From an uncultured Salinisphaerales bacterium (GTDB lineage: Bacteria > Pseudomonadota > Gammaproteobacteria > Nevskiales > CAJXLF01), in contig CAJXLF010000015.1 of the NCBI GenBank assembly GCA_913055805.1, positions 1 through 60,412 on the forward strand: 60,412 nt of DNA. Direction: 5' to 3'. This document shows positions 1-60,412 of this stretch, in pieces. The first letter of the stretch is position 1, and each line of letters begins with the position of its first letter. The notes under the pieces were generated by a model that did no database searches, was not told where the DNA came from, and saw nothing but the letters and a program-made list of their open reading frames with translations. The position numbers and the translations under genes were made by a program.

Positions 1-104
1 AGCAGCGTGAGGCCCGTCTGGCCGCCATCGAGGTCGATGTGTTTCCGTTCGAGCTGAAGGCCGGCCTGCTGGAAACCGATACTGCGGTGGCTGAAGCCGC
101 CTGA
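1..104 (+). CDS. C-terminal fragment of an unidentified protein
   Basis: An open frame enters from the left edge and ends at TGA 102-104. It gives about 33 residues, ending in LLETDTAVAEAA. It is followed within 25 bases by a strong intrinsic terminator, which supports it being the real 3' end of a gene. The fragment is too short and generic (Ala/Glu rich) for me to recognise the family. Confidence 0.6.
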   Translation, partial: QREARLAAIEVDVFPFELKAGLLETDTAVAEAA

Positions 105-124
105 AGCGTCGTTCTTCTCCAGTG

Positions 125-154
125 AAAAGGGCCGGCTTTTCCGGCCCTTTTTTA
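125..154 (+). terminator. Rho-independent terminator
   Basis: An 11-bp stem AAAAGGGCCGG / CCGGCCCTTTT with a five-base loop CTTTT is followed by a T-rich tail. It ends transcription of the gene entering from the left and insulates the acyl-CoA synthetase gene. Confidence 0.9.
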
Positions 155-199
155 TTGCCCCGCTTTTTTGCCGATCGGGGACGATGTCTCTCTTCATAA

Positions 200-214
200 G
201 CAGTAAAATACTGC
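200..214. promoter_or_regulatory. Perfect palindrome GCAGTA-AAA-TACTGC, possible operator
   Basis: Six-base arms flank an AAA centre, 33 bases before the start of the acyl-CoA synthetase. The sequence TAAAAT inside it could be a -10 box. A repressor site is plausible for a fatty-acid gene, but no regulator family is identified from this sequence alone. Confidence 0.35.
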
Positions 215-247
215 GCACTGTCCGCGACTAACAAAGAAGGGAGCCAC

Positions 248-1900
248 ATGATTTCGTCCAGCAGTAAAACACCGATAGAAATGGTGTACCACTGGGAGAA
301 AGAAACACCCAACCGCGTGTATCTGCGCCAACCCATCGCTGATGTCTGGCACGAATTCACCTGGGCCAAGACCGTGGATCAGGCGAGACGCATCGCCAGT
401 GCCCTGCTGGCGATGGAGCTGCCCAAAGGCAGTCGCATTGCCATTGCGGGGCGCAACACCGCTCATTGGTTCATGGCGGATTTCGCCATCCAGATGGCCG
501 GTCACATCAGTGTCGGCCTTTATCCCAAGCAGGCCACGGATACAGTGAAATACGTGCTGGAGCACTCTGAAGCCAGGGCGATTTTTATCGGCCCCATGGA
601 AGATCCGGAATCCATCACCAACGGCATTCCACAAGGCTGCACTCGCATCACCCTGCCCTACCCGGGCATATCAAAAGGCGATCTGGCCTGGAATGATATG
701 CTCAGGGAAAATGATCCACTGAATGACAACCCGGTACCCGATGCCGACGACATCTTCACCCTGATCTACACCTCCGGCACCACCGGCAATCCCAAGGGTG
801 TGACGCTGACTTACCGCAATGCCATGACCGCTGTGGAAGGCGCCACCCAGGTGATTCAACCCGAGAACGAACGCCTCTTTTCCTATTTGCCCCTGGCCCA
901 TATTTTCGAGCGGGCTGTGGTGGAAATGAACAGCGTATATAACAACTGCCAGGTCAGTTTCCTGGAAGAGTTAAAGAAATTCCCGGTACAACTGCCACAG
1001 GTCGCACCGACCATGTTCATTGCCGTGCCTGCGGTATGGACCCGTTTGCAGCACGGCATCCTCGAAAAACTGCCACAGAAAAAGCTGGACCGCCTGCTGG
1101 CGCTGCCCGTGATTCGCAAGGTGGTGCGCCGAAAGATTCTCACCACGCTGGGCCTGCATAATGTGCGCTTCGCCGTGACCGGCGCCGCGCCCATTCCGGT
1201 GTCGCAGCTCAAATGGTGGAGAAAACTCGGGCTCACCATCCATGAAGGTTATGCCATGTCGGAAAATACGGCCTATGCCTTTATCAATCACCCCGGCGAA
1301 GCCCGCTTCGGCACCGTAGGCCAGTGCATGCCGGGCTCGGAATGCAGAATTGCCGAGAATGGCGAAATCCTGATCCGCAATGGCGCTGTCATGCAGGGCT
1401 ATTACAAGGAACCCGAAAAGACCACCGAGACGTTGAGCGAGGATGGCTGGCTGCATACCGGCGACAAGGGTCATCTGGATGAAGACGGTTATCTGCATAT
1501 CACCGGACGCGTGAAGGATATCTTCAAGACGGTCAAGGGCAAGTATGTCGCCCCCGCGCCTATTGAAGGATTGTTCGCCAAAAACTCGGATATCGAAACC
1601 ATGTGTCTGGTGGGCAGCGGACTGAAGCAGCCCATCCTGCTTGCCTCCCTCTCCGAAGAGGGTCAGCACAAAGACCGGGATGAAGTGGAAAAGAATCTGC
1701 GAACCACCCTGGATGACGTCAACCCGCAACTGGAGCCCCATGAACTGGTAGACGCCATTGCCATCACCGCAGAAACCTGGAGCATTGATAACGGACTGCT
1801 GACGCCCACCATGAAAGTGAAACGCAATGTGGTGGAAGAACGCTTCGCCGCGCTCATCGAGGAAACCTCGGGCCAACGCGGCGCCATTATCTGGCAATAA
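248..1900 (+). CDS. Long-chain fatty acid-CoA ligase (AMP-forming)
   Basis: This enzyme activates fatty acids with ATP to acyl-AMP and then acyl-CoA, for beta-oxidation or lipid synthesis. The 550-residue protein shows the ATP P-loop YTSGTTGNPKGV at residues 174-185, the A5-type motif EGYAMSEN, the TGD and GRVKD motifs of the hinge region, and the C-terminal PTMKVKRN that carries the usual catalytic lysine. Length and motif order fit the ACSL/FadD-like long-chain group better than acetyl-CoA synthetases; chain-length preference cannot be read. The ATG is preceded by AAGGGAG. The gene is convergent with hslO, only six bases apart, and may be controlled by the palindrome at 200-214. Confidence 0.9.
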   Translation: MISSSSKTPIEMVYHWEKETPNRVYLRQPIADVWHEFTWAKTVDQARRIASALLAMELPKGSRIAIAGRNTAHWFMADFAIQMAGHISVGLYPKQATDTVKYVLEHSEARAIFIGPMEDPESITNGIPQGCTRITLPYPGISKGDLAWNDMLRENDPLNDNPVPDADDIFTLIYTSGTTGNPKGVTLTYRNAMTAVEGATQVIQPENERLFSYLPLAHIFERAVVEMNSVYNNCQVSFLEELKKFPVQLPQVAPTMFIAVPAVWTRLQHGILEKLPQKKLDRLLALPVIRKVVRRKILTTLGLHNVRFAVTGAAPIPVSQLKWWRKLGLTIHEGYAMSENTAYAFINHPGEARFGTVGQCMPGSECRIAENGEILIRNGAVMQGYYKEPEKTTETLSEDGWLHTGDKGHLDEDGYLHITGRVKDIFKTVKGKYVAPAPIEGLFAKNSDIETMCLVGSGLKQPILLASLSEEGQHKDRDEVEKNLRTTLDDVNPQLEPHELVDAIAITAETWSIDNGLLTPTMKVKRNVVEERFAALIEETSGQRGAIIWQ

Positions 1901-1906
1901 GCGCGT

Positions 1907-2797
1907 TCAATGACGTGTTTCGGTCGGCGGCTCCGCCTGCTCGGCAGCGAACAAGGCATCGATTTCCGCGGGATCGTAGATATATTTGTGGCCGCAGAAT
2001 CCACATTCCATCTCCACCTGACCCTGTTCGGCCAGAATATCGCGGACCTCTGCCTCTCCCATACTTAGCAGCAATTCGGAGGTCTTGCCGTGGCTGCAAC
2101 GGCAGCGAAGGCTAACCGCACGCGCGGCAAAAACCTGCAGCGTTTCCTCATGAAACAGTCGCCGGATGATGTCCTGCGGTGACAAACCGAGGAGCTCCTC
2201 ATTCGTGAGGGTCTCCAGCAAGGCGGTCAGTCGCGGCCAGGCATCAGAGTCGAGGCTGTCTTCGGCGGGCATGCGTTGCAGAAACATGCCGGCAATGCCC
2301 GATTCCCCGCTACAGAGCAGCAGCCGGGTATCCAGTTGCTCAGACTGATTGAAGTAGCCCGCCAGGCATTCGGCGATCGTTTCGCCTTCCAGCGGCACCA
2401 AGGCTTCATAGCGTTGCCCCTTGCCATAGGGCTCAATGATGATGCCCAATTGCCCTTTGCCGAACAGCGCCGGGCTGGCCGCTCCGCCAATTTCACCTTT
2501 CCAGCGCGCGGTGCCGCGCACCTCCAGATCATTGCTTGACTGCACCACCATGAAGGGCAAGGCGCCGTCACCTTGCGCCTGCAGGGACAATACACCTTCG
2601 AACTTGAGTGTGGAGGCCATCAAGGGCACGGCGGCCATGGCCTGGCCGAGAAGATCATGCACCGTGCCCGGATAACGTCGCAGTATGGACCACTTGCTCC
2701 AGCTTTCGGCGACCTGAACAATCGCGCCGCGCACGGCCAGTCCGGGGAAAATAAAGGACGTGAGGTAGCCGTCCGGCGCCTGATCCTGTTCCGTCAT
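1907..2797 (-). CDS. hslO: Hsp33 redox-regulated chaperone
   Basis: A cytoplasmic holdase that protects unfolded proteins during oxidative stress. Its four zinc-binding cysteines form disulfides on oxidation and so switch it on. The 296-residue protein has the family hallmark C232-x-C234 and C265-x-x-C268 in a C-terminal redox domain, after the usual N-terminal substrate-binding domain. It is the last gene of the leftward gatC-gatA-gatB-crotonase-hslO run, ten bases after the crotonase gene, and probably depends on the same transcript. Its stop lies six bases from that of the convergent acyl-CoA ligase. Confidence 0.95.
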   Translation of the reverse strand: MTEQDQAPDGYLTSFIFPGLAVRGAIVQVAESWSKWSILRRYPGTVHDLLGQAMAAVPLMASTLKFEGVLSLQAQGDGALPFMVVQSSNDLEVRGTARWKGEIGGAASPALFGKGQLGIIIEPYGKGQRYEALVPLEGETIAECLAGYFNQSEQLDTRLLLCSGESGIAGMFLQRMPAEDSLDSDAWPRLTALLETLTNEELLGLSPQDIIRRLFHEETLQVFAARAVSLRCRCSHGKTSELLLSMGEAEVRDILAEQGQVEMECGFCGHKYIYDPAEIDALFAAEQAEPPTETRH

Positions 2798-2807
2798 TGT
2801 GTCCGGT

Positions 2808-3620
2808 TTATTCGAAATCGTATTGTCGACGCTTGAAGTTGGGCGCGCGCTTCTCGAGATTGGCCTTCATGGCCTCACGCTGGTTCTTGCCACGCAACAA
2901 CTTGAATTGCAAGCGACTTTCCAGATCAAAGGCCTCAACCTCATCGCCCCGCCAGGTGTGTTCGAACAATGCCTTGGTGGCGGCCACCGAATCAGGCGAA
3001 CGTGTCTTGATTTCTTCTGCCAGGGACTCGGCGCTCGCCATGGGCTCCTCGGACACCTGGGTAACCAGATTAAGCGACTTGGCCTCCACGCCATCGAACA
3101 CACGCCCCGTCATGGTCAGCAGCTTGGCCACATCCATGGGCAGCAGCTCAGCAAGGCTGACGCTGCCGGTCATGTCCGGCACCAGCCCCCATTTGGCTTC
3201 CATGACGGAGAATTCGCAATCCGGTGTGGCAATACGAAAATCCGCACCCAGCGCGATCTGCAGTCCGCCGCCAAAACAATGACCGTGAGTGACCGCGATC
3301 ACCGGCACCTGCAAACGCCGCCAGCACCAGCAGGCTTCCTGGAATAAATTGGTGGTCTTGGCGCCGAACTTGCTGAAAGCCCGGATGACACGCAGAGGTT
3401 TTTTCCTGACGCTGCCAAAATCCAGTCCTGCGCAAAACGCCTTGCCCTCGCCGGAGAGAATCACGACACGGATCGTGCGGTCCTTTTCAATGAGCCTGGC
3501 CGCCTTCACCAGCGCGGCCAGCATATCCAGATCCAGGCCATTGTATTTTTCGGAACGGGCCAGACTGACGTAGGCGATCTCATTGCGGATATCGAGATTG
3601 ACGCGTTTCTTGATCAACAT
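2808..3620 (-). CDS. Crotonase-family enzyme, dienoyl-CoA isomerase-like active site
   Basis: An enoyl-CoA hydratase/isomerase superfamily protein of 270 residues. The oxyanion-hole regions are AFCAGLD (61-67) and HGHCFGGGLQ (112-121). At the position of the first hydratase glutamate it has Gln121. It keeps Glu141 and has Asp149 eight residues later, the same E-x7-D spacing as the catalytic pair of delta3,5-delta2,4-dienoyl-CoA isomerase. I therefore favour an isomerase over a classical hydratase, as an inference. It sits between gatB (22 bases upstream) and hslO (10 bases downstream) in a leftward operon. A link to unsaturated fatty-acid oxidation is plausible with the acyl-CoA ligase nearby. 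Confidence 0.8.
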   Translation of the reverse strand: MLIKKRVNLDIRNEIAYVSLARSEKYNGLDLDMLAALVKAARLIEKDRTIRVVILSGEGKAFCAGLDFGSVRKKPLRVIRAFSKFGAKTTNLFQEACWCWRRLQVPVIAVTHGHCFGGGLQIALGADFRIATPDCEFSVMEAKWGLVPDMTGSVSLAELLPMDVAKLLTMTGRVFDGVEAKSLNLVTQVSEEPMASAESLAEEIKTRSPDSVAATKALFEHTWRGDEVEAFDLESRLQFKLLRGKNQREAMKANLEKRAPNFKRRQYDFE

Positions 3621-3642
3621 ATTAGTGCCAACAGCCTCTTAC

Positions 3643-5085
3643 TTATCCCTGCAGTTTTTCCTTGAGCAGGCGATTCACCTCAGCCGGATTGGCCTTGCCC
3701 TGAGTCGCCTTCATGACCTGACCGACGAAGAAGCCGAAAACCTTCTCCTTGCCGGCGCGATACTGCTCCACTTGCCCGGCATTGGCAGCTATCACTTCTT
3801 CTACGATCCTGGCGATGGCGCCGGCATCGGTGATCTGCTTCAACCCTCTGGCCTCGATCACCGTATCCGCATCTCCTTCACCCGACCACATGGCCTCGAA
3901 GACTTCCTTGGCAATCTTGCCGGAAATGGTATTGTCCTCGATTCTCGCCAGCAGGCCGGCCAGGGCATCCGAGGATATCGGACTCTCGGTGATTTCGAGA
4001 TCGTCCCTGTTCAGATAGCCGCCCAGTTCGCTGAGCACCCAGTTGGCCGCCAGTTTGGCATCCTTGACTCGGGACGCTGCCGCTTCGAAATAGTCCGCCA
4101 ACTCACGGCTGGCCGTCAGTACGGCAGCATCTTCGGCCGACAGGCCATACTCTGACTGGAAACGGGCGGCCTTGGCATCCGGCAACTCGGGCAGCTCGGC
4201 ACGCAGGACATCAAGAAACGCCGCGTCCAGTTCTACCGGCAGCAGATCCGGATCGGGGAAATAACGGTAATCGTTGGCTTCTTCCTTGCTGCGCATGGTG
4301 CGGGTTTCACCCGTGTCGGGATTGTACAGCCGCGTTTCCTGCACCACTTTACCGCCAGACTCCAGCACATCGATCTGGCGTTCAATTTCAAAATTGATGG
4401 CCTTTTCCACGAAGCGGAAGGAATTCAGATTCTTGGTTTCGGTACGCGTACCAAACTCGCTCGAACCAGCGGGCCGCACCGACACGTTGGCATCACAACG
4501 GAAAGAACCTTCCTGCATGTTGCCGTCGCAAATCTCCAGATAGCGCACCAGGGAGTGCAGTTTCTTGAGATAGGCGACCGCTTCCTTGGCCGAGCGCATT
4601 TCCGGTTCGGAAACCACTTCGATCAATGGGGTGCCGGCGCGGTTCAGATCGATACCACTGGCCTTGCCAAAACCCTCATGTACCGACTTGCCGGCATCCT
4701 CTTCCAGATGCGCGCGAGTCACGCCGATACTGCGGGCGCTGCCATCTTCCAGCGTTATTTCCAGATGCCCCTTGCCGACAATGGGTAACTCGTACTGGCT
4801 GATCTGATAACCCTTGGGCAAGTCGGGATAGAAATAATGCTTGCGTGCGAACACCGAACGCGGAGCGATTTCCGCATCAATGGCCAGGCCAAACCTGGCG
4901 GCCATACGCACGGCTTCCCTGTTCAACACCGGCAATACACCCGGCATCCCCAGGTCTATGGCGCAGGCCTGGGTATTGGCCTCGGCGCCATAAGCCGTGG
5001 CCGCGCCCGAGAATATCTTGCTGCGGGTTTTCAGCTGGACATGCACCTCCAGGCCGATCACCACTTCCCAGCCCTGCATGCTCAT
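3643..5085 (-). CDS. gatB: Asp/Glu-tRNA(Asn/Gln) amidotransferase subunit B
   Basis: GatB binds misacylated Glu-tRNA(Gln) or Asp-tRNA(Asn), phosphorylates the carboxyl group and accepts ammonia from GatA. The 480-residue protein begins with the typical [13 protein letters not shown] segment and contains the cradle and a C-terminal YqeY-like tail domain ending in [13 protein letters not shown]. Its start overlaps the gatA stop by four bases (5082-5085), indicating translational coupling. The start is preceded by GGGAGA. The presence of gltX and GatCAB in the same window agrees with an indirect Gln- or Asn-tRNA route, but glnS or asnS elsewhere cannot be excluded. Confidence 0.97.
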
Positions 5086-6536
5086 GAGAAGTCTCCCGGC
5101 ACGCGCCGGTGCCAGTCGGTCACCTGCTGATACTGATGTGCCGCACTGAGCAAGCGCCCTTCCGCAAACCAGGGCGCAATCAGCTGCAGACCCACAGGCA
5201 GGCCATTCACGAAACCAGCCGGAACGGACATGCCTGGCAAACCAGCGAGATTGGCCGGGATGGTGTAGATGTCGTTGAGATACATCGAAACGGGATCATC
5301 CAGTTTGTCGCCCAACCTGAACGCAGGGCCCTGGGTGGCAGGACCAAGAATCAGATCCACGGATTCGAAGGCCTTGCGGAAATCATCGCTGATCAGCTGC
5401 CGCACCTTCTGCGCCTTAAGGTAATAGGCGTCAAAGTATCCAGCCGACAGCACATAGGTGCCAATCATGATGCGGCGTTGCACTTCGCGACCAAAACCTT
5501 CGCCCCGCGAACGCTTGTACAAATCTTCCAGATCGACCGGATTATCCGCTCGGTAGCCGTAGCGCACACCGTCGAAACGCGACAGATTGGAAGAAGCTTC
5601 GGCCGGCGCCACCACGTAATAGGTGGCCACTGCCAGTCCTGAATTCGGCAGGCTGATTTCCCTGACCTCGGCCCCCAGGCGCTCGAATTCCTTGATCGCC
5701 TGATCCACCACATCACGCAGCGTGTCGTCCAGACCTGCAGAGAAATATTCGCTGGGCAGGCCGATTTTCAACCCCTCCACGGAAGCAGAGAGATCCGCCG
5801 CATAGTCCGGCACCTCCCGGTCCAGACTGGTGGAGTCCCTTTCATCGAACCCCGCCATGGCCTGCAAGACCAGCGCAGCGTCCTCGGCGCTTCGGGTAAA
5901 GACCCCTGCCTGATCCAGACTGGATGCGAAAGCGATCATGCCCCAGCGTGATACGCGGCCATAGGTCGGCTTGATCCCGGTGACGCCGCAAAGCGCTGCC
6001 GGCTGACGGATGGAACCGCCGGTATCCGTGCCGGTGGCTACCGGCACCAGACCGGCGGCCACTGCGGCTGCGGAACCGCCGGATGAACCTCCGGGCACCA
6101 GATCCGTATCCCAGGGGTTTCTCACCGGGCCGTAGAAACTGGTCTCATTGGATGAACCCATGGCGAATTCATCCATGTTGGTTTTACCCAGCGTGACCAT
6201 ACCCGCAGCAGACAGCTTTTCCACCACGGTCGCGTCATAGGGAGCAATGAAATTGTCCAGCATCTTCGAACCGCAGGCGGTTTTCACCCCCCGGGTACAG
6301 AAGATATCCTTGTGCGCCAGCGGCAAACCGGTCAGCACATGACCGTCGCCTTCCGCCAAAAGGCGGTCCGCCGCTTCCGCCGACTTCATCGCCTCGGCCT
6401 CACAAAGCGTGACGAAACTGTTGAGACTGGAATCGTGCTGACCGATGCGGTCGAGAAAATGCCGGGTCAACTCACTGCTGGAAAACTCGCGGTTACGCAA
6501 CCCTGTTGCCAGTTCCCTGAGACTCTTGTCGTGCAT
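5082..6536 (-). CDS. gatA: Asp/Glu-tRNA(Asn/Gln) amidotransferase subunit A
   Basis: GatA is the amidase subunit that hydrolyses glutamine to supply ammonia to GatB. The 484-residue protein carries the amidase-signature Ser-cisSer-Lys triad: Lys76 (AHKDIF), Ser151 in the GGSSGGS run, and nucleophile Ser175 ([11 protein letters not shown]). It lies 13 bases after gatC and overlaps gatB by four bases, so the three subunits are made from one transcript. Confidence 0.97.
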
Positions 6537-6549
6537 GGCTCAGTCTGCT

Positions 6550-6837
6550 CTATTCAATGACGGGTGGCACAAGGTAGTGGCCATCCCCGGTAGACGGTGC
6601 GATTTCCTGGAACAGCTCACGTTGATCGGTTTCGGTAACCTGATCCTCTCTCAACCTCTGACTCAGATCGAGGGGATGCGCCATCGGACTCACATTGTCG
6701 GTGGGGGCTTTTTCCAGTTCGTCAACCAGCTGCAGTATGCTGGATAATTCGGTCGCATAACGCGGCACATCCGCATCATCCAGTGCCAGGCGGGCCAGAT
6801 GCGCCACCGCCTTGACCTCGTCGGGTGTCAGGCTCAT
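6550..6837 (-). CDS. gatC: Asp/Glu-tRNA(Asn/Gln) amidotransferase subunit C
   Basis: A 95-residue stabilising subunit that wraps around GatA and GatB. It has the usual start MSLTPDEVKAVAHLARLAL and the conserved MAHPLDLSQRLREDQV region. It is the first gene of the leftward operon and is divergent from mreB, with a 278-base gap that must hold both promoters. This pairing of gatCAB with mre genes is common in gammaproteobacteria. Confidence 0.95.
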   Translation of the reverse strand: MSLTPDEVKAVAHLARLALDDADVPRYATELSSILQLVDELEKAPTDNVSPMAHPLDLSQRLREDQVTETDQRELFQEIAPSTGDGHYLVPPVIE

Positions 6838-6972
6838 GTTGCTTGCCTATTGTTGCTTTCGTTTGGTCATTCACTAGCCCGGGATCGACCGTTCACGGGG
6901 AACGGCTGGGCAAACACTCATAAATCAGGCCGTGAAACGGCTGAAGGCCGCATAACTTATCATAAAACGTGC

Positions 6973-7001
6973 TTGCCCAATGTAGGGGCGATTGATAAAG
7001 T
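6973..7001 (+). promoter_or_regulatory. Candidate sigma70 promoter for mreB
   Basis: TTGCCC (6973-6978), a 17-base spacer and TAAAGT (6996-7001) lie about 115 bases before the mreB start, in the gatC-mreB divergent gap. Both hexamers deviate from consensus, so this is only a candidate. I see no other gene in the 278-base gap. Confidence 0.35.
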
Positions 7002-7100
7002 GCCCGTTTAATTTGCACCGCACAATGGCGTGAAACCGCCTTTCCGGTGCCTCTGGGTTTTATTTTCTGCATGCGACCGCCCCTCCGGGCCGTATATTAG

Positions 7101-8156
<1,056 letters not shown>

Positions 8157-8288
8157 GCGCCGGGGTGCGTGGCATCGACGAACGGGCCACGCACACGGTA
8201 AACTCTTCCAAGGGTTGTGTATTTGGAGATAAACGGCCCGCAAATGAGTCGAAATCCGCAAAAAAATGCGCCCATTGTGAACGAACGA

Positions 8289-8312
8289 GCAGACGTCCGT
8301 TGGGACGTCTGC
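8289..8312 (+). promoter_or_regulatory. Strong 10-bp hairpin between mreB and mreC
   Basis: GCAGACGTCC and GGACGTCTGC form a perfect stem with loop GTTG, 38 bases before mreC. No U-run follows, only GCATTTAAAAC, so it is not a classical terminator. It could stabilise the mreB mRNA 3' end, attenuate read-through into mreC, or be a protein-binding palindrome. Confidence 0.5.
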
Positions 8313-8350
8313 GCATTTAAAACAGGCAGGCACCGGCAGTTGCACCCAAG

Positions 8351-9226
8351 ATGAGCAGATTTCGCGACGCAACCCCGCTGTTTGCCCGGCGCATTTCGCC
8401 CACACTCAAACTCGGCCTTTTCCTGGCCCTGTCCCTCGCCCTGCTGTTTGCCGACCACCAGACCACTGTGCTGAAGCCGGTCCGCGCGGCCTACGCCACC
8501 ATGTTGCGCCCTCTGGAATGGGTCGCCGAATGGCCCAGCGAACTCTCCAGTGTCGGCAGTTACTTCGCCAGCCGCTCCACACTGGCCGAAGAAAATGAAC
8601 GTCTGCAAAAAGAACATCTGCTGCTCATGGCAAGAGTTCAGCGACTGGCCGCGCTCGAATCCGAGAACATGCGCATTCGCGCCCTGCTGCAATCCTCCAA
8701 GCGCCTCAGTGAAGAAGTGCTGATTGCCGAAATACAGGAAACCAGCAATGATCCCTACCGCCACTATCTGCGCCTGAACAAGGGCAGCCTGGATGGCATC
8801 TATGAAGGTCAGCCCCTGATTGATGCGCATGGCATTCTGGGCCAGGTCACTGCCGTCAGCATGCTGGGGTCGGAAGCCATCATGATTACCGATGCCGACC
8901 ACAGCATTCCGGTCGAAATCAACCGTAACGGCTTGCGTACCATTGCTCAAGGCCAGGGTTCAGATCGCCTGCGCCTGCCTTATCTGCCTATCAATGCCGA
9001 TGTGAAAGAAGGTGACCTGATCGTCTCTTCCGGCCTGGGTGGACGCTACCCACCCGGCTACCCGGTCGGTGTTGTCAGTGAAGTGCGGCGTTACCCGGGA
9101 GAAGAATTCCTCGAGATATACGCCACACCTGAAGCCCATATCCAGCATGGGCGCGAGGTGCTGCTGGTCAAGCAACCGCCCAAAATATCTTCCTCGGTTG
9201 CACAAAGCCAAGAACGCGCCCCATGA
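8351..9226 (+). CDS. mreC: Rod shape-determining protein MreC
   Basis: A bitopic inner-membrane protein whose periplasmic domain activates PBP2-RodA. The 291-residue protein has one transmembrane segment (about residues 18-36), a coiled coil rich in Glu and Leu at about 78-118, and the beta-rich MreC domain containing LRLNKGSLDGIYEGQPL and GDLIVSSGLGGRYPPGYPVG. It overlaps mreD by four bases. The ribosome-binding site before the ATG is weak. Confidence 0.95.
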   Translation: MSRFRDATPLFARRISPTLKLGLFLALSLALLFADHQTTVLKPVRAAYATMLRPLEWVAEWPSELSSVGSYFASRSTLAEENERLQKEHLLLMARVQRLAALESENMRIRALLQSSKRLSEEVLIAEIQETSNDPYRHYLRLNKGSLDGIYEGQPLIDAHGILGQVTAVSMLGSEAIMITDADHSIPVEINRNGLRTIAQGQGSDRLRLPYLPINADVKEGDLIVSSGLGGRYPPGYPVGVVSEVRRYPGEEFLEIYATPEAHIQHGREVLLVKQPPKISSSVAQSQERAP

Positions 9227-9711
9227 GCCAACAGGACTATTACCCGGACTGGCTGGTCTTTATCAGTGTTCTGGCCGCTTTTGTGCTGACTCTGATTCAA
9301 CTCCCTGAATTCCTCGCAGCCTTGCGCCCGGCGCTTGTATTGCTGATCGCCATTTACTGGACCCTGGCCATGCCGCAGTACTTCGGGCTGTTCACGGCAT
9401 GGTTTCTGGGTCTGACCATGGACGTACTCAACGGCAGCCTGCTCGGCCAGCATGCCATCGCCATTCTACTGCCCTGTTATATCGCCAGCCGTTTGCGCGA
9501 AACCCTGCATATGTTCCCTCTGTGGCAGCAATGCATCACCCTGATACCGCTGGTGGCTCTCTACGAGTTCATCCTGTTCTGGATTGACGGCATCAGCCAT
9601 CGGGACACCGAAACCCACTGGCGCTGGATACAGATTCTGAGTTCGGCTGCATTCTGGTCGGTACTGTTTTTCCTGCTCACACCGTTCCGCACTGTCGCGG
9701 CACGGCACTGA
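9223..9711 (+). CDS. mreD: Rod shape-determining protein MreD
   Basis: A 162-residue integral membrane protein, almost wholly hydrophobic with about five predicted helices, that works with MreC in the elongasome. The conserved stretch FGLFTAWFLGLTMDVLNG is typical of MreD. Its ATG overlaps the mreC stop (ATGA) and the next gene, mrdA, starts 18 bases downstream, so the three are probably co-translated. Confidence 0.95.
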   Translation: MSQQDYYPDWLVFISVLAAFVLTLIQLPEFLAALRPALVLLIAIYWTLAMPQYFGLFTAWFLGLTMDVLNGSLLGQHAIAILLPCYIASRLRETLHMFPLWQQCITLIPLVALYEFILFWIDGISHRDTETHWRWIQILSSAAFWSVLFFLLTPFRTVAARH

Positions 9712-9729
9712 TTTAAAGCCGCCCAATCC

Positions 9730-11616
9730 ATGCGGGGCCAAAGCCGCATCAAGAACAGTTTTGCCGAACGCAGACTGTTCACTGTCCGTAGTCTGATAGC
9801 AGCTGTCGTACTCCTGTTGCTGGCCGGCGCGCTGATTGCCCGCATGACCTGGCTACAGGTCGTCCAGAACGAGTATTACAGCACCCGCTCCGACGACAAC
9901 CGCATGCGCGTGCAGATCGTGCCACCCGTCCGCGGCCTCATCCTGGATCGCAACGGCGTCTTGCTGGCCGAGAACCTGCCCTCCTACAGCCTTGAGGTTG
10001 TTCCGGAACAGGTCGAGGACCTGGATCAGTTGATCAAGCAACTGGGCGAACTGGTTTCACTGGAAGCACGGGATATCGAGCGCTTTCACGAGCGGCGCAA
10101 ACGCACACCGCGGTTTCAGGGCGTGCCGCTGAGGCTGCGCCTGAGTAACGACGAAGTCGCCAAGATCGAGGTTAATCGCCATCGTTTCCCGGGCGTGGAT
10201 GTGCATGCTGCATTGTCACGTCATTACCCGCTAGGTGCGGCCGGTTCGCATGTGATTGGTTACGTCAGCAGCATCACTGAAAACGAATTGAAGAGCCTGG
10301 ATCCGCGGCGTTACCAGGGCACGCAGAATATCGGCAAGGTCGGGGTGGAAAAAAGTCATGAAGATCTGCTTCACGGCACCCCGGGCTACAAGATCATCGA
10401 AAGCAATGCCACCGGCCGGCCTCTGCGCGAACTCGAATATGAGCGCCCGGTGCCAGGCCGCAATCTGCACTTGAATGTCGACGCCAAACTGCAGATAGCC
10501 GCCTATAACGCTCTGCATGGTGTTGAGGGTGCGGTCGTGGCGCTCAACCCAAAAACCGGCGGCCTGCTGGCGCTGGTCAGCCAACCCGGCTTTGAGCCGG
10601 ACCTGTTCGTGCACGGCATTGACCACGCCAGTTTCAAAGCCCTCAACGAAAACCCGCTGCGCCCGCTTTACAACCGCGCGCTGCAGGGACAATACCCGCC
10701 CGGCTCAACCGTCAAACCCATGATGGCGCTCGCAGGACTGGAATACGGCATCAACACGCCCAGCACCGCACGTTACTGTCCCGGCTTTTTCCGCCTGGGT
10801 AATGCCCGCCGACGCTACCGTTGCTGGAAGCGTCATGGTCATGGCTCAATGAACATGCTGCATGCCATCATGCAGTCCTGTGATGTGTATTTCTACGATC
10901 TGGCGGTAGAACTTGGCGTTGACCGGATTCACGATTTCGCCAGTCAGTTCAGCCTGGGCCAGCTCACCGGCATCGACCTGCCGCGGGAAAAACCCGGCGT
11001 GCTACCGTCCAAGGCCTGGAAGAAAGAACGTTTCGGCCAGATCTGGTATCCCGGCGAAACCGTCAGTGTCGGCATCGGCCAGGGCTACATGACCTCGACA
11101 CCCATGCAGCTGGCCCAGATGACCTCGATCATCGCCCGCCGCGGTGAGGTACTGCGCCCACAGGCGCTGCGCAAGATTGAGGATGTGATAGACCAGAACA
11201 TCACCGAGATAGAAATGCGGCAGGAAAAACCGGTAACGCTTCGCGACCCGGTGTTCTGGCAACGCGCCATCGATGGCATGCATGCGGTCGTGCACCACGC
11301 GCGCGGCACAGCCCGACGTATCGGCCTGGACGCAGATTACGAGATCGCCGGCAAGACGGGAACTTCACAGGTAATCGCCCTTGCCCAGGACGAGCACCGG
11401 GCGCCAAAAAACGAAGACCTGCCCAAGCACGCCCGGGATCATGCATTGTTCATCGCTTTTGCGCCGGTAGAAGACCCGCAGATTGCGGTCGCTGTGCTGG
11501 TGGAACATGGCGGCAGTGGCAGTGGCGCTGCCGCACCGGTCGCGCGTAAAGTGCTGGATGCCTACCTACGCGGCATCCCCGTGGAAATTGTCGAAGAGGA
11601 ACCCGAAAAGCCATGA
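9730..11616 (+). CDS. mrdA: Penicillin-binding protein 2, elongasome transpeptidase
   Basis: The class B D,D-transpeptidase that crosslinks peptidoglycan during side-wall growth with RodA. The 628-residue protein has an N-terminal membrane anchor (about 19-40), a dimerisation domain, and a transpeptidase domain with SxxK at Ser326-Lys329 (GSTVK), an SxD motif in QSCDVYFYD and KTG at 542-544. These are the expected active-site motifs for an MrdA-type PBP2. It overlaps rodA by four bases. Confidence 0.97.
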   Translation: MRGQSRIKNSFAERRLFTVRSLIAAVVLLLLAGALIARMTWLQVVQNEYYSTRSDDNRMRVQIVPPVRGLILDRNGVLLAENLPSYSLEVVPEQVEDLDQLIKQLGELVSLEARDIERFHERRKRTPRFQGVPLRLRLSNDEVAKIEVNRHRFPGVDVHAALSRHYPLGAAGSHVIGYVSSITENELKSLDPRRYQGTQNIGKVGVEKSHEDLLHGTPGYKIIESNATGRPLRELEYERPVPGRNLHLNVDAKLQIAAYNALHGVEGAVVALNPKTGGLLALVSQPGFEPDLFVHGIDHASFKALNENPLRPLYNRALQGQYPPGSTVKPMMALAGLEYGINTPSTARYCPGFFRLGNARRRYRCWKRHGHGSMNMLHAIMQSCDVYFYDLAVELGVDRIHDFASQFSLGQLTGIDLPREKPGVLPSKAWKKERFGQIWYPGETVSVGIGQGYMTSTPMQLAQMTSIIARRGEVLRPQALRKIEDVIDQNITEIEMRQEKPVTLRDPVFWQRAIDGMHAVVHHARGTARRIGLDADYEIAGKTGTSQVIALAQDEHRAPKNEDLPKHARDHALFIAFAPVEDPQIAVAVLVEHGGSGSGAAAPVARKVLDAYLRGIPVEIVEEEPEKP

Positions 11617-12728
11617 GCGGCCCGCAGGAAGAAGAATTCAGCCTCAGCCGCTGGCTCGTGCAACATCGCATCGATGCCACGTTGCTGATGCTGCTGCTGG
11701 CAGTCTGCACCCTTGGCCTGCTGGTGCTCTACAGCGCCTCCGGCCAGAACATGAGCCACATCTACGCGCAAGCCATCCGTCTGGGGCTGGGCCTGACGGC
11801 CATGATCATCGTCGCCCAGATTCCGCCGGAATGGGTGCGCACCTCCGCTCCCTGGCTGTTTGGCGCCTGTACCCTCCTGCTGATTCTCGTGCTGACACTC
11901 GGCGACGACGCCAAGGGGGCGACCCGCTGGCTCGATCTCAAGATCATCCGTTTTCAGCCCTCTGAAATCATGAAACTGGCCATGCCTATCGCGCTGGCCG
12001 CATACCTGCATGACCGTCCATGCCCCGTGACCTTTCGTGACCTGATTGCCTGCGGCATCCTGCTGGCCATCCCCACGCTGCTGGTGGCCCGCCAACCCGA
12101 CCTGGGCACGGCCTTGCTGATTGCGGCCGCAGGGGGGTTTGTCCTGTATCTGGGCGGACTGCGCTGGCGCATCATTCTGCTGGCGGCTGCAGCTGCCGCT
12201 GCGGCTGCGCCGCTACTCTGGTTCAATCTGCACGAGTATCAGCAGGAACGCGTACTCACCTTTATCAACCCGGCACGCGACCCGGCCGGTGCTGGATATC
12301 ACATCACGCAAAGCAAGATCGCCATTGGTTCCGGCGGCCTGTTCGGCAAGGGCTGGCTGAATGGCACCCAGGCAAAATTGAACTTTTTGCCGGAAAGCAA
12401 CACTGACTTTGTGTTCGCGGTATTCGCCGAAGAGGCAGGCTTGCTCGGCTTCCTGGTACTGTTGATGCTCTATATGCTCATCGTGCTGCGTGGCCTGTCT
12501 ATCGCTGCACGCAGTCAGGACACGTTTCAGCGCCTGCTGGCCGGCAGCCTCAGCCTGACTTTCTTTGTCTATGTTTTTGTCAACATGGGCATGGTGATCG
12601 GCATTTTGCCAGTAGTCGGCGTGCCCCTGCCTCTGGTAAGTTACGGTGGCACATCCATGGTCATATTGCTGGCCAGTTTTGGATTGCTGATGTCCATACA
12701 CACGCACAGAAAGTTACTGGCTGAATAA
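11613..12728 (+). CDS. rodA: SEDS glycosyltransferase RodA
   Basis: A polytopic SEDS-family polymerase that makes glycan strands from lipid II in complex with PBP2. The 371-residue protein has about ten hydrophobic segments, the conserved ARQPDLGTALLI stretch, the FLPESNTDFVFAVFAEE signature and the C-terminal PLPLVSYGGTSM motif. It is translationally coupled to mrdA (ATGA overlap) and abuts mltB with no gap. SEDS polymerases FtsW and RodA are alike, but the mrdA context settles the name. Confidence 0.97.
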   Translation: MSGPQEEEFSLSRWLVQHRIDATLLMLLLAVCTLGLLVLYSASGQNMSHIYAQAIRLGLGLTAMIIVAQIPPEWVRTSAPWLFGACTLLLILVLTLGDDAKGATRWLDLKIIRFQPSEIMKLAMPIALAAYLHDRPCPVTFRDLIACGILLAIPTLLVARQPDLGTALLIAAAGGFVLYLGGLRWRIILLAAAAAAAAAPLLWFNLHEYQQERVLTFINPARDPAGAGYHITQSKIAIGSGGLFGKGWLNGTQAKLNFLPESNTDFVFAVFAEEAGLLGFLVLLMLYMLIVLRGLSIAARSQDTFQRLLAGSLSLTFFVYVFVNMGMVIGILPVVGVPLPLVSYGGTSMVILLASFGLLMSIHTHRKLLAE

Positions 12729-13730
12729 ATGACCAACAAGCTGCTCCTTCCCCTGTCTGCCCTGGTCATTCTGGCCACCCCCCTGACCGCCACCGCGGAT
12801 TACTCCGACCATCCCCGTAGCCAGGAACTGGTACAACGCCTGGTGAAGGAACATGGCTTCACGCGCGAAGAAGTACTGGACACCCTGGAGGAAGCAGAGA
12901 AAATTCCCAGTCTGGTGGAAGCCGAGAAGAAATCGGCTGAAAAGGTCAAAACCTGGGCTGACTACCGGCCAATCTTCCTGAATCCCTCACGCATACAGAA
13001 CGGCGTGAAGTTCATGCAGCAGCATGCAACCACACTGGCACAGGCCGAAACCGAATTTGGCGTACCCCGCGAAGTCATCACCGCCATTATTGGCGTTGAA
13101 ACCCTCTATGGCGGCTTCACCGGCAGCGTCCGCATTCTCGATGCGCTCGCCACTCAGGGCTTCGACCACCCGACCCGCTCACCTTTCTTCTTTGAAGAAC
13201 TGGTAGCCTACCTGGTGTTCTGCAAACAGTACGGCTATGACCCGGAAGATCCCCGCGGCTCCTATGCCGGCGCCATGGGCCTGCCGCAGTTCATGCCCAG
13301 CAATTACCTGAAACTGGGGCTGGATTATGACCGCAACGGGGTAAGGGATCTGTGGACTGTAAACGACGCCATCGGCAGTGCCGCCAACTACTTCATTCAT
13401 TACCGTGGCCCGGGACGGGGCTGGCGCCGCGGCGAGCCGGTTGCGGTCAAGGTGACCCCCGAGTTCGAGGTTCCGGCTGACATGCCGGTCAATCAAAAAG
13501 ATACCACCACGACGGTTGGGCAACTGACCGCAGCCGGCATCACGCTGTCCGGCCCGGGATTGAAGAACGACACTCCGGTCGGCCTGCTGCGACTGGAAGG
13601 TGATGAGGGCACCGAATACTGGGCTGCCTTCCATAATTTCTATGTCATCATGTCCTATAACCCCAGAGTCAAGTACGCGATGGCGGTATACCAACTCAGT
13701 CAGGCCATTCGTGAGGCAGCCGGGATTTAG
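12729..13730 (+). CDS. mltB: Lytic murein transglycosylase B
   Basis: Cleaves the glycan backbone of peptidoglycan with formation of 1,6-anhydromuramic acid. The 333-residue protein has the MltB catalytic region AIIGVETLYGG with Glu124, plus GAMGLPQFMPSNY and ANYFIHYRGPGRGW. The N-terminus is a type I signal peptide ending near TATAD, with no lipobox cysteine, so it is predicted soluble in the periplasm rather than an outer-membrane lipoprotein as in E. coli MltB. It follows rodA directly. Confidence 0.93.
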   Translation: MTNKLLLPLSALVILATPLTATADYSDHPRSQELVQRLVKEHGFTREEVLDTLEEAEKIPSLVEAEKKSAEKVKTWADYRPIFLNPSRIQNGVKFMQQHATTLAQAETEFGVPREVITAIIGVETLYGGFTGSVRILDALATQGFDHPTRSPFFFEELVAYLVFCKQYGYDPEDPRGSYAGAMGLPQFMPSNYLKLGLDYDRNGVRDLWTVNDAIGSAANYFIHYRGPGRGWRRGEPVAVKVTPEFEVPADMPVNQKDTTTTVGQLTAAGITLSGPGLKNDTPVGLLRLEGDEGTEYWAAFHNFYVIMSYNPRVKYAMAVYQLSQAIREAAGI

Positions 13731-14565
13731 GTCCATGCTGACGGCTGCAGCGCTTTGCATTTCAGTCATCGGATGCAGCGGCCCTGCCGTTCGCCCGGTT
13801 CAAGACGGACCGCCGATCGGAGGGCCCGCTGCACTGGACAGCATTCCCGATGCTATCCCCCGTTCAGAGCCGCTAAGCAAATACGGCAACCCCGCTTCCT
13901 ATGAAGTCTTCGGCGAACGTTATTACGTATTGCCGGATAGCCGTGGCTACAAAAAACAGGGGCGAGCCTCCTGGTACGGGCGCAAATTCCATGGCCAGCG
14001 CACCTCCAGTGGCGAACCCTACGATATGTATGCCATGACTGCGGCACATCGCACGCTGCCCCTGCCCACCTATGTGCGCGTAACCAACCTCGACAACGGC
14101 CGGCAGGTGGTGGTGCGCGTCAACGACCGTGGGCCCTTCCACAGCAACCGCATCATTGATCTTTCCTACACGGCAGCCATCAAGCTGGACATCGTGCGTA
14201 ACGGCACTGGCCATGTGGAAGTCGAAGCCATTGAACCCGGCATTAACCCTGCGCCGCCCAAAGCCATGCCGGTGGTGCTGCAGGAAGAACCGGCAATGAC
14301 GGCACAACCGGTTAAAGCCGTGGCTATTAAACCTGAACCACAGGGCTTTTACCTTCAGGCGGGCGCCTTTGGCCAACGCCGCAATGCGGAAGAACTGGCA
14401 CAGCGCCTGCGGCGCTCGGGACTTACAGGCGTGGAAGTGTTCGAGAACGGCCTGGACAGTTTTTTCCGGGTTCGTCTCGGGCCTTATAGTGACGAAACTC
14501 TCATGCGAAGTGACCGGCAAAAACTGCGGAATATGGGCGTAAACAGCCATATTCATGGCCACTGA
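13711..14565 (+). CDS. rlpA: Septal ring lytic transglycosylase RlpA
   Basis: An outer-membrane lipoprotein that cleaves denuded glycan strands at the septum. It has a lipobox VIGC, a double-psi beta-barrel domain (RASWYGRKFHGQRTSSGE, AAHRTLPLPTYVRVTN, VRVNDRGPF) and a C-terminal SPOR domain starting at GFYLQAGAFGQ. Two starts compete. The GTG at 13711 overlaps mltB by 20 bases and gives a signal peptide with two arginines. The ATG at 13735 follows GGGA but leaves no positive charge before the hydrophobic core. I prefer the GTG for that reason, with moderate confidence. Confidence 0.88.
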   Translation: MRQPGFRSMLTAAALCISVIGCSGPAVRPVQDGPPIGGPAALDSIPDAIPRSEPLSKYGNPASYEVFGERYYVLPDSRGYKKQGRASWYGRKFHGQRTSSGEPYDMYAMTAAHRTLPLPTYVRVTNLDNGRQVVVRVNDRGPFHSNRIIDLSYTAAIKLDIVRNGTGHVEVEAIEPGINPAPPKAMPVVLQEEPAMTAQPVKAVAIKPEPQGFYLQAGAFGQRRNAEELAQRLRRSGLTGVEVFENGLDSFFRVRLGPYSDETLMRSDRQKLRNMGVNSHIHGH

Positions 14566-14612
14566 CTGTCTCACAAAGGGCGGTTTCAGCTAGAATAGCG
14601 CACATCAAGCTC

Positions 14613-14654
14613 GGCGCTGTGGCTGTTCCAGCCTGTGCTGCGCCAGAATTTTTT
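14613..14654 (+). terminator. Candidate intrinsic terminator after rlpA
   Basis: A two-tier stem (GGCGC/GCGCC outside, GGCTG/CAGCC inside) is followed after AGAA by TTTTTT. It would separate the elongasome operon from dacA, 67 bases downstream. The inner bulges make it weaker than a simple stem. Confidence 0.5.
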
Positions 14655-14720
14655 AAGTAATCCGCAGTCATACCGACTTACGTCCTTGACTCATCCACTC
14701 CGAAGATACGAATAGCCAAC

Positions 14721-15878
14721 ATGCCACAGCGTTTTATTACCCGTACCCTGCTTTCTTTCTTCCTGCTCTTTGCCGGTATTGCGGCCAACGCCCAGACTGC
14801 CAGCATGCCCCTGCCGAAGCCGCCAGGGGTCGATGCCAAAAGCTACATCCTGATTGATGCCCAGAGTGGACAGGTGCTCGCAGAAAGCGAGCCTGACGCC
14901 AAGATCGAGCCTGCCAGTATTACCAAGATCATGAGTTCCTACGTGGTCTTCAGCGAAATCGCCAAGGGCAACCTGAGCGAAACTGATCTGGTGACGATCA
15001 GTGAAACCGCCTGGCGCATGGGTGGCTCCAAAATGTTTATTGAAGTAGGCAAACAGGTACCGGTCATGGACCTGTTGCGCGGCATGATCGTGCAGTCCGG
15101 CAACGATGCCACCATTGCCCTGGCCGAGCATATCGCCGGTACGGAAGACAGCTTCGCCGCCTTCATGAACCAGTACGCGACCCAGCTGGGCCTGAGCAAC
15201 ACCCATTTCACCAACGCAACCGGCTGGCCCGATCCCGAGCATTACACCACGGCACGCGATATCGCCACGCTTATCCGCGCCCTGGTTTCGGCATTCCCCG
15301 AGCATTACAAGCTCTACGCAGAAAAGGAATATACCTACAACAACATCACCCAGCACAACCGCAATCTGCTGCTGTGGCGGGATGAAAGCGTTGACGGCGT
15401 CAAGACCGGCCACACTGAATCCGCCGGTTATTGCCTTTCCGCCTCGGCAGTCCGCGACGGCATGCGGCTGATTTCCGTGGTTATTGGCGCCGATGGCACC
15501 AAGTCGCGCACCCGTTACAGTCAGGCGTTGCTGAATTACGGCTTCCGTTTCTTCGAAACACGCAAGCTGTTCGAAGCCGACAAACCGATGGACACGGTCC
15601 GGGTCTGGAAAGGCGCCACACAGGCATTGGGTATTGGCCCACAGCAGGATTTCTACATCACCATCCCACGCGGCCGCTTCGACGACGTGAATGTCAAAGC
15701 CGAGTTGCAGGGTCAGGTATTTGCGCCGGTCAGCGCCGGTCAGAAGCTGGGCAGCATTACCGCCACGCTTGATGACAGCCTGTTGAGCACCGCCGACATC
15801 CATGCCCTGGACGCAGTCGAACAAGGCAGCTGGTGGCAACGCCTGCTGGATGAAGCCCGCCTGTTCATGCACAGATAG
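14721..15878 (+). CDS. dacA: D-alanyl-D-alanine carboxypeptidase (PBP5/6 type)
   Basis: Trims the terminal D-Ala from pentapeptide side chains in the periplasm. The 385-residue protein has a signal peptide ending at ANAQ, SxxK at Ser66-Lys69 (SITK), SxN at 126-128 (SGN) and KTG at 228-230, followed by the C-terminal PBP5 beta domain and a terminal amphipathic helix (WWQRLLDEARLFMHR) for membrane attachment. It is followed after 20 bases by dat, so D-alanine removal and D-amino acid metabolism genes lie together. Confidence 0.96.
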   Translation: MPQRFITRTLLSFFLLFAGIAANAQTASMPLPKPPGVDAKSYILIDAQSGQVLAESEPDAKIEPASITKIMSSYVVFSEIAKGNLSETDLVTISETAWRMGGSKMFIEVGKQVPVMDLLRGMIVQSGNDATIALAEHIAGTEDSFAAFMNQYATQLGLSNTHFTNATGWPDPEHYTTARDIATLIRALVSAFPEHYKLYAEKEYTYNNITQHNRNLLLWRDESVDGVKTGHTESAGYCLSASAVRDGMRLISVVIGADGTKSRTRYSQALLNYGFRFFETRKLFEADKPMDTVRVWKGATQALGIGPQQDFYITIPRGRFDDVNVKAELQGQVFAPVSAGQKLGSITATLDDSLLSTADIHALDAVEQGSWWQRLLDEARLFMHR

Positions 15879-15898
15879 TCCAGAGCTATACTCCAGGC

Positions 15899-16747
15899 AT
15901 GACCATCGCCTATCTGAACGGACAGTTTTTACCTCTCGATGAAGCCCGGGTGCCGGTGCTAGATCGGGGATATTTGTTTGGCGACGGTGTCTACGAGGTC
16001 ATTCCCGCCTATAACGGTCACATATTCCGGCTGTCGGCGCATCTGCAGCGCCTGGATCGCAGCCTTGCCTCCATTCGCTTGCACAATCCCATGCCCCGGA
16101 CTGACTGGGAAAGCATGATGCAGGCTTTACTGCAACACAACGACGGCGGTAACCGCAATCTGGCGATCTACCTGCAGGTGAGCCGGGGTGTCACAGCCAC
16201 ACGCCAGCATGGTCTGCCAGACACCCCCACGCCCTCGATTCTGGCGTTTGTATGGCCCCTGACCGGCGTATCCGCGCAGGTGCAGGATGAGGGGGTATCC
16301 GCCATCACCCTGGAAGACTTTCGCTGGCACCGCTGCGACATCAAATCCATTGCCCTGCTGGCCAATGTGATGCTGGCCGATGATGCACTGCGCAACGGTC
16401 ATAATGAGGCCATATTGCACAGGGACGGCCAGGTCACCGAGGGCGCTTCCAGCAACGTATTCGCCCTGTTTGGCGACACCGTCATCACGCCACCCGCCAA
16501 CCAGCTGATCCTGCACGGCATTACCCGCGAATTCCTGATCGAGCTGGCGCAGCAGGCCGGTTTACAGCTGCGCGAAGCGGAGCTGACGGTTGATGAGCTG
16601 AAGTCGGCCGCGGAAATCTGGATCACCAGTTCAACCAGGGAGGTTTTTCCTGTAACCAGCCTGGACGGCAATGCCATAGGCAATGGAAAACCGGGTGACC
16701 AGTGGCGCAAGGTGCATACGCTCTACCAGCAACAGAAATTACATTGA
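15899..16747 (+). CDS. dat: D-amino acid aminotransferase
   Basis: A class IV PLP aminotransferase that interconverts D-alanine and D-glutamate with their keto acids. The 282-residue protein begins with the family pattern YLNGQFLPLDEARVPVLDRG, has Lys149 (CDIKS) as the PLP Schiff-base residue, and EGASSNVF for phosphate binding. Branched-chain aminotransferase and aminodeoxychorismate lyase are the close alternatives. The neighbour dacA and the class IV D-AAT-like N-terminus favour dat. It is followed three bases later by ybeD. Confidence 0.9.
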   Translation: MTIAYLNGQFLPLDEARVPVLDRGYLFGDGVYEVIPAYNGHIFRLSAHLQRLDRSLASIRLHNPMPRTDWESMMQALLQHNDGGNRNLAIYLQVSRGVTATRQHGLPDTPTPSILAFVWPLTGVSAQVQDEGVSAITLEDFRWHRCDIKSIALLANVMLADDALRNGHNEAILHRDGQVTEGASSNVFALFGDTVITPPANQLILHGITREFLIELAQQAGLQLREAELTVDELKSAAEIWITSSTREVFPVTSLDGNAIGNGKPGDQWRKVHTLYQQQKLH

Positions 16748-16750
16748 AGC

Positions 16751-17017
16751 ATGCAACCGCAAGCACCCGCCCTGGAATTCCCCTGCCGCTATCCACTCAA
16801 GATATTCGGCCACGACCACCCCGACTTTGCCGACCTGATGCTGGAGCTGGTGCGCAGTCACGCCGAAGATGTCAGCCGGGATGACCTCAACAGCAACACC
16901 AGCCGCAATGGCCGCTACCTGGCGCTGACTATTACCATTACCGCCACCAGCCAGGTCCAGCTGGACAATATCTACCGCGCCCTCACCTCCCACGAGCGGG
17001 TGGTCATGGCGCTCTAG
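16751..17017 (+). CDS. ybeD: YbeD/DUF493 family protein
   Basis: An 88-residue cytoplasmic protein with the DUF493 pattern [18 protein letters not shown] near the start and [18 protein letters not shown] in an ACT-like fold. The family occurs next to lipB in many gammaproteobacteria, as here (10 bases upstream). A regulatory role in lipoate metabolism has been suggested for the family but is not shown by this sequence. Confidence 0.93.
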
Positions 17018-17027
17018 GCGCCCGCTC

Positions 17028-17732
17028 ATGCAGCCTGCTCAGTGCCTCTGGCTTGGCCGCCGCGACTACCGGGAAGTCTGGCAGTCCATGCGCCATTTCA
17101 CCGATGACCGGGATGCGCATACTCCGGATCAGATCTGGTTTCTGGAGCATCCTCCGGTCTTCACCCAGGGACAGGCCGGCAAAGCCGAGCATGTACTGGC
17201 GCCCGGCGACATACCGGTCGTTGCCAGCGACCGTGGCGGACAGGTCACCTATCATGGCCCCGGACAACTGGTGGTCTACCCACTGCTTGATCTGCGCAAC
17301 CTGCGTCAGGGCCGGGGGTTGGGCATACGCAGCCTGGTAGCAAGTCTCGAGCGAGCCATGACCCTCTGCCTTGACGGCTATGGCATTACAGCACTGGGGA
17401 AAGCGGGCGCGCCCGGCGTGTATGTGGAAAACGACAAAATCGGCTCCATAGGCCTGCGCGTTCGCCGCCAATGCTGTTATCACGGCATTTCACTGAACGT
17501 ATCCATGGATCTGGAACCTTTCGCTCGCATCAATCCCTGCGGCTACCAGGGACTGCGAATGACACAAATAGCTGACCTGGGCGGGCCTGTGGATATCCGT
17601 CAGGTGGCAGGTGATTTACATAACGTGCTTGCACAGACTCTGGGCCTGGCGCTTACACCCATTGAAACAATGCATACGGACTCACAGCAGGCCACGACAA
17701 GTCCGGGAGCAAGGGATTCTGTTTCTGCCTAG
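17028..17732 (+). CDS. lipB: Octanoyl-ACP:protein octanoyltransferase
   Basis: Transfers octanoyl groups from ACP to lipoyl domains, the first step of lipoic acid synthesis. The 234-residue protein has [17 protein letters not shown], catalytic Lys137 ([10 protein letters not shown]) and the acyl-thioester Cys171 (INPCGYQ). lipA, which often follows lipB in gammaproteobacteria, is absent here. The next gene is convergent and shares the stop tetramer CTAG (17729-17732). Confidence 0.96.
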
Positions 17733-18118
17733 CGGCTCAACAGTTTCGGCACGGTCAGGACGCGCCCCACTGTCGGGGTGGGTAATTCGACTCGCTGGAT
17801 AGTCGCGGTTGTCTGCCTGACAGCGCGCCGCGCTGCATCCCGTTCAGCAGCATCCGCGGCATCTGCTGCCTCGACACCGGGGCTGCCGCCCTGTCCCTGC
17901 CGGGTCTGTTGCGCTGCGGCTGAATTGTCGCTGGCGCGGGCAGCTTCCAGTCGCTGACGTTCCATCTCGGTTTCGCTTTGTTGCAGCGCCATACGTTCAT
18001 CCTGTTGCTGCTCCTGCAGACTGCGCTCCCGCGCAAAGGGATCAGGATCATGCGCACAGGCACCCAGCAGCAGTACCACCGGCAAACATGCGCTGATTTT
18101 AATCAAGCTGGATTTCAT
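17729..18118 (-). CDS. Small lipoprotein with Gln/Glu-rich helical region
   Basis: Starting at the ATG at 18118 gives 129 residues: [21 protein letters not shown], a clear lipoprotein signal with lipobox LGAC, then a charged, Gln/Glu/Arg-rich helical stretch (about 30-70), an Ala/Asp-rich linker and a short Pro-containing tail. I do not recognise the family. A longer reading frame upstream lacks a signal peptide at its own start, so I reject it. The stop overlaps that of lipB. Confidence 0.75.
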
Positions 18119-18338
18119 ATCGGTACCACCCGGGCAGCTACAGCCACCCCGTCTTTCTCCACAGCAGTTGTTTTGACCACAGACAGGCCGCGAGTTCAGT
18201 ACAAGTATAGCTGAGTCGGTATTCACCGCTGGCTGCATAGCTACGCGCAGTATGGGAAAATGCCGCCCTGCCCGTTTGTCACCACGGAACTGATTTCATC
18301 CGACAGGGTCCTACAGGCAGTTTCAGGAGTAGTGAATA

Positions 18339-18977
18339 ATGATCATCATCAAGTCTTTCAGCCTCAGGATATACAGCCTGTTCCTGGCACTGACCCTGTC
18401 GCTTGCCCTGCCGGCTTCTGCCGAAGAGGCGTCGGCTGACAAGGTTATCAGTCAGGCCTCGCAGGAAATCCTGCAGCAGATTGCGCCGCGCAAGGATGAA
18501 CTACGCAAGGACAGCGCCAAACTGTACGGTCTGGTCGAGAACATCATTGTTCCGCATTTCGATTTCGACGCCATCAGCCGCCGTGTGCTCGGCAAAACCT
18601 GGAAGGAGGCTTCCGCAGACCAGCAGGCGCGTTTCTCTGCAGCCTTCAAGAACCTGCTGATCCGCACTTACAGCACGGCTCTGCTGGAATACAGCGGCGA
18701 ACAGATCGACTGGCAACCACTGGATGCACCTGCCGATGCCGAGAGGGTCATTAAGAAGGCCGAAGTCACGCTGACCAGTGGTCAGGTGGTGCCCATGAAC
18801 TGGGGCTTGCACAAGGTCGATGGCGCCTGGAAGGTTTACGACATCAATATTGACGGCATCAGTCTGGTGACCAATTATCGCAGCGTGTTTGCCGGCGAAG
18901 TTCGCAAGAACGGACTGGACTCCCTGATCCAGCGCCTGGAAAGCAAGAACGCAAACGACACGTCCGCCAGCGGCTGA
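18339..18977 (+). CDS. mlaC: MlaC-family phospholipid-binding protein
   Basis: A periplasmic carrier that shuttles phospholipids between outer and inner membranes. The 212-residue protein has a signal peptide ending PASAEE and the family segments IIVPHFDFDAISRRVLGKTW, FKNLLIRTYSTALLEYSG and the C-terminal WKVYDINIDGISLVTNYR. The start follows AGGAG. The other Mla genes (mlaFEDB, mlaA) are not within the window, so this copy is either detached from its operon or a paralogue (Ttg2D-like). Confidence 0.9.
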   Translation: MIIIKSFSLRIYSLFLALTLSLALPASAEEASADKVISQASQEILQQIAPRKDELRKDSAKLYGLVENIIVPHFDFDAISRRVLGKTWKEASADQQARFSAAFKNLLIRTYSTALLEYSGEQIDWQPLDAPADAERVIKKAEVTLTSGQVVPMNWGLHKVDGAWKVYDINIDGISLVTNYRSVFAGEVRKNGLDSLIQRLESKNANDTSASG

Positions 18978-19038
18978 TTCCCGGCCGCTTGCCTCCTCCA
19001 GCCGGCAGGCGCATGCTGGCTTGAGGGAGGAGACAAGC

Positions 19039-19419
19039 ATGCAAACCGTCATACTGATATTCGCCGTCCTGGCCGCACTTTTCCACGTTATGGCTTTTGT
19101 CATGGAAAGCCTGCTTTTCATGCGCCCCCAGGTACACAAACGCTTTGGCGCCCAAACCCCGGAGCAGGCCGAAGCTACCCGGCTGTTCGCCTTCAATCAG
19201 GGTTTCTATAACCTTTTTCTGGCCACCGGCTGCTTCGTGGGCCTGGGGCTTTGGTATACGGATCACGTGATCGTGGGCAGCACGCTGGTGCTGTTTTCCT
19301 GCGCCTGCATGCTGGGCGCCGCCCTGGTATTGCTTTCATCGGCACCGGGCATGCTGAGGCCGGCAATCTATCAGGGGCTGCCGCCAGCCATAGTGCTAGG
19401 CAGTTACTTCCTCGCCTGA
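19039..19419 (+). CDS. DUF1304 small membrane protein
   Basis: A 126-residue protein with four hydrophobic helices and the family features HVMAFVMESLLFMRP and FNQGFYNLFLATG. The start at 19039 is chosen because GGGAGGAGA sits just before it; a TTG 18 bases upstream is the alternative. The function of the family is unknown. The 3' end overlaps the convergent ROK kinase gene by 24 bases. Confidence 0.88.
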   Translation: MQTVILIFAVLAALFHVMAFVMESLLFMRPQVHKRFGAQTPEQAEATRLFAFNQGFYNLFLATGCFVGLGLWYTDHVIVGSTLVLFSCACMLGAALVLLSSAPGMLRPAIYQGLPPAIVLGSYFLA

Positions 19420-20325
19420 CCATAACCAGGCTGCGCCACGCACGCCACTGGCATCGCCATGCCTGGCAGGCACCAGACGGGTACGCACGACATCTGAAAA
19501 TACCCACTGATCCCAGAGTACGGGCACATGCCGGTAGAGGCGTTCGAGGTTCGACACGCCTCCGCCCAGCACGATGACTTCAGGGTCAAACAGATTGATC
19601 ACATGCGCCAGGGCACGGGCCAACCGGTCTTCATAACGCGCCAGAACAGCGCGTGCGCCTGAATCCCCCGCCTGCTCCAGGTGGAGAATTTCCTGTACAT
19701 GTTTGCACTCCGGCGAGAAATCACGCACCAGCCCCGGGCCTGAGAGCCAGGTTTCTATGCAGCCTTGCTGCCCACACCAGCAGGTACGCCCAGGATACTC
19801 CTCCCATTCCGGCCGCATCCACGGCAAGGGGTTATGCCCCCATTCGCCAGCCACCGCATTCACGCCCTGCAACAGGCGCCCGTTGATCACCAGCCCTCCG
19901 CCTACACCGGTCCCGAGGATCACGCCGAATACTGAAGATGCACCTGCCCCGGCACCGTCCGCCGCCTCGGACACCGCCAGGCAGTCGGCATCATTGGCCA
20001 TACGGATTTCACGTTGCAGGGCCGTTTCCAGGTCCTGCTTGAGGGGTTTGCCGTTCAGGCAGGTGGAGTTGGCATTACGCAGCAGCCCTGTCGCAGGTGA
20101 AAGCGACCCCGGTGTGCATATACCTACCGGCAAGGCGCTGCCCTGCAGCGTTGATTCCAGGCGTGATACCAGGTCCAGAATGGCGGCCAGCGTCCGGCCA
20201 TAGTCACCCTGCGGAGTGTCTATGCGCTCGCGCTGCACGATAGCCCCATCCGGCGCCATGGCAACCGCCTCGATTTTGGTGCCGCCCAGGTCGATACCCA
20301 GGCGCATGGATGCTTGCTTTTTCAT
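19396..20325 (-). CDS. ROK-family sugar kinase (fructokinase/NAG kinase type)
   Basis: Phosphorylates a hexose or amino sugar with ATP in the cytoplasm. It has the N-terminal phosphate loop LGIDLGGTKIEAVAM, GICTPGSLSP, the catalytic Asp in ANDADC, GTGVGGGLVINGRLLQG, EWGHNPLP and the zinc-binding CWCGQQGCIETWLSGPG. The start is uncertain. ATG 20325 (MKKQASMRLG) is preceded by GGCGGA, 20307 begins right at the domain, and 20346 has no ribosome-binding site. Fructose and N-acetylglucosamine are both possible substrates. Confidence 0.88.
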   Translation of the reverse strand: MKKQASMRLGIDLGGTKIEAVAMAPDGAIVQRERIDTPQGDYGRTLAAILDLVSRLESTLQGSALPVGICTPGSLSPATGLLRNANSTCLNGKPLKQDLETALQREIRMANDADCLAVSEAADGAGAGASSVFGVILGTGVGGGLVINGRLLQGVNAVAGEWGHNPLPWMRPEWEEYPGRTCWCGQQGCIETWLSGPGLVRDFSPECKHVQEILHLEQAGDSGARAVLARYEDRLARALAHVINLFDPEVIVLGGGVSNLERLYRHVPVLWDQWVFSDVVRTRLVPARHGDASGVRGAAWLWSGEEVTA

Positions 20326-20405
20326 TCCGCCAGGCTGGCCATTCATGCAGTGTTAAGCTAGAAATGATGAAACTGTACGCGTTACAGGGATTATAGGTAA
20401 GCCGT

Positions 20406-21116
20406 ATGGAACAATTTAACGAAATCAGTGCCTTGCTCGCGTTGACCATGGGGGCCGCCTGGGCCAGCGGCATCAACCTTTACGCCACGATTGCCATGCT
20501 GGGCTACATGGGGGCGACCGGTAATATCGATCTGCCCGCGGAACTTCAGGTGCTGCAGGATCCGATGGTGATCCTGGCGGCCGTGTTCATGTATTGCGTG
20601 GAATTCTTTGCCGACAAGACACCCGGCGTGGATACCGGCTGGGATGCCATGCACACCTTCATACGTATTCCGGCGGGCGCACTATTGGCGGCCGGCGCAG
20701 TAGGGGAAATCGGACCGGGTGCTGAACTGGCGGCCGCCATTGTCGGCGGTAGTCTGGCTGCGGGCAGCCATATGACCAAGGCTGGTTCGCGCATGCTGAT
20801 CAACACTTCGCCGGAACCGGTGAGTAACTGGACGGCCTCTATTACCGAGGACATTCTGGTAATCGGTGGTCTGTGGACAGCGCTGAATCATCCGATTCTG
20901 TTCCTGTGCCTGCTTGCGCTGTTCATCGTGATAATGATCTGGCTGTTACCGAAGATCTGGCGCGGCATTAAAAAGATATTTGCGGCGATCAAAGGGTTCT
21001 TTAGTCGAAATGACGGCACAGCTGACAAGGCGACGACTGATTCTCCTTCTGCCCCGTTGCAGGACAGCGCAGCCAGTACTGCTCCGCCGCCTCCACCGGG
21101 ACCGCCTGCTCACTAG
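20406..21116 (+). CDS. DUF4126 membrane protein with Pro-rich tail
   Basis: A 236-residue protein with about five hydrophobic segments and the DUF4126 features [21 protein letters not shown] and [21 protein letters not shown], with [14 protein letters not shown] later. After the last helix comes a basic stretch ([17 protein letters not shown]) and a 35-residue low-complexity tail with PPPPPGPP. Function unknown. It diverges from the ROK kinase and shares a CTAG stop tetramer with gltX. Confidence 0.85.
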
Positions 21117-22510
21117 GCCTGGATATAGTCCAGCGCCCTGTCGATTCGCGCCAGGCTGCGTTGCCGGCCGATCAACACCAGGGTGTCGCCAATGGACGGC
21201 GATACCGTGCCGCCGGTCACGGCTACGCGCAACGGCTGCGCCACCTTGCCCATTTTGAGTTCCAGTTCCTCGGAAACCTGCTTGACGGCAGCATGAATGG
21301 CTTCGCCTTGCCATGCATCCAGCGCGGCCAGCCTGTCCTTCAGAGCCGCCAGGGCTGGCGCCGTTTCCGTGGTCAGATTCTTGCCCGCGGCCTGCTCGTC
21401 ATACCCTTCCGGCTCCTGGTAGAAATAACGGCTGCGCTCAACCATTTCCACCAGCGTGCGGCAGCGGCCGGCCTGGATCGGTATCAACTGCTCCAGTGAA
21501 GGACCGTTACTGGTATCCAGGTCCATACGCTCGCAGTGCCAGGCCAGGTGTTCGGCCACTTCAGCGGCCGGCATGTTCATCAGAAATTGCTGATTCAGCC
21601 ACAGCAGCTTTTCCGGATCGAAGCTGGCGGCGGATTTCTGTACCGCCGGCAGATCAAATTTCTCGATCATCTCTTCACGACTGAACACTTCCTGGTCGCC
21701 GTGTGACCAGCCCAGGCGCACCAGGTAGTTGAGCAGCGCCTGCGGCAGGAAACCTTCCTCGCGATACTGCAGCACGCTGACCGCACCATGACGCTTGGAC
21801 AGGCGCTTACCGTCGGCGCCCAGGATCATGGGCACATGCGCGTAGCGGGGCGGCTCATGCCCCAGCGCCTGCATGATATTGATCTGGCGGGGCGTATTGT
21901 TGATGTGATCATCACCGCGGATGACATGTGTAATGCCCATATCGCAATCGTCGACCACCACCACGAAATTGTAGGTGGGTGTACCGTCCGAACGCGCAAT
22001 GATCAGATCGTCCAGCTCGCTGTTGCTGATGCGAATACTGCCCCGGATCAAGTCATCAATAACCACTTCGCCGTCCTGCGGATTCCTGAAGCGAATCACC
22101 GGTTCCACGCCCTCACGCGGTTCCCTGCGCTGCCGGCAGCGTCCGTCATAACGCGGCTTGAGCTTCTGCGCCCGTTGCTGCTCGCGCATTTCCTCCAGTT
22201 CCTCGTGTGTGCAGTAGCAATGGTAGGCCTGGCCGTTGTCCAGCATCTGGCCGATCACTTCGCGATAACGATCAAAGCGCCGGGTCTGGTAATAAGGACC
22301 CTCGTCATACGCCAGCCCCAACCATTGCATGCCGTCCAGAATGGCCTGAATGGACTCCGGCGTGGAACGTTCGCGGTCGGTATCCTCAATGCGCAGCACG
22401 AAGCGGCCGCCGTGGCGACGTGCATAGAGCCAGGAGAACAGCGCCGTGCGGGCGCCGCCGATATGCAGATAACCGGTAGGGCTGGGGGCGAAACGGGTAG
22501 TGACGGACAT
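21113..22510 (-). CDS. gltX: Glutamyl-tRNA synthetase
   Basis: Charges tRNA(Glu) with glutamate. It is a class I synthetase with [14 protein letters not shown] (HIGH) near the start and KRLSKRHG (KMSKS). The zinc ligands typical of the E. coli-type enzyme are seen as CYC followed 22 residues later by YDGRC. The start is set at ATG 22510 ([10 protein letters not shown]), giving 465 residues; an ATG three codons upstream is the alternative. A GatCAB-using cell may also rely on it for tRNA(Gln) if it is non-discriminating. Confidence 0.97.
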
Positions 22511-22621
22511 GCTGACCACTTATGCGTGCAGGAAATAGTTGGGCTTTCAATTCAAGCGGCGCATTTTAGCAGAGGCGGGCCTGGCAAACGCTGCAGCCTG
22601 CTTCCCGCTGAATGCTAAGCT

Positions 22622-23647
22622 ATGCGCATGAATAATCCCGACCCTGCCGTACTGCGCTGGGAAGACCGTTTCCCGCGGCTTGGCCTGGCCATCGACCTGA
22701 CCATGGTGACCCTGGTCATTATTAATCTGAGCTGGATCATCTTCGACAGCCTGTTCGCTTTCGGCGGCGTTCAGTCCCTGCTGGCCCTGGTCTTCAGCCA
22801 GGGTTTCGTCGACTGGTACGACACCCGTATCCACGAATGGTTTTTTGCCTACGACCTGTGCTTTGTGGCGATATTCGTCACCGAACTGCTGGCCCGCTGG
22901 ATCTACGCCATCCGCCACCGCCTTTACAGTCACTGGGCCGCCTATCCGTTTATCCACTGGTATGACGTACTGGGCTGCATCCCCGTCGGTTCCCTGCGCG
23001 CACTGCGCATTCTGCGCGTGATTGCTGTACTCACCCGCCTGCAGAAACTGGGCGTGATCGATTACACCCAGTGGAGTCTCTACCAACTGTTCAACCGCTG
23101 GTACAACATCGCGCTGGAAGAACTGTCTGACCGCATTGCCGTGAAAATTCTCGAAGGCGTACAGATCGAACTCAAGCAAGGCAGGGAACTGGAGCGCAAG
23201 GTCATCGAGCGCGTTGTATTGCCGCGCAAGCAACAGCTGATCGATAGCGTAACTGACAACCTGGCGGGCTCGGCGCGCGAACTGTACAGCGACAGCCAGG
23301 CAGATCTGGAAACCTATATCAAGGACATGGTTGGCACGGCGCTGCATAACAACCTGGAAATTCGCACGGTCGAGAAAATCCCCATGCTGGGCGCAGCCAT
23401 AAGCAAGCTGCTGGAACATGCCGTTACCGATATCGTCTGTAACAGCCTGGAGAACGGGGTCAACAACATGGGGCGGCCGGAATTCAAGCGTATTGTGACC
23501 GACATCACCGATGCCATTATTGACGGACTGGCTGCGCCCGAATCCGAAAGCTCGGGCACCATTACCGATGCCCTGGCCGATCTGGTAGAGGTGGTCAAGG
23601 ACGAAATACGTATCCAGCGCTGGAAGGAAGCATTGCCTACCCCCTGA
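22622..23647 (+). CDS. Voltage-sensor-like membrane protein without an evident pore
   Basis: A 341-residue protein whose N-terminal half resembles the four-helix voltage-sensor module of ion channels: S1 at about 21-45, S2 at about 73-97 with Glu88, S3 around Asp115, and an S4-like helix with Arg126, Arg129, Arg132, Arg139 and Lys142 at mostly three-residue spacing. After S4 the chain is charged and amphipathic (about 165-340), and I see no pore helix or selectivity filter such as TxGYGD. The C-terminal part looks cytoplasmic and helical. It is followed eight bases later by pldA, so the two are probably co-transcribed. Assignment as an ion-transporter relative is from the S1-S4 pattern only. 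Confidence 0.65.
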   Translation: MRMNNPDPAVLRWEDRFPRLGLAIDLTMVTLVIINLSWIIFDSLFAFGGVQSLLALVFSQGFVDWYDTRIHEWFFAYDLCFVAIFVTELLARWIYAIRHRLYSHWAAYPFIHWYDVLGCIPVGSLRALRILRVIAVLTRLQKLGVIDYTQWSLYQLFNRWYNIALEELSDRIAVKILEGVQIELKQGRELERKVIERVVLPRKQQLIDSVTDNLAGSARELYSDSQADLETYIKDMVGTALHNNLEIRTVEKIPMLGAAISKLLEHAVTDIVCNSLENGVNNMGRPEFKRIVTDITDAIIDGLAAPESESSGTITDALADLVEVVKDEIRIQRWKEALPTP

Positions 23648-23654
23648 TAACACC

Positions 23655-24686
23655 ATGAACAAGAAAAATCTCCTGCTGCTGGCTGTTGTCCTGTCTGCCC
23701 CAGAGGCCCTGGCCGATGCTGCAGCCCCCTGCCTGCAACGCGCACTCACCCAGGCCGAAGATCAGTTGACCATCGGCGAAATCCGCCTGCGCTGCGAAGA
23801 GGACCCAGGCAGTTTTCCCACCGCCGCAGAGCAGTCCCGGGAAACGGATCAGAATAAAAAAACCGTCAAGGCAGAACCCATTGACGTTGATCGCAAGCGA
23901 AAACTCGAATTCCTGGCAGCGGAAAACCCCTATGGCATCAGCCCTCATCGCAGAAATTACATGATGCCGCTCACCTACAACCGGCGACCCAACGGCGCAC
24001 CCTTCGGAGTGGCCGACCGTGCGCTGGACCAGGGGGAAATAAAATTCCAGTTCAGCTACAAGGTGCCGCTCATGCAGGAGATCATGAACCGGCCTATCGA
24101 CCTGTTATTTGCCTATACCAACCAGTCCTACTGGCAGGCATTCAACGGCAGCACCTCGCGCCCTTTCCGGGAAACCAACCATGAGCCGGAACTCTTTCTG
24201 ACCTGGACTGATCCCTGGATGCCACCCGGAGTGGAGCATGCCCAGTACAGCGTCGGGCTCTCCCATCACTCCAATGGCCGCAGCGGCGAACTGTCACGCA
24301 GCTGGAACAGGCTGTTCGTCTCGAGCCTGCTGCAACACGAGAATTACTATCTCGGCCTGAAACTCTGGGACCGCATCAAGGATGATCCCAAAGAGTTTCC
24401 GGGCGACCCGCGCGGGGACGACAACCCTGACATCGAGAAATTCTACGGGCATTTCGAGCTGGAACTGAGCCGCGTGAAGGAACACCGGAGTTTCAGTGTC
24501 ATGCTGCGCAACAACCTGCGCAGTGGAGACAATCTGGGTGCCATTCAGCTGGGCTATTCCTTCCCCTTGAGCAAGACCCTGCGTGGCTACATGGAATACT
24601 TCGAAGGCTATGGAGAAAGCCTGATCGACTACAACCATGACGTGCAGCGCTTCGGTATTGGCATCGCCATCAGCGACTGGCCCTGA
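23655..24686 (+). CDS. pldA: Outer membrane phospholipase A
   Basis: A beta-barrel enzyme that hydrolyses phospholipids mislocalised to the outer leaflet; calcium-dependent dimerisation activates it. The 343-residue protein has a signal peptide (cut near ALA-DA), an extra N-terminal stretch of about 70 charged residues, and the catalytic triad in correct spacing: His204, Ser206 (HHSNGRS) and Asn218 (SRSWNRL), matching His142, Ser144 and Asn156 of E. coli PldA. It ends in an aromatic-containing strand (GIAISDWP). Confidence 0.93.
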   Translation: MNKKNLLLLAVVLSAPEALADAAAPCLQRALTQAEDQLTIGEIRLRCEEDPGSFPTAAEQSRETDQNKKTVKAEPIDVDRKRKLEFLAAENPYGISPHRRNYMMPLTYNRRPNGAPFGVADRALDQGEIKFQFSYKVPLMQEIMNRPIDLLFAYTNQSYWQAFNGSTSRPFRETNHEPELFLTWTDPWMPPGVEHAQYSVGLSHHSNGRSGELSRSWNRLFVSSLLQHENYYLGLKLWDRIKDDPKEFPGDPRGDDNPDIEKFYGHFELELSRVKEHRSFSVMLRNNLRSGDNLGAIQLGYSFPLSKTLRGYMEYFEGYGESLIDYNHDVQRFGIGIAISDWP

Positions 24687-24695
24687 AACCAGGGA

Positions 24696-24716
24696 AAAAC
24701 GCCCTGTAAGCGTTTT
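24696..24716 (+). terminator. Weak candidate terminator after pldA
   Basis: A seven-base stem AAAACGC/GCGTTTT with loop CCTGTAA sits ten bases after the pldA stop, its right arm supplying the T-run (TTTTCTGT). The stem is short and A/T-rich. Confidence 0.4.
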
Positions 24717-24804
24717 CTGTGCTCACAAGGCGCTGATTTCCTATTGGAAAACAGTCTGATCCGGGGTTTACTGATGATCGGGACAATGTGCATGCGAGGT
24801 CGCC

Positions 24805-25245
24805 ATGACCAATGCCGAGCCCCCTCTCGTCATCTATATCGAGGATGACATAGAGGATCAGGAGCTATGTCAGTTTGCGCTGGAAAAATCGCAAATGGAC
24901 ATCAATATGCAGTTTATCGGCGATGGTCAGGGAGCCATGGCCTATTTCGACGGCTTTTGTTCAGACGAGGTTGGCAGGCAACGTCCGAAACTGGTACTGC
25001 TGGATCTGAACATGCCCGCCATCAGTGGCTGGGATCTGCTGCGGCATATTCGCGCCAAACCCGAACTGCGCTGTGTACCCGTGCTCGTTTTCACTACCTC
25101 GCATGCGCCGCGGGACCTCAGGCTGGCTTACGAAGAAGGCGCCAACGCCTATATGGTCAAGCCGGCCGGGTTGGACGCGCTCACCGAGTGTTTCGAGACT
25201 ACAATGCGTTATTGGCTACATACTGTGGTATCCGATAGCACCTGA
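24805..25245 (+). CDS. Single-domain response regulator (Rcp1/CheY-like)
   Basis: A 146-residue stand-alone receiver domain. The acidic pocket is Glu13-Asp14-Asp15, the phosphoacceptor is Asp67 in LLDLNMP, Thr97/Thr98 and Lys119 (VKPAG) complete the active site. It has no output domain. The sequence style (IEDD at the start, ALEKSQ, MPAISGWDLL) is that of Rcp1-type partners of phytochrome-like kinases. It lies 27 bases before the ethylene-receptor-like kinase gene, so it is very probably that kinase's partner. Confidence 0.9.
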   Translation: MTNAEPPLVIYIEDDIEDQELCQFALEKSQMDINMQFIGDGQGAMAYFDGFCSDEVGRQRPKLVLLDLNMPAISGWDLLRHIRAKPELRCVPVLVFTTSHAPRDLRLAYEEGANAYMVKPAGLDALTECFETTMRYWLHTVVSDST

Positions 25246-25272
25246 TACCGCGGCCGTTGCAAGGAAATAATC

Positions 25273-26430
25273 ATGGATACTCTCAGGGACTTGCTCAGCA
25301 ACGATTTCATGCCGCATGGCCATTGCTATTTCTGGCGCCCGGACATTCTCTGGACCCATGTCCTGGGTGACGCCGCCATCGCCGCGGCCTATTTCTGCAT
25401 ACCGGCCATTCTTCTGTACTTCCTGTTCAAAAAACGCCCTCAGGGCATCCCTTTCTGGTGGGTGCTGATTCTGTTCGCTGCCTTTATCTATCTCTGCGGC
25501 GTGACCCACATATTTGGAATCATTACCGTCTGGGAGCCCGTCTACGTTATTGAAGGCTGGCTCAAGGTCGCCACCGCCATTGTTTCGGTCGTCACCGCAA
25601 TAGCCCTCATACCGCTTGTACCCAAGGCACTCAGCCTCAAGTCGCCGGAAGAACTGGCACGCGCCAACACTGCGCTCAGCAACGAAATCCGCGAGCGGGA
25701 CCGGGTACAGCGGGCGCTGGAGATCTCCAATCAGGAACTGGAAGACATCACCTCGATTACCGCGCATGATCTGCAGGCGCCGCTACGCCGTATGATCACC
25801 TTCACCGACCTGCTGCGGGACAAACTCAGCGGCAATGGCGGCAATCCCGAAGAACTCACCGAGATTATGGATTCCATCGTGCGCAACGGCCAGAACATGC
25901 GCCAGCACCTGGAAGATGTCATCACTTTCAGCACCATCAGCCGTTTTGGCGCCGAGTCCTCCGCCGTTGATGTTGGCAAGTTGTTGCGGGAAATCACCGA
26001 CAACCTGGGCAAACTCGGCAGCAGTGGCGAGATTGAATTCATCATTGATGAAATGCCTGTCATTCACACTTCCAGACAGGTGCTCTATCACACCTTCCAT
26101 AATCTGCTGGATAACGCCATCAAGTACCGCGCCAGGGATCGAAAACTGGTGATTCATATCCACGCCGAGAAAGCGCAAACCCATGAGGGTCAGACCGAAT
26201 GGGTGTTTTCGGTGAAAGACAACGGCATCGGCATCGAGCCTGAACACAGTGACAAAATCTTCAAGCTCTTCGGCCGCTTGCACAGCAAGGAGGCCTACCC
26301 CGGCAGCGGCATCGGCCTGGCTACCGTGAAAAAACTCCTGCTCAACCAGGGCGGCCGTATCTGGCTGAACTCGGCACTGGACGAAGGCAGCTGTTTCAGT
26401 TTCAGCCTGCCTGTTACGGCAGGCGCTTAA
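25273..26430 (+). CDS. Histidine kinase with ethylene-receptor-type membrane domain
   Basis: A 385-residue kinase. Residues about 27-118 hold three membrane helices that align with the ethylene-binding domain of plant ETR1. The residues known to matter there are all present: Asp33, Tyr40, Ile43, Pro44, Ile72, Cys75 and His79, corresponding to ETR1 Asp25, Tyr32, Ile35, Pro36, Ile62, Cys65 and His69; the last Cys/His pair binds copper. A coiled coil (about 125-157) leads to the H-box with His165 (TAHDLQAPL) and the ATPase domain (HNLLDNAIKY, DNGIGIEPEH, GSGIGLATVKK). There is no GAF or receiver domain. The stop shares TTAA with the convergent lipoprotein gene. Confidence 0.9.
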   Translation: MDTLRDLLSNDFMPHGHCYFWRPDILWTHVLGDAAIAAAYFCIPAILLYFLFKKRPQGIPFWWVLILFAAFIYLCGVTHIFGIITVWEPVYVIEGWLKVATAIVSVVTAIALIPLVPKALSLKSPEELARANTALSNEIRERDRVQRALEISNQELEDITSITAHDLQAPLRRMITFTDLLRDKLSGNGGNPEELTEIMDSIVRNGQNMRQHLEDVITFSTISRFGAESSAVDVGKLLREITDNLGKLGSSGEIEFIIDEMPVIHTSRQVLYHTFHNLLDNAIKYRARDRKLVIHIHAEKAQTHEGQTEWVFSVKDNGIGIEPEHSDKIFKLFGRLHSKEAYPGSGIGLATVKKLLLNQGGRIWLNSALDEGSCFSFSLPVTAGA

Positions 26431-28178
26431 TCGATCAGGTCTTCGAGGTCGTCAGCAATTTCATCGACCGCATCCACACAGGATTCGCTGCGGTCGTCGC
26501 CCTCTTCCTCGCCATGGCTGTAGAAAAGCCGGATGTTGTCACTGTTACGCACCGCTTCGGCCCGGAAATGGATGCTGTAACCGCTGTAACGGAAGGGACC
26601 AAAGCTGCCGCTGTAATACTCGGGACTGTTCATGGTCACTGTTAATGTAATATCTGGATCTGCCCTGCGGCCAACCACCTGGATTTTCAAATCATCCAGC
26701 TCCTGAATCAGGGCCTCAAGACATTCGGCGTCCATATACCCTTGTGTCTTGACCAGCCAGCGCCGGGCACTTCTCAAATTCTTGGGTACCTGCTTGTCTA
26801 TAGCCGGTGGTTCCTGCGCCAACGGCACCGGCCTGTCCGGCTCGTTATTACTTAACAACCGTGCCGCCTCGCGCACACCCTGCGCCTGAGCCAGCAACAG
26901 CCACTTTCTCGCCTGCTCCCTGTCCTTCTCCACACCCAGGCCCAACGCATACATGCGCCCCAGGTGATACTGCCCCATGGGGTATGCCTGCTCGGCAGCC
27001 TGTCGGTACCAATACAGCGCCTTACCCAGATTGATTTCATTCAGACCATGTCCGGCTTCGTATATCTGAGCCAGCAGCACCTGCGACTCGGCCACTCCCT
27101 GATTCGCCGCCGCATCCAGCCACTGTTGTGCCTTGGCCCAGTCCTGCGGACGTCCTTCCCCCCCGGCATAAGCCTGACCCAGACGTTGACGGGAATAGGC
27201 ATCTCCCTGGGTAGCAGCTTTTTCATACCAGTCCAGAGCCCGGCTCAGATCGGCCTCAACAACGCCGCCCTGCTCATAGATCCGTGCAAGCTGTAACTGC
27301 GCCGGCAAATCACCGCTCAGGGCGGCAGTCGTGTAATAGGCAAGTGCCAGGCGAGCATCATTGCCGGCCCCTGCAGACGGTTGTTCATGTATCCGGGCCA
27401 GCGCGAAGGCTGCCCGTGGCAAACCCAGTTCGTGGGCTTGCTGCAACAGGCGCCTTCCTTCTTCAGCGTCGCGCGCCACACCTTCACCATTGATGTACTT
27501 GCCACCCAGGGCAAGCAGCGCAACCGCATAGTCCGGCCTGAGTGAAAGAGTCCGTCGATAGTGGGCAATTGAGGACTTTTCCTGCTGGTGCGCATCCAGT
27601 GCCCGGCCCAACTGAAAATGAAAGCGCGCCGTAGAAGGATACTTTCCCACTGCCTGACCACAGAGGCCGATCGCGCCGACGTCGATATCCTCGAACTCAA
27701 CGCCCGGCATGACCGCATGCACATCCAGCGGTGAAGCCGCCAGCAAGTCACAACGGTGAACGGCATGAGCCTGTATGCGCACATCGTTGAATACCGGTAC
27801 CGGCCTTGTCGTAATACGCATATGCAGAACATCCGCTTCTACCTGCAGAATTCTTGCCGAACCGACCTTGCCCCGCAGGCCGGTAGAGTCCACGGCTTCG
27901 AGTATCACCTCATCGCCGGGCCGCGGCACCAGCTCATCACTGAAGGGCATTTTGAATTCTGCTTCGGGGGTCTCGCCCTCGTAAGACAGGTGGATCTCTG
28001 TGATGCCATCGGGGAATGCCAGACGTTCGGTACGCGCCAGTTCGGTCTGCTGTGGTTGCGTGGAAACACCCGGCTCAACCGGCACTTCGCGGTCCGCTTC
28101 ACAACCAGCCAGCGCCCAAAGGAACACCCCGAGCAGGGACAACTCTACGGGACGCGATATCCGGCACAAGCCAGTCAT
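26427..28178 (-). CDS. Sel1-repeat lipoprotein
   Basis: With the ATG at 28178 the protein has 583 residues. A lipoprotein signal with lipobox LAGC is followed by a beta-rich region without family match (about 30-180), then about seven Sel1/TPR-like repeats (patterns such as LQLARIYEQGGVVEADLSRALDW's helix pairs and KALYWYRQAAEQAYPMGQYH), and a C-terminal domain of about 110 residues ending in an acidic tail. Sel1 repeats are protein-interaction scaffolds. A longer frame starting at 28412 would overlap the divergent acyl-CoA dehydrogenase gene and bury the signal peptide, so it is rejected. AGGAA precedes the chosen start. Confidence 0.8.
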   Translation of the reverse strand: MTGLCRISRPVELSLLGVFLWALAGCEADREVPVEPGVSTQPQQTELARTERLAFPDGITEIHLSYEGETPEAEFKMPFSDELVPRPGDEVILEAVDSTGLRGKVGSARILQVEADVLHMRITTRPVPVFNDVRIQAHAVHRCDLLAASPLDVHAVMPGVEFEDIDVGAIGLCGQAVGKYPSTARFHFQLGRALDAHQQEKSSIAHYRRTLSLRPDYAVALLALGGKYINGEGVARDAEEGRRLLQQAHELGLPRAAFALARIHEQPSAGAGNDARLALAYYTTAALSGDLPAQLQLARIYEQGGVVEADLSRALDWYEKAATQGDAYSRQRLGQAYAGGEGRPQDWAKAQQWLDAAANQGVAESQVLLAQIYEAGHGLNEINLGKALYWYRQAAEQAYPMGQYHLGRMYALGLGVEKDREQARKWLLLAQAQGVREAARLLSNNEPDRPVPLAQEPPAIDKQVPKNLRSARRWLVKTQGYMDAECLEALIQELDDLKIQVVGRRADPDITLTVTMNSPEYYSGSFGPFRYSGYSIHFRAEAVRNSDNIRLFYSHGEEEGDDRSESCVDAVDEIADDLEDLID

Positions 28179-28301
28179 GTGGCAGCATTCCTGTTGCTGG
28201 GATCCTGATCGGAGTATAGAAGCAGCACCCCTGGATACACCACAGGCATGCAGGCAAGGTAGGATGTGTTCATTAATCACATTGCGAGTGGAGAAACCGG
28301 C

Positions 28302-29540
28302 ATGGACTTCAGCCATAGCCCCAAAACCGAAGACTACCTCAAACGCATACGCAGCTTCATGAAGACGCATATTCTGCCCTGGGAAGAAGAGCGGCTGGGC
28401 GAACTTGCGCAAAGCACCAACGGTGGTGACTGGACTCAGTGGCAGATTTTGCCCGGGCTGGAAGACCTCAAGGCCCGCGCACGGGAAGAAGGACTGTGGA
28501 ACCTGTTTCTACCCGATCCCGACCTGGGCGGCGGACTCGGCAATGTCGAATACGCGCCGCTGGCCGAGGAGATGGGCAAGAGTTTTTTCGCCTCGGAGGT
28601 CTTTAACTGCAGCGCGCCGGATACGGGCAACATGGAAGTCCTCTACAAATACGGCAGTGAAGAACAGAAAGCCCAATGGCTCAGACCTTTGCTGGATGGA
28701 GAAATCCGCTCGGTCTTTTTCATGACCGAACCCGACGTCGCCTCTTCCGACGCCACCAATATGCATGCCACCGCCATACTGGAAGGTGATGAAGTGGTAC
28801 TCAACGGCAGGAAGTGGTGGTCCTCGGGTGTCGGCGACCCGCGCTGCAAAGTCGGCATCTTCATGGCTCTGACCGACCCGGACGGCCATCGTCACGGGCA
28901 ACACAGTATGGTGCTGGTCCCCATGGACACACCCGGCATCACCATCAAGCGCATGCTGCCGGTTTTCGGCACCTTCGACGAACCCCATGGACACGGCGAG
29001 GTGTGGTTCGACAATGTACGCCTGCCTGCCAGTGCCTTTATCGCCGGCCCCGGCAAGGGCTTCGCGATTGCCCAGGGCCGTCTCGGTCCGGGACGCATTC
29101 ACCACTGCATGCGCGCCATCGGCGCCGCCGAGAAAGCCTTGCAGCTGATGATTGAGCGCGGCCTGAAACGCAACGCCTTTGGCAAGCCTCTGATAAATCT
29201 CGGAGGTAATCGCGAACGCCTGGCCAATCATCGCATGGCCATCGACCAGGCCCGGTTGCTGACGCTTTATGCCGCCTGGAAGATTGACCAGGCCGGCGCC
29301 ATGGCCGCGCTCACGGAAATCTCTGCGATCAAGGTGGTAGCCGCCAACATGCTGCAATCAGTGGTGGATGACGCCATTCAGATACATGGCGGCTGCGGCG
29401 TTTCCCATGACACCCCCCTGGCAGCGCTCTATGCCATGGCTCGCTGCCTGCGCCTGGCGGATGGCCCCGACGAAGTGCACCGCGGCATGGTTGCCCGTGT
29501 AGAAATGGCGAAATACGCACAGCTGGCAAAATCCTCATGA
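28302..29540 (+). CDS. Acyl-CoA dehydrogenase family protein (ACAD10/11-like)
   Basis: A 412-residue FAD enzyme of the acyl-CoA dehydrogenase fold, with FFMTEPDVASSDATN in the flavin/substrate region, GRKWWSSG, and C-terminal IHGGCGVSHDTPLAALYAMAR. The ATG at 28302 follows GGAGAAA. The next gene, overlapping by four bases, is a phosphotransferase. This adjacency mirrors mammalian ACAD10/ACAD11, which fuse the two domains, and the lva genes for 4-hydroxyacid use in Pseudomonas. An unusual dehydrogenase acting on phosphorylated 4-hydroxyacyl-CoA is therefore possible; a plain acyl-CoA dehydrogenase is the alternative. Confidence 0.9.
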   Translation: MDFSHSPKTEDYLKRIRSFMKTHILPWEEERLGELAQSTNGGDWTQWQILPGLEDLKARAREEGLWNLFLPDPDLGGGLGNVEYAPLAEEMGKSFFASEVFNCSAPDTGNMEVLYKYGSEEQKAQWLRPLLDGEIRSVFFMTEPDVASSDATNMHATAILEGDEVVLNGRKWWSSGVGDPRCKVGIFMALTDPDGHRHGQHSMVLVPMDTPGITIKRMLPVFGTFDEPHGHGEVWFDNVRLPASAFIAGPGKGFAIAQGRLGPGRIHHCMRAIGAAEKALQLMIERGLKRNAFGKPLINLGGNRERLANHRMAIDQARLLTLYAAWKIDQAGAMAALTEISAIKVVAANMLQSVVDDAIQIHGGCGVSHDTPLAALYAMARCLRLADGPDEVHRGMVARVEMAKYAQLAKSS

Positions 29541-30631
29541 GCGAAAGAGGCATCGACATCGCTGGCGCGGTCCGCAGCGGTGAGGAACTGGATATCCTGG
29601 CCGTGGATGCCTGGCTGAAAAGCCGGCTCGGTGATGCGCTGCAAGGCACACCCGAGGTTACCCAGTATTCGGGCGGCGCATCCAACTGGACCTATCGGCT
29701 GGCCTACCCCTCGCAAGACGGATCCGGGCATGATCTTATCCTGCGCCGCCCGCCGGCCGGCACAAAGGCCAAGGGCGCTCACGACATGGGCCGCGAATAC
29801 CGCATCCAGCAGGCACTGCGGCCGGTTTACCGTTATGTGCCGGAAATGATCGCCTACTGCGAGGACGAGTCAGTCATCGGCGCCGAGTTCTATGTCATGC
29901 GCCGCCTGGAAGGCATCATCCCGCGCAAGAATCTGCCGCGCGGGGTGGAACTGGATGAAACCGAAGTTCGCCGCCTGTGCACCAACGCACTGGACACACT
30001 CATTGCCCTGCACCGCGTGGATTACAAAAAAGCCGGGCTGGAGCATATCGGCAAGGGCGCCGGTTATATCCGGCGCCAGATCGAAGGCTGGAGCAATCGT
30101 TATACCCAGGCGCGCACCTGGAATGTGCCCAGCGGACGCCGCATCATGCAATGGCTGGAAGAGAACATTCCCGGCCGCGAACGACTGTGCATCACACATA
30201 ACGATTTCCGTTTCGACAATCTGGTGCTGAACCCGGAGCGGCCTACGGAGATCATCGGCGTGCTTGACTGGGAACTGGCCACGATTGGCGACCCACTCAT
30301 GGAACTGGGCAACACGCTGGCCTACTGGGTGGAAGCCGATGATGATTTTCTGGCTCGCAGCGTGCGCCGTCAGCCGACGCATCTGCCCGGCATGCTGACG
30401 CGTGCCGAAGTGGTCGACTATTACTGCGAAAAAATGAAAATACACACCGAAAACTGGGCCTTCTATGAAATCTACGGCCTGTTCCGGCTATCAGCCATCG
30501 GCCAGCAGATCTACTACCGCTATCACCACAAGCAAACCGACAATCCGGAGTTCGCAAAAATCTGGATCTTTGTGCACTATCTGCATCGCCGTTGTAAACA
30601 GCTGATGAAACAACACCGCCGCGGACTCTGA
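29537..30631 (+). CDS. Aminoglycoside-phosphotransferase-fold kinase (ACAD10/11-linked type)
   Basis: A 364-residue small-molecule kinase. The nucleotide-binding lobe contains QYSGGASNWTYRL and ILRRPP. The catalytic loop is HNDFRFDN (Brenner motif HxDxxxxN) and the metal-binding Asp is in GVLDWELATIGDP. This is the usual pattern of acyl-CoA-associated phosphotransferases rather than antibiotic-resistance enzymes. Overlap with the acyl-CoA dehydrogenase gene (ATGA) implies the two proteins act together; a hydroxyacyl-CoA substrate is inferred from known relatives only. Confidence 0.9.
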   Translation: MSERGIDIAGAVRSGEELDILAVDAWLKSRLGDALQGTPEVTQYSGGASNWTYRLAYPSQDGSGHDLILRRPPAGTKAKGAHDMGREYRIQQALRPVYRYVPEMIAYCEDESVIGAEFYVMRRLEGIIPRKNLPRGVELDETEVRRLCTNALDTLIALHRVDYKKAGLEHIGKGAGYIRRQIEGWSNRYTQARTWNVPSGRRIMQWLEENIPGRERLCITHNDFRFDNLVLNPERPTEIIGVLDWELATIGDPLMELGNTLAYWVEADDDFLARSVRRQPTHLPGMLTRAEVVDYYCEKMKIHTENWAFYEIYGLFRLSAIGQQIYYRYHHKQTDNPEFAKIWIFVHYLHRRCKQLMKQHRRGL

Positions 30632-30644
30632 GTGCTGTCAGGCA

Positions 30645-31337
30645 ATGGGCGCCATCTATCTTATCCGTCACGGTCAGGCTTCATTCGGCAAACGTAATTA
30701 CGATGCGCTGTCGGACACCGGCATTCAGCAAGCCAAAGTACTCGGAACTTCCCTGAAATCACGTATACCGGTGATCGACCGGCTCATTTGCGGCAGTATG
30801 CGCCGGCATCAGCAAACGGCGGAATACTGTCTGCATAGCATGGGCATCGAGCAAACACCTGAAGTCAACACTGACTGGAACGAATACGACCACCAGGACA
30901 TCATCCGCCGTTACAAACCTGCTTACCGCAGCCACACGCTGATGATGGCGGATCTTGCGCGCACACTGCAGCCCCGCCGTGCTTTTCAGGAAATGTTCGC
31001 CAGGGCTATCGACCGCTGGATGAGCGGCGACTTCGATCACGAATACGCTGAAAGCTGGCCGGACTTTGAACAGCGCCGGGTTCAGGCTCTGCAAGAACTC
31101 AGGAGCACACTGGGCGCCTCGAAAACCGCTGTGGTCTTCACTTCCGGTGGCCCCATCACGGCCATCTGCCAGCACCTCATGAATATTCCCGCCGACAATA
31201 TCTTCCGGCTTAACTGGACACTGGCCAACTGTGGTGTCACCAAGGTCATTTACTCGCATCGTGGCACTTACCTGTCCACACTCAACGAGCACAGCGCCTT
31301 CGAGGGCCCACACCGCGACCTCATCACGTATCGTTAG
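30645..31337 (+). CDS. Histidine phosphatase (phosphoglycerate-mutase-like)
   Basis: A 230-residue protein with the phosphohistidine motif LIRHGQASFGKRNYDALS at the start, a second conserved Arg region (GSMRRHQQTAEYC) and TSGGPITAICQHLM in place of the classic VxHGG. It is 13 bases after the phosphotransferase gene and on the same strand, so likely in its operon. Removal of a phosphate from a metabolite of that pathway would fit. Substrate unknown. Confidence 0.88.
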   Translation: MGAIYLIRHGQASFGKRNYDALSDTGIQQAKVLGTSLKSRIPVIDRLICGSMRRHQQTAEYCLHSMGIEQTPEVNTDWNEYDHQDIIRRYKPAYRSHTLMMADLARTLQPRRAFQEMFARAIDRWMSGDFDHEYAESWPDFEQRRVQALQELRSTLGASKTAVVFTSGGPITAICQHLMNIPADNIFRLNWTLANCGVTKVIYSHRGTYLSTLNEHSAFEGPHRDLITYR

Positions 31338-31410
31338 CCATTTGTTTTTCCCTTTACCCCGCATTGTTTTATATTGTCTGCTGGCTAATCCTTGTAATTG
31401 ACGGCAGGTA

Positions 31411-32403
31411 ATGAATACAGAGCAGGCTGCCAAAGCCAGGGTCTTGCTGGTTGAAGACAATGCCACGAATCTGAAGATTCTCAGCGGCATCCTCACCAAG
31501 CTGGACTGTGAACTGATAACGGCAAGCACCGGTCGCGATGCCATGGGCGCGATTGCCGAAAATCACTTCGCCCTGATCCTGCTCGACATCAACCTGCCTG
31601 ACATGGATGGTTTCCAGATCGCCCGGACCCTGTCGGAAGATTCCCGCAAGCGTGAAACGCCCCTGATTTTTCTGACCGCCACCTTCAAGGATGAAATAAG
31701 CCGGTTAAAGGGTTATGAACTGGGGGCCGTTGATTACATCCTCAAGCCGGTGGAACCCTTCATTCTGCAATCCAAGGTGGAGGTATTTCTGGACCTGTAT
31801 CACAGCCAGCTACGGCAGATGGAACTGCGTCGCCTGCTGCACAAGCGCAATCAGGAACTGGAAACCGAAATCACCGAGCGCCAGAAGGCAGAGGAAGCCG
31901 CCCGGCATCAGGCCAGCCATGACCCCCTGACCGACCTGCCGAATCGCCTATTGTTCATGGACCGTTTTGAAACCGCACTAGCGCGTGCCCGCCGCGAACA
32001 AAGACGCATGGCGCTGATTTACATCGACCTGGACAAATTCAAACCGGTGAACGACGAACATGGCCATCATGCGGGAGATGCACTACTCAAGGCGGTAGCC
32101 AGGCGACTGTCTTCCCAGTTGCGTGAAGCGGATACAGTGGCGCGCCTGGGTGGTGACGAATTTGCCGTATTGCTTGAAGACATCCAGAACCGCAAGGACG
32201 CAGAACAGGTTATGGAAAAACTCGCCCAGGCACTGGATCAGCCTTTCAGTATCGAACCGCTGCCGGGCAATCCGGAAATTACAGTTCAAATCGGCGGCAG
32301 CTTCGGGTTATCAATCTATCCTGACGACGCCGAAGAGGAAGAAGCACTCCTGCATGAGGCTGATGTACAGATGTACGAGATGAAGAAAGCGCACAAACAC
32401 TGA
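31411..32403 (+). CDS. Response regulator with diguanylate cyclase output (REC-GGDEF)
   Basis: Makes cyclic di-GMP when its receiver is phosphorylated. The 330-residue protein has an N-terminal receiver with Asp59 (LLDINLPDMDG) and Lys112 (LKPVEP), a helical linker (about 130-168), and a GGDEF domain with intact GGDEF at 247-251 and an RxxD inhibitory site (Arg238-Asp241) five residues before it. It is predicted active and product-inhibited. It is tail-to-tail with an EAL phosphodiesterase, with one base between the stops. No kinase gene is adjacent; the nearest is the ethylene-receptor-like kinase 5 kb upstream. Confidence 0.95.
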   Translation: MNTEQAAKARVLLVEDNATNLKILSGILTKLDCELITASTGRDAMGAIAENHFALILLDINLPDMDGFQIARTLSEDSRKRETPLIFLTATFKDEISRLKGYELGAVDYILKPVEPFILQSKVEVFLDLYHSQLRQMELRRLLHKRNQELETEITERQKAEEAARHQASHDPLTDLPNRLLFMDRFETALARARREQRRMALIYIDLDKFKPVNDEHGHHAGDALLKAVARRLSSQLREADTVARLGGDEFAVLLEDIQNRKDAEQVMEKLAQALDQPFSIEPLPGNPEITVQIGGSFGLSIYPDDAEEEEALLHEADVQMYEMKKAHKH

Positions 32404-32404
32404 A

Positions 32405-33592
32405 TCAGATCGTGCCGTGTTCCTCCAGGAACACTTCCAAATCCTCTATGGGCATCGGCCGGGCAAAACAATAACCCTGGCCATAGTCAATGCCCAGCCC
32501 CTGCAGGGTATCGGCAAGTTCCTGACTTTCCACACCCTCGGCCACAGTGTCCATCCCCAGTTCCTTGGCCAGTCGTGACACGGTACTGACAATGGTCAAG
32601 GCCGTATGATCCTGGTGAATAGCTGATACAAAACTGCGATCCAGTTTCAGCGTATCGGCCGGGAACTGATGCAGATATTCCAGGGAACTCTGCCCCACCC
32701 CGAAGTCATCCAGCGCCACCGTCACCCCAAGCAACTTGAATTGCAGCAGCAACTCGTTTGCCGCCTGAATATTCTGCGCCAATTCGGTTTCGGTGACTTC
32801 TATCTTCAATTGCCCCGGACCCAGGCCATGCACCTGAATGGCCTCGCCGACCTTTTCAGCCAGTTCCGGATCGGAAAACTGACGACCGGAAAGATTCACA
32901 CTGACGAAGGGAGATTTGGACTCGGCATCTTCATTCATCCTATTGATGCCAAGGCGCTCCATATCAGCGCAGGCCTGCTCAATGACCCAGCGCCCGATCT
33001 CCACAATGGCCCCCGAACTCTCTGCCAGCGGGATAAACTCTGCGGGCGGCAAGAAACCATACTCGGGCCGGTTCCAGCGTATCAGCGCCTCCACGCCGGC
33101 GACTTTCATATTGTCCAGACGCACAATGGGCTGGTAATAAAGCACGAATTCGCTTTTTTCCAGGCCGCGCATCATGCTTTCCACATCCTGCAACTGACGC
33201 ACGGCAGATGCCAGACCTTCCGCAGAAGACTTGGTCACATCCCAGTTGGAGATGAGCATGTTGCGCATATCACTGAGAATCGTGATGAGGAATTCGCGCA
33301 GCAAGGGGTCGCTTTCCGACAGACGCTTGTCGATGTCCTGCCGGCGCACGATCAGCACCTGCGAATCTTCTCTGGCTACGGCGGTGGCCGTGCGTATGCG
33401 CTGCCCCAGCAGAGCCATTTCGCCAAGGAAATCACCAGCGTAGTGAATGGCATGTAACTGCTTGCTGGTCCCGGAGCCGCTGTACCGCGCGAGGCTGCCG
33501 CTTTCAATCAGATAACCGCAATCACCGGCATCACCCTGACTGTAAAGGGTTTCGCCCGTCTTGAGCTGACGCCGACTCAGGTCATCCGACAT
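32405..33592 (-). CDS. Cyclic-nucleotide-binding EAL phosphodiesterase
   Basis: A 395-residue fusion of a Crp-type cyclic-nucleotide-binding domain (about 1-115) with an EAL domain (about 140-390). The phosphate-binding cassette FLGEMALLGQRIRTATAV (55-72) retains Glu and Arg. The EAL domain keeps the catalytic set: EAL at 168-170, Asn in SVNLSGRQF, Glu in EVTETEL, DDFGVG, Lys in KLDRSF and Glu in VAEGVESQE. It should degrade cyclic di-GMP, probably under control of cAMP or cGMP, so linking two second messengers. It converges with the diguanylate cyclase gene. Confidence 0.92.
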   Translation of the reverse strand: MSDDLSRRQLKTGETLYSQGDAGDCGYLIESGSLARYSGSGTSKQLHAIHYAGDFLGEMALLGQRIRTATAVAREDSQVLIVRRQDIDKRLSESDPLLREFLITILSDMRNMLISNWDVTKSSAEGLASAVRQLQDVESMMRGLEKSEFVLYYQPIVRLDNMKVAGVEALIRWNRPEYGFLPPAEFIPLAESSGAIVEIGRWVIEQACADMERLGINRMNEDAESKSPFVSVNLSGRQFSDPELAEKVGEAIQVHGLGPGQLKIEVTETELAQNIQAANELLLQFKLLGVTVALDDFGVGQSSLEYLHQFPADTLKLDRSFVSAIHQDHTALTIVSTVSRLAKELGMDTVAEGVESQELADTLQGLGIDYGQGYCFARPMPIEDLEVFLEEHGTI

Positions 33593-33752
33593 TCTTTTTT
33601 ATCCCATGCCGTCCAGCAAAAATTGCTGTGATCACTGTCTCCCATTAAGCCTACTTTAACGATGGGAATCAAGCAGCTACTCAATACAGTCTGCAAGCTG
33701 CCAAAGGCCCGGCTAAGATATCGGGATATAACAGAATTCTGCAGGAGACCTT

Positions 33753-36137
33753 ATGCCTGGTTACCGCCACTTCCGGATCAGCCTGTTGGCGGGTCTGGCC
33801 CTTTCATTCCTCCTGTCCGCCTGTGACAACGATTCATCTTCCGATAACGGCGCCCGCGGAACAGCCGCATTCAATGATGCCGCCATGGCCCGCTGCATCA
33901 GGCAAAGCCCCTATTTGCAGGTAGGTAGTGATATCGACGCCCCCGGCCAGCGCCTGGCAGTACCGGTACCGACAGTTACCCAAAGCAATATCGATTGCAG
34001 TAACAGCCGGAACTTCCGCTTCGGCTCCGGCCTGCATGACATCACGGGACCGGTAGCCAATACCAGTGGCATGGGCTGGGAATCGCCTACCCAGGTGTTC
34101 AACGGCCTGCACATGCGCCAGTTTGCGCGTGCTTTCGCCCTGGAATCAGCCTGCAATGGCAAGCGGGTGCTGTTCGTATCCAGCGATACCGGCATGGTGT
34201 TCGGCTCGGTACGTCACGGGGTGTTACAGGCCATAGCCGACGACCCGGAACTGGCCGAACATTACGGGCCGGACAATGTGATGCTATCGGCCACGCACAC
34301 ACACAACGGACCAGCCGGCTATTCACATCACGAAGCCTTCAACCTGCTGCATCTCGGCTTTGACCCACTGGTACTGGAAACCATCGTCAACGGCATTGTC
34401 GAAGCCATCCGTCAGGCACATGCCAATATCGAGGCTCATCCGGAAACGGCAGAAATCCGCATGGCGGTGGGCGAGTTGCTCAATACCAATATCAACCGTT
34501 CCCTGCCCGCCTTTGAGAGAAACCCGGAAGCCGAACGCAACGAATTTCTCAACGAGCGCGGCGAAGTGGTGGATACCGACAAACGCATGGTGCAACTCAA
34601 CCTGGTGCGTGAAGACGGGTCGGCGGTGGGCGTGATCAACTGGTTCGGCGTGCATCCCACCGTCGTCGGCCCGGAAACGACGCTCGTCAGTTCGGACAAC
34701 AAGGGCTACGCCTCGCTGGGTTTCGAACGCATCATGCACAGCGAGGGTCAGGCAGAAGCCGGCGAGGATAATTTCGTGGCCGCCTTTGCCCAGAAAGACG
34801 AGGGTGATGCCTCGCCCAATATTTTTATTGTGGAACGCCCGCATCCCGACCCCACCCGAGGCGGAGGCGCCGATCCGTTTGAATCGGCAGCCATCTCGGG
34901 CACCAAGCAGTTGGCCAAGGCGCTTGAACTCTATACCCGGGGTGCAGCCTTGCGTGGTCCCGTTGATTACCGTTTCTTCCACGTGCAGATGGACAGCGTC
35001 ACGGTGACCGATGCGGCCGTACTCGGCAGCCTGCAGCATCCGGCGGAACTTGATGCTGCGGAAAAACGCACCTGCCTGGCGGCACTGGGTCCGGCTTTCG
35101 GGGCCGGTGCCGAGGATGGTCCCGGCTTTACCCATGAGGGCATCAGCTGCAACGACAGTCCGGATCTGATCCAGGCTGCTGTAGACGACATCATGGCGGG
35201 CAGCATGGGCCTGATTCCGCCCAACCTGGCCTCCACCGCGGTGCTCTGCAACCTGGATCAACAGCCGCTACTGGATCTGTCCTGCCATGCCGAAAAACCG
35301 GTCCTGTTCGCCGTGGGCCCGCCGCTGTCTGCGGAGCCGCATATCCTGCCCTTCCAGTTATTCCGGCTGGGTAATCTGGCGCTGCTGGGTATCCCCTGGG
35401 AAGTCACCACCATGTCGGCCCGGCGTATCCAGAAACTGCTGTTTCCTATCCTGGCGCCCGTCGGCATCGATACCATCGTGGTGGCCGGCCTGGTCAATGA
35501 CTACTCGCATTACCTGACCACGCGCGAAGAATACGCCTCACAGCAATACGAAGGCGGCTCCACACTCTACGGCCCCTGGTCGCTGGCCGCCGTGCAACAG
35601 GAAAGCCGCCGCCTGGCGCAGACCCTGGCCGACGGTACGGTCGCCCCCGATGGTCCGGCCTATGTGGATGGCACGCCGATCCTGCAACGCACACCCTATA
35701 TCCCGTCAGACCTGCCGGGTCTGGGCACCGCTTTCGGCGACGTCACCCGGCAACCACCGGAAACGCTGACTGCCGGCGAATCCGTCAGTGCCGAATTCCA
35801 GTCCGCCCATCCGCGCAATGATCTGAAAATCCAGTCCAGCTATGTCTACGTGGAGCGCCAGATTGGAGAAGAACAATGGGAGATAGTCAGCACAGACAAG
35901 GACCCGCAACTGTGGTTCGTCTGGCACCCGAGCATTCCCTCGCCGCTGCCCATCGAAATACCGGAAGTCGGTCCATCCACGGCCGAAGCCGTCTGGCATG
36001 TGCCCGCCAATACCCCGGCCGGCACCTATCGTTTCCGGCATGAAGGCGCAGCACAGACGCTGCTGCTACCGCTGGAAAATTTCGAGGGCGTTTCCGCACC
36101 GTTTACCATTCAGGCAAGTGGACAGGCATGCCCTTGA
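33753..36137 (+). CDS. Neutral ceramidase, lipoprotein
   Basis: Hydrolyses the amide bond of ceramide to sphingosine and fatty acid. The 794-residue protein has a lipoprotein signal with Cys24 (LSAC), the zinc-site motif SATHTHNGP, the catalytic-serine motif GDASPN with Ser354 (GDVSPN in characterised ceramidases), and a C-terminal immunoglobulin-like domain (about 660-790) ending with an alkaline-ceramidase-type TYRFRHEGAAQ segment. Pseudomonas ceramidase is secreted; here lipid attachment is predicted. Since bacteria of this kind rarely make ceramide, host or environmental sphingolipids are the likely substrate. Followed ten bases later by a class II aldolase gene. Confidence 0.9.
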   Translation: MPGYRHFRISLLAGLALSFLLSACDNDSSSDNGARGTAAFNDAAMARCIRQSPYLQVGSDIDAPGQRLAVPVPTVTQSNIDCSNSRNFRFGSGLHDITGPVANTSGMGWESPTQVFNGLHMRQFARAFALESACNGKRVLFVSSDTGMVFGSVRHGVLQAIADDPELAEHYGPDNVMLSATHTHNGPAGYSHHEAFNLLHLGFDPLVLETIVNGIVEAIRQAHANIEAHPETAEIRMAVGELLNTNINRSLPAFERNPEAERNEFLNERGEVVDTDKRMVQLNLVREDGSAVGVINWFGVHPTVVGPETTLVSSDNKGYASLGFERIMHSEGQAEAGEDNFVAAFAQKDEGDASPNIFIVERPHPDPTRGGGADPFESAAISGTKQLAKALELYTRGAALRGPVDYRFFHVQMDSVTVTDAAVLGSLQHPAELDAAEKRTCLAALGPAFGAGAEDGPGFTHEGISCNDSPDLIQAAVDDIMAGSMGLIPPNLASTAVLCNLDQQPLLDLSCHAEKPVLFAVGPPLSAEPHILPFQLFRLGNLALLGIPWEVTTMSARRIQKLLFPILAPVGIDTIVVAGLVNDYSHYLTTREEYASQQYEGGSTLYGPWSLAAVQQESRRLAQTLADGTVAPDGPAYVDGTPILQRTPYIPSDLPGLGTAFGDVTRQPPETLTAGESVSAEFQSAHPRNDLKIQSSYVYVERQIGEEQWEIVSTDKDPQLWFVWHPSIPSPLPIEIPEVGPSTAEAVWHVPANTPAGTYRFRHEGAAQTLLLPLENFEGVSAPFTIQASGQACP

Positions 36138-36146
36138 GGAGTTGAC

Positions 36147-36899
36147 ATGAGCGATATCAAATCACAGGTTTCAGAAGAAGAATGGCAGCGGCGGGTGGAT
36201 CTGGCCGCGGCCTACCGACTGGTAGCGCTCTACGGCTGGGATGACCTGGTATTCACTCATTTGACGGCTCGCGTGCCCGGCCCGGAGCATCATTTCCTGA
36301 TCAACCCCTACGGCATGATGTTCGACGAAATCACCGCCTCCTCATTGGTGAAAATCGACCTGCATGGCGAAAAGGTAATGGACTCGCCCTATCCGGTAAA
36401 TCCGGCCGGCTTCACCATCCACAGCTGCATCCACGCAGCGCGCGAAGATGCCTTGTGCGTCATGCATACCCATTCACTGAATGGCGTCGCTGTCTCATCG
36501 CAAAAAGATGGCGTGTTGCCTTTGTCGCAACAGTCTCTGTTTGTCCTGGCTTCCCTGGCCTACCACAACTACGAGGGGGTGGCTCTGAACGAAGACGAGA
36601 AACCCCGGCTGGTCGCCGACCTGGGCGACCGCAACTTTCTTATGCTACGCAATCACGGACTGCTGACCTGCGCCCCGACAGTCGCAGACGCTTTCCTGTT
36701 CATGTACCTGTTCGAGGCCGCCTGCCTCATCCAGGTGCGCGCTCTGGCCGGCAACCGCGAACTTATTCATGTGGCCCAGCCCATTGTGGAGGGCATCCGT
36801 GAACAGGCTGAACGCGTCACCAAAGGGCTGGGCGGCGCCCTGGCCTGGCCAGGGCTGTTACGCAAACTCGATCGCAAGTTGCCTGGATACGACTGCTAG
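36147..36899 (+). CDS. Class II aldolase/adducin family protein
   Basis: A 250-residue zinc-dependent aldolase-fold protein. Visible metal-site elements are MHTHSLNG and RNHGLL, with INPYGMMFDEI and SSLVKIDLHG before them. The family includes fuculose-phosphate aldolase and ribulose-phosphate epimerase. This subgroup, with an N-terminal RVDLAAAYRLVALYGWDDL, is the adducin-like one commonly of unknown substrate. GAGGAG precedes the ATG. It probably shares a transcript with the ceramidase. Confidence 0.9.
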   Translation: MSDIKSQVSEEEWQRRVDLAAAYRLVALYGWDDLVFTHLTARVPGPEHHFLINPYGMMFDEITASSLVKIDLHGEKVMDSPYPVNPAGFTIHSCIHAAREDALCVMHTHSLNGVAVSSQKDGVLPLSQQSLFVLASLAYHNYEGVALNEDEKPRLVADLGDRNFLMLRNHGLLTCAPTVADAFLFMYLFEAACLIQVRALAGNRELIHVAQPIVEGIREQAERVTKGLGGALAWPGLLRKLDRKLPGYDC

Positions 36900-36994
36900 C
36901 AAGGGAAAACTGACAAAATTTGTCACCACAGGCCGATAGACAGGCTGCCCCGTAGCTGGCAGGCATTAACCAAACGGCTAATCGCCGACCTAGA

Positions 36995-37008
36995 CTATTA
37001 GCTAATAG
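36995..37008. promoter_or_regulatory. Perfect 14-base palindrome CTATTAGCTAATAG
   Basis: It lies in the 207-base gap between the aldolase gene and the small Cys-protein gene, 98 bases before the latter. The upstream GCTAAT (36977-36982) can also pair with its ATTAGC, giving alternative stems. A regulator operator is the simplest reading. Otherwise the gap holds only a ribosome-binding site and no clear promoter. Confidence 0.4.
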
Positions 37009-37106
37009 CCGTACTGGCACGACCCATGCATCATAAATGGCAAGGATCAACGTGCCACCTGGGGCCAGACGCCCAGGGCAAGAATAAAAAACGGCAGGAG
37101 GTGTTA

Positions 37107-37328
37107 ATGCCACGCTACTACGTCAATATGCTGATGCAGCCTGACGGCCTGCATGAGGTTCACAAGGCCGGCTGTGACCGCTTCCCGAACTTCGAAGACG
37201 TGCTGCCTCTGGGTGAGTTCACCGACATCGAATATGCCGTACGCGAAGCCGCAAAAACCTTTCCGCAGTCCGCTCCCTGCAAGCATTGCTCCCGCGTTGG
37301 CGTACTGAGCAAAACAGCTCATGCCTGA
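37107..37328 (+). CDS. Small conserved protein with HEVH and CxxC motifs
   Basis: A 73-residue protein starting MPRYYVNMLMQPDGLHEVHK after an excellent AGGAGGTG ribosome-binding site. It contains HEVHKAGC, a LGEF segment and PCKHC near the end. It resembles a widespread family of small cytoplasmic proteins of unknown function with the same YYVN...HEVH...LG(E/D)F...C..C plan. The two cysteine sites suggest metal binding, not shown. It overlaps the convergent PLP-enzyme gene by ten bases. Confidence 0.8.
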   Translation: MPRYYVNMLMQPDGLHEVHKAGCDRFPNFEDVLPLGEFTDIEYAVREAAKTFPQSAPCKHCSRVGVLSKTAHA

Positions 37329-38605
37329 GACTGATCAAAAACCGGCCAGCTCTCCACAATCCGCCCACCCCGTACCGCCAGCAGATCACCGAACTGCAGA
37401 AAAACAAATTCGCTCTGTGTCGGGCGCAGAAAGACATGATCGTTGACGCCGAGCGCTGTAGCCGCCGAGCCCGTCACCATTTCCTGATTGGTGCTGCGCC
37501 CGTAGAGGCTGTTGTGACGCAAACCACCGGGAGCATGCAACCTTGCTTTCCAGTATCCACCGTAAATGAAATACGTGCGGCGCTGATTTACATCCCACCA
37601 GGACAGTAACCGGGATTTTTCATCAAGTCCCGGGATCTCGACTTCGCCCGTGGATTTGAGCACCGGCGTGGCAATAAAGGCGGCCGGCCTGTGCTGCTCC
37701 AGGGTATCAATGTCGAAATCGGTGGGTTTCACCAGTGCCGAACCCACGGCAATATCGTTGGACAGCGTTTCGCCTTCATGCAGCTTATAGGTCGGGCTGC
37801 CTGCCGTATTGAGCGTCAGGCCCACACCGTTATTCCACAGTCGGGGATAGTCCTGCCTGACCTGCGACACCGCGGCATCATAAATCCGCATGGCGCGCTC
37901 CAGCAGTTCCGACCTTGAAGCCAGCAGCCCAGGCACCTTCACTACATGCGGGTCGTAGCCCATGAAACCGGAAAAGGTCAGATGATCGGGATTCGCCTGA
38001 ATCAGATCGCAGATCGCTGCCAGCTGGCTACCCGGCAATACGCCTCCGCGATGCAGGCCTACGTCGATTTCAATATTGATGCGCATCTGCAAATCCTGGC
38101 CCTGTGCCAACGCCAGGTATTCGCTCATGCGCTCAGGCGTGTCCACCAGCCATTGCAACTGGTGCGCCGGATCGAAGTCGCCTCGATGTTGCCGGTAGAA
38201 CAATGCCGCAGCTCCCGCCGGCATGGGCTTGCCCAAGAGGATATCGGCCTGCGGATACAGGCGGGCATGTTCATTGAGGAATGGCTGATGAAAAGCCATC
38301 AGCCGTCGGGTGCCTGCGCGCCGCATCACATAGTCGATCATCTTGCCTGAAGGCACGGACTTGGCCACCACCCGGTAGCCCCGGGGCATACGGGTGACCT
38401 GCATGGATCGATTAATCAGCTCAATGTTCCGATCCAGCAGGTCCAGATCGACCAGCATGACCGGACGCATGGGCCCGTGTTGTTTCAGCTCTTCATTCAG
38501 ACGGGCAAAGTAGTCTTCGTAGGGCGCGCCCTCATCCCCTGGGCGCAACGCCCATGCGCCGGCTGCCGCCGCAGCCGCCCCCAGCACGAAATGCCGACGC
38601 TTCAC
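37319..38605 (-). CDS. Tat-exported alanine-racemase-fold PLP enzyme (DSD1-like)
   Basis: A 428-residue PLP protein of the alanine racemase N-terminal barrel fold, similar to D-threonine aldolase/D-serine dehydratase-like proteins. The PLP lysine is Lys82 (RVVAKSVPSGK). The N-terminus KRRHFVLGAAAAAAG is a twin-arginine signal, so a folded, cofactor-loaded enzyme would be exported. The start is GTG at 38605 and overlaps the preceding flavoprotein stop by one base (TAGTG), so the two are coupled. The substrate is likely a D-amino acid, as an inference. Confidence 0.85.
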   Translation of the reverse strand: MKRRHFVLGAAAAAAGAWALRPGDEGAPYEDYFARLNEELKQHGPMRPVMLVDLDLLDRNIELINRSMQVTRMPRGYRVVAKSVPSGKMIDYVMRRAGTRRLMAFHQPFLNEHARLYPQADILLGKPMPAGAAALFYRQHRGDFDPAHQLQWLVDTPERMSEYLALAQGQDLQMRINIEIDVGLHRGGVLPGSQLAAICDLIQANPDHLTFSGFMGYDPHVVKVPGLLASRSELLERAMRIYDAAVSQVRQDYPRLWNNGVGLTLNTAGSPTYKLHEGETLSNDIAVGSALVKPTDFDIDTLEQHRPAAFIATPVLKSTGEVEIPGLDEKSRLLSWWDVNQRRTYFIYGGYWKARLHAPGGLRHNSLYGRSTNQEMVTGSAATALGVNDHVFLRPTQSEFVFLQFGDLLAVRGGRIVESWPVFDQSQA

Positions 38606-39990
38606 TACGTCACTCCGAACAGACTGCGCAGATGCCCATTCAGAAACTTGCCCTGCGGATCAAGCGCCTGACGTACTTCGGTGAATTCTTCCCAGCGTGG
38701 ATAAAGCGATCCCAGATGCCGGGCATTCAGACTGTGCAACTTGCCCCAGTGCGGTCGCCCTTCATACTTCCAGAAAATCTTTTCGATAGCACCGAAGTAT
38801 TCGTGCCAGGACTGGCTGTAGTGCTGGTGAATGGAGATTGCACAGCTGTCACGGCCTTCAAACATGCTGATGGGAATTTCATCGGCCTTGATATACCGGT
38901 ATTCAATCGGAAACCAGGTATGTAACTGCTGCTCGTTGATGGTCTGGATGATTTCTCGCAGACAGGCCGGACCCGCTTCGGCCGGTACCGAGTACTCCAT
39001 TTCATTAAACCGCACATCACGCACATTGGCGTAAATCTCCCAGGACTCGCCGACCCGCTCTTCGAAATCAGCAAAGCCGGCCACCAGATTCAGCAAGGCG
39101 CGGCGTGCGCCCGGCGCATCGCGACCATACTGGTCGGCTTTCTGCATCCAGTAGAGATATTCGTTACCGCCTTCACTGGCGCCCTCTTCCACCGGCGTCG
39201 GTTCCTCGTCGGTTTCATTAAGAGAGATCGAAGCGGCATAGTCGGAATGCGTTACCACCTGCATTTCCCAATGGCGGTTCTCCCTCACCAGGCTGTCGAT
39301 GTTGTCCAGCAGATCCTCGGTCTTCTCAACCGACATACGCTCCTTCAGCCGGAAGGCGCTGCGATTCTGCAAACGCACCCTTGTCACCACCCCCAACGCT
39401 CCCAGGGAAACGCAGGCGGCATTAAATACCTCGGGCCGGTTGTCGGCGTCGCAATCAATCACTTCACCGCCAGCCGTCACCAGACGAAGGCCAGTGATGT
39501 TGCTTGAATAGGAACCGAAACCGATGCCGGTACCGTGTGTGGAAGTGGCCAATGCGCCGGCCAGGGTCTGGTAGTCGATATCGGCCATGTTGAGCATGCC
39601 CTGACCGACCTCCTTGAGCGCCGGCCCCATGGTTGCCATGGCCGTACCGCCATGGAACTCAGCCTGGTGCTTATCGGCATCATGGCTGATCAGCCCCTGC
39701 ATGCGCGCCAGCGTGAGCAAGGCGCCATCGGTCGGCACCACTGCGCTGAAAGAATGACCGGCGCCCACCGGCCGTACCGAATACGGTGTAGCACGTAGCC
39801 AGTCAGCCAGTTCCATTTCATCGCCTGGCGCAAAACGCTCGGCCGGAACGCATTGCTGCGCGCCCGACCAGTTACGCCACACCATGATGCGCTTGCGACG
39901 CGCCGTTGCTGCTAGCGGCCAGCCGCCACCGGCAGCCAGTGCTGCCAGAGCACTCATACGAGCAATAAGTTGCCTGCGTGTCAGCGCCAT
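38605..39990 (-). CDS. Tat-exported FAD-linked oxidoreductase (lactone/alditol oxidase family)
   Basis: A 461-residue flavoprotein of the vanillyl-alcohol-oxidase fold with a C-terminal ALO domain. The N-terminus LTRRQLIARMSALAALAAGG is a twin-arginine signal. His79 in GAGHSFS is the residue that carries covalent FAD in this family, and the C-terminal RPHWGKLHS and DPQGKFLN motifs are those of gulonolactone/arabinonolactone oxidases and alditol oxidase. It lies 24 bases after a cytochrome c5 gene, the obvious electron acceptor if it acts as a dehydrogenase in the periplasm. Substrate unknown. Confidence 0.88.
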   Translation of the reverse strand: MALTRRQLIARMSALAALAAGGGWPLAATARRKRIMVWRNWSGAQQCVPAERFAPGDEMELADWLRATPYSVRPVGAGHSFSAVVPTDGALLTLARMQGLISHDADKHQAEFHGGTAMATMGPALKEVGQGMLNMADIDYQTLAGALATSTHGTGIGFGSYSSNITGLRLVTAGGEVIDCDADNRPEVFNAACVSLGALGVVTRVRLQNRSAFRLKERMSVEKTEDLLDNIDSLVRENRHWEMQVVTHSDYAASISLNETDEEPTPVEEGASEGGNEYLYWMQKADQYGRDAPGARRALLNLVAGFADFEERVGESWEIYANVRDVRFNEMEYSVPAEAGPACLREIIQTINEQQLHTWFPIEYRYIKADEIPISMFEGRDSCAISIHQHYSQSWHEYFGAIEKIFWKYEGRPHWGKLHSLNARHLGSLYPRWEEFTEVRQALDPQGKFLNGHLRSLFGVT

Positions 39991-40014
39991 AAACTCATCC
40001 CTTGTCGGATTTAT

Positions 40015-40338
40015 TTAATCGAGGCTGGTTCCGGACATATATTCGATCAGGGCCAGAAACTGGTCTTCCGTACAATCCATGCACATACCCATGGGCGGCA
40101 TGGCCTTGTAACCGTCGATGGTGTGGTCGAGCAGAATGTCCGCTCCTTGGGCAACTCTCGGCGCCCAGGCCTGGGCATCACCAGTCTGCGGGGCTCCGGT
40201 TGCGGGAGTGCCGTGACAGGCTTTGCAGCTGCGCTCATAGACCCCTTGGATTTCAGCTTCTCCGGCCTGGGCCAGCAATGGAAGACAGGCCAGCAGCCCA
40301 GACAAAAGCAGACGTTGAGGGAATTTCCCGGCATGCAT
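40015..40338 (-). CDS. Cytochrome c5 family protein
   Basis: A 107-residue exported class I cytochrome. It has a signal peptide cut near AQAGE, the heme motif C38-K-A-C41-H42, a Met axial-ligand region MPPMGM and the second cysteine pair CMDC that is typical of c5 cytochromes. It is the first gene of a leftward trio with the flavoprotein and the PLP enzyme, and is preceded by ACAGGAGAG. Its likely job is to carry electrons from the flavoprotein to the respiratory chain. Confidence 0.92.
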   Translation of the reverse strand: MHAGKFPQRLLLSGLLACLPLLAQAGEAEIQGVYERSCKACHGTPATGAPQTGDAQAWAPRVAQGADILLDHTIDGYKAMPPMGMCMDCTEDQFLALIEYMSGTSLD

Positions 40339-40419
40339 CGCTCACTCTCCTGTAAGTGAATGGTTTTATTTACATCATAACGATGCCACCGCCCTTAAGG
40401 AATCGGCAGACAGGAACCC

Positions 40420-41310
40420 CTACTTGCCGGTCTGCGCCACACCTACCCGTTCCAGGTTCTGTTGGGCCAGCGCATAGTAGCTGGGTGACAGCTCAATGGC
40501 CTGCTCCAGGTGGGCGCGAGCCTTGTCGCTCTGGCCACTCATATAGAGCAGATAGCCGACATTGTTATGCGCCCGGTACGGCTCCATGATTTCCACAAAG
40601 GCGGTCACACCGCCCTGCTCGTCTCCCAGACGTACCCGGGCCAGCGCCAGGTTTGCCCAGGCCGTGCGGTTATCAGGATCGGCTGCAAGCGCACGCTCGA
40701 AGTGGAGTACGGCCATGCGGTAGTCACCAGCGAGATAACGTGAATAGCCAAGATTGTTATGCAGCATGGACACTTCAGGTTGCAGTGCCAGCGCTTTCTG
40801 GTAATAGGTCCGAGCGGTATCCGGCGTACGCCGCAGATCGGCAATTACGCCAAGGCCGTTGTAGGCACGCCAACGCTGACCGTCCAGCGCCACCGAACGT
40901 TGCAGATGATCTCCGGCCTGATCAAGCTTACGGTTTTTCAGCAGAATCAGGCCCATGCCCTCCAGCGACCCAGCATGTCGGGGTTGCGTTCTCAGCACAT
41001 CGCCAAAGGCCTGGGCGGCGGCTGGATAATCCTCGCGCCGCATATGAATCTGGCCAATTTTGTAGCGGATGCCGGCATTCTCCGGATCCAGCTGCAAGGC
41101 AGCCACATAACCCATCAAAGCCTTGTTTTCATTACCGGCCCGCAGGGCAGCATCCGCAGACGCTTCCTCGCTCGCAGCCTGTTGCACATCATTCTTCACG
41201 GTTGTTTCCGTCGGCCGCGAGGCCATAGCCGCACAACCCGAACTCAACATAACCAACAGCAATAGTCCCGGAGGCAACCATGTGACGGGGTTACGGTTGA
41301 TCTGTTTCAT
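40420..41310 (-). CDS. tadD: Tad pilus TPR lipoprotein TadD
   Basis: A 296-residue outer-membrane lipoprotein with lipobox SSGC and about six tetratricopeptide repeats (for example NAGIRYKIGQIHMRREDYPAAAQ-type pairs and HNNLGYSRYLAGDY). TadD acts as a pilotin for secretin assembly in Tad systems. It is the last gene of the leftward tad operon, 20 bases after tadC. Confidence 0.9.
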   Translation of the reverse strand: MKQINRNPVTWLPPGLLLLVMLSSGCAAMASRPTETTVKNDVQQAASEEASADAALRAGNENKALMGYVAALQLDPENAGIRYKIGQIHMRREDYPAAAQAFGDVLRTQPRHAGSLEGMGLILLKNRKLDQAGDHLQRSVALDGQRWRAYNGLGVIADLRRTPDTARTYYQKALALQPEVSMLHNNLGYSRYLAGDYRMAVLHFERALAADPDNRTAWANLALARVRLGDEQGGVTAFVEIMEPYRAHNNVGYLLYMSGQSDKARAHLEQAIELSPSYYALAQQNLERVGVAQTGK

Positions 41311-41330
41311 GACAAGCCTCCTTGCTCATG

Positions 41331-42263
41331 CTAGAAATTCGATTCGGCCATGGCCCGGATCACACCGATCACAGCCGGGCCAACGGTTACGATGAAAAAG
41401 GCCGGGAAGATGCAGAAACACAGCGGAAAAATCAGCTTGGTGCCTACCAGGGCCGCCTGTTCCTCGGCGCGCTGCATGCGACGGTCACGAAACTCCTCGG
41501 CGTAGATGCGCAGGATTTCCGCAATTGAGCTACCGAATCTCAGGCTCTGCGAAAGCAGAGAGACCAGACCGCGGATTTCATCCAGACCGGTGCGATAGGC
41601 CAGATCGCGCAGGGCCTCAATGCGGTCGACACCGCCGCGAATCTCGGCATTCACCTGTTCCAGTTCGGAGGCCAGCAGCGGACTGCTGATATCCATCTGT
41701 TTGGAGACACGTTGAAGTGCAGCGTTCAGACCCAATCCTGCTTCGGTGCAGGACACCAGTAGATCCAGCGCATCCGGCAGGGCATTGAGCATTTCCCGGT
41801 GGCGCGCCCCGGTGCGGTTGCGGATATGCAGATTAGGCACCAGCATGCCGATAAACGCCGAGGAAGCGCCGGCCAGCATTACCGCGGCCCAGTGCAGATC
41901 GTAAGACAGCAACAGCCAGGTCACGATGGCCGCCGGCATGACAAGAATGCACAGCACCTTGATGCCGTAGAACACCAGCACCGCACTCTGCGAGCGGTAC
42001 CCGGCGCGGATCAGCTGCAGGCGCACCGTTTCACGTTCCTTTTCCCGCTTCGGCAGCAGATAGGGCGCCAGCGGCTCCAGCGCCTTGCCGAACCGATGCG
42101 ACTTGGCAGCCTTGTGCGCCAACGGCGCCTTGCTCAGTGCCGCCAGGCGGCGTTGCAGGGGATTGTTGCGCGCATTCACCACGCTCAACCCGGCGTAGGT
42201 CGCCAGCATCACCACAGCTCCTGCTGCCAGAGTCAGCAGAACAATAAAGAGATCGCTGTTCAT
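41331..42263 (-). CDS. tadC: Tad inner-membrane platform protein TadC
   Basis: A 310-residue GspF-domain membrane protein. The start at 42263 (MNSDLFIVLL) has a strong GGAGGAG site; a longer frame upstream would run into tadB. It shows four hydrophobic helices and the T2SSF pattern LPDALDLLVSCTEAGLGLNAAL and GSSIAEILRIYAEEFRDRRM. With TadB it forms the platform around the TadA ATPase. Confidence 0.93.
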   Translation of the reverse strand: MNSDLFIVLLTLAAGAVVMLATYAGLSVVNARNNPLQRRLAALSKAPLAHKAAKSHRFGKALEPLAPYLLPKREKERETVRLQLIRAGYRSQSAVLVFYGIKVLCILVMPAAIVTWLLLSYDLHWAAVMLAGASSAFIGMLVPNLHIRNRTGARHREMLNALPDALDLLVSCTEAGLGLNAALQRVSKQMDISSPLLASELEQVNAEIRGGVDRIEALRDLAYRTGLDEIRGLVSLLSQSLRFGSSIAEILRIYAEEFRDRRMQRAEEQAALVGTKLIFPLCFCIFPAFFIVTVGPAVIGVIRAMAESNF

Positions 42264-42285
42264 CGCTTCTCCTCCGGACCGGTCA

Positions 42286-43248
42286 CTAGAAGCGCACCCG
42301 GATAATGCGTCGTATCCACCACACGCCAAATGCCATCACCAGCAGCGCGGTCACAATCAGCTTGATCCCGAGTGGGTCTTCGGTCATGAGTGGCAGATAA
42401 TCCGGCGCAATGATAGTCAGCACAACGCTGAGAACGAAGGGCATCAGAATCAGCACCCATGCCGACATGCGCCCCTCGGCGGTCAGACTGCGCAGACGGC
42501 GGCGAAAACGGTGCCGCTGCCGCAAAATACTCGAGATACGGTCCAGGATTTCGGCCAGATTGCCGCCGGTTTCGCGTTGTACCATGACCGCCGTCACCAT
42601 CGCGGCCAGACTCACGTTGGGCACTCTTTCGAGCAAGGCCAGAAAAGCCGACTTCACGCTGACGCCGTAATTCAGATCGGAAAAGGTAATGGCGAATTCG
42701 GTAGCGATGGGGTCATCCATCTCATCTGCCACCACTTTCAAGGTGCCATTGAAAGGATTGCCGGCACGCAATGCGCGGCCCATAACATCCAGTGCATCTG
42801 GCAGCTGATCTTCAAAACGGGACATGCGTTCATTGCGCTCTTTCACCAGCTTGGCATAAGGCAAGGGCAGCACACAGGCAAAGGCCAGCAACGCCAGCAA
42901 CGGCCGTCCCATCAGCAGCACCGCCGCTGCGGCCAGCAGGGCCAGTCCCATAGACAGCAGCACCACCCGGTAGGCCGGAACGTGACGACCGCTTTGCTCA
43001 CAGAGTTTTTCAACATGTTCCATGCCCGGCAGGCTTTCGAACATATGCTCCAGCGGCGTCAACTCACGCAAATACTGCTCGCGCAACAATGAGCGCGGCT
43101 GCTCGCGCTCACCCTGCTGATTGATGCGCCGCATCCTTTCCCGCAGGCGCCGCTCGTTAGCGCCGCCGAGCATACTGGCAATCATGAGCATGAGCGCCGT
43201 TACAGCAAGAAAGACCAGCAGGGGAATCAGCCAGGTGTAGGTGTCCAT
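42286..43248 (-). CDS. tadB: Tad inner-membrane platform protein TadB
   Basis: A 320-residue GspF-domain protein with an N-terminal helix, a cytoplasmic basic stretch, and the T2SSF core QLPDALDVMGRALRAGNPF and QRETGGNLAEILDRIS. It lies between tadA (9 bases) and tadC (22 bases). Confidence 0.95.
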   Translation of the reverse strand: MDTYTWLIPLLVFLAVTALMLMIASMLGGANERRLRERMRRINQQGEREQPRSLLREQYLRELTPLEHMFESLPGMEHVEKLCEQSGRHVPAYRVVLLSMGLALLAAAAVLLMGRPLLALLAFACVLPLPYAKLVKERNERMSRFEDQLPDALDVMGRALRAGNPFNGTLKVVADEMDDPIATEFAITFSDLNYGVSVKSAFLALLERVPNVSLAAMVTAVMVQRETGGNLAEILDRISSILRQRHRFRRRLRSLTAEGRMSAWVLILMPFVLSVVLTIIAPDYLPLMTEDPLGIKLIVTALLVMAFGVWWIRRIIRVRF

Positions 43249-43257
43249 GACAGCCTC

Positions 43258-44634
43258 CTATAGTTCCCTGGAAGGCTCGAACAGCGCCAGGTCGAGTTCA
43301 ATGCCGCGCCGGCGCAGATGATCGTGGAAGTTCGGCACCACACCGCTGGCCAGAAACTGACCAAGCACATGATTTTCGTCATCGATGCCATGGCGCTCGA
43401 AACGGAATATCTCGGCCATGGTGATAATGTCGCCTTCCATTCCCTGAATTTCCTGCACGCTGACCAGGCGGCGCTTGCCGTCCTCCATGCGCTCGAGTTG
43501 CATCACCACATCAATGGCCGAGGCAATCTGTGAGCGCACCGTGCGCGTCGGCAGATCAACGCCGGCCATGGCCACCATGTTCTCGATGCGCGACAGGGCG
43601 TCTCGGGCCGAATTGGCGTGTACGGTCGTGAGCGAGCCATCATGCCCGGTGTTCATCGCCTGCAGCATATCCAGCGCCTCACTGCCGCGAACCTCGCCGA
43701 CGATGATGCGGTCGGGCCGCATACGCAGAGCGTTACGCACCAGATCACGCTGGGTAATTTCACCCCGGCCTTCAATATTGGACGGTCGCGTTTCCAGCCG
43801 GCCAACATGCGGTTGTTGCAGACGCAACTCCGCCGAGTCCTCAATGGTAAGAATGCGTTCAGTAACGGGAATGAAGCTTGACAGCAAATTCAACAGGGTC
43901 GTTTTACCGGTACCGGTACCGCCGGAAATCAGCACGTTCAGCCGACCGCGCACTATCCCTTCCAGCACGCGGGCGATGTTTTCGGTCATGCTTCCCATAC
44001 GTACATAATCGGCAACGGTCATGTTATCCACGGCGAAACGGCGGATGGAGAGCATGGCGCCGTCCAGCGCCAGCGGCGGGATGATGGCATTAACGCGCGA
44101 ACCGTCGGCGAGCCGGGCATCCACCATGGGTGATGCCTCATCAATACGCCGCCCGACACGAGTGACGATCCTGTCGATGATCATCATCAGATGAGCCTCG
44201 TCGCGGAATCTGATCTCACTCGGTTCCAGGCGACCGTTACGTTCCACATATACACTGTCCGGCCCATTGACCAGAATGTCCGACACGTCCGCCGCCACCA
44301 GCAACGGCTCCAGCGGCCCCAGACCCAGAATCTCGTCCTCAATGCGTCGCGCCAATTGCTGGCGAACAGGTGCTGAAAGGGGCGCGGACTGCTCGTTCAT
44401 CATGCGCTGCGCCTGTTCGCGGATTTCCTGCCGCGCGGCAACCTCGTCCATGTCTCCCAGACGCGCCAGATCCAGTTGCTTGAGCAGACCCTGGTGAATG
44501 ATTTGCAGCCACTCCTGCTCCTGGTGGCTGGGCACCCAGGGCTCCGCAGCCGCCTTGTCAGCCGGTGCAACCACAGTTTGCGGCTGTGTTTTTTCTCGAC
44601 CGAAGAGGCTGCCTGCAAGGTTCATCCGGGCCAC
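43258..44634 (-). CDS. tadA: Tad pilus ATPase TadA (CpaF)
   Basis: A secretion ATPase of the VirB11/CpaF type that powers both extension and retraction in Tad systems. The 458-residue protein has Walker A GGTGTGKT at 238-245, an Asp-box [13 protein letters not shown], a His-box-like [12 protein letters not shown] and Walker B-like [15 protein letters not shown]. It follows tadZ with a one-base gap. Confidence 0.97.
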
Positions 44635-44635
44635 C

Positions 44636-45850
44636 TCAACCGCTTAAGCCCAGCAGCCGCGGAAGATGCCAGCGTGTAGGCGGTTTTTTCTGTCCGTCCT
44701 GCGGCGGCTTGGCCTGCTGACCGGCGTCCACCCGCTCGGCCATATTGCACAGTGCACGAGTAATGGGCGCACCCTTTGCCGTCTGCAGCAAGGGCAGACC
44801 GACATTGAGCGCGTTGGTGACATTGACATAATCATTCGGCACGAACATCACCTCGGCCGGATGCACCGCATCACGCACATCGTCCACCGTGATGGAGTTG
44901 CGATCTGTGTGGCGATTGACCACCAGAGTCAACTTCTGGCTGGGGACACCCAGGTAGTTACGCAGCAACTCAAACATGCGTTTGGCATCCCGCAGATGCG
45001 CAAAACTCTGTTGCATGACCACGAGCACGCGGTCTGCAGAGCCCAGTACAACACCAGTCACCGGATTGATATCCCGCGACAGGTCCGCCACAACATGGTC
45101 ATAAGTCTGCACCGCGAGTTCCAGTAGCTTGCGCACATCCGCACTGGATACTTCCCAAGGCATCACCAGCTGGTCTGACATGCTGCCGAGTACATCCAGG
45201 CCACTCTGGTGACGGGTCATATATCCCCGCAACGCCACCGGATCGAGCTGTTCCACCGCACCGATGACATCCACCACGTTATGCCGTGTCTGCAAGTCGA
45301 AAGACAACGGCAACGCCCCGAACTGCAAGTCCATGTCGAGCACCGCTGTCTCCCGCTCCAGAAAGGCGGTGAGAATATGAGCCAGGTTGGCGGCGATCAC
45401 CGATGCGCCGGAACCGCCCTTGGCATTCACGACCGCAGTCAGGCGGCCACGGCCCACAATCTCGGTACCAGGTTGCCGCAACTGCGACAGCACCTGTCGC
45501 ACCGCCGACGGCAATTCGTCGCCAGGTACAGGATGTGCCAGATAATCCCGCGCACCTGCCTGCATGGCATGCCGCATCAGCTGCGCATCATCGGCCGGAC
45601 CCACGACAATCATGGGCGGCCGCTCACCCGGTATACCGGCCCAGTGCACCAGCATCTGGTCGCTGCCCTGTTCGCCCAGGTCCAGAATCAACAGATCAGC
45701 GGCAGTATCCGCCTGGGCGGAGAAATCCGCACCACCATTGAGCATGACGTGGCTTTTAACCTCCAGGCCGCCCTGCGCCTCGAGCATGGTTTTCACCCGG
45801 TCACAGAATGCCCCGCTTGGACTGGCGACGAGAACGATGTGCTTGTTCAT
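44636..45850 (-). CDS. tadZ: Tad pilus localisation protein TadZ (CpaE)
   Basis: A 404-residue protein with an N-terminal receiver-like domain ([22 protein letters not shown]) that lacks the full set of phosphorylation residues, joined to a ParA/MinD-type ATPase with the variant Walker [11 protein letters not shown]. TadZ/CpaE places the pilus machine at a pole. It is co-transcribed with tadA and the upstream lipoprotein gene (16 bases). Confidence 0.93.
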
Positions 45851-45866
45851 AATGCTGCTCCCGGAC

Positions 45867-46160
45867 CTACTCGCTTATCTCGATGCGCAGGGTTTCGGTC
45901 ACTTCTTCGGGATCACCCACATGCTCGCGATAGACATCCAGCACCGCTTCGGCCTGTACGCCATCCAGCCCCATGGGCGGATCCTTGCGCGGGTTTTTTG
46001 CGGCTTCCGGATCATAGATCTGGGCATCCACCATCTGTCGCACCGACGTTCCGAAGTCCTCTTCCACCCGCGTGGCATCGGTGCTGGCGCAACCTGCCAG
46101 TAGCACGGCAGCCGTGAATGCCACAAACGGCAGGATCATCGTTGTGTTGAAGATATGCAT
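45867..46160 (-). CDS. Small Tad-locus lipoprotein
   Basis: A 97-residue protein with lipobox LLAGC and a conserved-looking middle (RQMVDAQIYDPEAAKNP, PPMGLDGVQAEAVLDVY). The repeat-free short form and its place between the secretin and tadZ genes suggest a pilotin-like helper of the secretin. I would not give it a firm Tad name. A good AGGAG precedes the ATG. Confidence 0.8.
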   Translation of the reverse strand: MHIFNTTMILPFVAFTAAVLLAGCASTDATRVEEDFGTSVRQMVDAQIYDPEAAKNPRKDPPMGLDGVQAEAVLDVYREHVGDPEEVTETLRIEISE

Positions 46161-46169
46161 GGCTGACTC

Positions 46170-47768
46170 CTATAGGTCATGCCCGAAGCGGGCGGCTTCC
46201 ACGCCACCTTTCGAGCTCTGGATGCGAGGTGCCTGGCCTTCGCGCGCTTCCATGCGGCCCATCAGGTAAAACTCAAGGTCGCTGGGCGGCACGAAGCTGT
46301 CGGTGGGCAGGCGCACATCGGCCGCCTCAATCGGTTTGGCCAGATGCGGTGTCACGAAGATCACCAGTTCGGTCTGCCCGGCCAGGAATTCCTGGCTGCG
46401 GAACAGCACGCCCAGGCCGGGGATATCGCCCAGGCCCGGCAGTTTGTCCACAAACTGGCGCACGTTATCGTTGATCAGTCCGGCGATGCCGATGGTCTGG
46501 CCATCCGCCAGTTCCACCGTGCTGACCGCGCTGCGCTTGGTCAGCGAGGGGATCACGAAGCTGCCGTTGGTGCCGCTCGGCGACAGCGCCACATTGTTGT
46601 CCTGCGACAGTTCGCTGACGCCGATATTCAGCTTCAGGTTGATGCGTCCCGAATCGAGTACTACCGGCAGGAATTTCACGCCGACACCGAACTCCTTGAA
46701 TTCGATAGTCACGGAATTACTGTTGCCCTGCGGTACCGGAATGGGAAACTCACCGCCGGACAGGAATTCGGCCTGCTGACCGCTCAGTGTGGTGAGCACC
46801 GGCTCGGACAGTATCTTGGCCAGGCCCTTGCGGCGTGAAATGTCCAGCACCGCCTGCAGGAACAGGTCTCCGCTGAGGTAACTCAGGAAGATGCCGCTGC
46901 CCTCGATCGAGGGTGTCACCGGATCAAACTTGTCCACCACAGGCCCGATTGGGCCGGCATTGCCATTCAGCGCGCCCTGCAACGGTACTTCCAGACCGTT
47001 GGGATCCAGCGCGTTGGGAAAATTCGCACCGCCCTGCACTGCGCCGATACCGGCCTTGTTGCCCAGGTTGAAGATATTGAAATCCGAGTCCAGCTTCTTG
47101 AGCATGGTGCGGGCCACTTCGGCCACCTTGATTTCGATCATCACCTGCTGGGCGCCGCCCACCTGCATCAGATTGACCACGCTGCCCTTGTCACAGTCCC
47201 GGCCCTGACCGGCGCCCGGCAGAGCCTCGACACTACGCTTGCCTTCGTCGCCCTGGGTTTCGGACTCGATGCACTCCGGAATGAAGCTTTCAGCCAATGC
47301 CTTGGCCGCCTGCATGCGGCTGAGATTGGTCACCTCGCCACTGAGCACGATGTTCTCCTGCGCAGAACGCACTTCGATACTTTCCTTGGGCATGAGCTGA
47401 TGCAGCTTCTGCTTCAGGGTCGCCAGGTCATGCGTGACTTCCACCGTATAAGTCGACATGACCCGGTCGCTGCCATCCCACATCACCACATTGGTCGCGC
47501 CCAGTGCCTTGCCCACCACCTGCACTTCGTTGCCACGCAACATCACAATATCCGCCACGCCGGGATTGCCAACCGAAACCCGTTTGGCGGGCTTGTCCAG
47601 GGACATCGTGACGGATTTGTTGAGCGATACTGACAATGCCCTGTCCGCTGCATTGGCGGGAGGCGCCAGCAAGCTTTCCAGTGCCAGCATGGTCAGCAGA
47701 AACAGAGGCCACAGCAATTTCAGGAAACTGCCGGGGTCGTTGTCTTTTGTTGTCGTATTCCGTTCCAT
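46170..47768 (-). CDS. rcpA: Tad pilus outer-membrane secretin RcpA (CpaC)
   Basis: The 532-residue secretin that forms the outer-membrane pore for the pilus. A signal peptide ends near ANAAD, followed by the T2SS/T3SS N0-like domain (SVGNPGVADIVMLRGNEV), a BON-like repeat, and the C-terminal secretin domain (EFLSGGEFPIPVPQ, VELADGQTIGIAGLI). It ends ten bases before the small lipoprotein gene. Confidence 0.95.
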   Translation of the reverse strand: MERNTTTKDNDPGSFLKLLWPLFLLTMLALESLLAPPANAADRALSVSLNKSVTMSLDKPAKRVSVGNPGVADIVMLRGNEVQVVGKALGATNVVMWDGSDRVMSTYTVEVTHDLATLKQKLHQLMPKESIEVRSAQENIVLSGEVTNLSRMQAAKALAESFIPECIESETQGDEGKRSVEALPGAGQGRDCDKGSVVNLMQVGGAQQVMIEIKVAEVARTMLKKLDSDFNIFNLGNKAGIGAVQGGANFPNALDPNGLEVPLQGALNGNAGPIGPVVDKFDPVTPSIEGSGIFLSYLSGDLFLQAVLDISRRKGLAKILSEPVLTTLSGQQAEFLSGGEFPIPVPQGNSNSVTIEFKEFGVGVKFLPVVLDSGRINLKLNIGVSELSQDNNVALSPSGTNGSFVIPSLTKRSAVSTVELADGQTIGIAGLINDNVRQFVDKLPGLGDIPGLGVLFRSQEFLAGQTELVIFVTPHLAKPIEAADVRLPTDSFVPPSDLEFYLMGRMEAREGQAPRIQSSKGGVEAARFGHDL

Positions 47769-47786
47769 GGCTCGACTCCTTCGCGA

Positions 47787-48584
47787 TCAGCGACGTGTCT
47801 TCTGTGTATTGACCTGGGTGCCCCGAATAATGGTCACCTGGCTGCCGGTGGATGGCGCACGCCTCACCACCACGCGCTTGGCTTCGGGCTTGACCTCCGC
47901 CACCTGCGGAATCGCCTGGTCTTCTGGATTGCGCAACGCCAGTTGCACGCTGCCTTCACTGGTAGCCTTGACCAGCAGTTCAGCCTGGGCTGGATCCACT
48001 TCCAGCGTCACCGCCCGCACCACCACCGGTCGTTCCTCACTGCCGGCGGAGGCAGTCTGATCCACCGCCAGCACCTTGAGGTTGTGCAGTATGGTTTTGG
48101 TGCTGTATTCCTGGCTCTTTTCCACGGGCTTGGAAGCCACCACATCCACGCGGCTGCCGGGCAGCAGGAATCCGGCCACGCCGACCACGTCGTCGACCCG
48201 TACCGCCACCGCACGTTTGTTGGGTTCGATCAGGCCAGCCAGCAAGGGGCTGGTTTTAGGATCAGCCACCCGCGCGGCCAGTACCGGCTCGCCGGGCAAA
48301 ATGTGGTACTTGGAAACCATGCCCACCACCTGGCCGGTATCATGGAAGGCACCTTCAGGCTGAGCATCGATCGGCCAGGCCACCTGCTTGATGGAAGCCT
48401 CCTCAATACGCTTGCCGAATTCGATGACGCCGGCCGCAACCACCACTCTGGTCTGCGTGCTGGCCACCTGGGCCTGCGCATCCACGAGGCGCTGCTGCGC
48501 CCAGCGCTGTGCCATGAATGCAGCCACCAGACCGAGGGCAATGGCCAATCCGAAAAACATGATGGAATTGCGTTTACTGGCCAT
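47787..48584 (-). CDS. rcpC: Tad pilus assembly protein RcpC (CpaB)
   Basis: The ATG at 48584 has the strong site AAGGAG and begins MASKRNSIMFFGLAIALG, an inner-membrane anchor. A longer frame upstream has no signal and overlaps tadV, so it is rejected. The 265-residue protein contains a SAF domain (LPGEPVLAARVAD, RAVAVRVDDVVGVAGFLLPG) and a Pro-poor basic tail. RcpC/CpaB links the platform to the secretin. Confidence 0.93.
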   Translation of the reverse strand: MASKRNSIMFFGLAIALGLVAAFMAQRWAQQRLVDAQAQVASTQTRVVVAAGVIEFGKRIEEASIKQVAWPIDAQPEGAFHDTGQVVGMVSKYHILPGEPVLAARVADPKTSPLLAGLIEPNKRAVAVRVDDVVGVAGFLLPGSRVDVVASKPVEKSQEYSTKTILHNLKVLAVDQTASAGSEERPVVVRAVTLEVDPAQAELLVKATSEGSVQLALRNPEDQAIPQVAEVKPEAKRVVVRRAPSTGSQVTIIRGTQVNTQKTRR

Positions 48585-48610
48585 GGTGATCTCCTTATCA
48601 ATCCGCTGTT

Positions 48611-49150
48611 CTAGAATCCCGGCGGCAGGCCCGCAAAGACCAGCAACAAACAACCCCCGGCTATCGCCGCGGCGTACGGGAAACGCTGTGAAAGAACTGA
48701 ATGGCTGGCTGCCGGTACCCATACCCTCGTCAGGGCATAACCCCGGAACTGGCGTCGCATATGCCCCACGGTCTGGCCGAGGCCACCGCGGACGCCGACG
48801 AACAACAGGGCGAGAAACGCCCCGGTCACCAGGGTATAAGCTCCTGCCCAGAAGGCGGCCAACGGGCCCAGGCATGTGCCGGCCGCAGCCATCAGCTTTA
48901 CGTCGCCAGCAGCCATGCCGCCGCGCATGTAAAACGGTAGCAGCACCAGCAAGCCAACGCCGCCACCGGCAGCCGCCTGCATAGCCCCGCTCGCACCGGC
49001 AAGACCGCCCTGTACGGCAATGCCGAGAAAGGCACCGGTGAACGTAATCCAGTTATCAATACGGTGGTGGCGCGCATCCCGCCAGAGCGAAACCGCCAGC
49101 ATGCTCGCCAACAGCACCAGCAGCGCCGGGTTCAGGGTCAGGGCAAACAT
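48611..49150 (-). CDS. tadV: Flp prepilin peptidase TadV (CpaA)
   Basis: A 179-residue type IV prepilin peptidase lacking the N-terminal methylase domain. The two catalytic aspartates are Asp25 (WRDARHHRIDNW) and Asp83 (AAGDVKLMAAAG, a variant of GxGD whose first Gly is Ala). About six membrane helices. It processes Flp and the TadE/F pseudopilins. It is 71 bases downstream of flp. Confidence 0.93.
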   Translation of the reverse strand: MFALTLNPALLVLLASMLAVSLWRDARHHRIDNWITFTGAFLGIAVQGGLAGASGAMQAAAGGGVGLLVLLPFYMRGGMAAGDVKLMAAAGTCLGPLAAFWAGAYTLVTGAFLALLFVGVRGGLGQTVGHMRRQFRGYALTRVWVPAASHSVLSQRFPYAAAIAGGCLLLVFAGLPPGF

Positions 49151-49221
49151 GCGTACACCGCCAATCTGTTCGGTCAGGTGAACCGCCGGGGAGCCGGACT
49201 CCCCGGCCGGTTGCCTGACTG

Positions 49222-49392
49222 CTAGTTGAGATTGTCGTTAATGCCGCGGATCTTGTCGTTGACGGTACCGCCCAGCAGTACGAAGGCGGCAATCACAACA
49301 GCGGCAATCAGCCCACCGGCCACGGCGTATTCCACGGTCGTCAGGCCTTCTTCGTCGCGAATAAATCGCAGTACAGCTTCTTTAATGGACAT
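49222..49392 (-). CDS. flp: Flp/Fap major pilin
   Basis: A 56-residue prepilin. It starts MSIKEAVLRFIRDEEG, the basic leader, then the cleavage site G/LTTVEYAVAGGLIAAVV with the diagnostic Glu at +5 and Tyr at +6, a hydrophobic helix and a short tail (NDKIRGINDNLN). The site AAGGAGAT lies just before the ATG. It is the first gene of the leftward tad operon and should be its most highly expressed one. Length and pattern are those of the Flp1 pilin. Confidence 0.95.
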   Translation of the reverse strand: MSIKEAVLRFIRDEEGLTTVEYAVAGGLIAAVVIAAFVLLGGTVNDKIRGINDNLN

Positions 49393-49404
49393 GGTTCATC
49401 TCCT

Positions 49405-49416
49405 TTGGCATGCCAA
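49405..49416. promoter_or_regulatory. 12-base palindrome TTGGCATGCCAA in the flp leader
   Basis: A perfect palindrome lies 13-24 bases before the flp start, overlapping the ribosome-binding site region. As a leader-RNA element it could form a small hairpin that hides or exposes the site. No protein is identified for it. Confidence 0.35.
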
Positions 49417-49555
49417 GTAAAGAGAGGCTGGGTATTTTTGCGTCCATTCAATCCATCGAATCACAAGGGGACGCCGCCCACTGTCCTACTCGTTTATCCG
49501 GTATCTGAATCTTGAACCAGGATGGTTACCGTGTATTCCAATACCAGATAGGGGA

Positions 49556-49584
49556 AATATCATGCATTAGTATTCAAATGTCAA
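49556..49584 (-). promoter_or_regulatory. Predicted sigma70 promoter of the flp-tad operon
   Basis: On the minus strand: a perfect -35 TTGACA (49584-49579), a 17-base spacer, and GATATT (49561-49556) as a 4-of-6 -10 box. Transcription would begin near 49549, leaving a leader of about 155 bases. The palindrome at 49585-49594 abuts the -35, centred near -40. Confidence 0.6.
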
Positions 49585-49594
49585 GGGTATACCC
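49585..49594. promoter_or_regulatory. Palindromic operator GGGTATACCC at the flp promoter
   Basis: A perfect ten-base palindrome in the larger context CAAGGGTATACCCTGTAT. It is the first of three copies of AGGGTWTACCCKGKAT in this locus and touches the flp -35 box, the position of a class II activator. Confidence 0.6.
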
Positions 49595-49710
49595 TGTATT
49601 TATTTTTTAACTTATGAGAATCAGTCAGTTATCCACCGGTATCTGTACCACTTTGGCTGGAATATCTGCGCCGCCGCCTTTCCGCAAGCATCAATGGCGG
49701 TATGTACTCC

Positions 49711-49739
49711 TTGCCCTACAGGGATACATGTGCTATTAA
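49711..49739 (+). promoter_or_regulatory. Candidate promoter of the Tad regulator gene
   Basis: TTGCCC, a 17-base spacer and TATTAA lie 28 bases before the start codon. Transcription would begin near 49746, just upstream of the operator copy at 49754-49763. Confidence 0.4.
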
Positions 49740-49753
49740 TCACACTGGACCAA

Positions 49754-49763
49754 GGGTTTACCC
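49754..49763. promoter_or_regulatory. Operator copy GGGTTTACCC before the regulator start codon
   Basis: It lies three bases before the ATG in the context CAAGGGTTTACCCGGTAT, overlapping the only ribosome-binding site (AAGGG). A protein bound here would block its own gene, so negative autoregulation is the natural reading. Confidence 0.5.
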
Positions 49764-49766
49764 GGT

Positions 49767-50426
49767 ATGCAAGCAGAAGGCACGGTATTTATCATTGACC
49801 CCGACCCGGTATTGCGGGAATCGCTGCAGAGCTTTCTCAAGGCCATGTCCATTCCTTCCGCAGGCTATGCCAGCGCCGAGGAATTTCTGCAGCACTGGGA
49901 CGACAGCCAACCTGGTTGCCTGCTCAGCGAACTGTTCCTGGGCGGCATGAGCGGCATCGACCTGCAGAAAAAGATCAATGGCGGCAGTGAACGCCTGCCT
50001 TTTATCTTCATTTCCGAATTTGCCGATGTACCGACGGCCGTACAGGCCATTCAGGCCGGCGCCGTCGGCTTCCTGACCAAACCATTCTCCAAACAGACCC
50101 TGCTGGAGAATCTGAGAGAAGCCCTCAAGCGTAACCGGCAACAGCGGCGCAAACAGACGGCTGCTACCAGCGCTCGACAAAAAATCGAGGCTCTGACCCG
50201 GCGGGAAAGCCAGTTGCTGGAATACGTGGTCAAAGGTCTGAAGAACCGGGAAATTGCGGAAAATCTGGATCTCAGCCTGAAAACCGTGGAAATGCACCGC
50301 AGCCGCATGATGAAAAAGATGCGAGTGGATTCGGTTGCCGACCTGATTCGCATTTACCTGCTGGCCTACCCGCAAACCGTCGAGAACGCGGAATTCTTCA
50401 TCCGCGACCTGTCATCCGGAGAATAA
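49767..50426 (+). CDS. FixJ/LuxR-type response regulator with Glu at the phosphosite
   Basis: A 219-residue regulator with a receiver domain (1-122), a Gln/Arg-rich linker and a LuxR-type helix-turn-helix (LTRRESQLLEYVVKGLKNREIAE's domain, about 150-208). Aligned with FixJ, the phosphoacceptor Asp is replaced by Glu55 (LLSELFLGGMSG), and the acidic pair is broken to Asp11-Pro12-Asp13. Lys104 (TKPF) and Ser in FISEF remain. It may therefore be fixed in an active-like state or respond to something other than phosphate. It is divergent from flp and carries the locus operator before its start, so it is the prime candidate controller of the Tad genes. Confidence 0.92.
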   Translation: MQAEGTVFIIDPDPVLRESLQSFLKAMSIPSAGYASAEEFLQHWDDSQPGCLLSELFLGGMSGIDLQKKINGGSERLPFIFISEFADVPTAVQAIQAGAVGFLTKPFSKQTLLENLREALKRNRQQRRKQTAATSARQKIEALTRRESQLLEYVVKGLKNREIAENLDLSLKTVEMHRSRMMKKMRVDSVADLIRIYLLAYPQTVENAEFFIRDLSSGE

Positions 50427-50528
50427 CCCCGCCCGCTGTTTCCGCGGAAGACGCAAAGCTGCCCTGCACTACTCGCCAGTTGCCTGTCCGCCTATAATCG
50501 AAGCACATTGCAAAATCGAACGAGCCCA

Positions 50529-50900
50529 ATGGATGCTATTCAGCTGACAGGAAGTGATGCCGCACAAATCGCGCTGGCCTTGATTGCAGATCGGCATGAG
50601 GGCCAGTCCGGCCTGCATGCCGGACAACTGCAAAGCTGGTGGCAAGCACTGGGCTTGCGCGCGGACGACCTGATCCAGGCATTGTCAGTACTCAGCCGTG
50701 ACGGCGATCTGAAAATCGAAGGCGAAGGCGAAACGGCTATTCTGCATTTACAACCCCCGGCACTGGCCCGGCTCCCGACCCGGGGCTCCGGACTCGCCGG
50801 CCTGCCGAGCATACTGAAAGAAACCCTGCAGCGGGCCTCTGAAAGAAGTGCCGGTACCGGTGGCCACTCAGCCGGGGAACGGCGCGACGGCTTCAAATAA
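50529..50900 (+). CDS. Small protein with possible winged-helix fold
   Basis: The ATG at 50529 gives 123 residues beginning MDAIQLTGSDAAQIALALIA. Residues about 10-75 show a helix-helix-helix-strand pattern (LIQALSVLSRDGDLKIEGEGETAILHL) like a winged helix. The rest is low complexity (Gly/Ser/Arg). I do not recognise the family. It lies between the regulator and tadE, and its ribosome-binding site is weak (ACGAGCCC). A TTG 21 bases upstream is an alternative start. Confidence 0.6.
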   Translation: MDAIQLTGSDAAQIALALIADRHEGQSGLHAGQLQSWWQALGLRADDLIQALSVLSRDGDLKIEGEGETAILHLQPPALARLPTRGSGLAGLPSILKETLQRASERSAGTGGHSAGERRDGFK

Positions 50901-50975
50901 CTAACGTCTGATCCGGCATCCTCGATCCGACTCTCCCGACTCGTTATCCCTCCTATAATATTTACCATTAAAACA

Positions 50976-50985
50976 GGGTTTACCC
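50976..50985. promoter_or_regulatory. Operator copy GGGTTTACCC at the tadE promoter
   Basis: The third copy, extended here to the palindrome CAGGGT-TT-ACCCTG (50974-50987), in the context ACAGGGTTTACCCTGGAT. Its centre is 27.5 bases before the first base of the -10 at 51008, almost the same as at flp (28.5). Confidence 0.6.
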
Positions 50986-51007
50986 TGGATTTTTAAAATA
51001 AATAAGA

Positions 51008-51013
51008 TATAAT
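51008..51013 (+). promoter_or_regulatory. -10 box TATAAT of the tadE-tadG operon
   Basis: A perfect TATAAT with no recognisable -35 (CTGGAT at 50985-50990), preceded by the operator where a -35 would be. This is the layout expected of an activator-dependent promoter. Confidence 0.5.
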
Positions 51014-51056
51014 CCATGTATATGAGGGCATCCTGCCCAGTGACACGGAGGTCACC

Positions 51057-51551
51057 ATGCGGGAAAGAACGCGTAACGGCGCCCGGCGCAAGCGTGCATC
51101 ACGCAAAGGTCTGGTGGTCACGGAAATGGCCATCATCCTGCCGGTGATGATGCTGCTCATTTTCGGCATCCTGGATTTCGGACGCCTGTATTTCACCCAG
51201 ATCACCCTGCAACACGCCATGCGCGAAGGCGGACGTTTCGGTGTGACCGGCCAGCAACTGCCGGACCCCGGCAACCCTCTGGCCCTGCAATCGCGCATCG
51301 CTTCCATACGCCAGGTGGTACACGACGCCGCCGTGGGCGTAGGCGTGGAACCAGGCGACATCGTCGTCAGCAGCATCAGCGGCGGCAGCGACAATGCAGG
51401 CGGCCCTGGCGACACCCTGACTATCTCCATGTCGTACAGCTTCCGCTTTATCACACCGATGATCGGCCAGTTTTTCAACGACGGCGAACAGAGCTTCACG
51501 GTCAGCACCAGTTTCCGTAACGAACCCTTCCCGCCAGGGGACCGTTCGTGA
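51057..51551 (+). CDS. tadE: TadE-like pseudopilin
   Basis: A 164-residue protein with a basic leader (MRERTRNGARRKRASRKG), the TadE cleavage pattern G/LVVTEMAIILPVMMLLIFGI with Glu at +5 and a hydrophobic helix, then a soluble part containing FGRLYFTQITLQHAMREGGRF, which is typical of TadE. A GGAGG site precedes the ATG. It overlaps the next gene by four bases. Minor pseudopilins of this type are cut by TadV. Confidence 0.9.
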   Translation: MRERTRNGARRKRASRKGLVVTEMAIILPVMMLLIFGILDFGRLYFTQITLQHAMREGGRFGVTGQQLPDPGNPLALQSRIASIRQVVHDAAVGVGVEPGDIVVSSISGGSDNAGGPGDTLTISMSYSFRFITPMIGQFFNDGEQSFTVSTSFRNEPFPPGDRS

Positions 51552-52063
51552 AGTGCCTGCAAAAACCGTGCGCCCAGTACGGACTGGCGGTGGTGGAATT
51601 CGCCATGATTCTGCCCATTCTGATGGTGTTAATGTTCGGCGTAGTTGATTTTGGCCGCGCAGTGCTGGTCAAGCAGGTGATGATCAACCTGAGCCGCGAG
51701 GCCGCCAATCTCGCCTCGCGCGGTACCAACCTGCCGGACGTCATCGCTGCCATCCAGATATCCGCGGCGCCGCTGGACCTGCAGGCCAACGGCTATCTGA
51801 TTGTGACCGAGGTACAGAGAGACATTAACGGCAACCTGACCATCAGCAAGCAAATGGGCGATGGCGGCCGTCCCGGCGGCAGCCATGTCGGCAGCGGGAC
51901 AGGTAGTCCAGCCACCCTCCCGGCCACGAATACTGCCATCCCCCTGCCCGGCCAGAACATGTACGTGGCCGAGGTCTTCTATCACTCGCGCCCCATCACG
52001 CCACTGGGGCAACTGGTCAACATCACCCTCAACGAAAACTTCTACGACAGCGCGTTCTTCTGA
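51548..52063 (+). CDS. Second TadE/F-like pseudopilin
   Basis: A 171-residue protein starting at GTG 51548, inside the tadE stop (GTGA overlap). The leader is short, then G/LAVVEFAMILPILMVLMFGV with Glu at +5. A Gly/Ser-rich low-complexity segment (about 105-130) is followed by AEVFYHSRPITPL, a TadE/F feature. It probably fills the TadF role. Confidence 0.87.
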   Translation: MKCLQKPCAQYGLAVVEFAMILPILMVLMFGVVDFGRAVLVKQVMINLSREAANLASRGTNLPDVIAAIQISAAPLDLQANGYLIVTEVQRDINGNLTISKQMGDGGRPGGSHVGSGTGSPATLPATNTAIPLPGQNMYVAEVFYHSRPITPLGQLVNITLNENFYDSAFF

Positions 52064-52076
52064 TGGAGGCAACCAC

Positions 52077-53273
52077 ATGAAGCAACTGGCAAAACAACAA
52101 CGTGGCGTGGTTCTCGTTACCTTCGCCATCAGCGCGCTGGTGCTGTTGCTGTTCTTCGGACTCACGGTCGACGTCGGTTTCTGGTACATGAGCCGCGCCG
52201 CGCTGGCCAAGGGTACGGACGCCGCTGCCCTGATGGGTGTACGCAGCCTGTCAGACGGCGAGGCCGTGGCGCGGGACGTGGCCGAGAACACCTTTGCCAT
52301 GAACTACGCCGCTTCGAGCCTGCCGGAACGTCAGGCGGAGGAGCCGCAGGTATCCGTCAATTTCGAACGCGACGAAAACAACAACCTGCGTGTCTCGGTC
52401 AGCAGCCGTGCCCGTATCCACACCTATTTCCTGCGTTTACTGCCCGGCTTTGCCACCGTGGGTGTCAGGGCCAACGCCCAGGCAGCACGCGCCAAGCTCA
52501 TCATGACGCTGGTGCTGGACCGCTCCGGCTCCATGAACAGCAACGGTGGCGCAGCCGCATTGCCCGGCGCGGTTGAAACTTTCATCAACTTTTTCGACGA
52601 CGCCAACGATTTCGTGGCCATGAGCAGCTATGCCGATCACGCCACATTAAATGTCGCCATCGGCCACAACTTCAAATCCGACATCCGGCGAGAAGTGCGG
52701 CGGCTGCGCTTCAGTGGCTGGACCTACGCGCATGGGGGTATCGATATCGGTCGTGCGCAAATCAACAGCATCGCCACCTCCCCCGGCGAGAACGTTATCC
52801 GCGCCTTGGTGTTCTTTACCGACGGCCAGGCAAATTCCTTCCTGGACAACGTGGAATGCCGCAATCGCAGGCACATGGATCTGATACTCGTGCCCGGCAG
52901 CAGTGACGATGACTTCCGTGACCCCGATGACGGCTCCACGGTGAGTTGCAGCCGCAACCGAACCCGGAATTTCTTCTCCTCCAAATACCAGTCCCTGCGC
53001 ACACGCAATAGCAACAACGTGGAAGAAGAAGGTCTGTTCAGGGCAGAGAACTCGGCACTGATGGCACGACAGGATGGCATCTTCGTCTTCAGCATTGGCC
53101 TGGGCAACAATATCAACCAGACCTCCCTGCGCAACATGGCCAATGATCCCGGCAGCCCCAGTTACAACCCGGCACAGCCGGAGGGCGTAGCGGCCTTCGC
53201 GCCCAATGCCGGCCAACTGGATGCAGTCTTCAGGCAAATCGCTGCCAAGATACTGCTGCGCCTGACCCGTTAG
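52077..53273 (+). CDS. tadG: TadG-like protein with von Willebrand A domain
   Basis: The ATG at 52077, with GGAGG upstream, begins MKQLAKQQRGVVLVTFAISALVLL, a TadG N-terminal helix, followed by DVGFWYMSRAALAKGTDAAALMG. From about residue 140 there is a VWA domain with a complete MIDAS motif (LDRSGSM) and FTDGQANS. The protein has 398 residues. Surface adhesion or anchoring of the pilus is the usual proposal for TadG-VWA. A longer frame beginning at 51861 overlaps the previous gene and is rejected. Confidence 0.9.
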   Translation: MKQLAKQQRGVVLVTFAISALVLLLFFGLTVDVGFWYMSRAALAKGTDAAALMGVRSLSDGEAVARDVAENTFAMNYAASSLPERQAEEPQVSVNFERDENNNLRVSVSSRARIHTYFLRLLPGFATVGVRANAQAARAKLIMTLVLDRSGSMNSNGGAAALPGAVETFINFFDDANDFVAMSSYADHATLNVAIGHNFKSDIRREVRRLRFSGWTYAHGGIDIGRAQINSIATSPGENVIRALVFFTDGQANSFLDNVECRNRRHMDLILVPGSSDDDFRDPDDGSTVSCSRNRTRNFFSSKYQSLRTRNSNNVEEEGLFRAENSALMARQDGIFVFSIGLGNNINQTSLRNMANDPGSPSYNPAQPEGVAAFAPNAGQLDAVFRQIAAKILLRLTR

Positions 53274-53361
53274 TTTTCTCTCCTGCCACCCACACTACCA
53301 AGTGGATGACGCTGCTCGGCCAAGCATGGTTTAATCTAGGTCGTCAACAGGAGGAGCGACC

Positions 53362-53853
53362 ATGAAGTTTTCATACTCACAACAATTTCACAAAGGCAAA
53401 GACACCGTGCTGAGCATGCTCTGCGACCCCGCCTATCACAAGGGTTTGCAGGACGCGCTGGGCAGCTGGGATTTCAAGCAGCTGGAACTGGACGATGACG
53501 GCAACCAGTTCCGCATCAAGTACAGCTACGTGGTGAAATCCGAAGTCCCCCTGCCGGGTTTTGCCAAGAAAGTGCTGGGTGAAAACACTCACGCCACACA
53601 GACTGAAACCTGGAATCGCGCCACCGGACGCGGCACCGTGGATGTGGAACCCCGCGGCCTGCCGGGCAAGATTCATTGCGATCTGGTGATCGAAGACGAT
53701 GGCGAGGGCGGCGCCACCAAAACCTTCAACTGGGACATCAATGTCAAGCTGCCTCTGGTTGGCGGCAAACTGGAAAAACTCATTGCAGACGATATCCAGG
53801 GCAAGGATGGTATCGACGCCGATGCTTCCAATGATTTACTGAAAAATTACTGA
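53362..53853 (+). CDS. DUF2505 family protein
   Basis: A 163-residue protein of the SRPBCC-like DUF2505 family: a strand-rich chain with FSYSQQFHKGKDTVLSMLCD at the start, ETWNRATGRGTVDVEPRGLPG in the middle and KLPLVGGKLEKLIADDI at the end. The fold suggests binding of a hydrophobic ligand, not known. It is monocistronic: an AGGAGGAG site lies before it and a terminator 16 bases after. Confidence 0.88.
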   Translation: MKFSYSQQFHKGKDTVLSMLCDPAYHKGLQDALGSWDFKQLELDDDGNQFRIKYSYVVKSEVPLPGFAKKVLGENTHATQTETWNRATGRGTVDVEPRGLPGKIHCDLVIEDDGEGGATKTFNWDINVKLPLVGGKLEKLIADDIQGKDGIDADASNDLLKNY

Positions 53854-53868
53854 AAATCCGGCTCTGTG

Positions 53869-53895
53869 AAAACGGCTCCTGCGGGAGCCGTTTTT
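53869..53895 (+). terminator. Rho-independent terminator after DUF2505 gene
   Basis: The stem AAAACGGCTCC/GGAGCCGTTTT with loop TGCG is followed by TGTTT. A clear intrinsic terminator. Confidence 0.92.
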
Positions 53896-54042
53896 GTTTC
53901 ACCGCCGCTGGCCCTTGGCAAGCCACACAAATCACTGCAACATTGCCGGCTGTCATCATTAAAACGCAGGCGCGGCGGCCGGTTTCTTGGCATGATAGAA
54001 ACGAACAGGGGACGCCGACCGCATATATTGAGTGGGGAATCC

Positions 54043-54807
54043 GTGGCGAAAAAGATACTCAGAAAACCTTCCAGAAATTTACCCCGGGAAACGGGTGTTT
54101 CCCGCCTGGCCGACCGGGTAGGACGCCTGGTGCGCACCCTGCCTGGCGCCGAATTTGCCGAAGAACAATTACATAGCGCCGAACTGCGCGTGCTGCGCGA
54201 ACTCAAGCAGCGCCTGGACGCCCTTGATGACCACCGGCGGCTACCCCCTCCAGAAGATCATGCTGTACCGGTGGCGCGCTCAAGCCGCAATAACAAGGTA
54301 CAGCGCTCCGTTCCCGGCATGCTGCTGGATGATTTGCTAGCCAAGGCTAATGGCCAGACCGAAGAAGAAGCTCGCATGTGGCTCTACAGCATGCTGCTTA
54401 AGCAACTCACACCGGATGAAGTGCGCATATTGAACGTGTTATCGGATGGCCAGGCCCATCCCCTGCTTCATGTAGGCGTCGGCCCCAGAATCGGCGCCGC
54501 ACCCAAGCGTGTAGTGGAAAATTTTTCCACGCTCGGCAAGATTGCCCAGGTCAAACTGCGGGAATTCACCCCGGCCTACATCACTCACCTGCGCAGCCTG
54601 AACCTGATTGAAACCGGCCCCGAGGACAAGGCCCTGGATATGAAGTACCAGGTGCTGGAAAACGACGCGGAGGTTCGCAAGGCTGCTGAAACCGCCAACA
54701 AGAACACCGGACCGGGTTCGGGTGCGCGCATGATCCGCCGTGTGCTCAGAATCTCAACACTGGGCAGGGAACTCTGGGAAACCTGCCGACCCGATTCGAA
54801 TAAATAA
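54043..54807 (+). CDS. Uncharacterised protein, basic N-terminus and winged-helix-like C-terminus
   Basis: The start is not certain. GTG 54043 has AGTGGGGA before it and gives 254 residues. ATG 53992 is an alternative, and longer frames would begin inside the terminator at 53869-53895. The first 45 residues are basic (AKKILRKPSRNLPRETG), then helices with heptad-like Leu/Glu (about 45-70), KQLTPDEVRILNVLSDG, and a possible winged helix around AYITHLRSLNLIETG. It loosely resembles the Abi-alpha/DUF4393 proteins, but I would not assign it. It is 42 bases before the DUF445 gene. Confidence 0.7.
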   Translation: MAKKILRKPSRNLPRETGVSRLADRVGRLVRTLPGAEFAEEQLHSAELRVLRELKQRLDALDDHRRLPPPEDHAVPVARSSRNNKVQRSVPGMLLDDLLAKANGQTEEEARMWLYSMLLKQLTPDEVRILNVLSDGQAHPLLHVGVGPRIGAAPKRVVENFSTLGKIAQVKLREFTPAYITHLRSLNLIETGPEDKALDMKYQVLENDAEVRKAAETANKNTGPGSGARMIRRVLRISTLGRELWETCRPDSNK

Positions 54808-54849
54808 ACGCCCCCCCGCGGGCTGGCCACACCCGAGGAGAAACCGGGA

Positions 54850-56136
54850 ATGCTGGAAAACGCGATTGCTCAGTTTTCGTCGCACTGGTTGTTGTATCTG
54901 TCCATGCCGCTGACCAGCGGCCTGGTGGGTTATGTCACCAATGTCATCGCCATCAAGATGATGTTTCATCCCCTGGATTTCTGGGGCATCAAGCCGCCGT
55001 TTCTGGGCTGGCAGGGCATTATTCCACGCAAAGCCGGCAAGATGGCGGCGATTGCCTGCGACACCCTGGTACCGCATCTGGTGTCGGAAAAAGAGGTTTT
55101 CGAACGGCTCGATCCGGATCAGGTCGCCGCGGAAATCGAACAACCGATCCTGGACATGGTGGAACATCTCACTCGCGAAATTCTCAGCGAATATGAGCCC
55201 ACCCTGTGGGAATCCCTGCCCAATGCCATCAGGAACATGATCATAAAACGCGTGCAGGAAGACGCGCCCAATGTGGTCAAGGAACTGATGGACCAGATGA
55301 AAGACAACATCAGTGATGTTTTTGATCTGAAGGACATGGTGATCACCACTCTGATCCGCGACCGTGAACTGATCAACAAGGTATTCCAGGAAGCCGGTCG
55401 CGAAGAGTTCATATTCATCGGCCGCTCCGGATTCTACTTCGGCTTCCTGTTCGGTCTGTTGCAAATGGTGGGCTGGATGTTCTATCAGGCCGACTGGCAG
55501 CTCCCCCTGTTCGGCCTGCTGGTCGGCTACGCCACCAACTGGGTGGCGCTGCGCATGATTTTCCAGCCGCAGCAGCCGCGAAAATTCGGCCCGTTTGTCG
55601 TACAGGGTCTGTTCTTCAAGCGTCAGCGCGAAATATCACGCGACTACGGCAAGCTGATTGCCGATGAAATCGTTACCCCCATCAACGTCATCGAAGCCGT
55701 CCTCAAAGGTCCCTACGCCGATCAGATGTTCAACATGATCGCCAGGGCCGTGACCCGCAGTATTGACGAGCAGGCCGGCGTGGCCCGCCGCTTCGTAGCC
55801 TGGACCGTCGGCAGTGACAGTTATGTACAAATGAAACATGCCGCTGTGGAGCGCATTGTGCAGCAGGCGCCCGACCTGGCCCGCAGCGTGAACGACTATG
55901 CCCGTGAAGCCATGGACATTAAAAACGTGCTGGCCGGGCGGCTGGAAGTGCTGCCCCCCGAACAGTTCGAAGGCATGCTGCGCCCCGCATTCCAGGAAGA
56001 TGAATGGATGCTGATCGCCGTTGGCGCGGCGCTGGGTTTCTGTGTGGGTGTCGGTCAGGTGATGATTTTCACCGCTGTCATGGCCGCGGACAAACTGAAT
56101 CTGGGTAGTTTCCTGCCTGCGCTGGGTCTGGTCTGA
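54850..56136 (+). CDS. DUF445 membrane protein
   Basis: A 428-residue protein of the DUF445 family. It has an N-terminal hydrophobic segment with GLVGYVTNVIAIKMMFHPLDF, a near-repeat in the middle (GLLVGYATNWVALRMIFQPQQP), a long helical cytoplasmic or periplasmic region with Asp/Glu/Lys heptads, and a C-terminal hydrophobic helix (AAALGFCVGVGQVMIF-type). The duplicated YxTNxxAxxMxFxP motif is characteristic. Function unknown. Confidence 0.88.
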   Translation: MLENAIAQFSSHWLLYLSMPLTSGLVGYVTNVIAIKMMFHPLDFWGIKPPFLGWQGIIPRKAGKMAAIACDTLVPHLVSEKEVFERLDPDQVAAEIEQPILDMVEHLTREILSEYEPTLWESLPNAIRNMIIKRVQEDAPNVVKELMDQMKDNISDVFDLKDMVITTLIRDRELINKVFQEAGREEFIFIGRSGFYFGFLFGLLQMVGWMFYQADWQLPLFGLLVGYATNWVALRMIFQPQQPRKFGPFVVQGLFFKRQREISRDYGKLIADEIVTPINVIEAVLKGPYADQMFNMIARAVTRSIDEQAGVARRFVAWTVGSDSYVQMKHAAVERIVQQAPDLARSVNDYAREAMDIKNVLAGRLEVLPPEQFEGMLRPAFQEDEWMLIAVGAALGFCVGVGQVMIFTAVMAADKLNLGSFLPALGLV

Positions 56137-56204
56137 CGCTGCAACTACGGGCAGTAAACGCAAAACGCTATTCCGCATCCCATACAACGATATAGAAATC
56201 CGGG

Positions 56205-56241
56205 TTGACATATTTTTATAATTCTATAATTATGGAAATAT
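56205..56241 (+). promoter_or_regulatory. Promoter and ArsR operator of the ars operon
   Basis: The -35 box TTGACA (56205-56210) and TATAAT (56225-56230) are 14 bases apart, short for sigma70. An imperfect inverted repeat (ATATTTTTATAAT at 56210-56222 and ATTATGGAAATAT at 56229-56241, 11 of 13 positions matching) covers the -10 and runs into the arsR start codon. ArsR bound here would block both transcription and its own translation start. Confidence 0.75.
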
Positions 56242-56551
56242 GGAAACGAAGAATGTACTTGACGCCCTGAGCGCCCTGGCCCAAGAAACACGCCTGGAAA
56301 TATTCCGCACACTGGTGCGCCATGCGCCTTCAGGACAGAAGCCCGGCGAACTATCCGAGGCGCTGTCCCTGGCGCCGGCCACGCTTTCCTTCCACCTGAA
56401 GGAATTGAGCCACGCCGGTCTGGTGGACGTGGAACAGCAGGGCCGCTGCCTCATCTACACCGCCAACCTTGCCGCCATGACCGGCCTGGTTGGCTATCTG
56501 ACTGAAAACTGCTGCGGTGGCAACAACTGCACTCCGCAATCCCCCTGCTAA
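56240..56551 (+). CDS. arsR: ArsR-family arsenite-responsive repressor
   Basis: A 103-residue winged-helix repressor (ELSEALSLAPATLSFHLKELSHAGLV is the recognition region, about 37-62). The sensing cysteines lie at the C-terminus: Cys91-Cys92, Cys97 and Cys103, the arrangement of Acidithiobacillus ferrooxidans-type ArsR (Cys95, Cys96, Cys102), not the CVC motif of the classical R773 protein. It is the first gene of arsR-arsI-arsC. Confidence 0.93.
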   Translation: METKNVLDALSALAQETRLEIFRTLVRHAPSGQKPGELSEALSLAPATLSFHLKELSHAGLVDVEQQGRCLIYTANLAAMTGLVGYLTENCCGGNNCTPQSPC

Positions 56552-56577
56552 TCGGCCCCCATTAACCGGAGACCCCC

Positions 56578-57048
56578 ATGCTGAAACTTCATGTTCATAT
56601 TGCTGTGCATAATCTGGAAGAGAGTGTGCGCTTTTATTCAGCGTTATTCGCTACCGAACCCAGTGTGCAAAAAGACGACTATGCCAAATGGCTCCTGGAA
56701 GAACCGTGTATGAATTTCGCCATTTCCACCCGTAGCGCCAAACCCGGCCTTGACCATCTCGGTATTCAGGTGGAATCCGAAACAGAACTGGAGGAAATGA
56801 AGCGCAGGCTGAAAGCCGCTGACCTGCCAGTCACCAGCCAGATCGGCGAAACCTGCTGCTATGTGGAATCCGACAAGCACTGGACCGTTGACCCGCAGGG
56901 TATTGCCTGGGAAAGCTTTCATTCACTCAAGAACTCACCCACGTTTAATGGAAAGTCGGCCGCGGCTAACGACTCTGCATGCTGTGCAACCAGCCGTTGC
57001 GGATCGCCTGCTGACGTCGACGATTCAGACAAGGCCTGCTGCGCCTGA
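56578..57048 (+). CDS. arsI: ArsI-type C-As lyase with Cys-rich tail
   Basis: A non-heme iron dioxygenase of the vicinal-oxygen-chelate fold that demethylates trivalent organoarsenicals. The 156-residue protein has metal ligands His5, His60 and Glu112, and the substrate cysteines Cys93-Cys94 (ETCCYVES), matching known ArsI (H5, H62, E115, C96-C97). Residues 120-156 form a tail with five more cysteines (CC 135-136, C141, CC 154-155) that I do not know from typical ArsI. CadI is an alternative name for relatives, but the vicinal pair and arsR/arsC neighbours fit ArsI. Confidence 0.88.
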   Translation: MLKLHVHIAVHNLEESVRFYSALFATEPSVQKDDYAKWLLEEPCMNFAISTRSAKPGLDHLGIQVESETELEEMKRRLKAADLPVTSQIGETCCYVESDKHWTVDPQGIAWESFHSLKNSPTFNGKSAAANDSACCATSRCGSPADVDDSDKACCA

Positions 57049-57074
57049 GAAACGGACGAAACGGAGATCTTTCA

Positions 57075-57575
57075 ATGGATGCGAAAACCTACAACGTACT
57101 TTTCCTTTGTACCGGCAATTCGGCCCGCTCCATCATGGCGGAAGCTGCAATCAACCATCCCTTGATTGGCGGCGGTAAATTCAGGGGTTATAGCGCAGGC
57201 AGCCAACCCACCGGGGCCGTGAACCCGTTCGCACTGGAAACCCTCAAGCGTCACGGCATTGCTGTTGACGGCTACCGCAGCAAGTCCTGGGATGAGTTCG
57301 GAGCCGCGAATGCACCGCAGATGGACTTCGTCTTTACCGTCTGCGGTTCGGCTGCAGGCGAGGTCTGTCCTGTGTGGCCGGGCCAACCAGTGAAAGCACA
57401 CTGGGGAATTGAAGACCCGGCCGCTGTTGTCGGCACTGATGAGGAAAAACGCCGTGCCTTCAACGAAGCCTTTCTCATGCTCAAGCGGCGCATCGAATTG
57501 TTTGCAGCCCTACCCATCGAGAAACTTGAGCATCTGGCGCTGACGAATGAGCTGCAACGCATCGGCAAGAGCTGA
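57075..57575 (+). CDS. arsC: Arsenate reductase, low-molecular-weight-phosphatase type
   Basis: Reduces arsenate to arsenite by a Cys relay. The 166-residue protein has the phosphatase loop C12-x5-R18 (LCTGNSARS) and the redox pair Cys90 and Cys98 in TVCGSAAGEVCPVWPG. This places it in the thioredoxin-linked family, not the glutaredoxin R773 family. No arsB, acr3 or arsJ follows; the next gene is convergent katG. The arsenite efflux gene must be elsewhere or missing. Confidence 0.95.
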   Translation: MDAKTYNVLFLCTGNSARSIMAEAAINHPLIGGGKFRGYSAGSQPTGAVNPFALETLKRHGIAVDGYRSKSWDEFGAANAPQMDFVFTVCGSAAGEVCPVWPGQPVKAHWGIEDPAAVVGTDEEKRRAFNEAFLMLKRRIELFAALPIEKLEHLALTNELQRIGKS

Positions 57576-57631
57576 TAACGCCTGCAACCAGCCGACAGCA
57601 TCCCGTACACATCAATACACCTGGCAGATAA

Positions 57632-57660
57632 AGCAACGGCGGCCAGGAGCCGCCGTTGCT
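57632..57660 (-). terminator. Hairpin between arsC and katG, likely katG terminator
   Basis: A perfect 11-base stem AGCAACGGCGG/CCGCCGTTGCT with a seven-base loop, 20 bases after the katG stop. On the minus strand it is followed by TTTATCT, a short U-run. It may also stop arsC transcripts, without a U-run on that side. Confidence 0.6.
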
Positions 57661-57680
57661 GACAGAACGTCTATTTCTGT

Positions 57681-59954
57681 CTACTTCAGATCAAAGCGAT
57701 CCTGTGTCATGACCTTGGTCCAGGCAACCACGAAGTCGTTCACCAACTTCGCTTCACCATCCTCGGCCGCATAGGCCTCGGCCACAGCGCGCAGCTCGGA
57801 GTGGGAACCAAATATCAGGTCCACTGAAGTGGCGGTCCACTTCTTCTCGCCACTGGCACGGTCTACAGCATCGTAGAGGCCTTCAGTGCCGGCCTTCTTC
57901 CACTCGGTATCCATGCCCAGCAGATTGACGAAGAAGTCGTTGCTCAACTGCCCCGGCTGGTCGGTCAGTACGCCATGCGTAGCGCCGCCGCTGTTGGCGC
58001 CCAGCACACGCATGCCGCCAAGCAGGGCCGTCATCTCCGGCACGGACAGCCCCAGCAGGTCGGCCTTCTCTACCAGCATCCTGGTCGGTGAGGCATAGGC
58101 ATCGTCGCTGTAGTAGTTGCGGAAGGCATCGGCCGTCGGCTCCAGCACCGCGAAGGACTCCACGTCGGTCATCTCGGCGCTGGCGTCACCACGGCCCGGC
58201 ACGAACGGCACCTTGACCTTATGCCCGGCATCAGCGGCGGCCTTCTCGATGGCCGCGGCGCCACCCAGCACGATCAGGTCAGCCATGGAGACGGGCTTGC
58301 CGAAGTCCTGCTGAACCTTTTGCAGAGCGCTCAGCACTTTCGCCAGTTCTTCGGGATCGTTGGCGGGCCAGTCCTTTTGCGGCGCCAGACGCACACGGGC
58401 ACCGTTGGCGCCGCCGCGCATGTCCGACGCACGGTAGGTAGAAGCCGAGGCCCAGGCCGCCTTGACCAGTTCCGGCACGCTCAGGCCGGAATCCAGAATC
58501 TTCGCCTTAAGACTCTCGGCCTCGGAGGCGCTGAGCAGGTACTCGGGCGCCGGCACCGGATCCTGCCAGATGAAGGTTTCCTCCGGCACCTCACTGCCCA
58601 GGTAGCGGGCGCGCGGACCCAGGTCGCGATGCGTCAGTTTGAACCAGGCCCGGGCAAAAGCGGCATCGAACTCCTTGGGTTTGTCCAGGAAGCGCTTGGC
58701 AATTTTGGCGAAGCCGGGATCCTTCTTCAGCGCCAGGTCGGTGGTCAGCATGATGGGCGGATTACGCTTACCCTCGACGTGCGCGTCGGGCACGGCTGTA
58801 TGTGCGGACTCGTCGGTCGGCACCCAGACAGTTCCGCCCGACTCCAGCTTTTTCTGCTCCCATTCAAAGTTGAACAGGTTAGACAGGAACAAAACAGACC
58901 AGGCCGTCGGCGTCTGCGTCCAGGCACCTTCCAGGCCGCTGGTCATGGTGTCCTCGGCATTGCCCTTGCCGCAGCTGTTCTCCCAACCCAGGCCCTGCTC
59001 TTCCAGATCGGCCGCTGCGGGTTCGGGCCCCACGCAGTCACCCTTGCCGGCGCCATGCACCTTGCCCAGGGTATGGCCGCCAGCAATCAGCGCCACGATT
59101 TCCTCGTCATTCATGGCCATTCGGCCGAAGGACTCGCGGATGTCGGCGGCGGCGGAAACCGGATCAAGATTGCCGCTGGGACCTTCCGGGTTCACATAGA
59201 TCAGACCCATCTGCAAGGCAGCCAGTGGCTTTTCCAGTTCACCATCTTCCTTGTAGCGCTTGTCGTTGCCCAGCATCCTGGTTTCCGGGCCCCAGTACAC
59301 CAGGTCGGCCTCCCAGTCATCCACGCGGCCGCCGGCAAAACCCAGGGTTTCGAAGCCCATGGATTCCAGCGCCACATTGCCGGCCAGAATCATCAGGTCA
59401 GCCCAGGAAAGAGCAGGCCCGTATTTCTGTTTCACCGGCCACAGCAGGCGGCGCGCCTTGTCCAGATTGGCGTTATCCGGCCAGCTGTTGAGCGGCTCGA
59501 AACGCTGCTGGCCGCCATCGGCGCCGCCACGGCCATCATGCACACGGTAGGTACCGGCACTGTGCCAGGCCATGCGGATCATCAGGCCGCCGTAGTGTCC
59601 CCAGTCCGCCGGCCACCAGTCCTGCGAAGTGGTCAACACCGTCTCTATATCCTGCTTGACGGTATCCAGATCCAGGCTGTTGAAGGCTTCGGCATAATCA
59701 AAATCGTCGCCGTAGGGATTGGACTCAGGTGTGTGCTGCCGCAAGGGCGACAGGTCGAGCAGGTCCGGCCACCAGAATTGGTTGGACTTCGCTTCATGTA
59801 CCGCAGCCATGGAATCCCGGGTCTCGGGCTGCGCTTTCGTCTGCGCCTTGTCTTCAGACTGGGGTTTGTCCTGTGAGGCATCGGTACAGGCCATTAATAA
59901 CGTAGACAGCGCAATAGCGAGCGCCGCCAAAAGAGGAACCGGTTTGTTGAACAT
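57681..59954 (-). CDS. katG: Catalase-peroxidase with lipoprotein signal
   Basis: A bifunctional heme enzyme that removes H2O2. The 757-residue protein has both KatG halves. The N-terminal one carries the distal Arg127, Trp130 and His131 ([10 protein letters not shown]), the Tyr in [12 protein letters not shown] and Met in GRMAMND for the Met-Tyr-Trp adduct, and the proximal His in [12 protein letters not shown]. The N-terminus is [12 protein letters not shown], a lipobox with Cys23, then a Gln/Lys/Glu-rich linker of about 25 residues. KatG is normally cytoplasmic; this one is predicted periplasmic and lipid-anchored. AGGAGACAAG precedes the start. Confidence 0.95.
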
Positions 59955-60031
59955 GTCTTGTCTCCTGAAGAACTGGAACAGTCTCTCGTTATATAAAACG
60001 CTTTATTAGTATTGACTATTGATTTTCAAAT

Positions 60032-60046
60032 ACAAATTGAATTTGT
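60032..60046. promoter_or_regulatory. Palindrome ACAAATTGAATTTGT upstream of katG
   Basis: Perfect seven-base arms around a central G, 78 bases before the katG start, in an AT-rich stretch. A peroxide-responsive regulator is the obvious candidate, but the sequence does not match an OxyR or PerR consensus that I can confirm. Confidence 0.4.
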
Positions 60047-60074
60047 CTATGATGAAGATTGGGATTCTGTATCG

Positions 60075-60200
60075 TTAACGGATAACGCGCTCATTCTGGG
60101 CCTGCATCCCCATCTGCCCCCGATCCACCGACCAGGCCAGCGTCATTTCGGTAGCAAACGCAACTACTGAAATCACCGCGATTAAACCTTTCCTGATCAT
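60075..60200 (-). CDS. Possible 41-residue exported peptide
   Basis: A short ORF with a good ribosome-binding site (AGGAGCGTGAAA-ATG). It encodes MIRKGLIAVISVVAFATEMT, a basic start with a hydrophobic core as in signal peptides, followed by LAWSVDRGQMGMQAQNERVIR. I recognise no family. It ends about 120 bases before katG on the same strand. It is the only candidate gene in the 458 bases after katG. The site order suggests control by the FNR-type box at 60259. Confidence 0.4.
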   Translation of the reverse strand: MIRKGLIAVISVVAFATEMTLAWSVDRGQMGMQAQNERVIR

Positions 60201-60258
60201 TTTCACGCTCCTGACCCAGGCAGGCTTTCAAGGATCAGGCAAGGCCCGAAGGCATACC

Positions 60259-60272
60259 TTGATGTAGGTCAA
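60259..60272. promoter_or_regulatory. FNR/ANR-type box TTGATGTAGGTCAA
   Basis: It matches the TTGAT-N4-ATCAA consensus with one mismatch (G for A at position 10), a common variant. It lies 59 bases upstream of the small ORF on the minus strand, at a distance compatible with an activator site. Confidence 0.5.
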
Positions 60273-60337
60273 TCAAATAGGGGGTTGCAATGAATGGCGC
60301 GCCCGGAAGGGTGGAAATGAGCACTATTGGATACTGA

Positions 60338-60412
60338 GGGTGTCCAGAATTTTGTGTAACCGGGTGATGGGTTACGCCTGAGGGATGCGATCCCCGAAGC
60401 GAATCGTAAACT
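60338..60412. mobile_element. Possible insertion-sequence end cut by the window edge
   Basis: GGGTGTCCAGAATTTTGTGT followed by AACC resembles the terminal repeats of some IS256-family elements. No transposase reading frame is visible in the remaining bases and the other end is outside the window, so identity, orientation and target duplication cannot be tested here. Confidence 0.3.

Follow-up and report, generated by a model that had tools for sequence, protein, structure and literature searches.

Does the gene at 25273-26430 encode a bacterial ethylene receptor, and through which partner would such a receptor act? We analyzed the window (the whole stretch of DNA, 60,412 nucleotides from an uncultured Salinisphaerales bacterium), for which an ethylene-receptor-like histidine kinase paired with a CheY-like regulator had been predicted. 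The domains of this kinase, its residues, its pairing with a receiver gene and its kinship are established by the results below. We consider it probable that the two proteins form a membrane receptor system, in which a Cu(I)-dependent kinase for ethylene (or another small alkene) phosphorylates the adjacent receiver.

Domains and residues of the window kinase

The open reading frame 25273-26430 (+) starts with ATG and encodes a membrane histidine kinase of 385 aa. The kinase gene, its parts and the receiver gene before it are as follows.

24805..25245, + strand: receiver-only response regulator, 146 aa, Rcp1-like, with Asp67 as phosphoacceptor by motif (LLDLNMP) and Lys119 (Response_reg; Rcp1 structures; residues from sequence)
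25273..26430, + strand: histidine kinase with an ethylene-binding domain (EBD), 385 aa (Pfam ETR1_N, HisKA, HATPase_c)
25273..25662, + strand: EBD, residues 1-130, with D33, Y40, I43, P44, I72, C75, H79 and K98 present (alignments)
25312..25326, + strand: PHGHC motif, residues 14-18, just N-terminal to helix 1 (EBD alignment)
25672..26427, + strand: kinase core with H-box His165 (ITAHDLQAPLRR), N-box HNLLDNAIKYR, DNGIGI and GSGIGLA (sequence, Pfam, solved structures)

In a Pfam scan, the kinase matches ETR1_N (PF25487) over residues 25-122 with an E-value of 1.3e-33, which excludes chance as the origin of the match, and with a score of 115.6 bits against a curated cut-off of 27. This is the sole ETR1_N match in the 3.38-Mb genome (21 contigs, 95.7% complete), and 14 control genomes contain none. 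HisKA (1.7e-08) and HATPase_c (2.3e-24) follow, and the scan finds neither GAF nor PAS; with His165 in place, the kinase thus has the intact H-box and ATPase domain, and lacks the plant-type GAF domain, as had been predicted. The solved structure closest to the kinase core is the histidine kinase 8f71 (1.3e-31), followed by bacteriophytochromes (from 2.4e-22).

The closest experimentally tested relative that we found is AzoEtr1 of Azospirillum brasilense Sp7 (NZ_CP012915, locus L160), whose EBD is 47.9% identical to that of the window. Excerpts of PMC11819568 report saturable 14C-ethylene binding by AzoEtr1 residues 1-130, mutation of D35 and C75, and an adjacent receiver-only gene; D35 and C75 are the counterparts of D33 and C75 in the window. 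The seven ethylene-binding residues match AzoEtr1 and other EBDs column by column in the alignment, and the helix-3 lysine, K98, bears the same number as in AzoEtr1. The original prediction had all seven ETR1 residues present with the right spacing. All seven are present, and the spacing within helices 1 and 2 equals that of AzoEtr1, but the loop between these helices is two residues longer: P44 to I72 spans 28 in the window, versus 26 for P46 to I72 in AzoEtr1. The extra residues, 56 and 57, stand opposite a gap in 89 and 66 of 93 aligned rows, among which one genome's gene (G126) was entered twice. The predicted ethylene-receptor-like kinase is supported by homology, by the seven residues together with Lys98, and by its EBD being 48% identical to one that binds ethylene.

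Structure models of the complete kinase and of its isolated EBD reach mean pLDDT values of 56.6 and 60.5, low because only four sequences were aligned; they show three helices (at about 23-53, 61-84 and 88-111, with low confidence) and no reliable site. Across 92 EBDs, Asp33 occurs together with Lys or Arg in column 98 in 65, neither is present in 20 and the remaining 7 are mixed. As evidence of a contact between Asp33 and Lys98, this covariation was rejected, as it is not significant after tree correction: Asp33 differs in 4 independent pairs on supported branches, and column 98 follows in 2 and is unchanged in 2.

The PHGxC motif before helix 1 is not one of the seven ETR1 residues. His15 is found in 86 and Cys18 in 86 of the 92 aligned EBDs, and both in 83 (sums over five groups); the motif also occurs in AzoEtr1 and in the cyanobacterial EBDs of Kovacikia, Acaryochloris and Pseudanabaena. 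Judging from the positive residues of the loops, it should face the periplasm, and it might let copper enter, bind a second metal or form a disulfide. Plant ETR1 differs here: residues 4 and 6 of its N-terminus engage in disulfides (PMC6586836, in excerpt), whereas the window has PHGxC.

Ethylene-binding domains in the order

ETR1_N is strongly enriched in the window's order. It is found in 55 of 85 genomes (15 of 21 genera), compared with 29 of 398 in a phylum sample (28 above the cut-off) and 16 of 369 in a class sample (12 above the cut-off); both samples contain the window genome, G000, and the class sample contains further members of the order. The order yielded 61 matches, of which 60 were used (an 87-base fragment, G003:C169, was left out). 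From the phylum sample, 29 of 32 match rows were used, after G000, which is the window, a 78-base fragment of G351, and G479 (L152, below the cut-off, with no EBD on search) had been set aside. The set of 92 EBDs consists of these 60 and 29 together with L002, L003 and L005; viral contigs scanned for further EBDs contained none.

The 60 EBD genes of the order, window included, encode 29 EBD-kinases, 28 EBD-GGDEF proteins (some with EAL) and three that are unassigned (L096, L118 and L120). Pfam finds ETR1_N and GGDEF in L067, ETR1_N, PAS, GGDEF and EAL in L098, and a REC protein with a REC-GGDEF-EAL protein at L064. L120 is a short EBD frame with an adjoining GGDEF frame. L096:1390-7191 and L118 are EBD proteins in which no kinase domain is recognised (by Pfam for L096); they directly follow a receiver gene, and upstream of them, in the same direction, lie a CHASE-domain kinase, another kinase and a REC-PAS protein.

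The two main types differ at the ligand site. All seven residues are retained in 26 of the 29 EBD-kinases, and Asp33 in 28 of 29, versus 8 of 28 EBD-GGDEF proteins, the rest of which have His, Asn, Ser or Glu. Because the corresponding Asp25 of ETR1 is required for ethylene binding (PMC11819568, in excerpt), many EBD-GGDEF proteins may bind something other than ethylene; by alignment, the window EBD is in the ethylene-type group that keeps Asp33. A uniform family is also contradicted outside the order, where all seven residues are kept in just 17 of 28 EBD-kinases. Two EBD-kinases, L174:5818-7053 and L175:4789-6387, lack the copper-site cysteine, and L174 lacks the histidine as well.

Such variation bears on what the window kinase senses. 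Its fold and Cu(I) site could be as we propose and its input nevertheless be copper or redox state, another pi-acid ligand (CO, O2, acetylene) or another alkene. In this direction points the EBD-GGDEF clade, which keeps Cys75 in 27 of 28 and His79 in 28 of 28 members and Asp33 in only 8, such that the scaffold tolerates changes at the site; moreover, PHGxC could be a second metal site. However, the window retains Asp33 and Lys98, as in an ethylene-type site, and AzoEtr1, which likewise has PHGxC, binds ethylene. We regard a non-ethylene input as distinctly unlikely.

In a tree of the EBD alone (92 rows), all 28 EBD-GGDEF proteins share a clade of 30 rows with L117 and L120 (support 98), and the window EBD groups with those of Legionella (L002 and L003; support 95, 59-60% identical). 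A tree of EBD plus kinase (57 rows, quick search) joins the window to 27 of the 28 other EBD-kinases from the order, with SH-aLRT values of 89 with the window and 94 without it, both below the 95 mark. Since the two trees place the window differently, its EBD and its kinase may have different histories, possibly through domain exchange.

The receiver gene and the proposed signal path

A receiver-only protein encoded 27 bases upstream of the kinase had been predicted, and this is what we find: the frame 24805-25245 (+) carries Response_reg alone (1.9e-15, Pfam). By its closest solved structures, Rcp1 (1jlk, 1i3c) and phytochrome response regulators (from 6e-22), the regulator predicted as CheY-like is more exactly Rcp1-like. 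The kinase core and the receiver both match 8avv, a bacteriophytochrome with its response regulator, which suggests that the pair belongs to a known class of kinase and receiver. Cph1-Rcp1 and bacteriophytochrome-response regulator are kinase/receiver pairs of this sort: they share with the window a phytochrome-type kinase core and an Rcp1-like receiver, but take their input from a bilin photosensor rather than an EBD.

Gene order in relatives points the same way. A receiver-only gene lies upstream of the EBD-kinase at 26 of the 29 loci of the order, window included (directly at 6, one gene further up at 20), and in five EBD-kinases besides that of the window, the receiver ends 18-53 bases before the EBD match. 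On this basis, the receiver is the likely partner of the adjacent kinase. For L070 and L117, the 2.6 kb upstream contain no receiver gene in the same orientation, and at L066 the contig ends. At L070:5140-7285, a second HisKA kinase gene lies directly upstream on the same strand, and the receiver-bearing genes are on the opposite strand.

Further upstream in the window, a gene of the phospholipase A1 family (PF02253; 23655-24686, same strand) ends 118 bases before the receiver gene, and is itself preceded by a gene for a membrane protein that matches an ion-channel family below threshold (PF00520, E-value 0.007; 22622-23647). Scans for promoters and terminators gave no excess over shuffled sequence, Rfam gave no match at gathering thresholds and no tRNA was found.

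We infer the copper, the ligand, the sign of the response and the phosphotransfer as follows. Cys75 and His79 of the three-helix N-terminal domain would hold Cu(I), and Asp33, paired with helix-3 Lys98, would position the site. Binding of the ligand would alter autophosphorylation at His165, and the phosphate would pass to Asp67 of the adjacent receiver, which presumably works by protein contact, because it has no output domain. Ethylene would act as an inhibitor, as is argued for AzoEtr1 and SynEtr1 in the excerpts of PMC11819568.

The pairing of an EBD-kinase with a receiver is already known, as PMC11819568 (in excerpt) describes a functional bacterial receptor with a receiver-only neighbour. 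AzoEtr1 and AzoRR-etr1 share with the window the seven residues, Lys98, PHGxC, a histidine kinase and an adjacent receiver-only gene; AzoEtr1, however, has 525 aa and a PAS domain, with the receiver gene (135 aa product) downstream, whereas the window kinase has no PAS and its Rcp1-like receiver is upstream. SynEtr1 (Slr1212, UirS) of Synechocystis is likewise an EBD histidine kinase with a separate response regulator (PMC11819568 and PMC5812497, in excerpt), but contains a light-sensing GAF domain (PMC7700396, in excerpt), and its regulator activates transcription of a small RNA, in contrast to the window with its receiver devoid of an output domain and its kinase devoid of GAF. Plant ETR1 has the same three-helix EBD with copper- and ethylene-binding residues; unlike ETR1, the window kinase has no GAF and probably works by phosphotransfer instead of through a CTR1-type kinase. 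Plasmid p2 of Novosphingobium sp. ES2-1 (NZ_CP063447) encodes a 384-aa EBD kinase whose end is overlapped by a receiver-only gene, annotated just as ATP-binding protein and response regulator; there, unlike in the window, the receiver (111 aa) is downstream. Taken alone, the window pair adds a further lineage to those known for this kind of system.

c-di-GMP enzymes at ethylene-binding-domain loci

At 20 of the 29 EBD-kinase loci of the order, in 7 genera, a REC-GGDEF-EAL or REC-EAL gene lies upstream and ends 9-115 bases before the EBD match, with the receiver gene further upstream of it. In six of the 29, among them the window, no such gene is present and the receiver immediately precedes the kinase; neither gene is found at L070 and L117, and at L066 a piece of an EAL gene is found at the contig end. 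As an internal control, the 28 EBD-GGDEF loci have no REC-GGDEF or REC-EAL gene within 4 kb (0 of 28; Fisher p 1e-8, ignoring relatedness). Judged by motif, 11 of the 20 upstream genes have an intact GGDEF signature; in the other 9 it is degenerate or absent. The full set of EAL catalytic residues is present in none of the 20. If active, the partner enzyme is therefore predicted to synthesize c-di-GMP, with EAL perhaps as a binding or regulatory part. Among close relatives in genus g7, the partner is degenerate in three (L075, L077, L082) and absent in five (L092, L094, L097, L099, L100), in what looks like gene loss in progress.

Outside the order, a REC-GGDEF or REC-GGDEF-EAL gene lies within 4 kb of 5 of 28 EBD-kinases, all in family f8; at L126, a GGDEF-EAL gene without REC is on the opposite strand. 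Nine loci from other orders of the class include two EBD-GGDEF-EAL fusions, L168:3889-6990 (1034 aa) and L170:3793-6381 (863 aa), from families f221 and f249, and two with an adjacent REC-GGDEF gene, L169 and L171 (f209 and f201). These nine are outside the 92 EBDs and come from 18 match rows of the class sample, in which G000, G064, G087 and G126 were already included; G493 (above the cut-off, partial) and G484, G501, G604 and G691 (below it) were left out. No REC-linked or fused c-di-GMP enzyme is found at 23 of the 28 EBD-kinases outside the order or at 5 of the 9 further class loci. The c-di-GMP link of EBD receptors is hence recurrent, and not universal.

At the window locus, the kinase is not immediately preceded by a REC-GGDEF-EAL or REC-EAL gene, and none of the genome's 5 GGDEF matches falls in an open reading frame that matches both REC and EAL as well. 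In the EBD plus kinase tree, the group that contains the window is adjoined by L139 and L142, where a REC-GGDEF or REC-GGDEF-EAL gene accompanies the receiver, and by L123 and L127, where the receiver stands alone. The ancestor of the window's kinase group probably had, and fed, a REC-GGDEF(-EAL) partner whose gene is now absent from the window locus; the window's branch is long, and a gain after the window had split off is the alternative to a loss in its lineage. Both the long branch and the absence of a partner that is present at 20 of 29 loci would also fit a receptor that has decayed to a ligand-blind kinase or phosphatase, yet the kinase motifs are undamaged and the seven residues and Lys98 are all in place, and we find decay very improbable.

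Two c-di-GMP genes lie further downstream in the window.

31411..32403, + strand: REC-GGDEF diguanylate cyclase, about 5 kb downstream of the kinase (Pfam, genome profile matches)
32405..33592, - strand: cNMP_binding-EAL phosphodiesterase, convergent with the REC-GGDEF gene (stronger of the 2 EAL matches of the genome)

The EAL gene is adjoined by a gene for a neutral/alkaline ceramidase (PF04734; 33753-36137) with a lipoprotein-like signal by eye.

The window receptor might act via c-di-GMP through these two genes, 5-7 kb away. They are the strongest of the genome's 5 GGDEF and 2 EAL matches and stand in the same window, and EBD-kinases of relatives are adjoined by REC-GGDEF or REC-GGDEF-EAL genes. 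However, four genes intervene, and the proximity was noticed post hoc. We tried the pair as the missing operon partner and rejected it: the best matches of relatives to the window REC-GGDEF (mostly 44-50% identity, near full length) lie off their EBD loci, also in EBD-free genomes, and the genes of their EBD operons score lower. A link of this REC-GGDEF to the receptor is possible, but by orthology it is not the EBD-operon partner, and we rate a c-di-GMP output of the window receptor through these two genes as unlikely. For the window, we prefer the adjacent receiver as the output of the proposed ethylene receptor.

According to PMC11819568 (in excerpt), ethylene lowers c-di-GMP and biofilm formation in A. 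brasilense, by a pathway from the receptor that its authors call unknown. The wiring described here is a candidate route for this fall in c-di-GMP, and as the receptor domain is repeatedly fused to, or found beside, c-di-GMP enzymes, the Azospirillum pathway becomes a directly testable hypothesis. A wide range of output domains in bacterial EBD proteins is noted in PMC7700396 (in excerpt), with no mention there of c-di-GMP enzymes. Neither EBD-GGDEF proteins nor an operon of an EBD-kinase with c-di-GMP genes is described in the available portions of PMC4686702, PMC5812497, PMC6682694, PMC6963811 and PMC12172448, or elsewhere among the literature matches listed; Lacey and Binder 2016 and Papon and Binder 2019 may list the fusion.

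A joint reading, which we put forward tentatively and at a little under even chances, is that bacterial ethylene receptors are broadly c-di-GMP switches. The order would have split into EBD-GGDEF cyclases and EBD-kinases with a receiver and a REC-GGDEF-EAL protein (its EAL degenerate), other families would have evolved comparable links, and the window locus, in the kinase branch, would be a stripped form that keeps the receiver; many Asp-less EBD-GGDEF proteins may sense another small molecule at the same Cys/His site. The recurrent c-di-GMP wiring in relatives is the added value of this analysis and matters more than the window pair. It suggests that, beyond the two or three bacteria investigated to date, there may be others whose attachment is under the control of gaseous alkenes.
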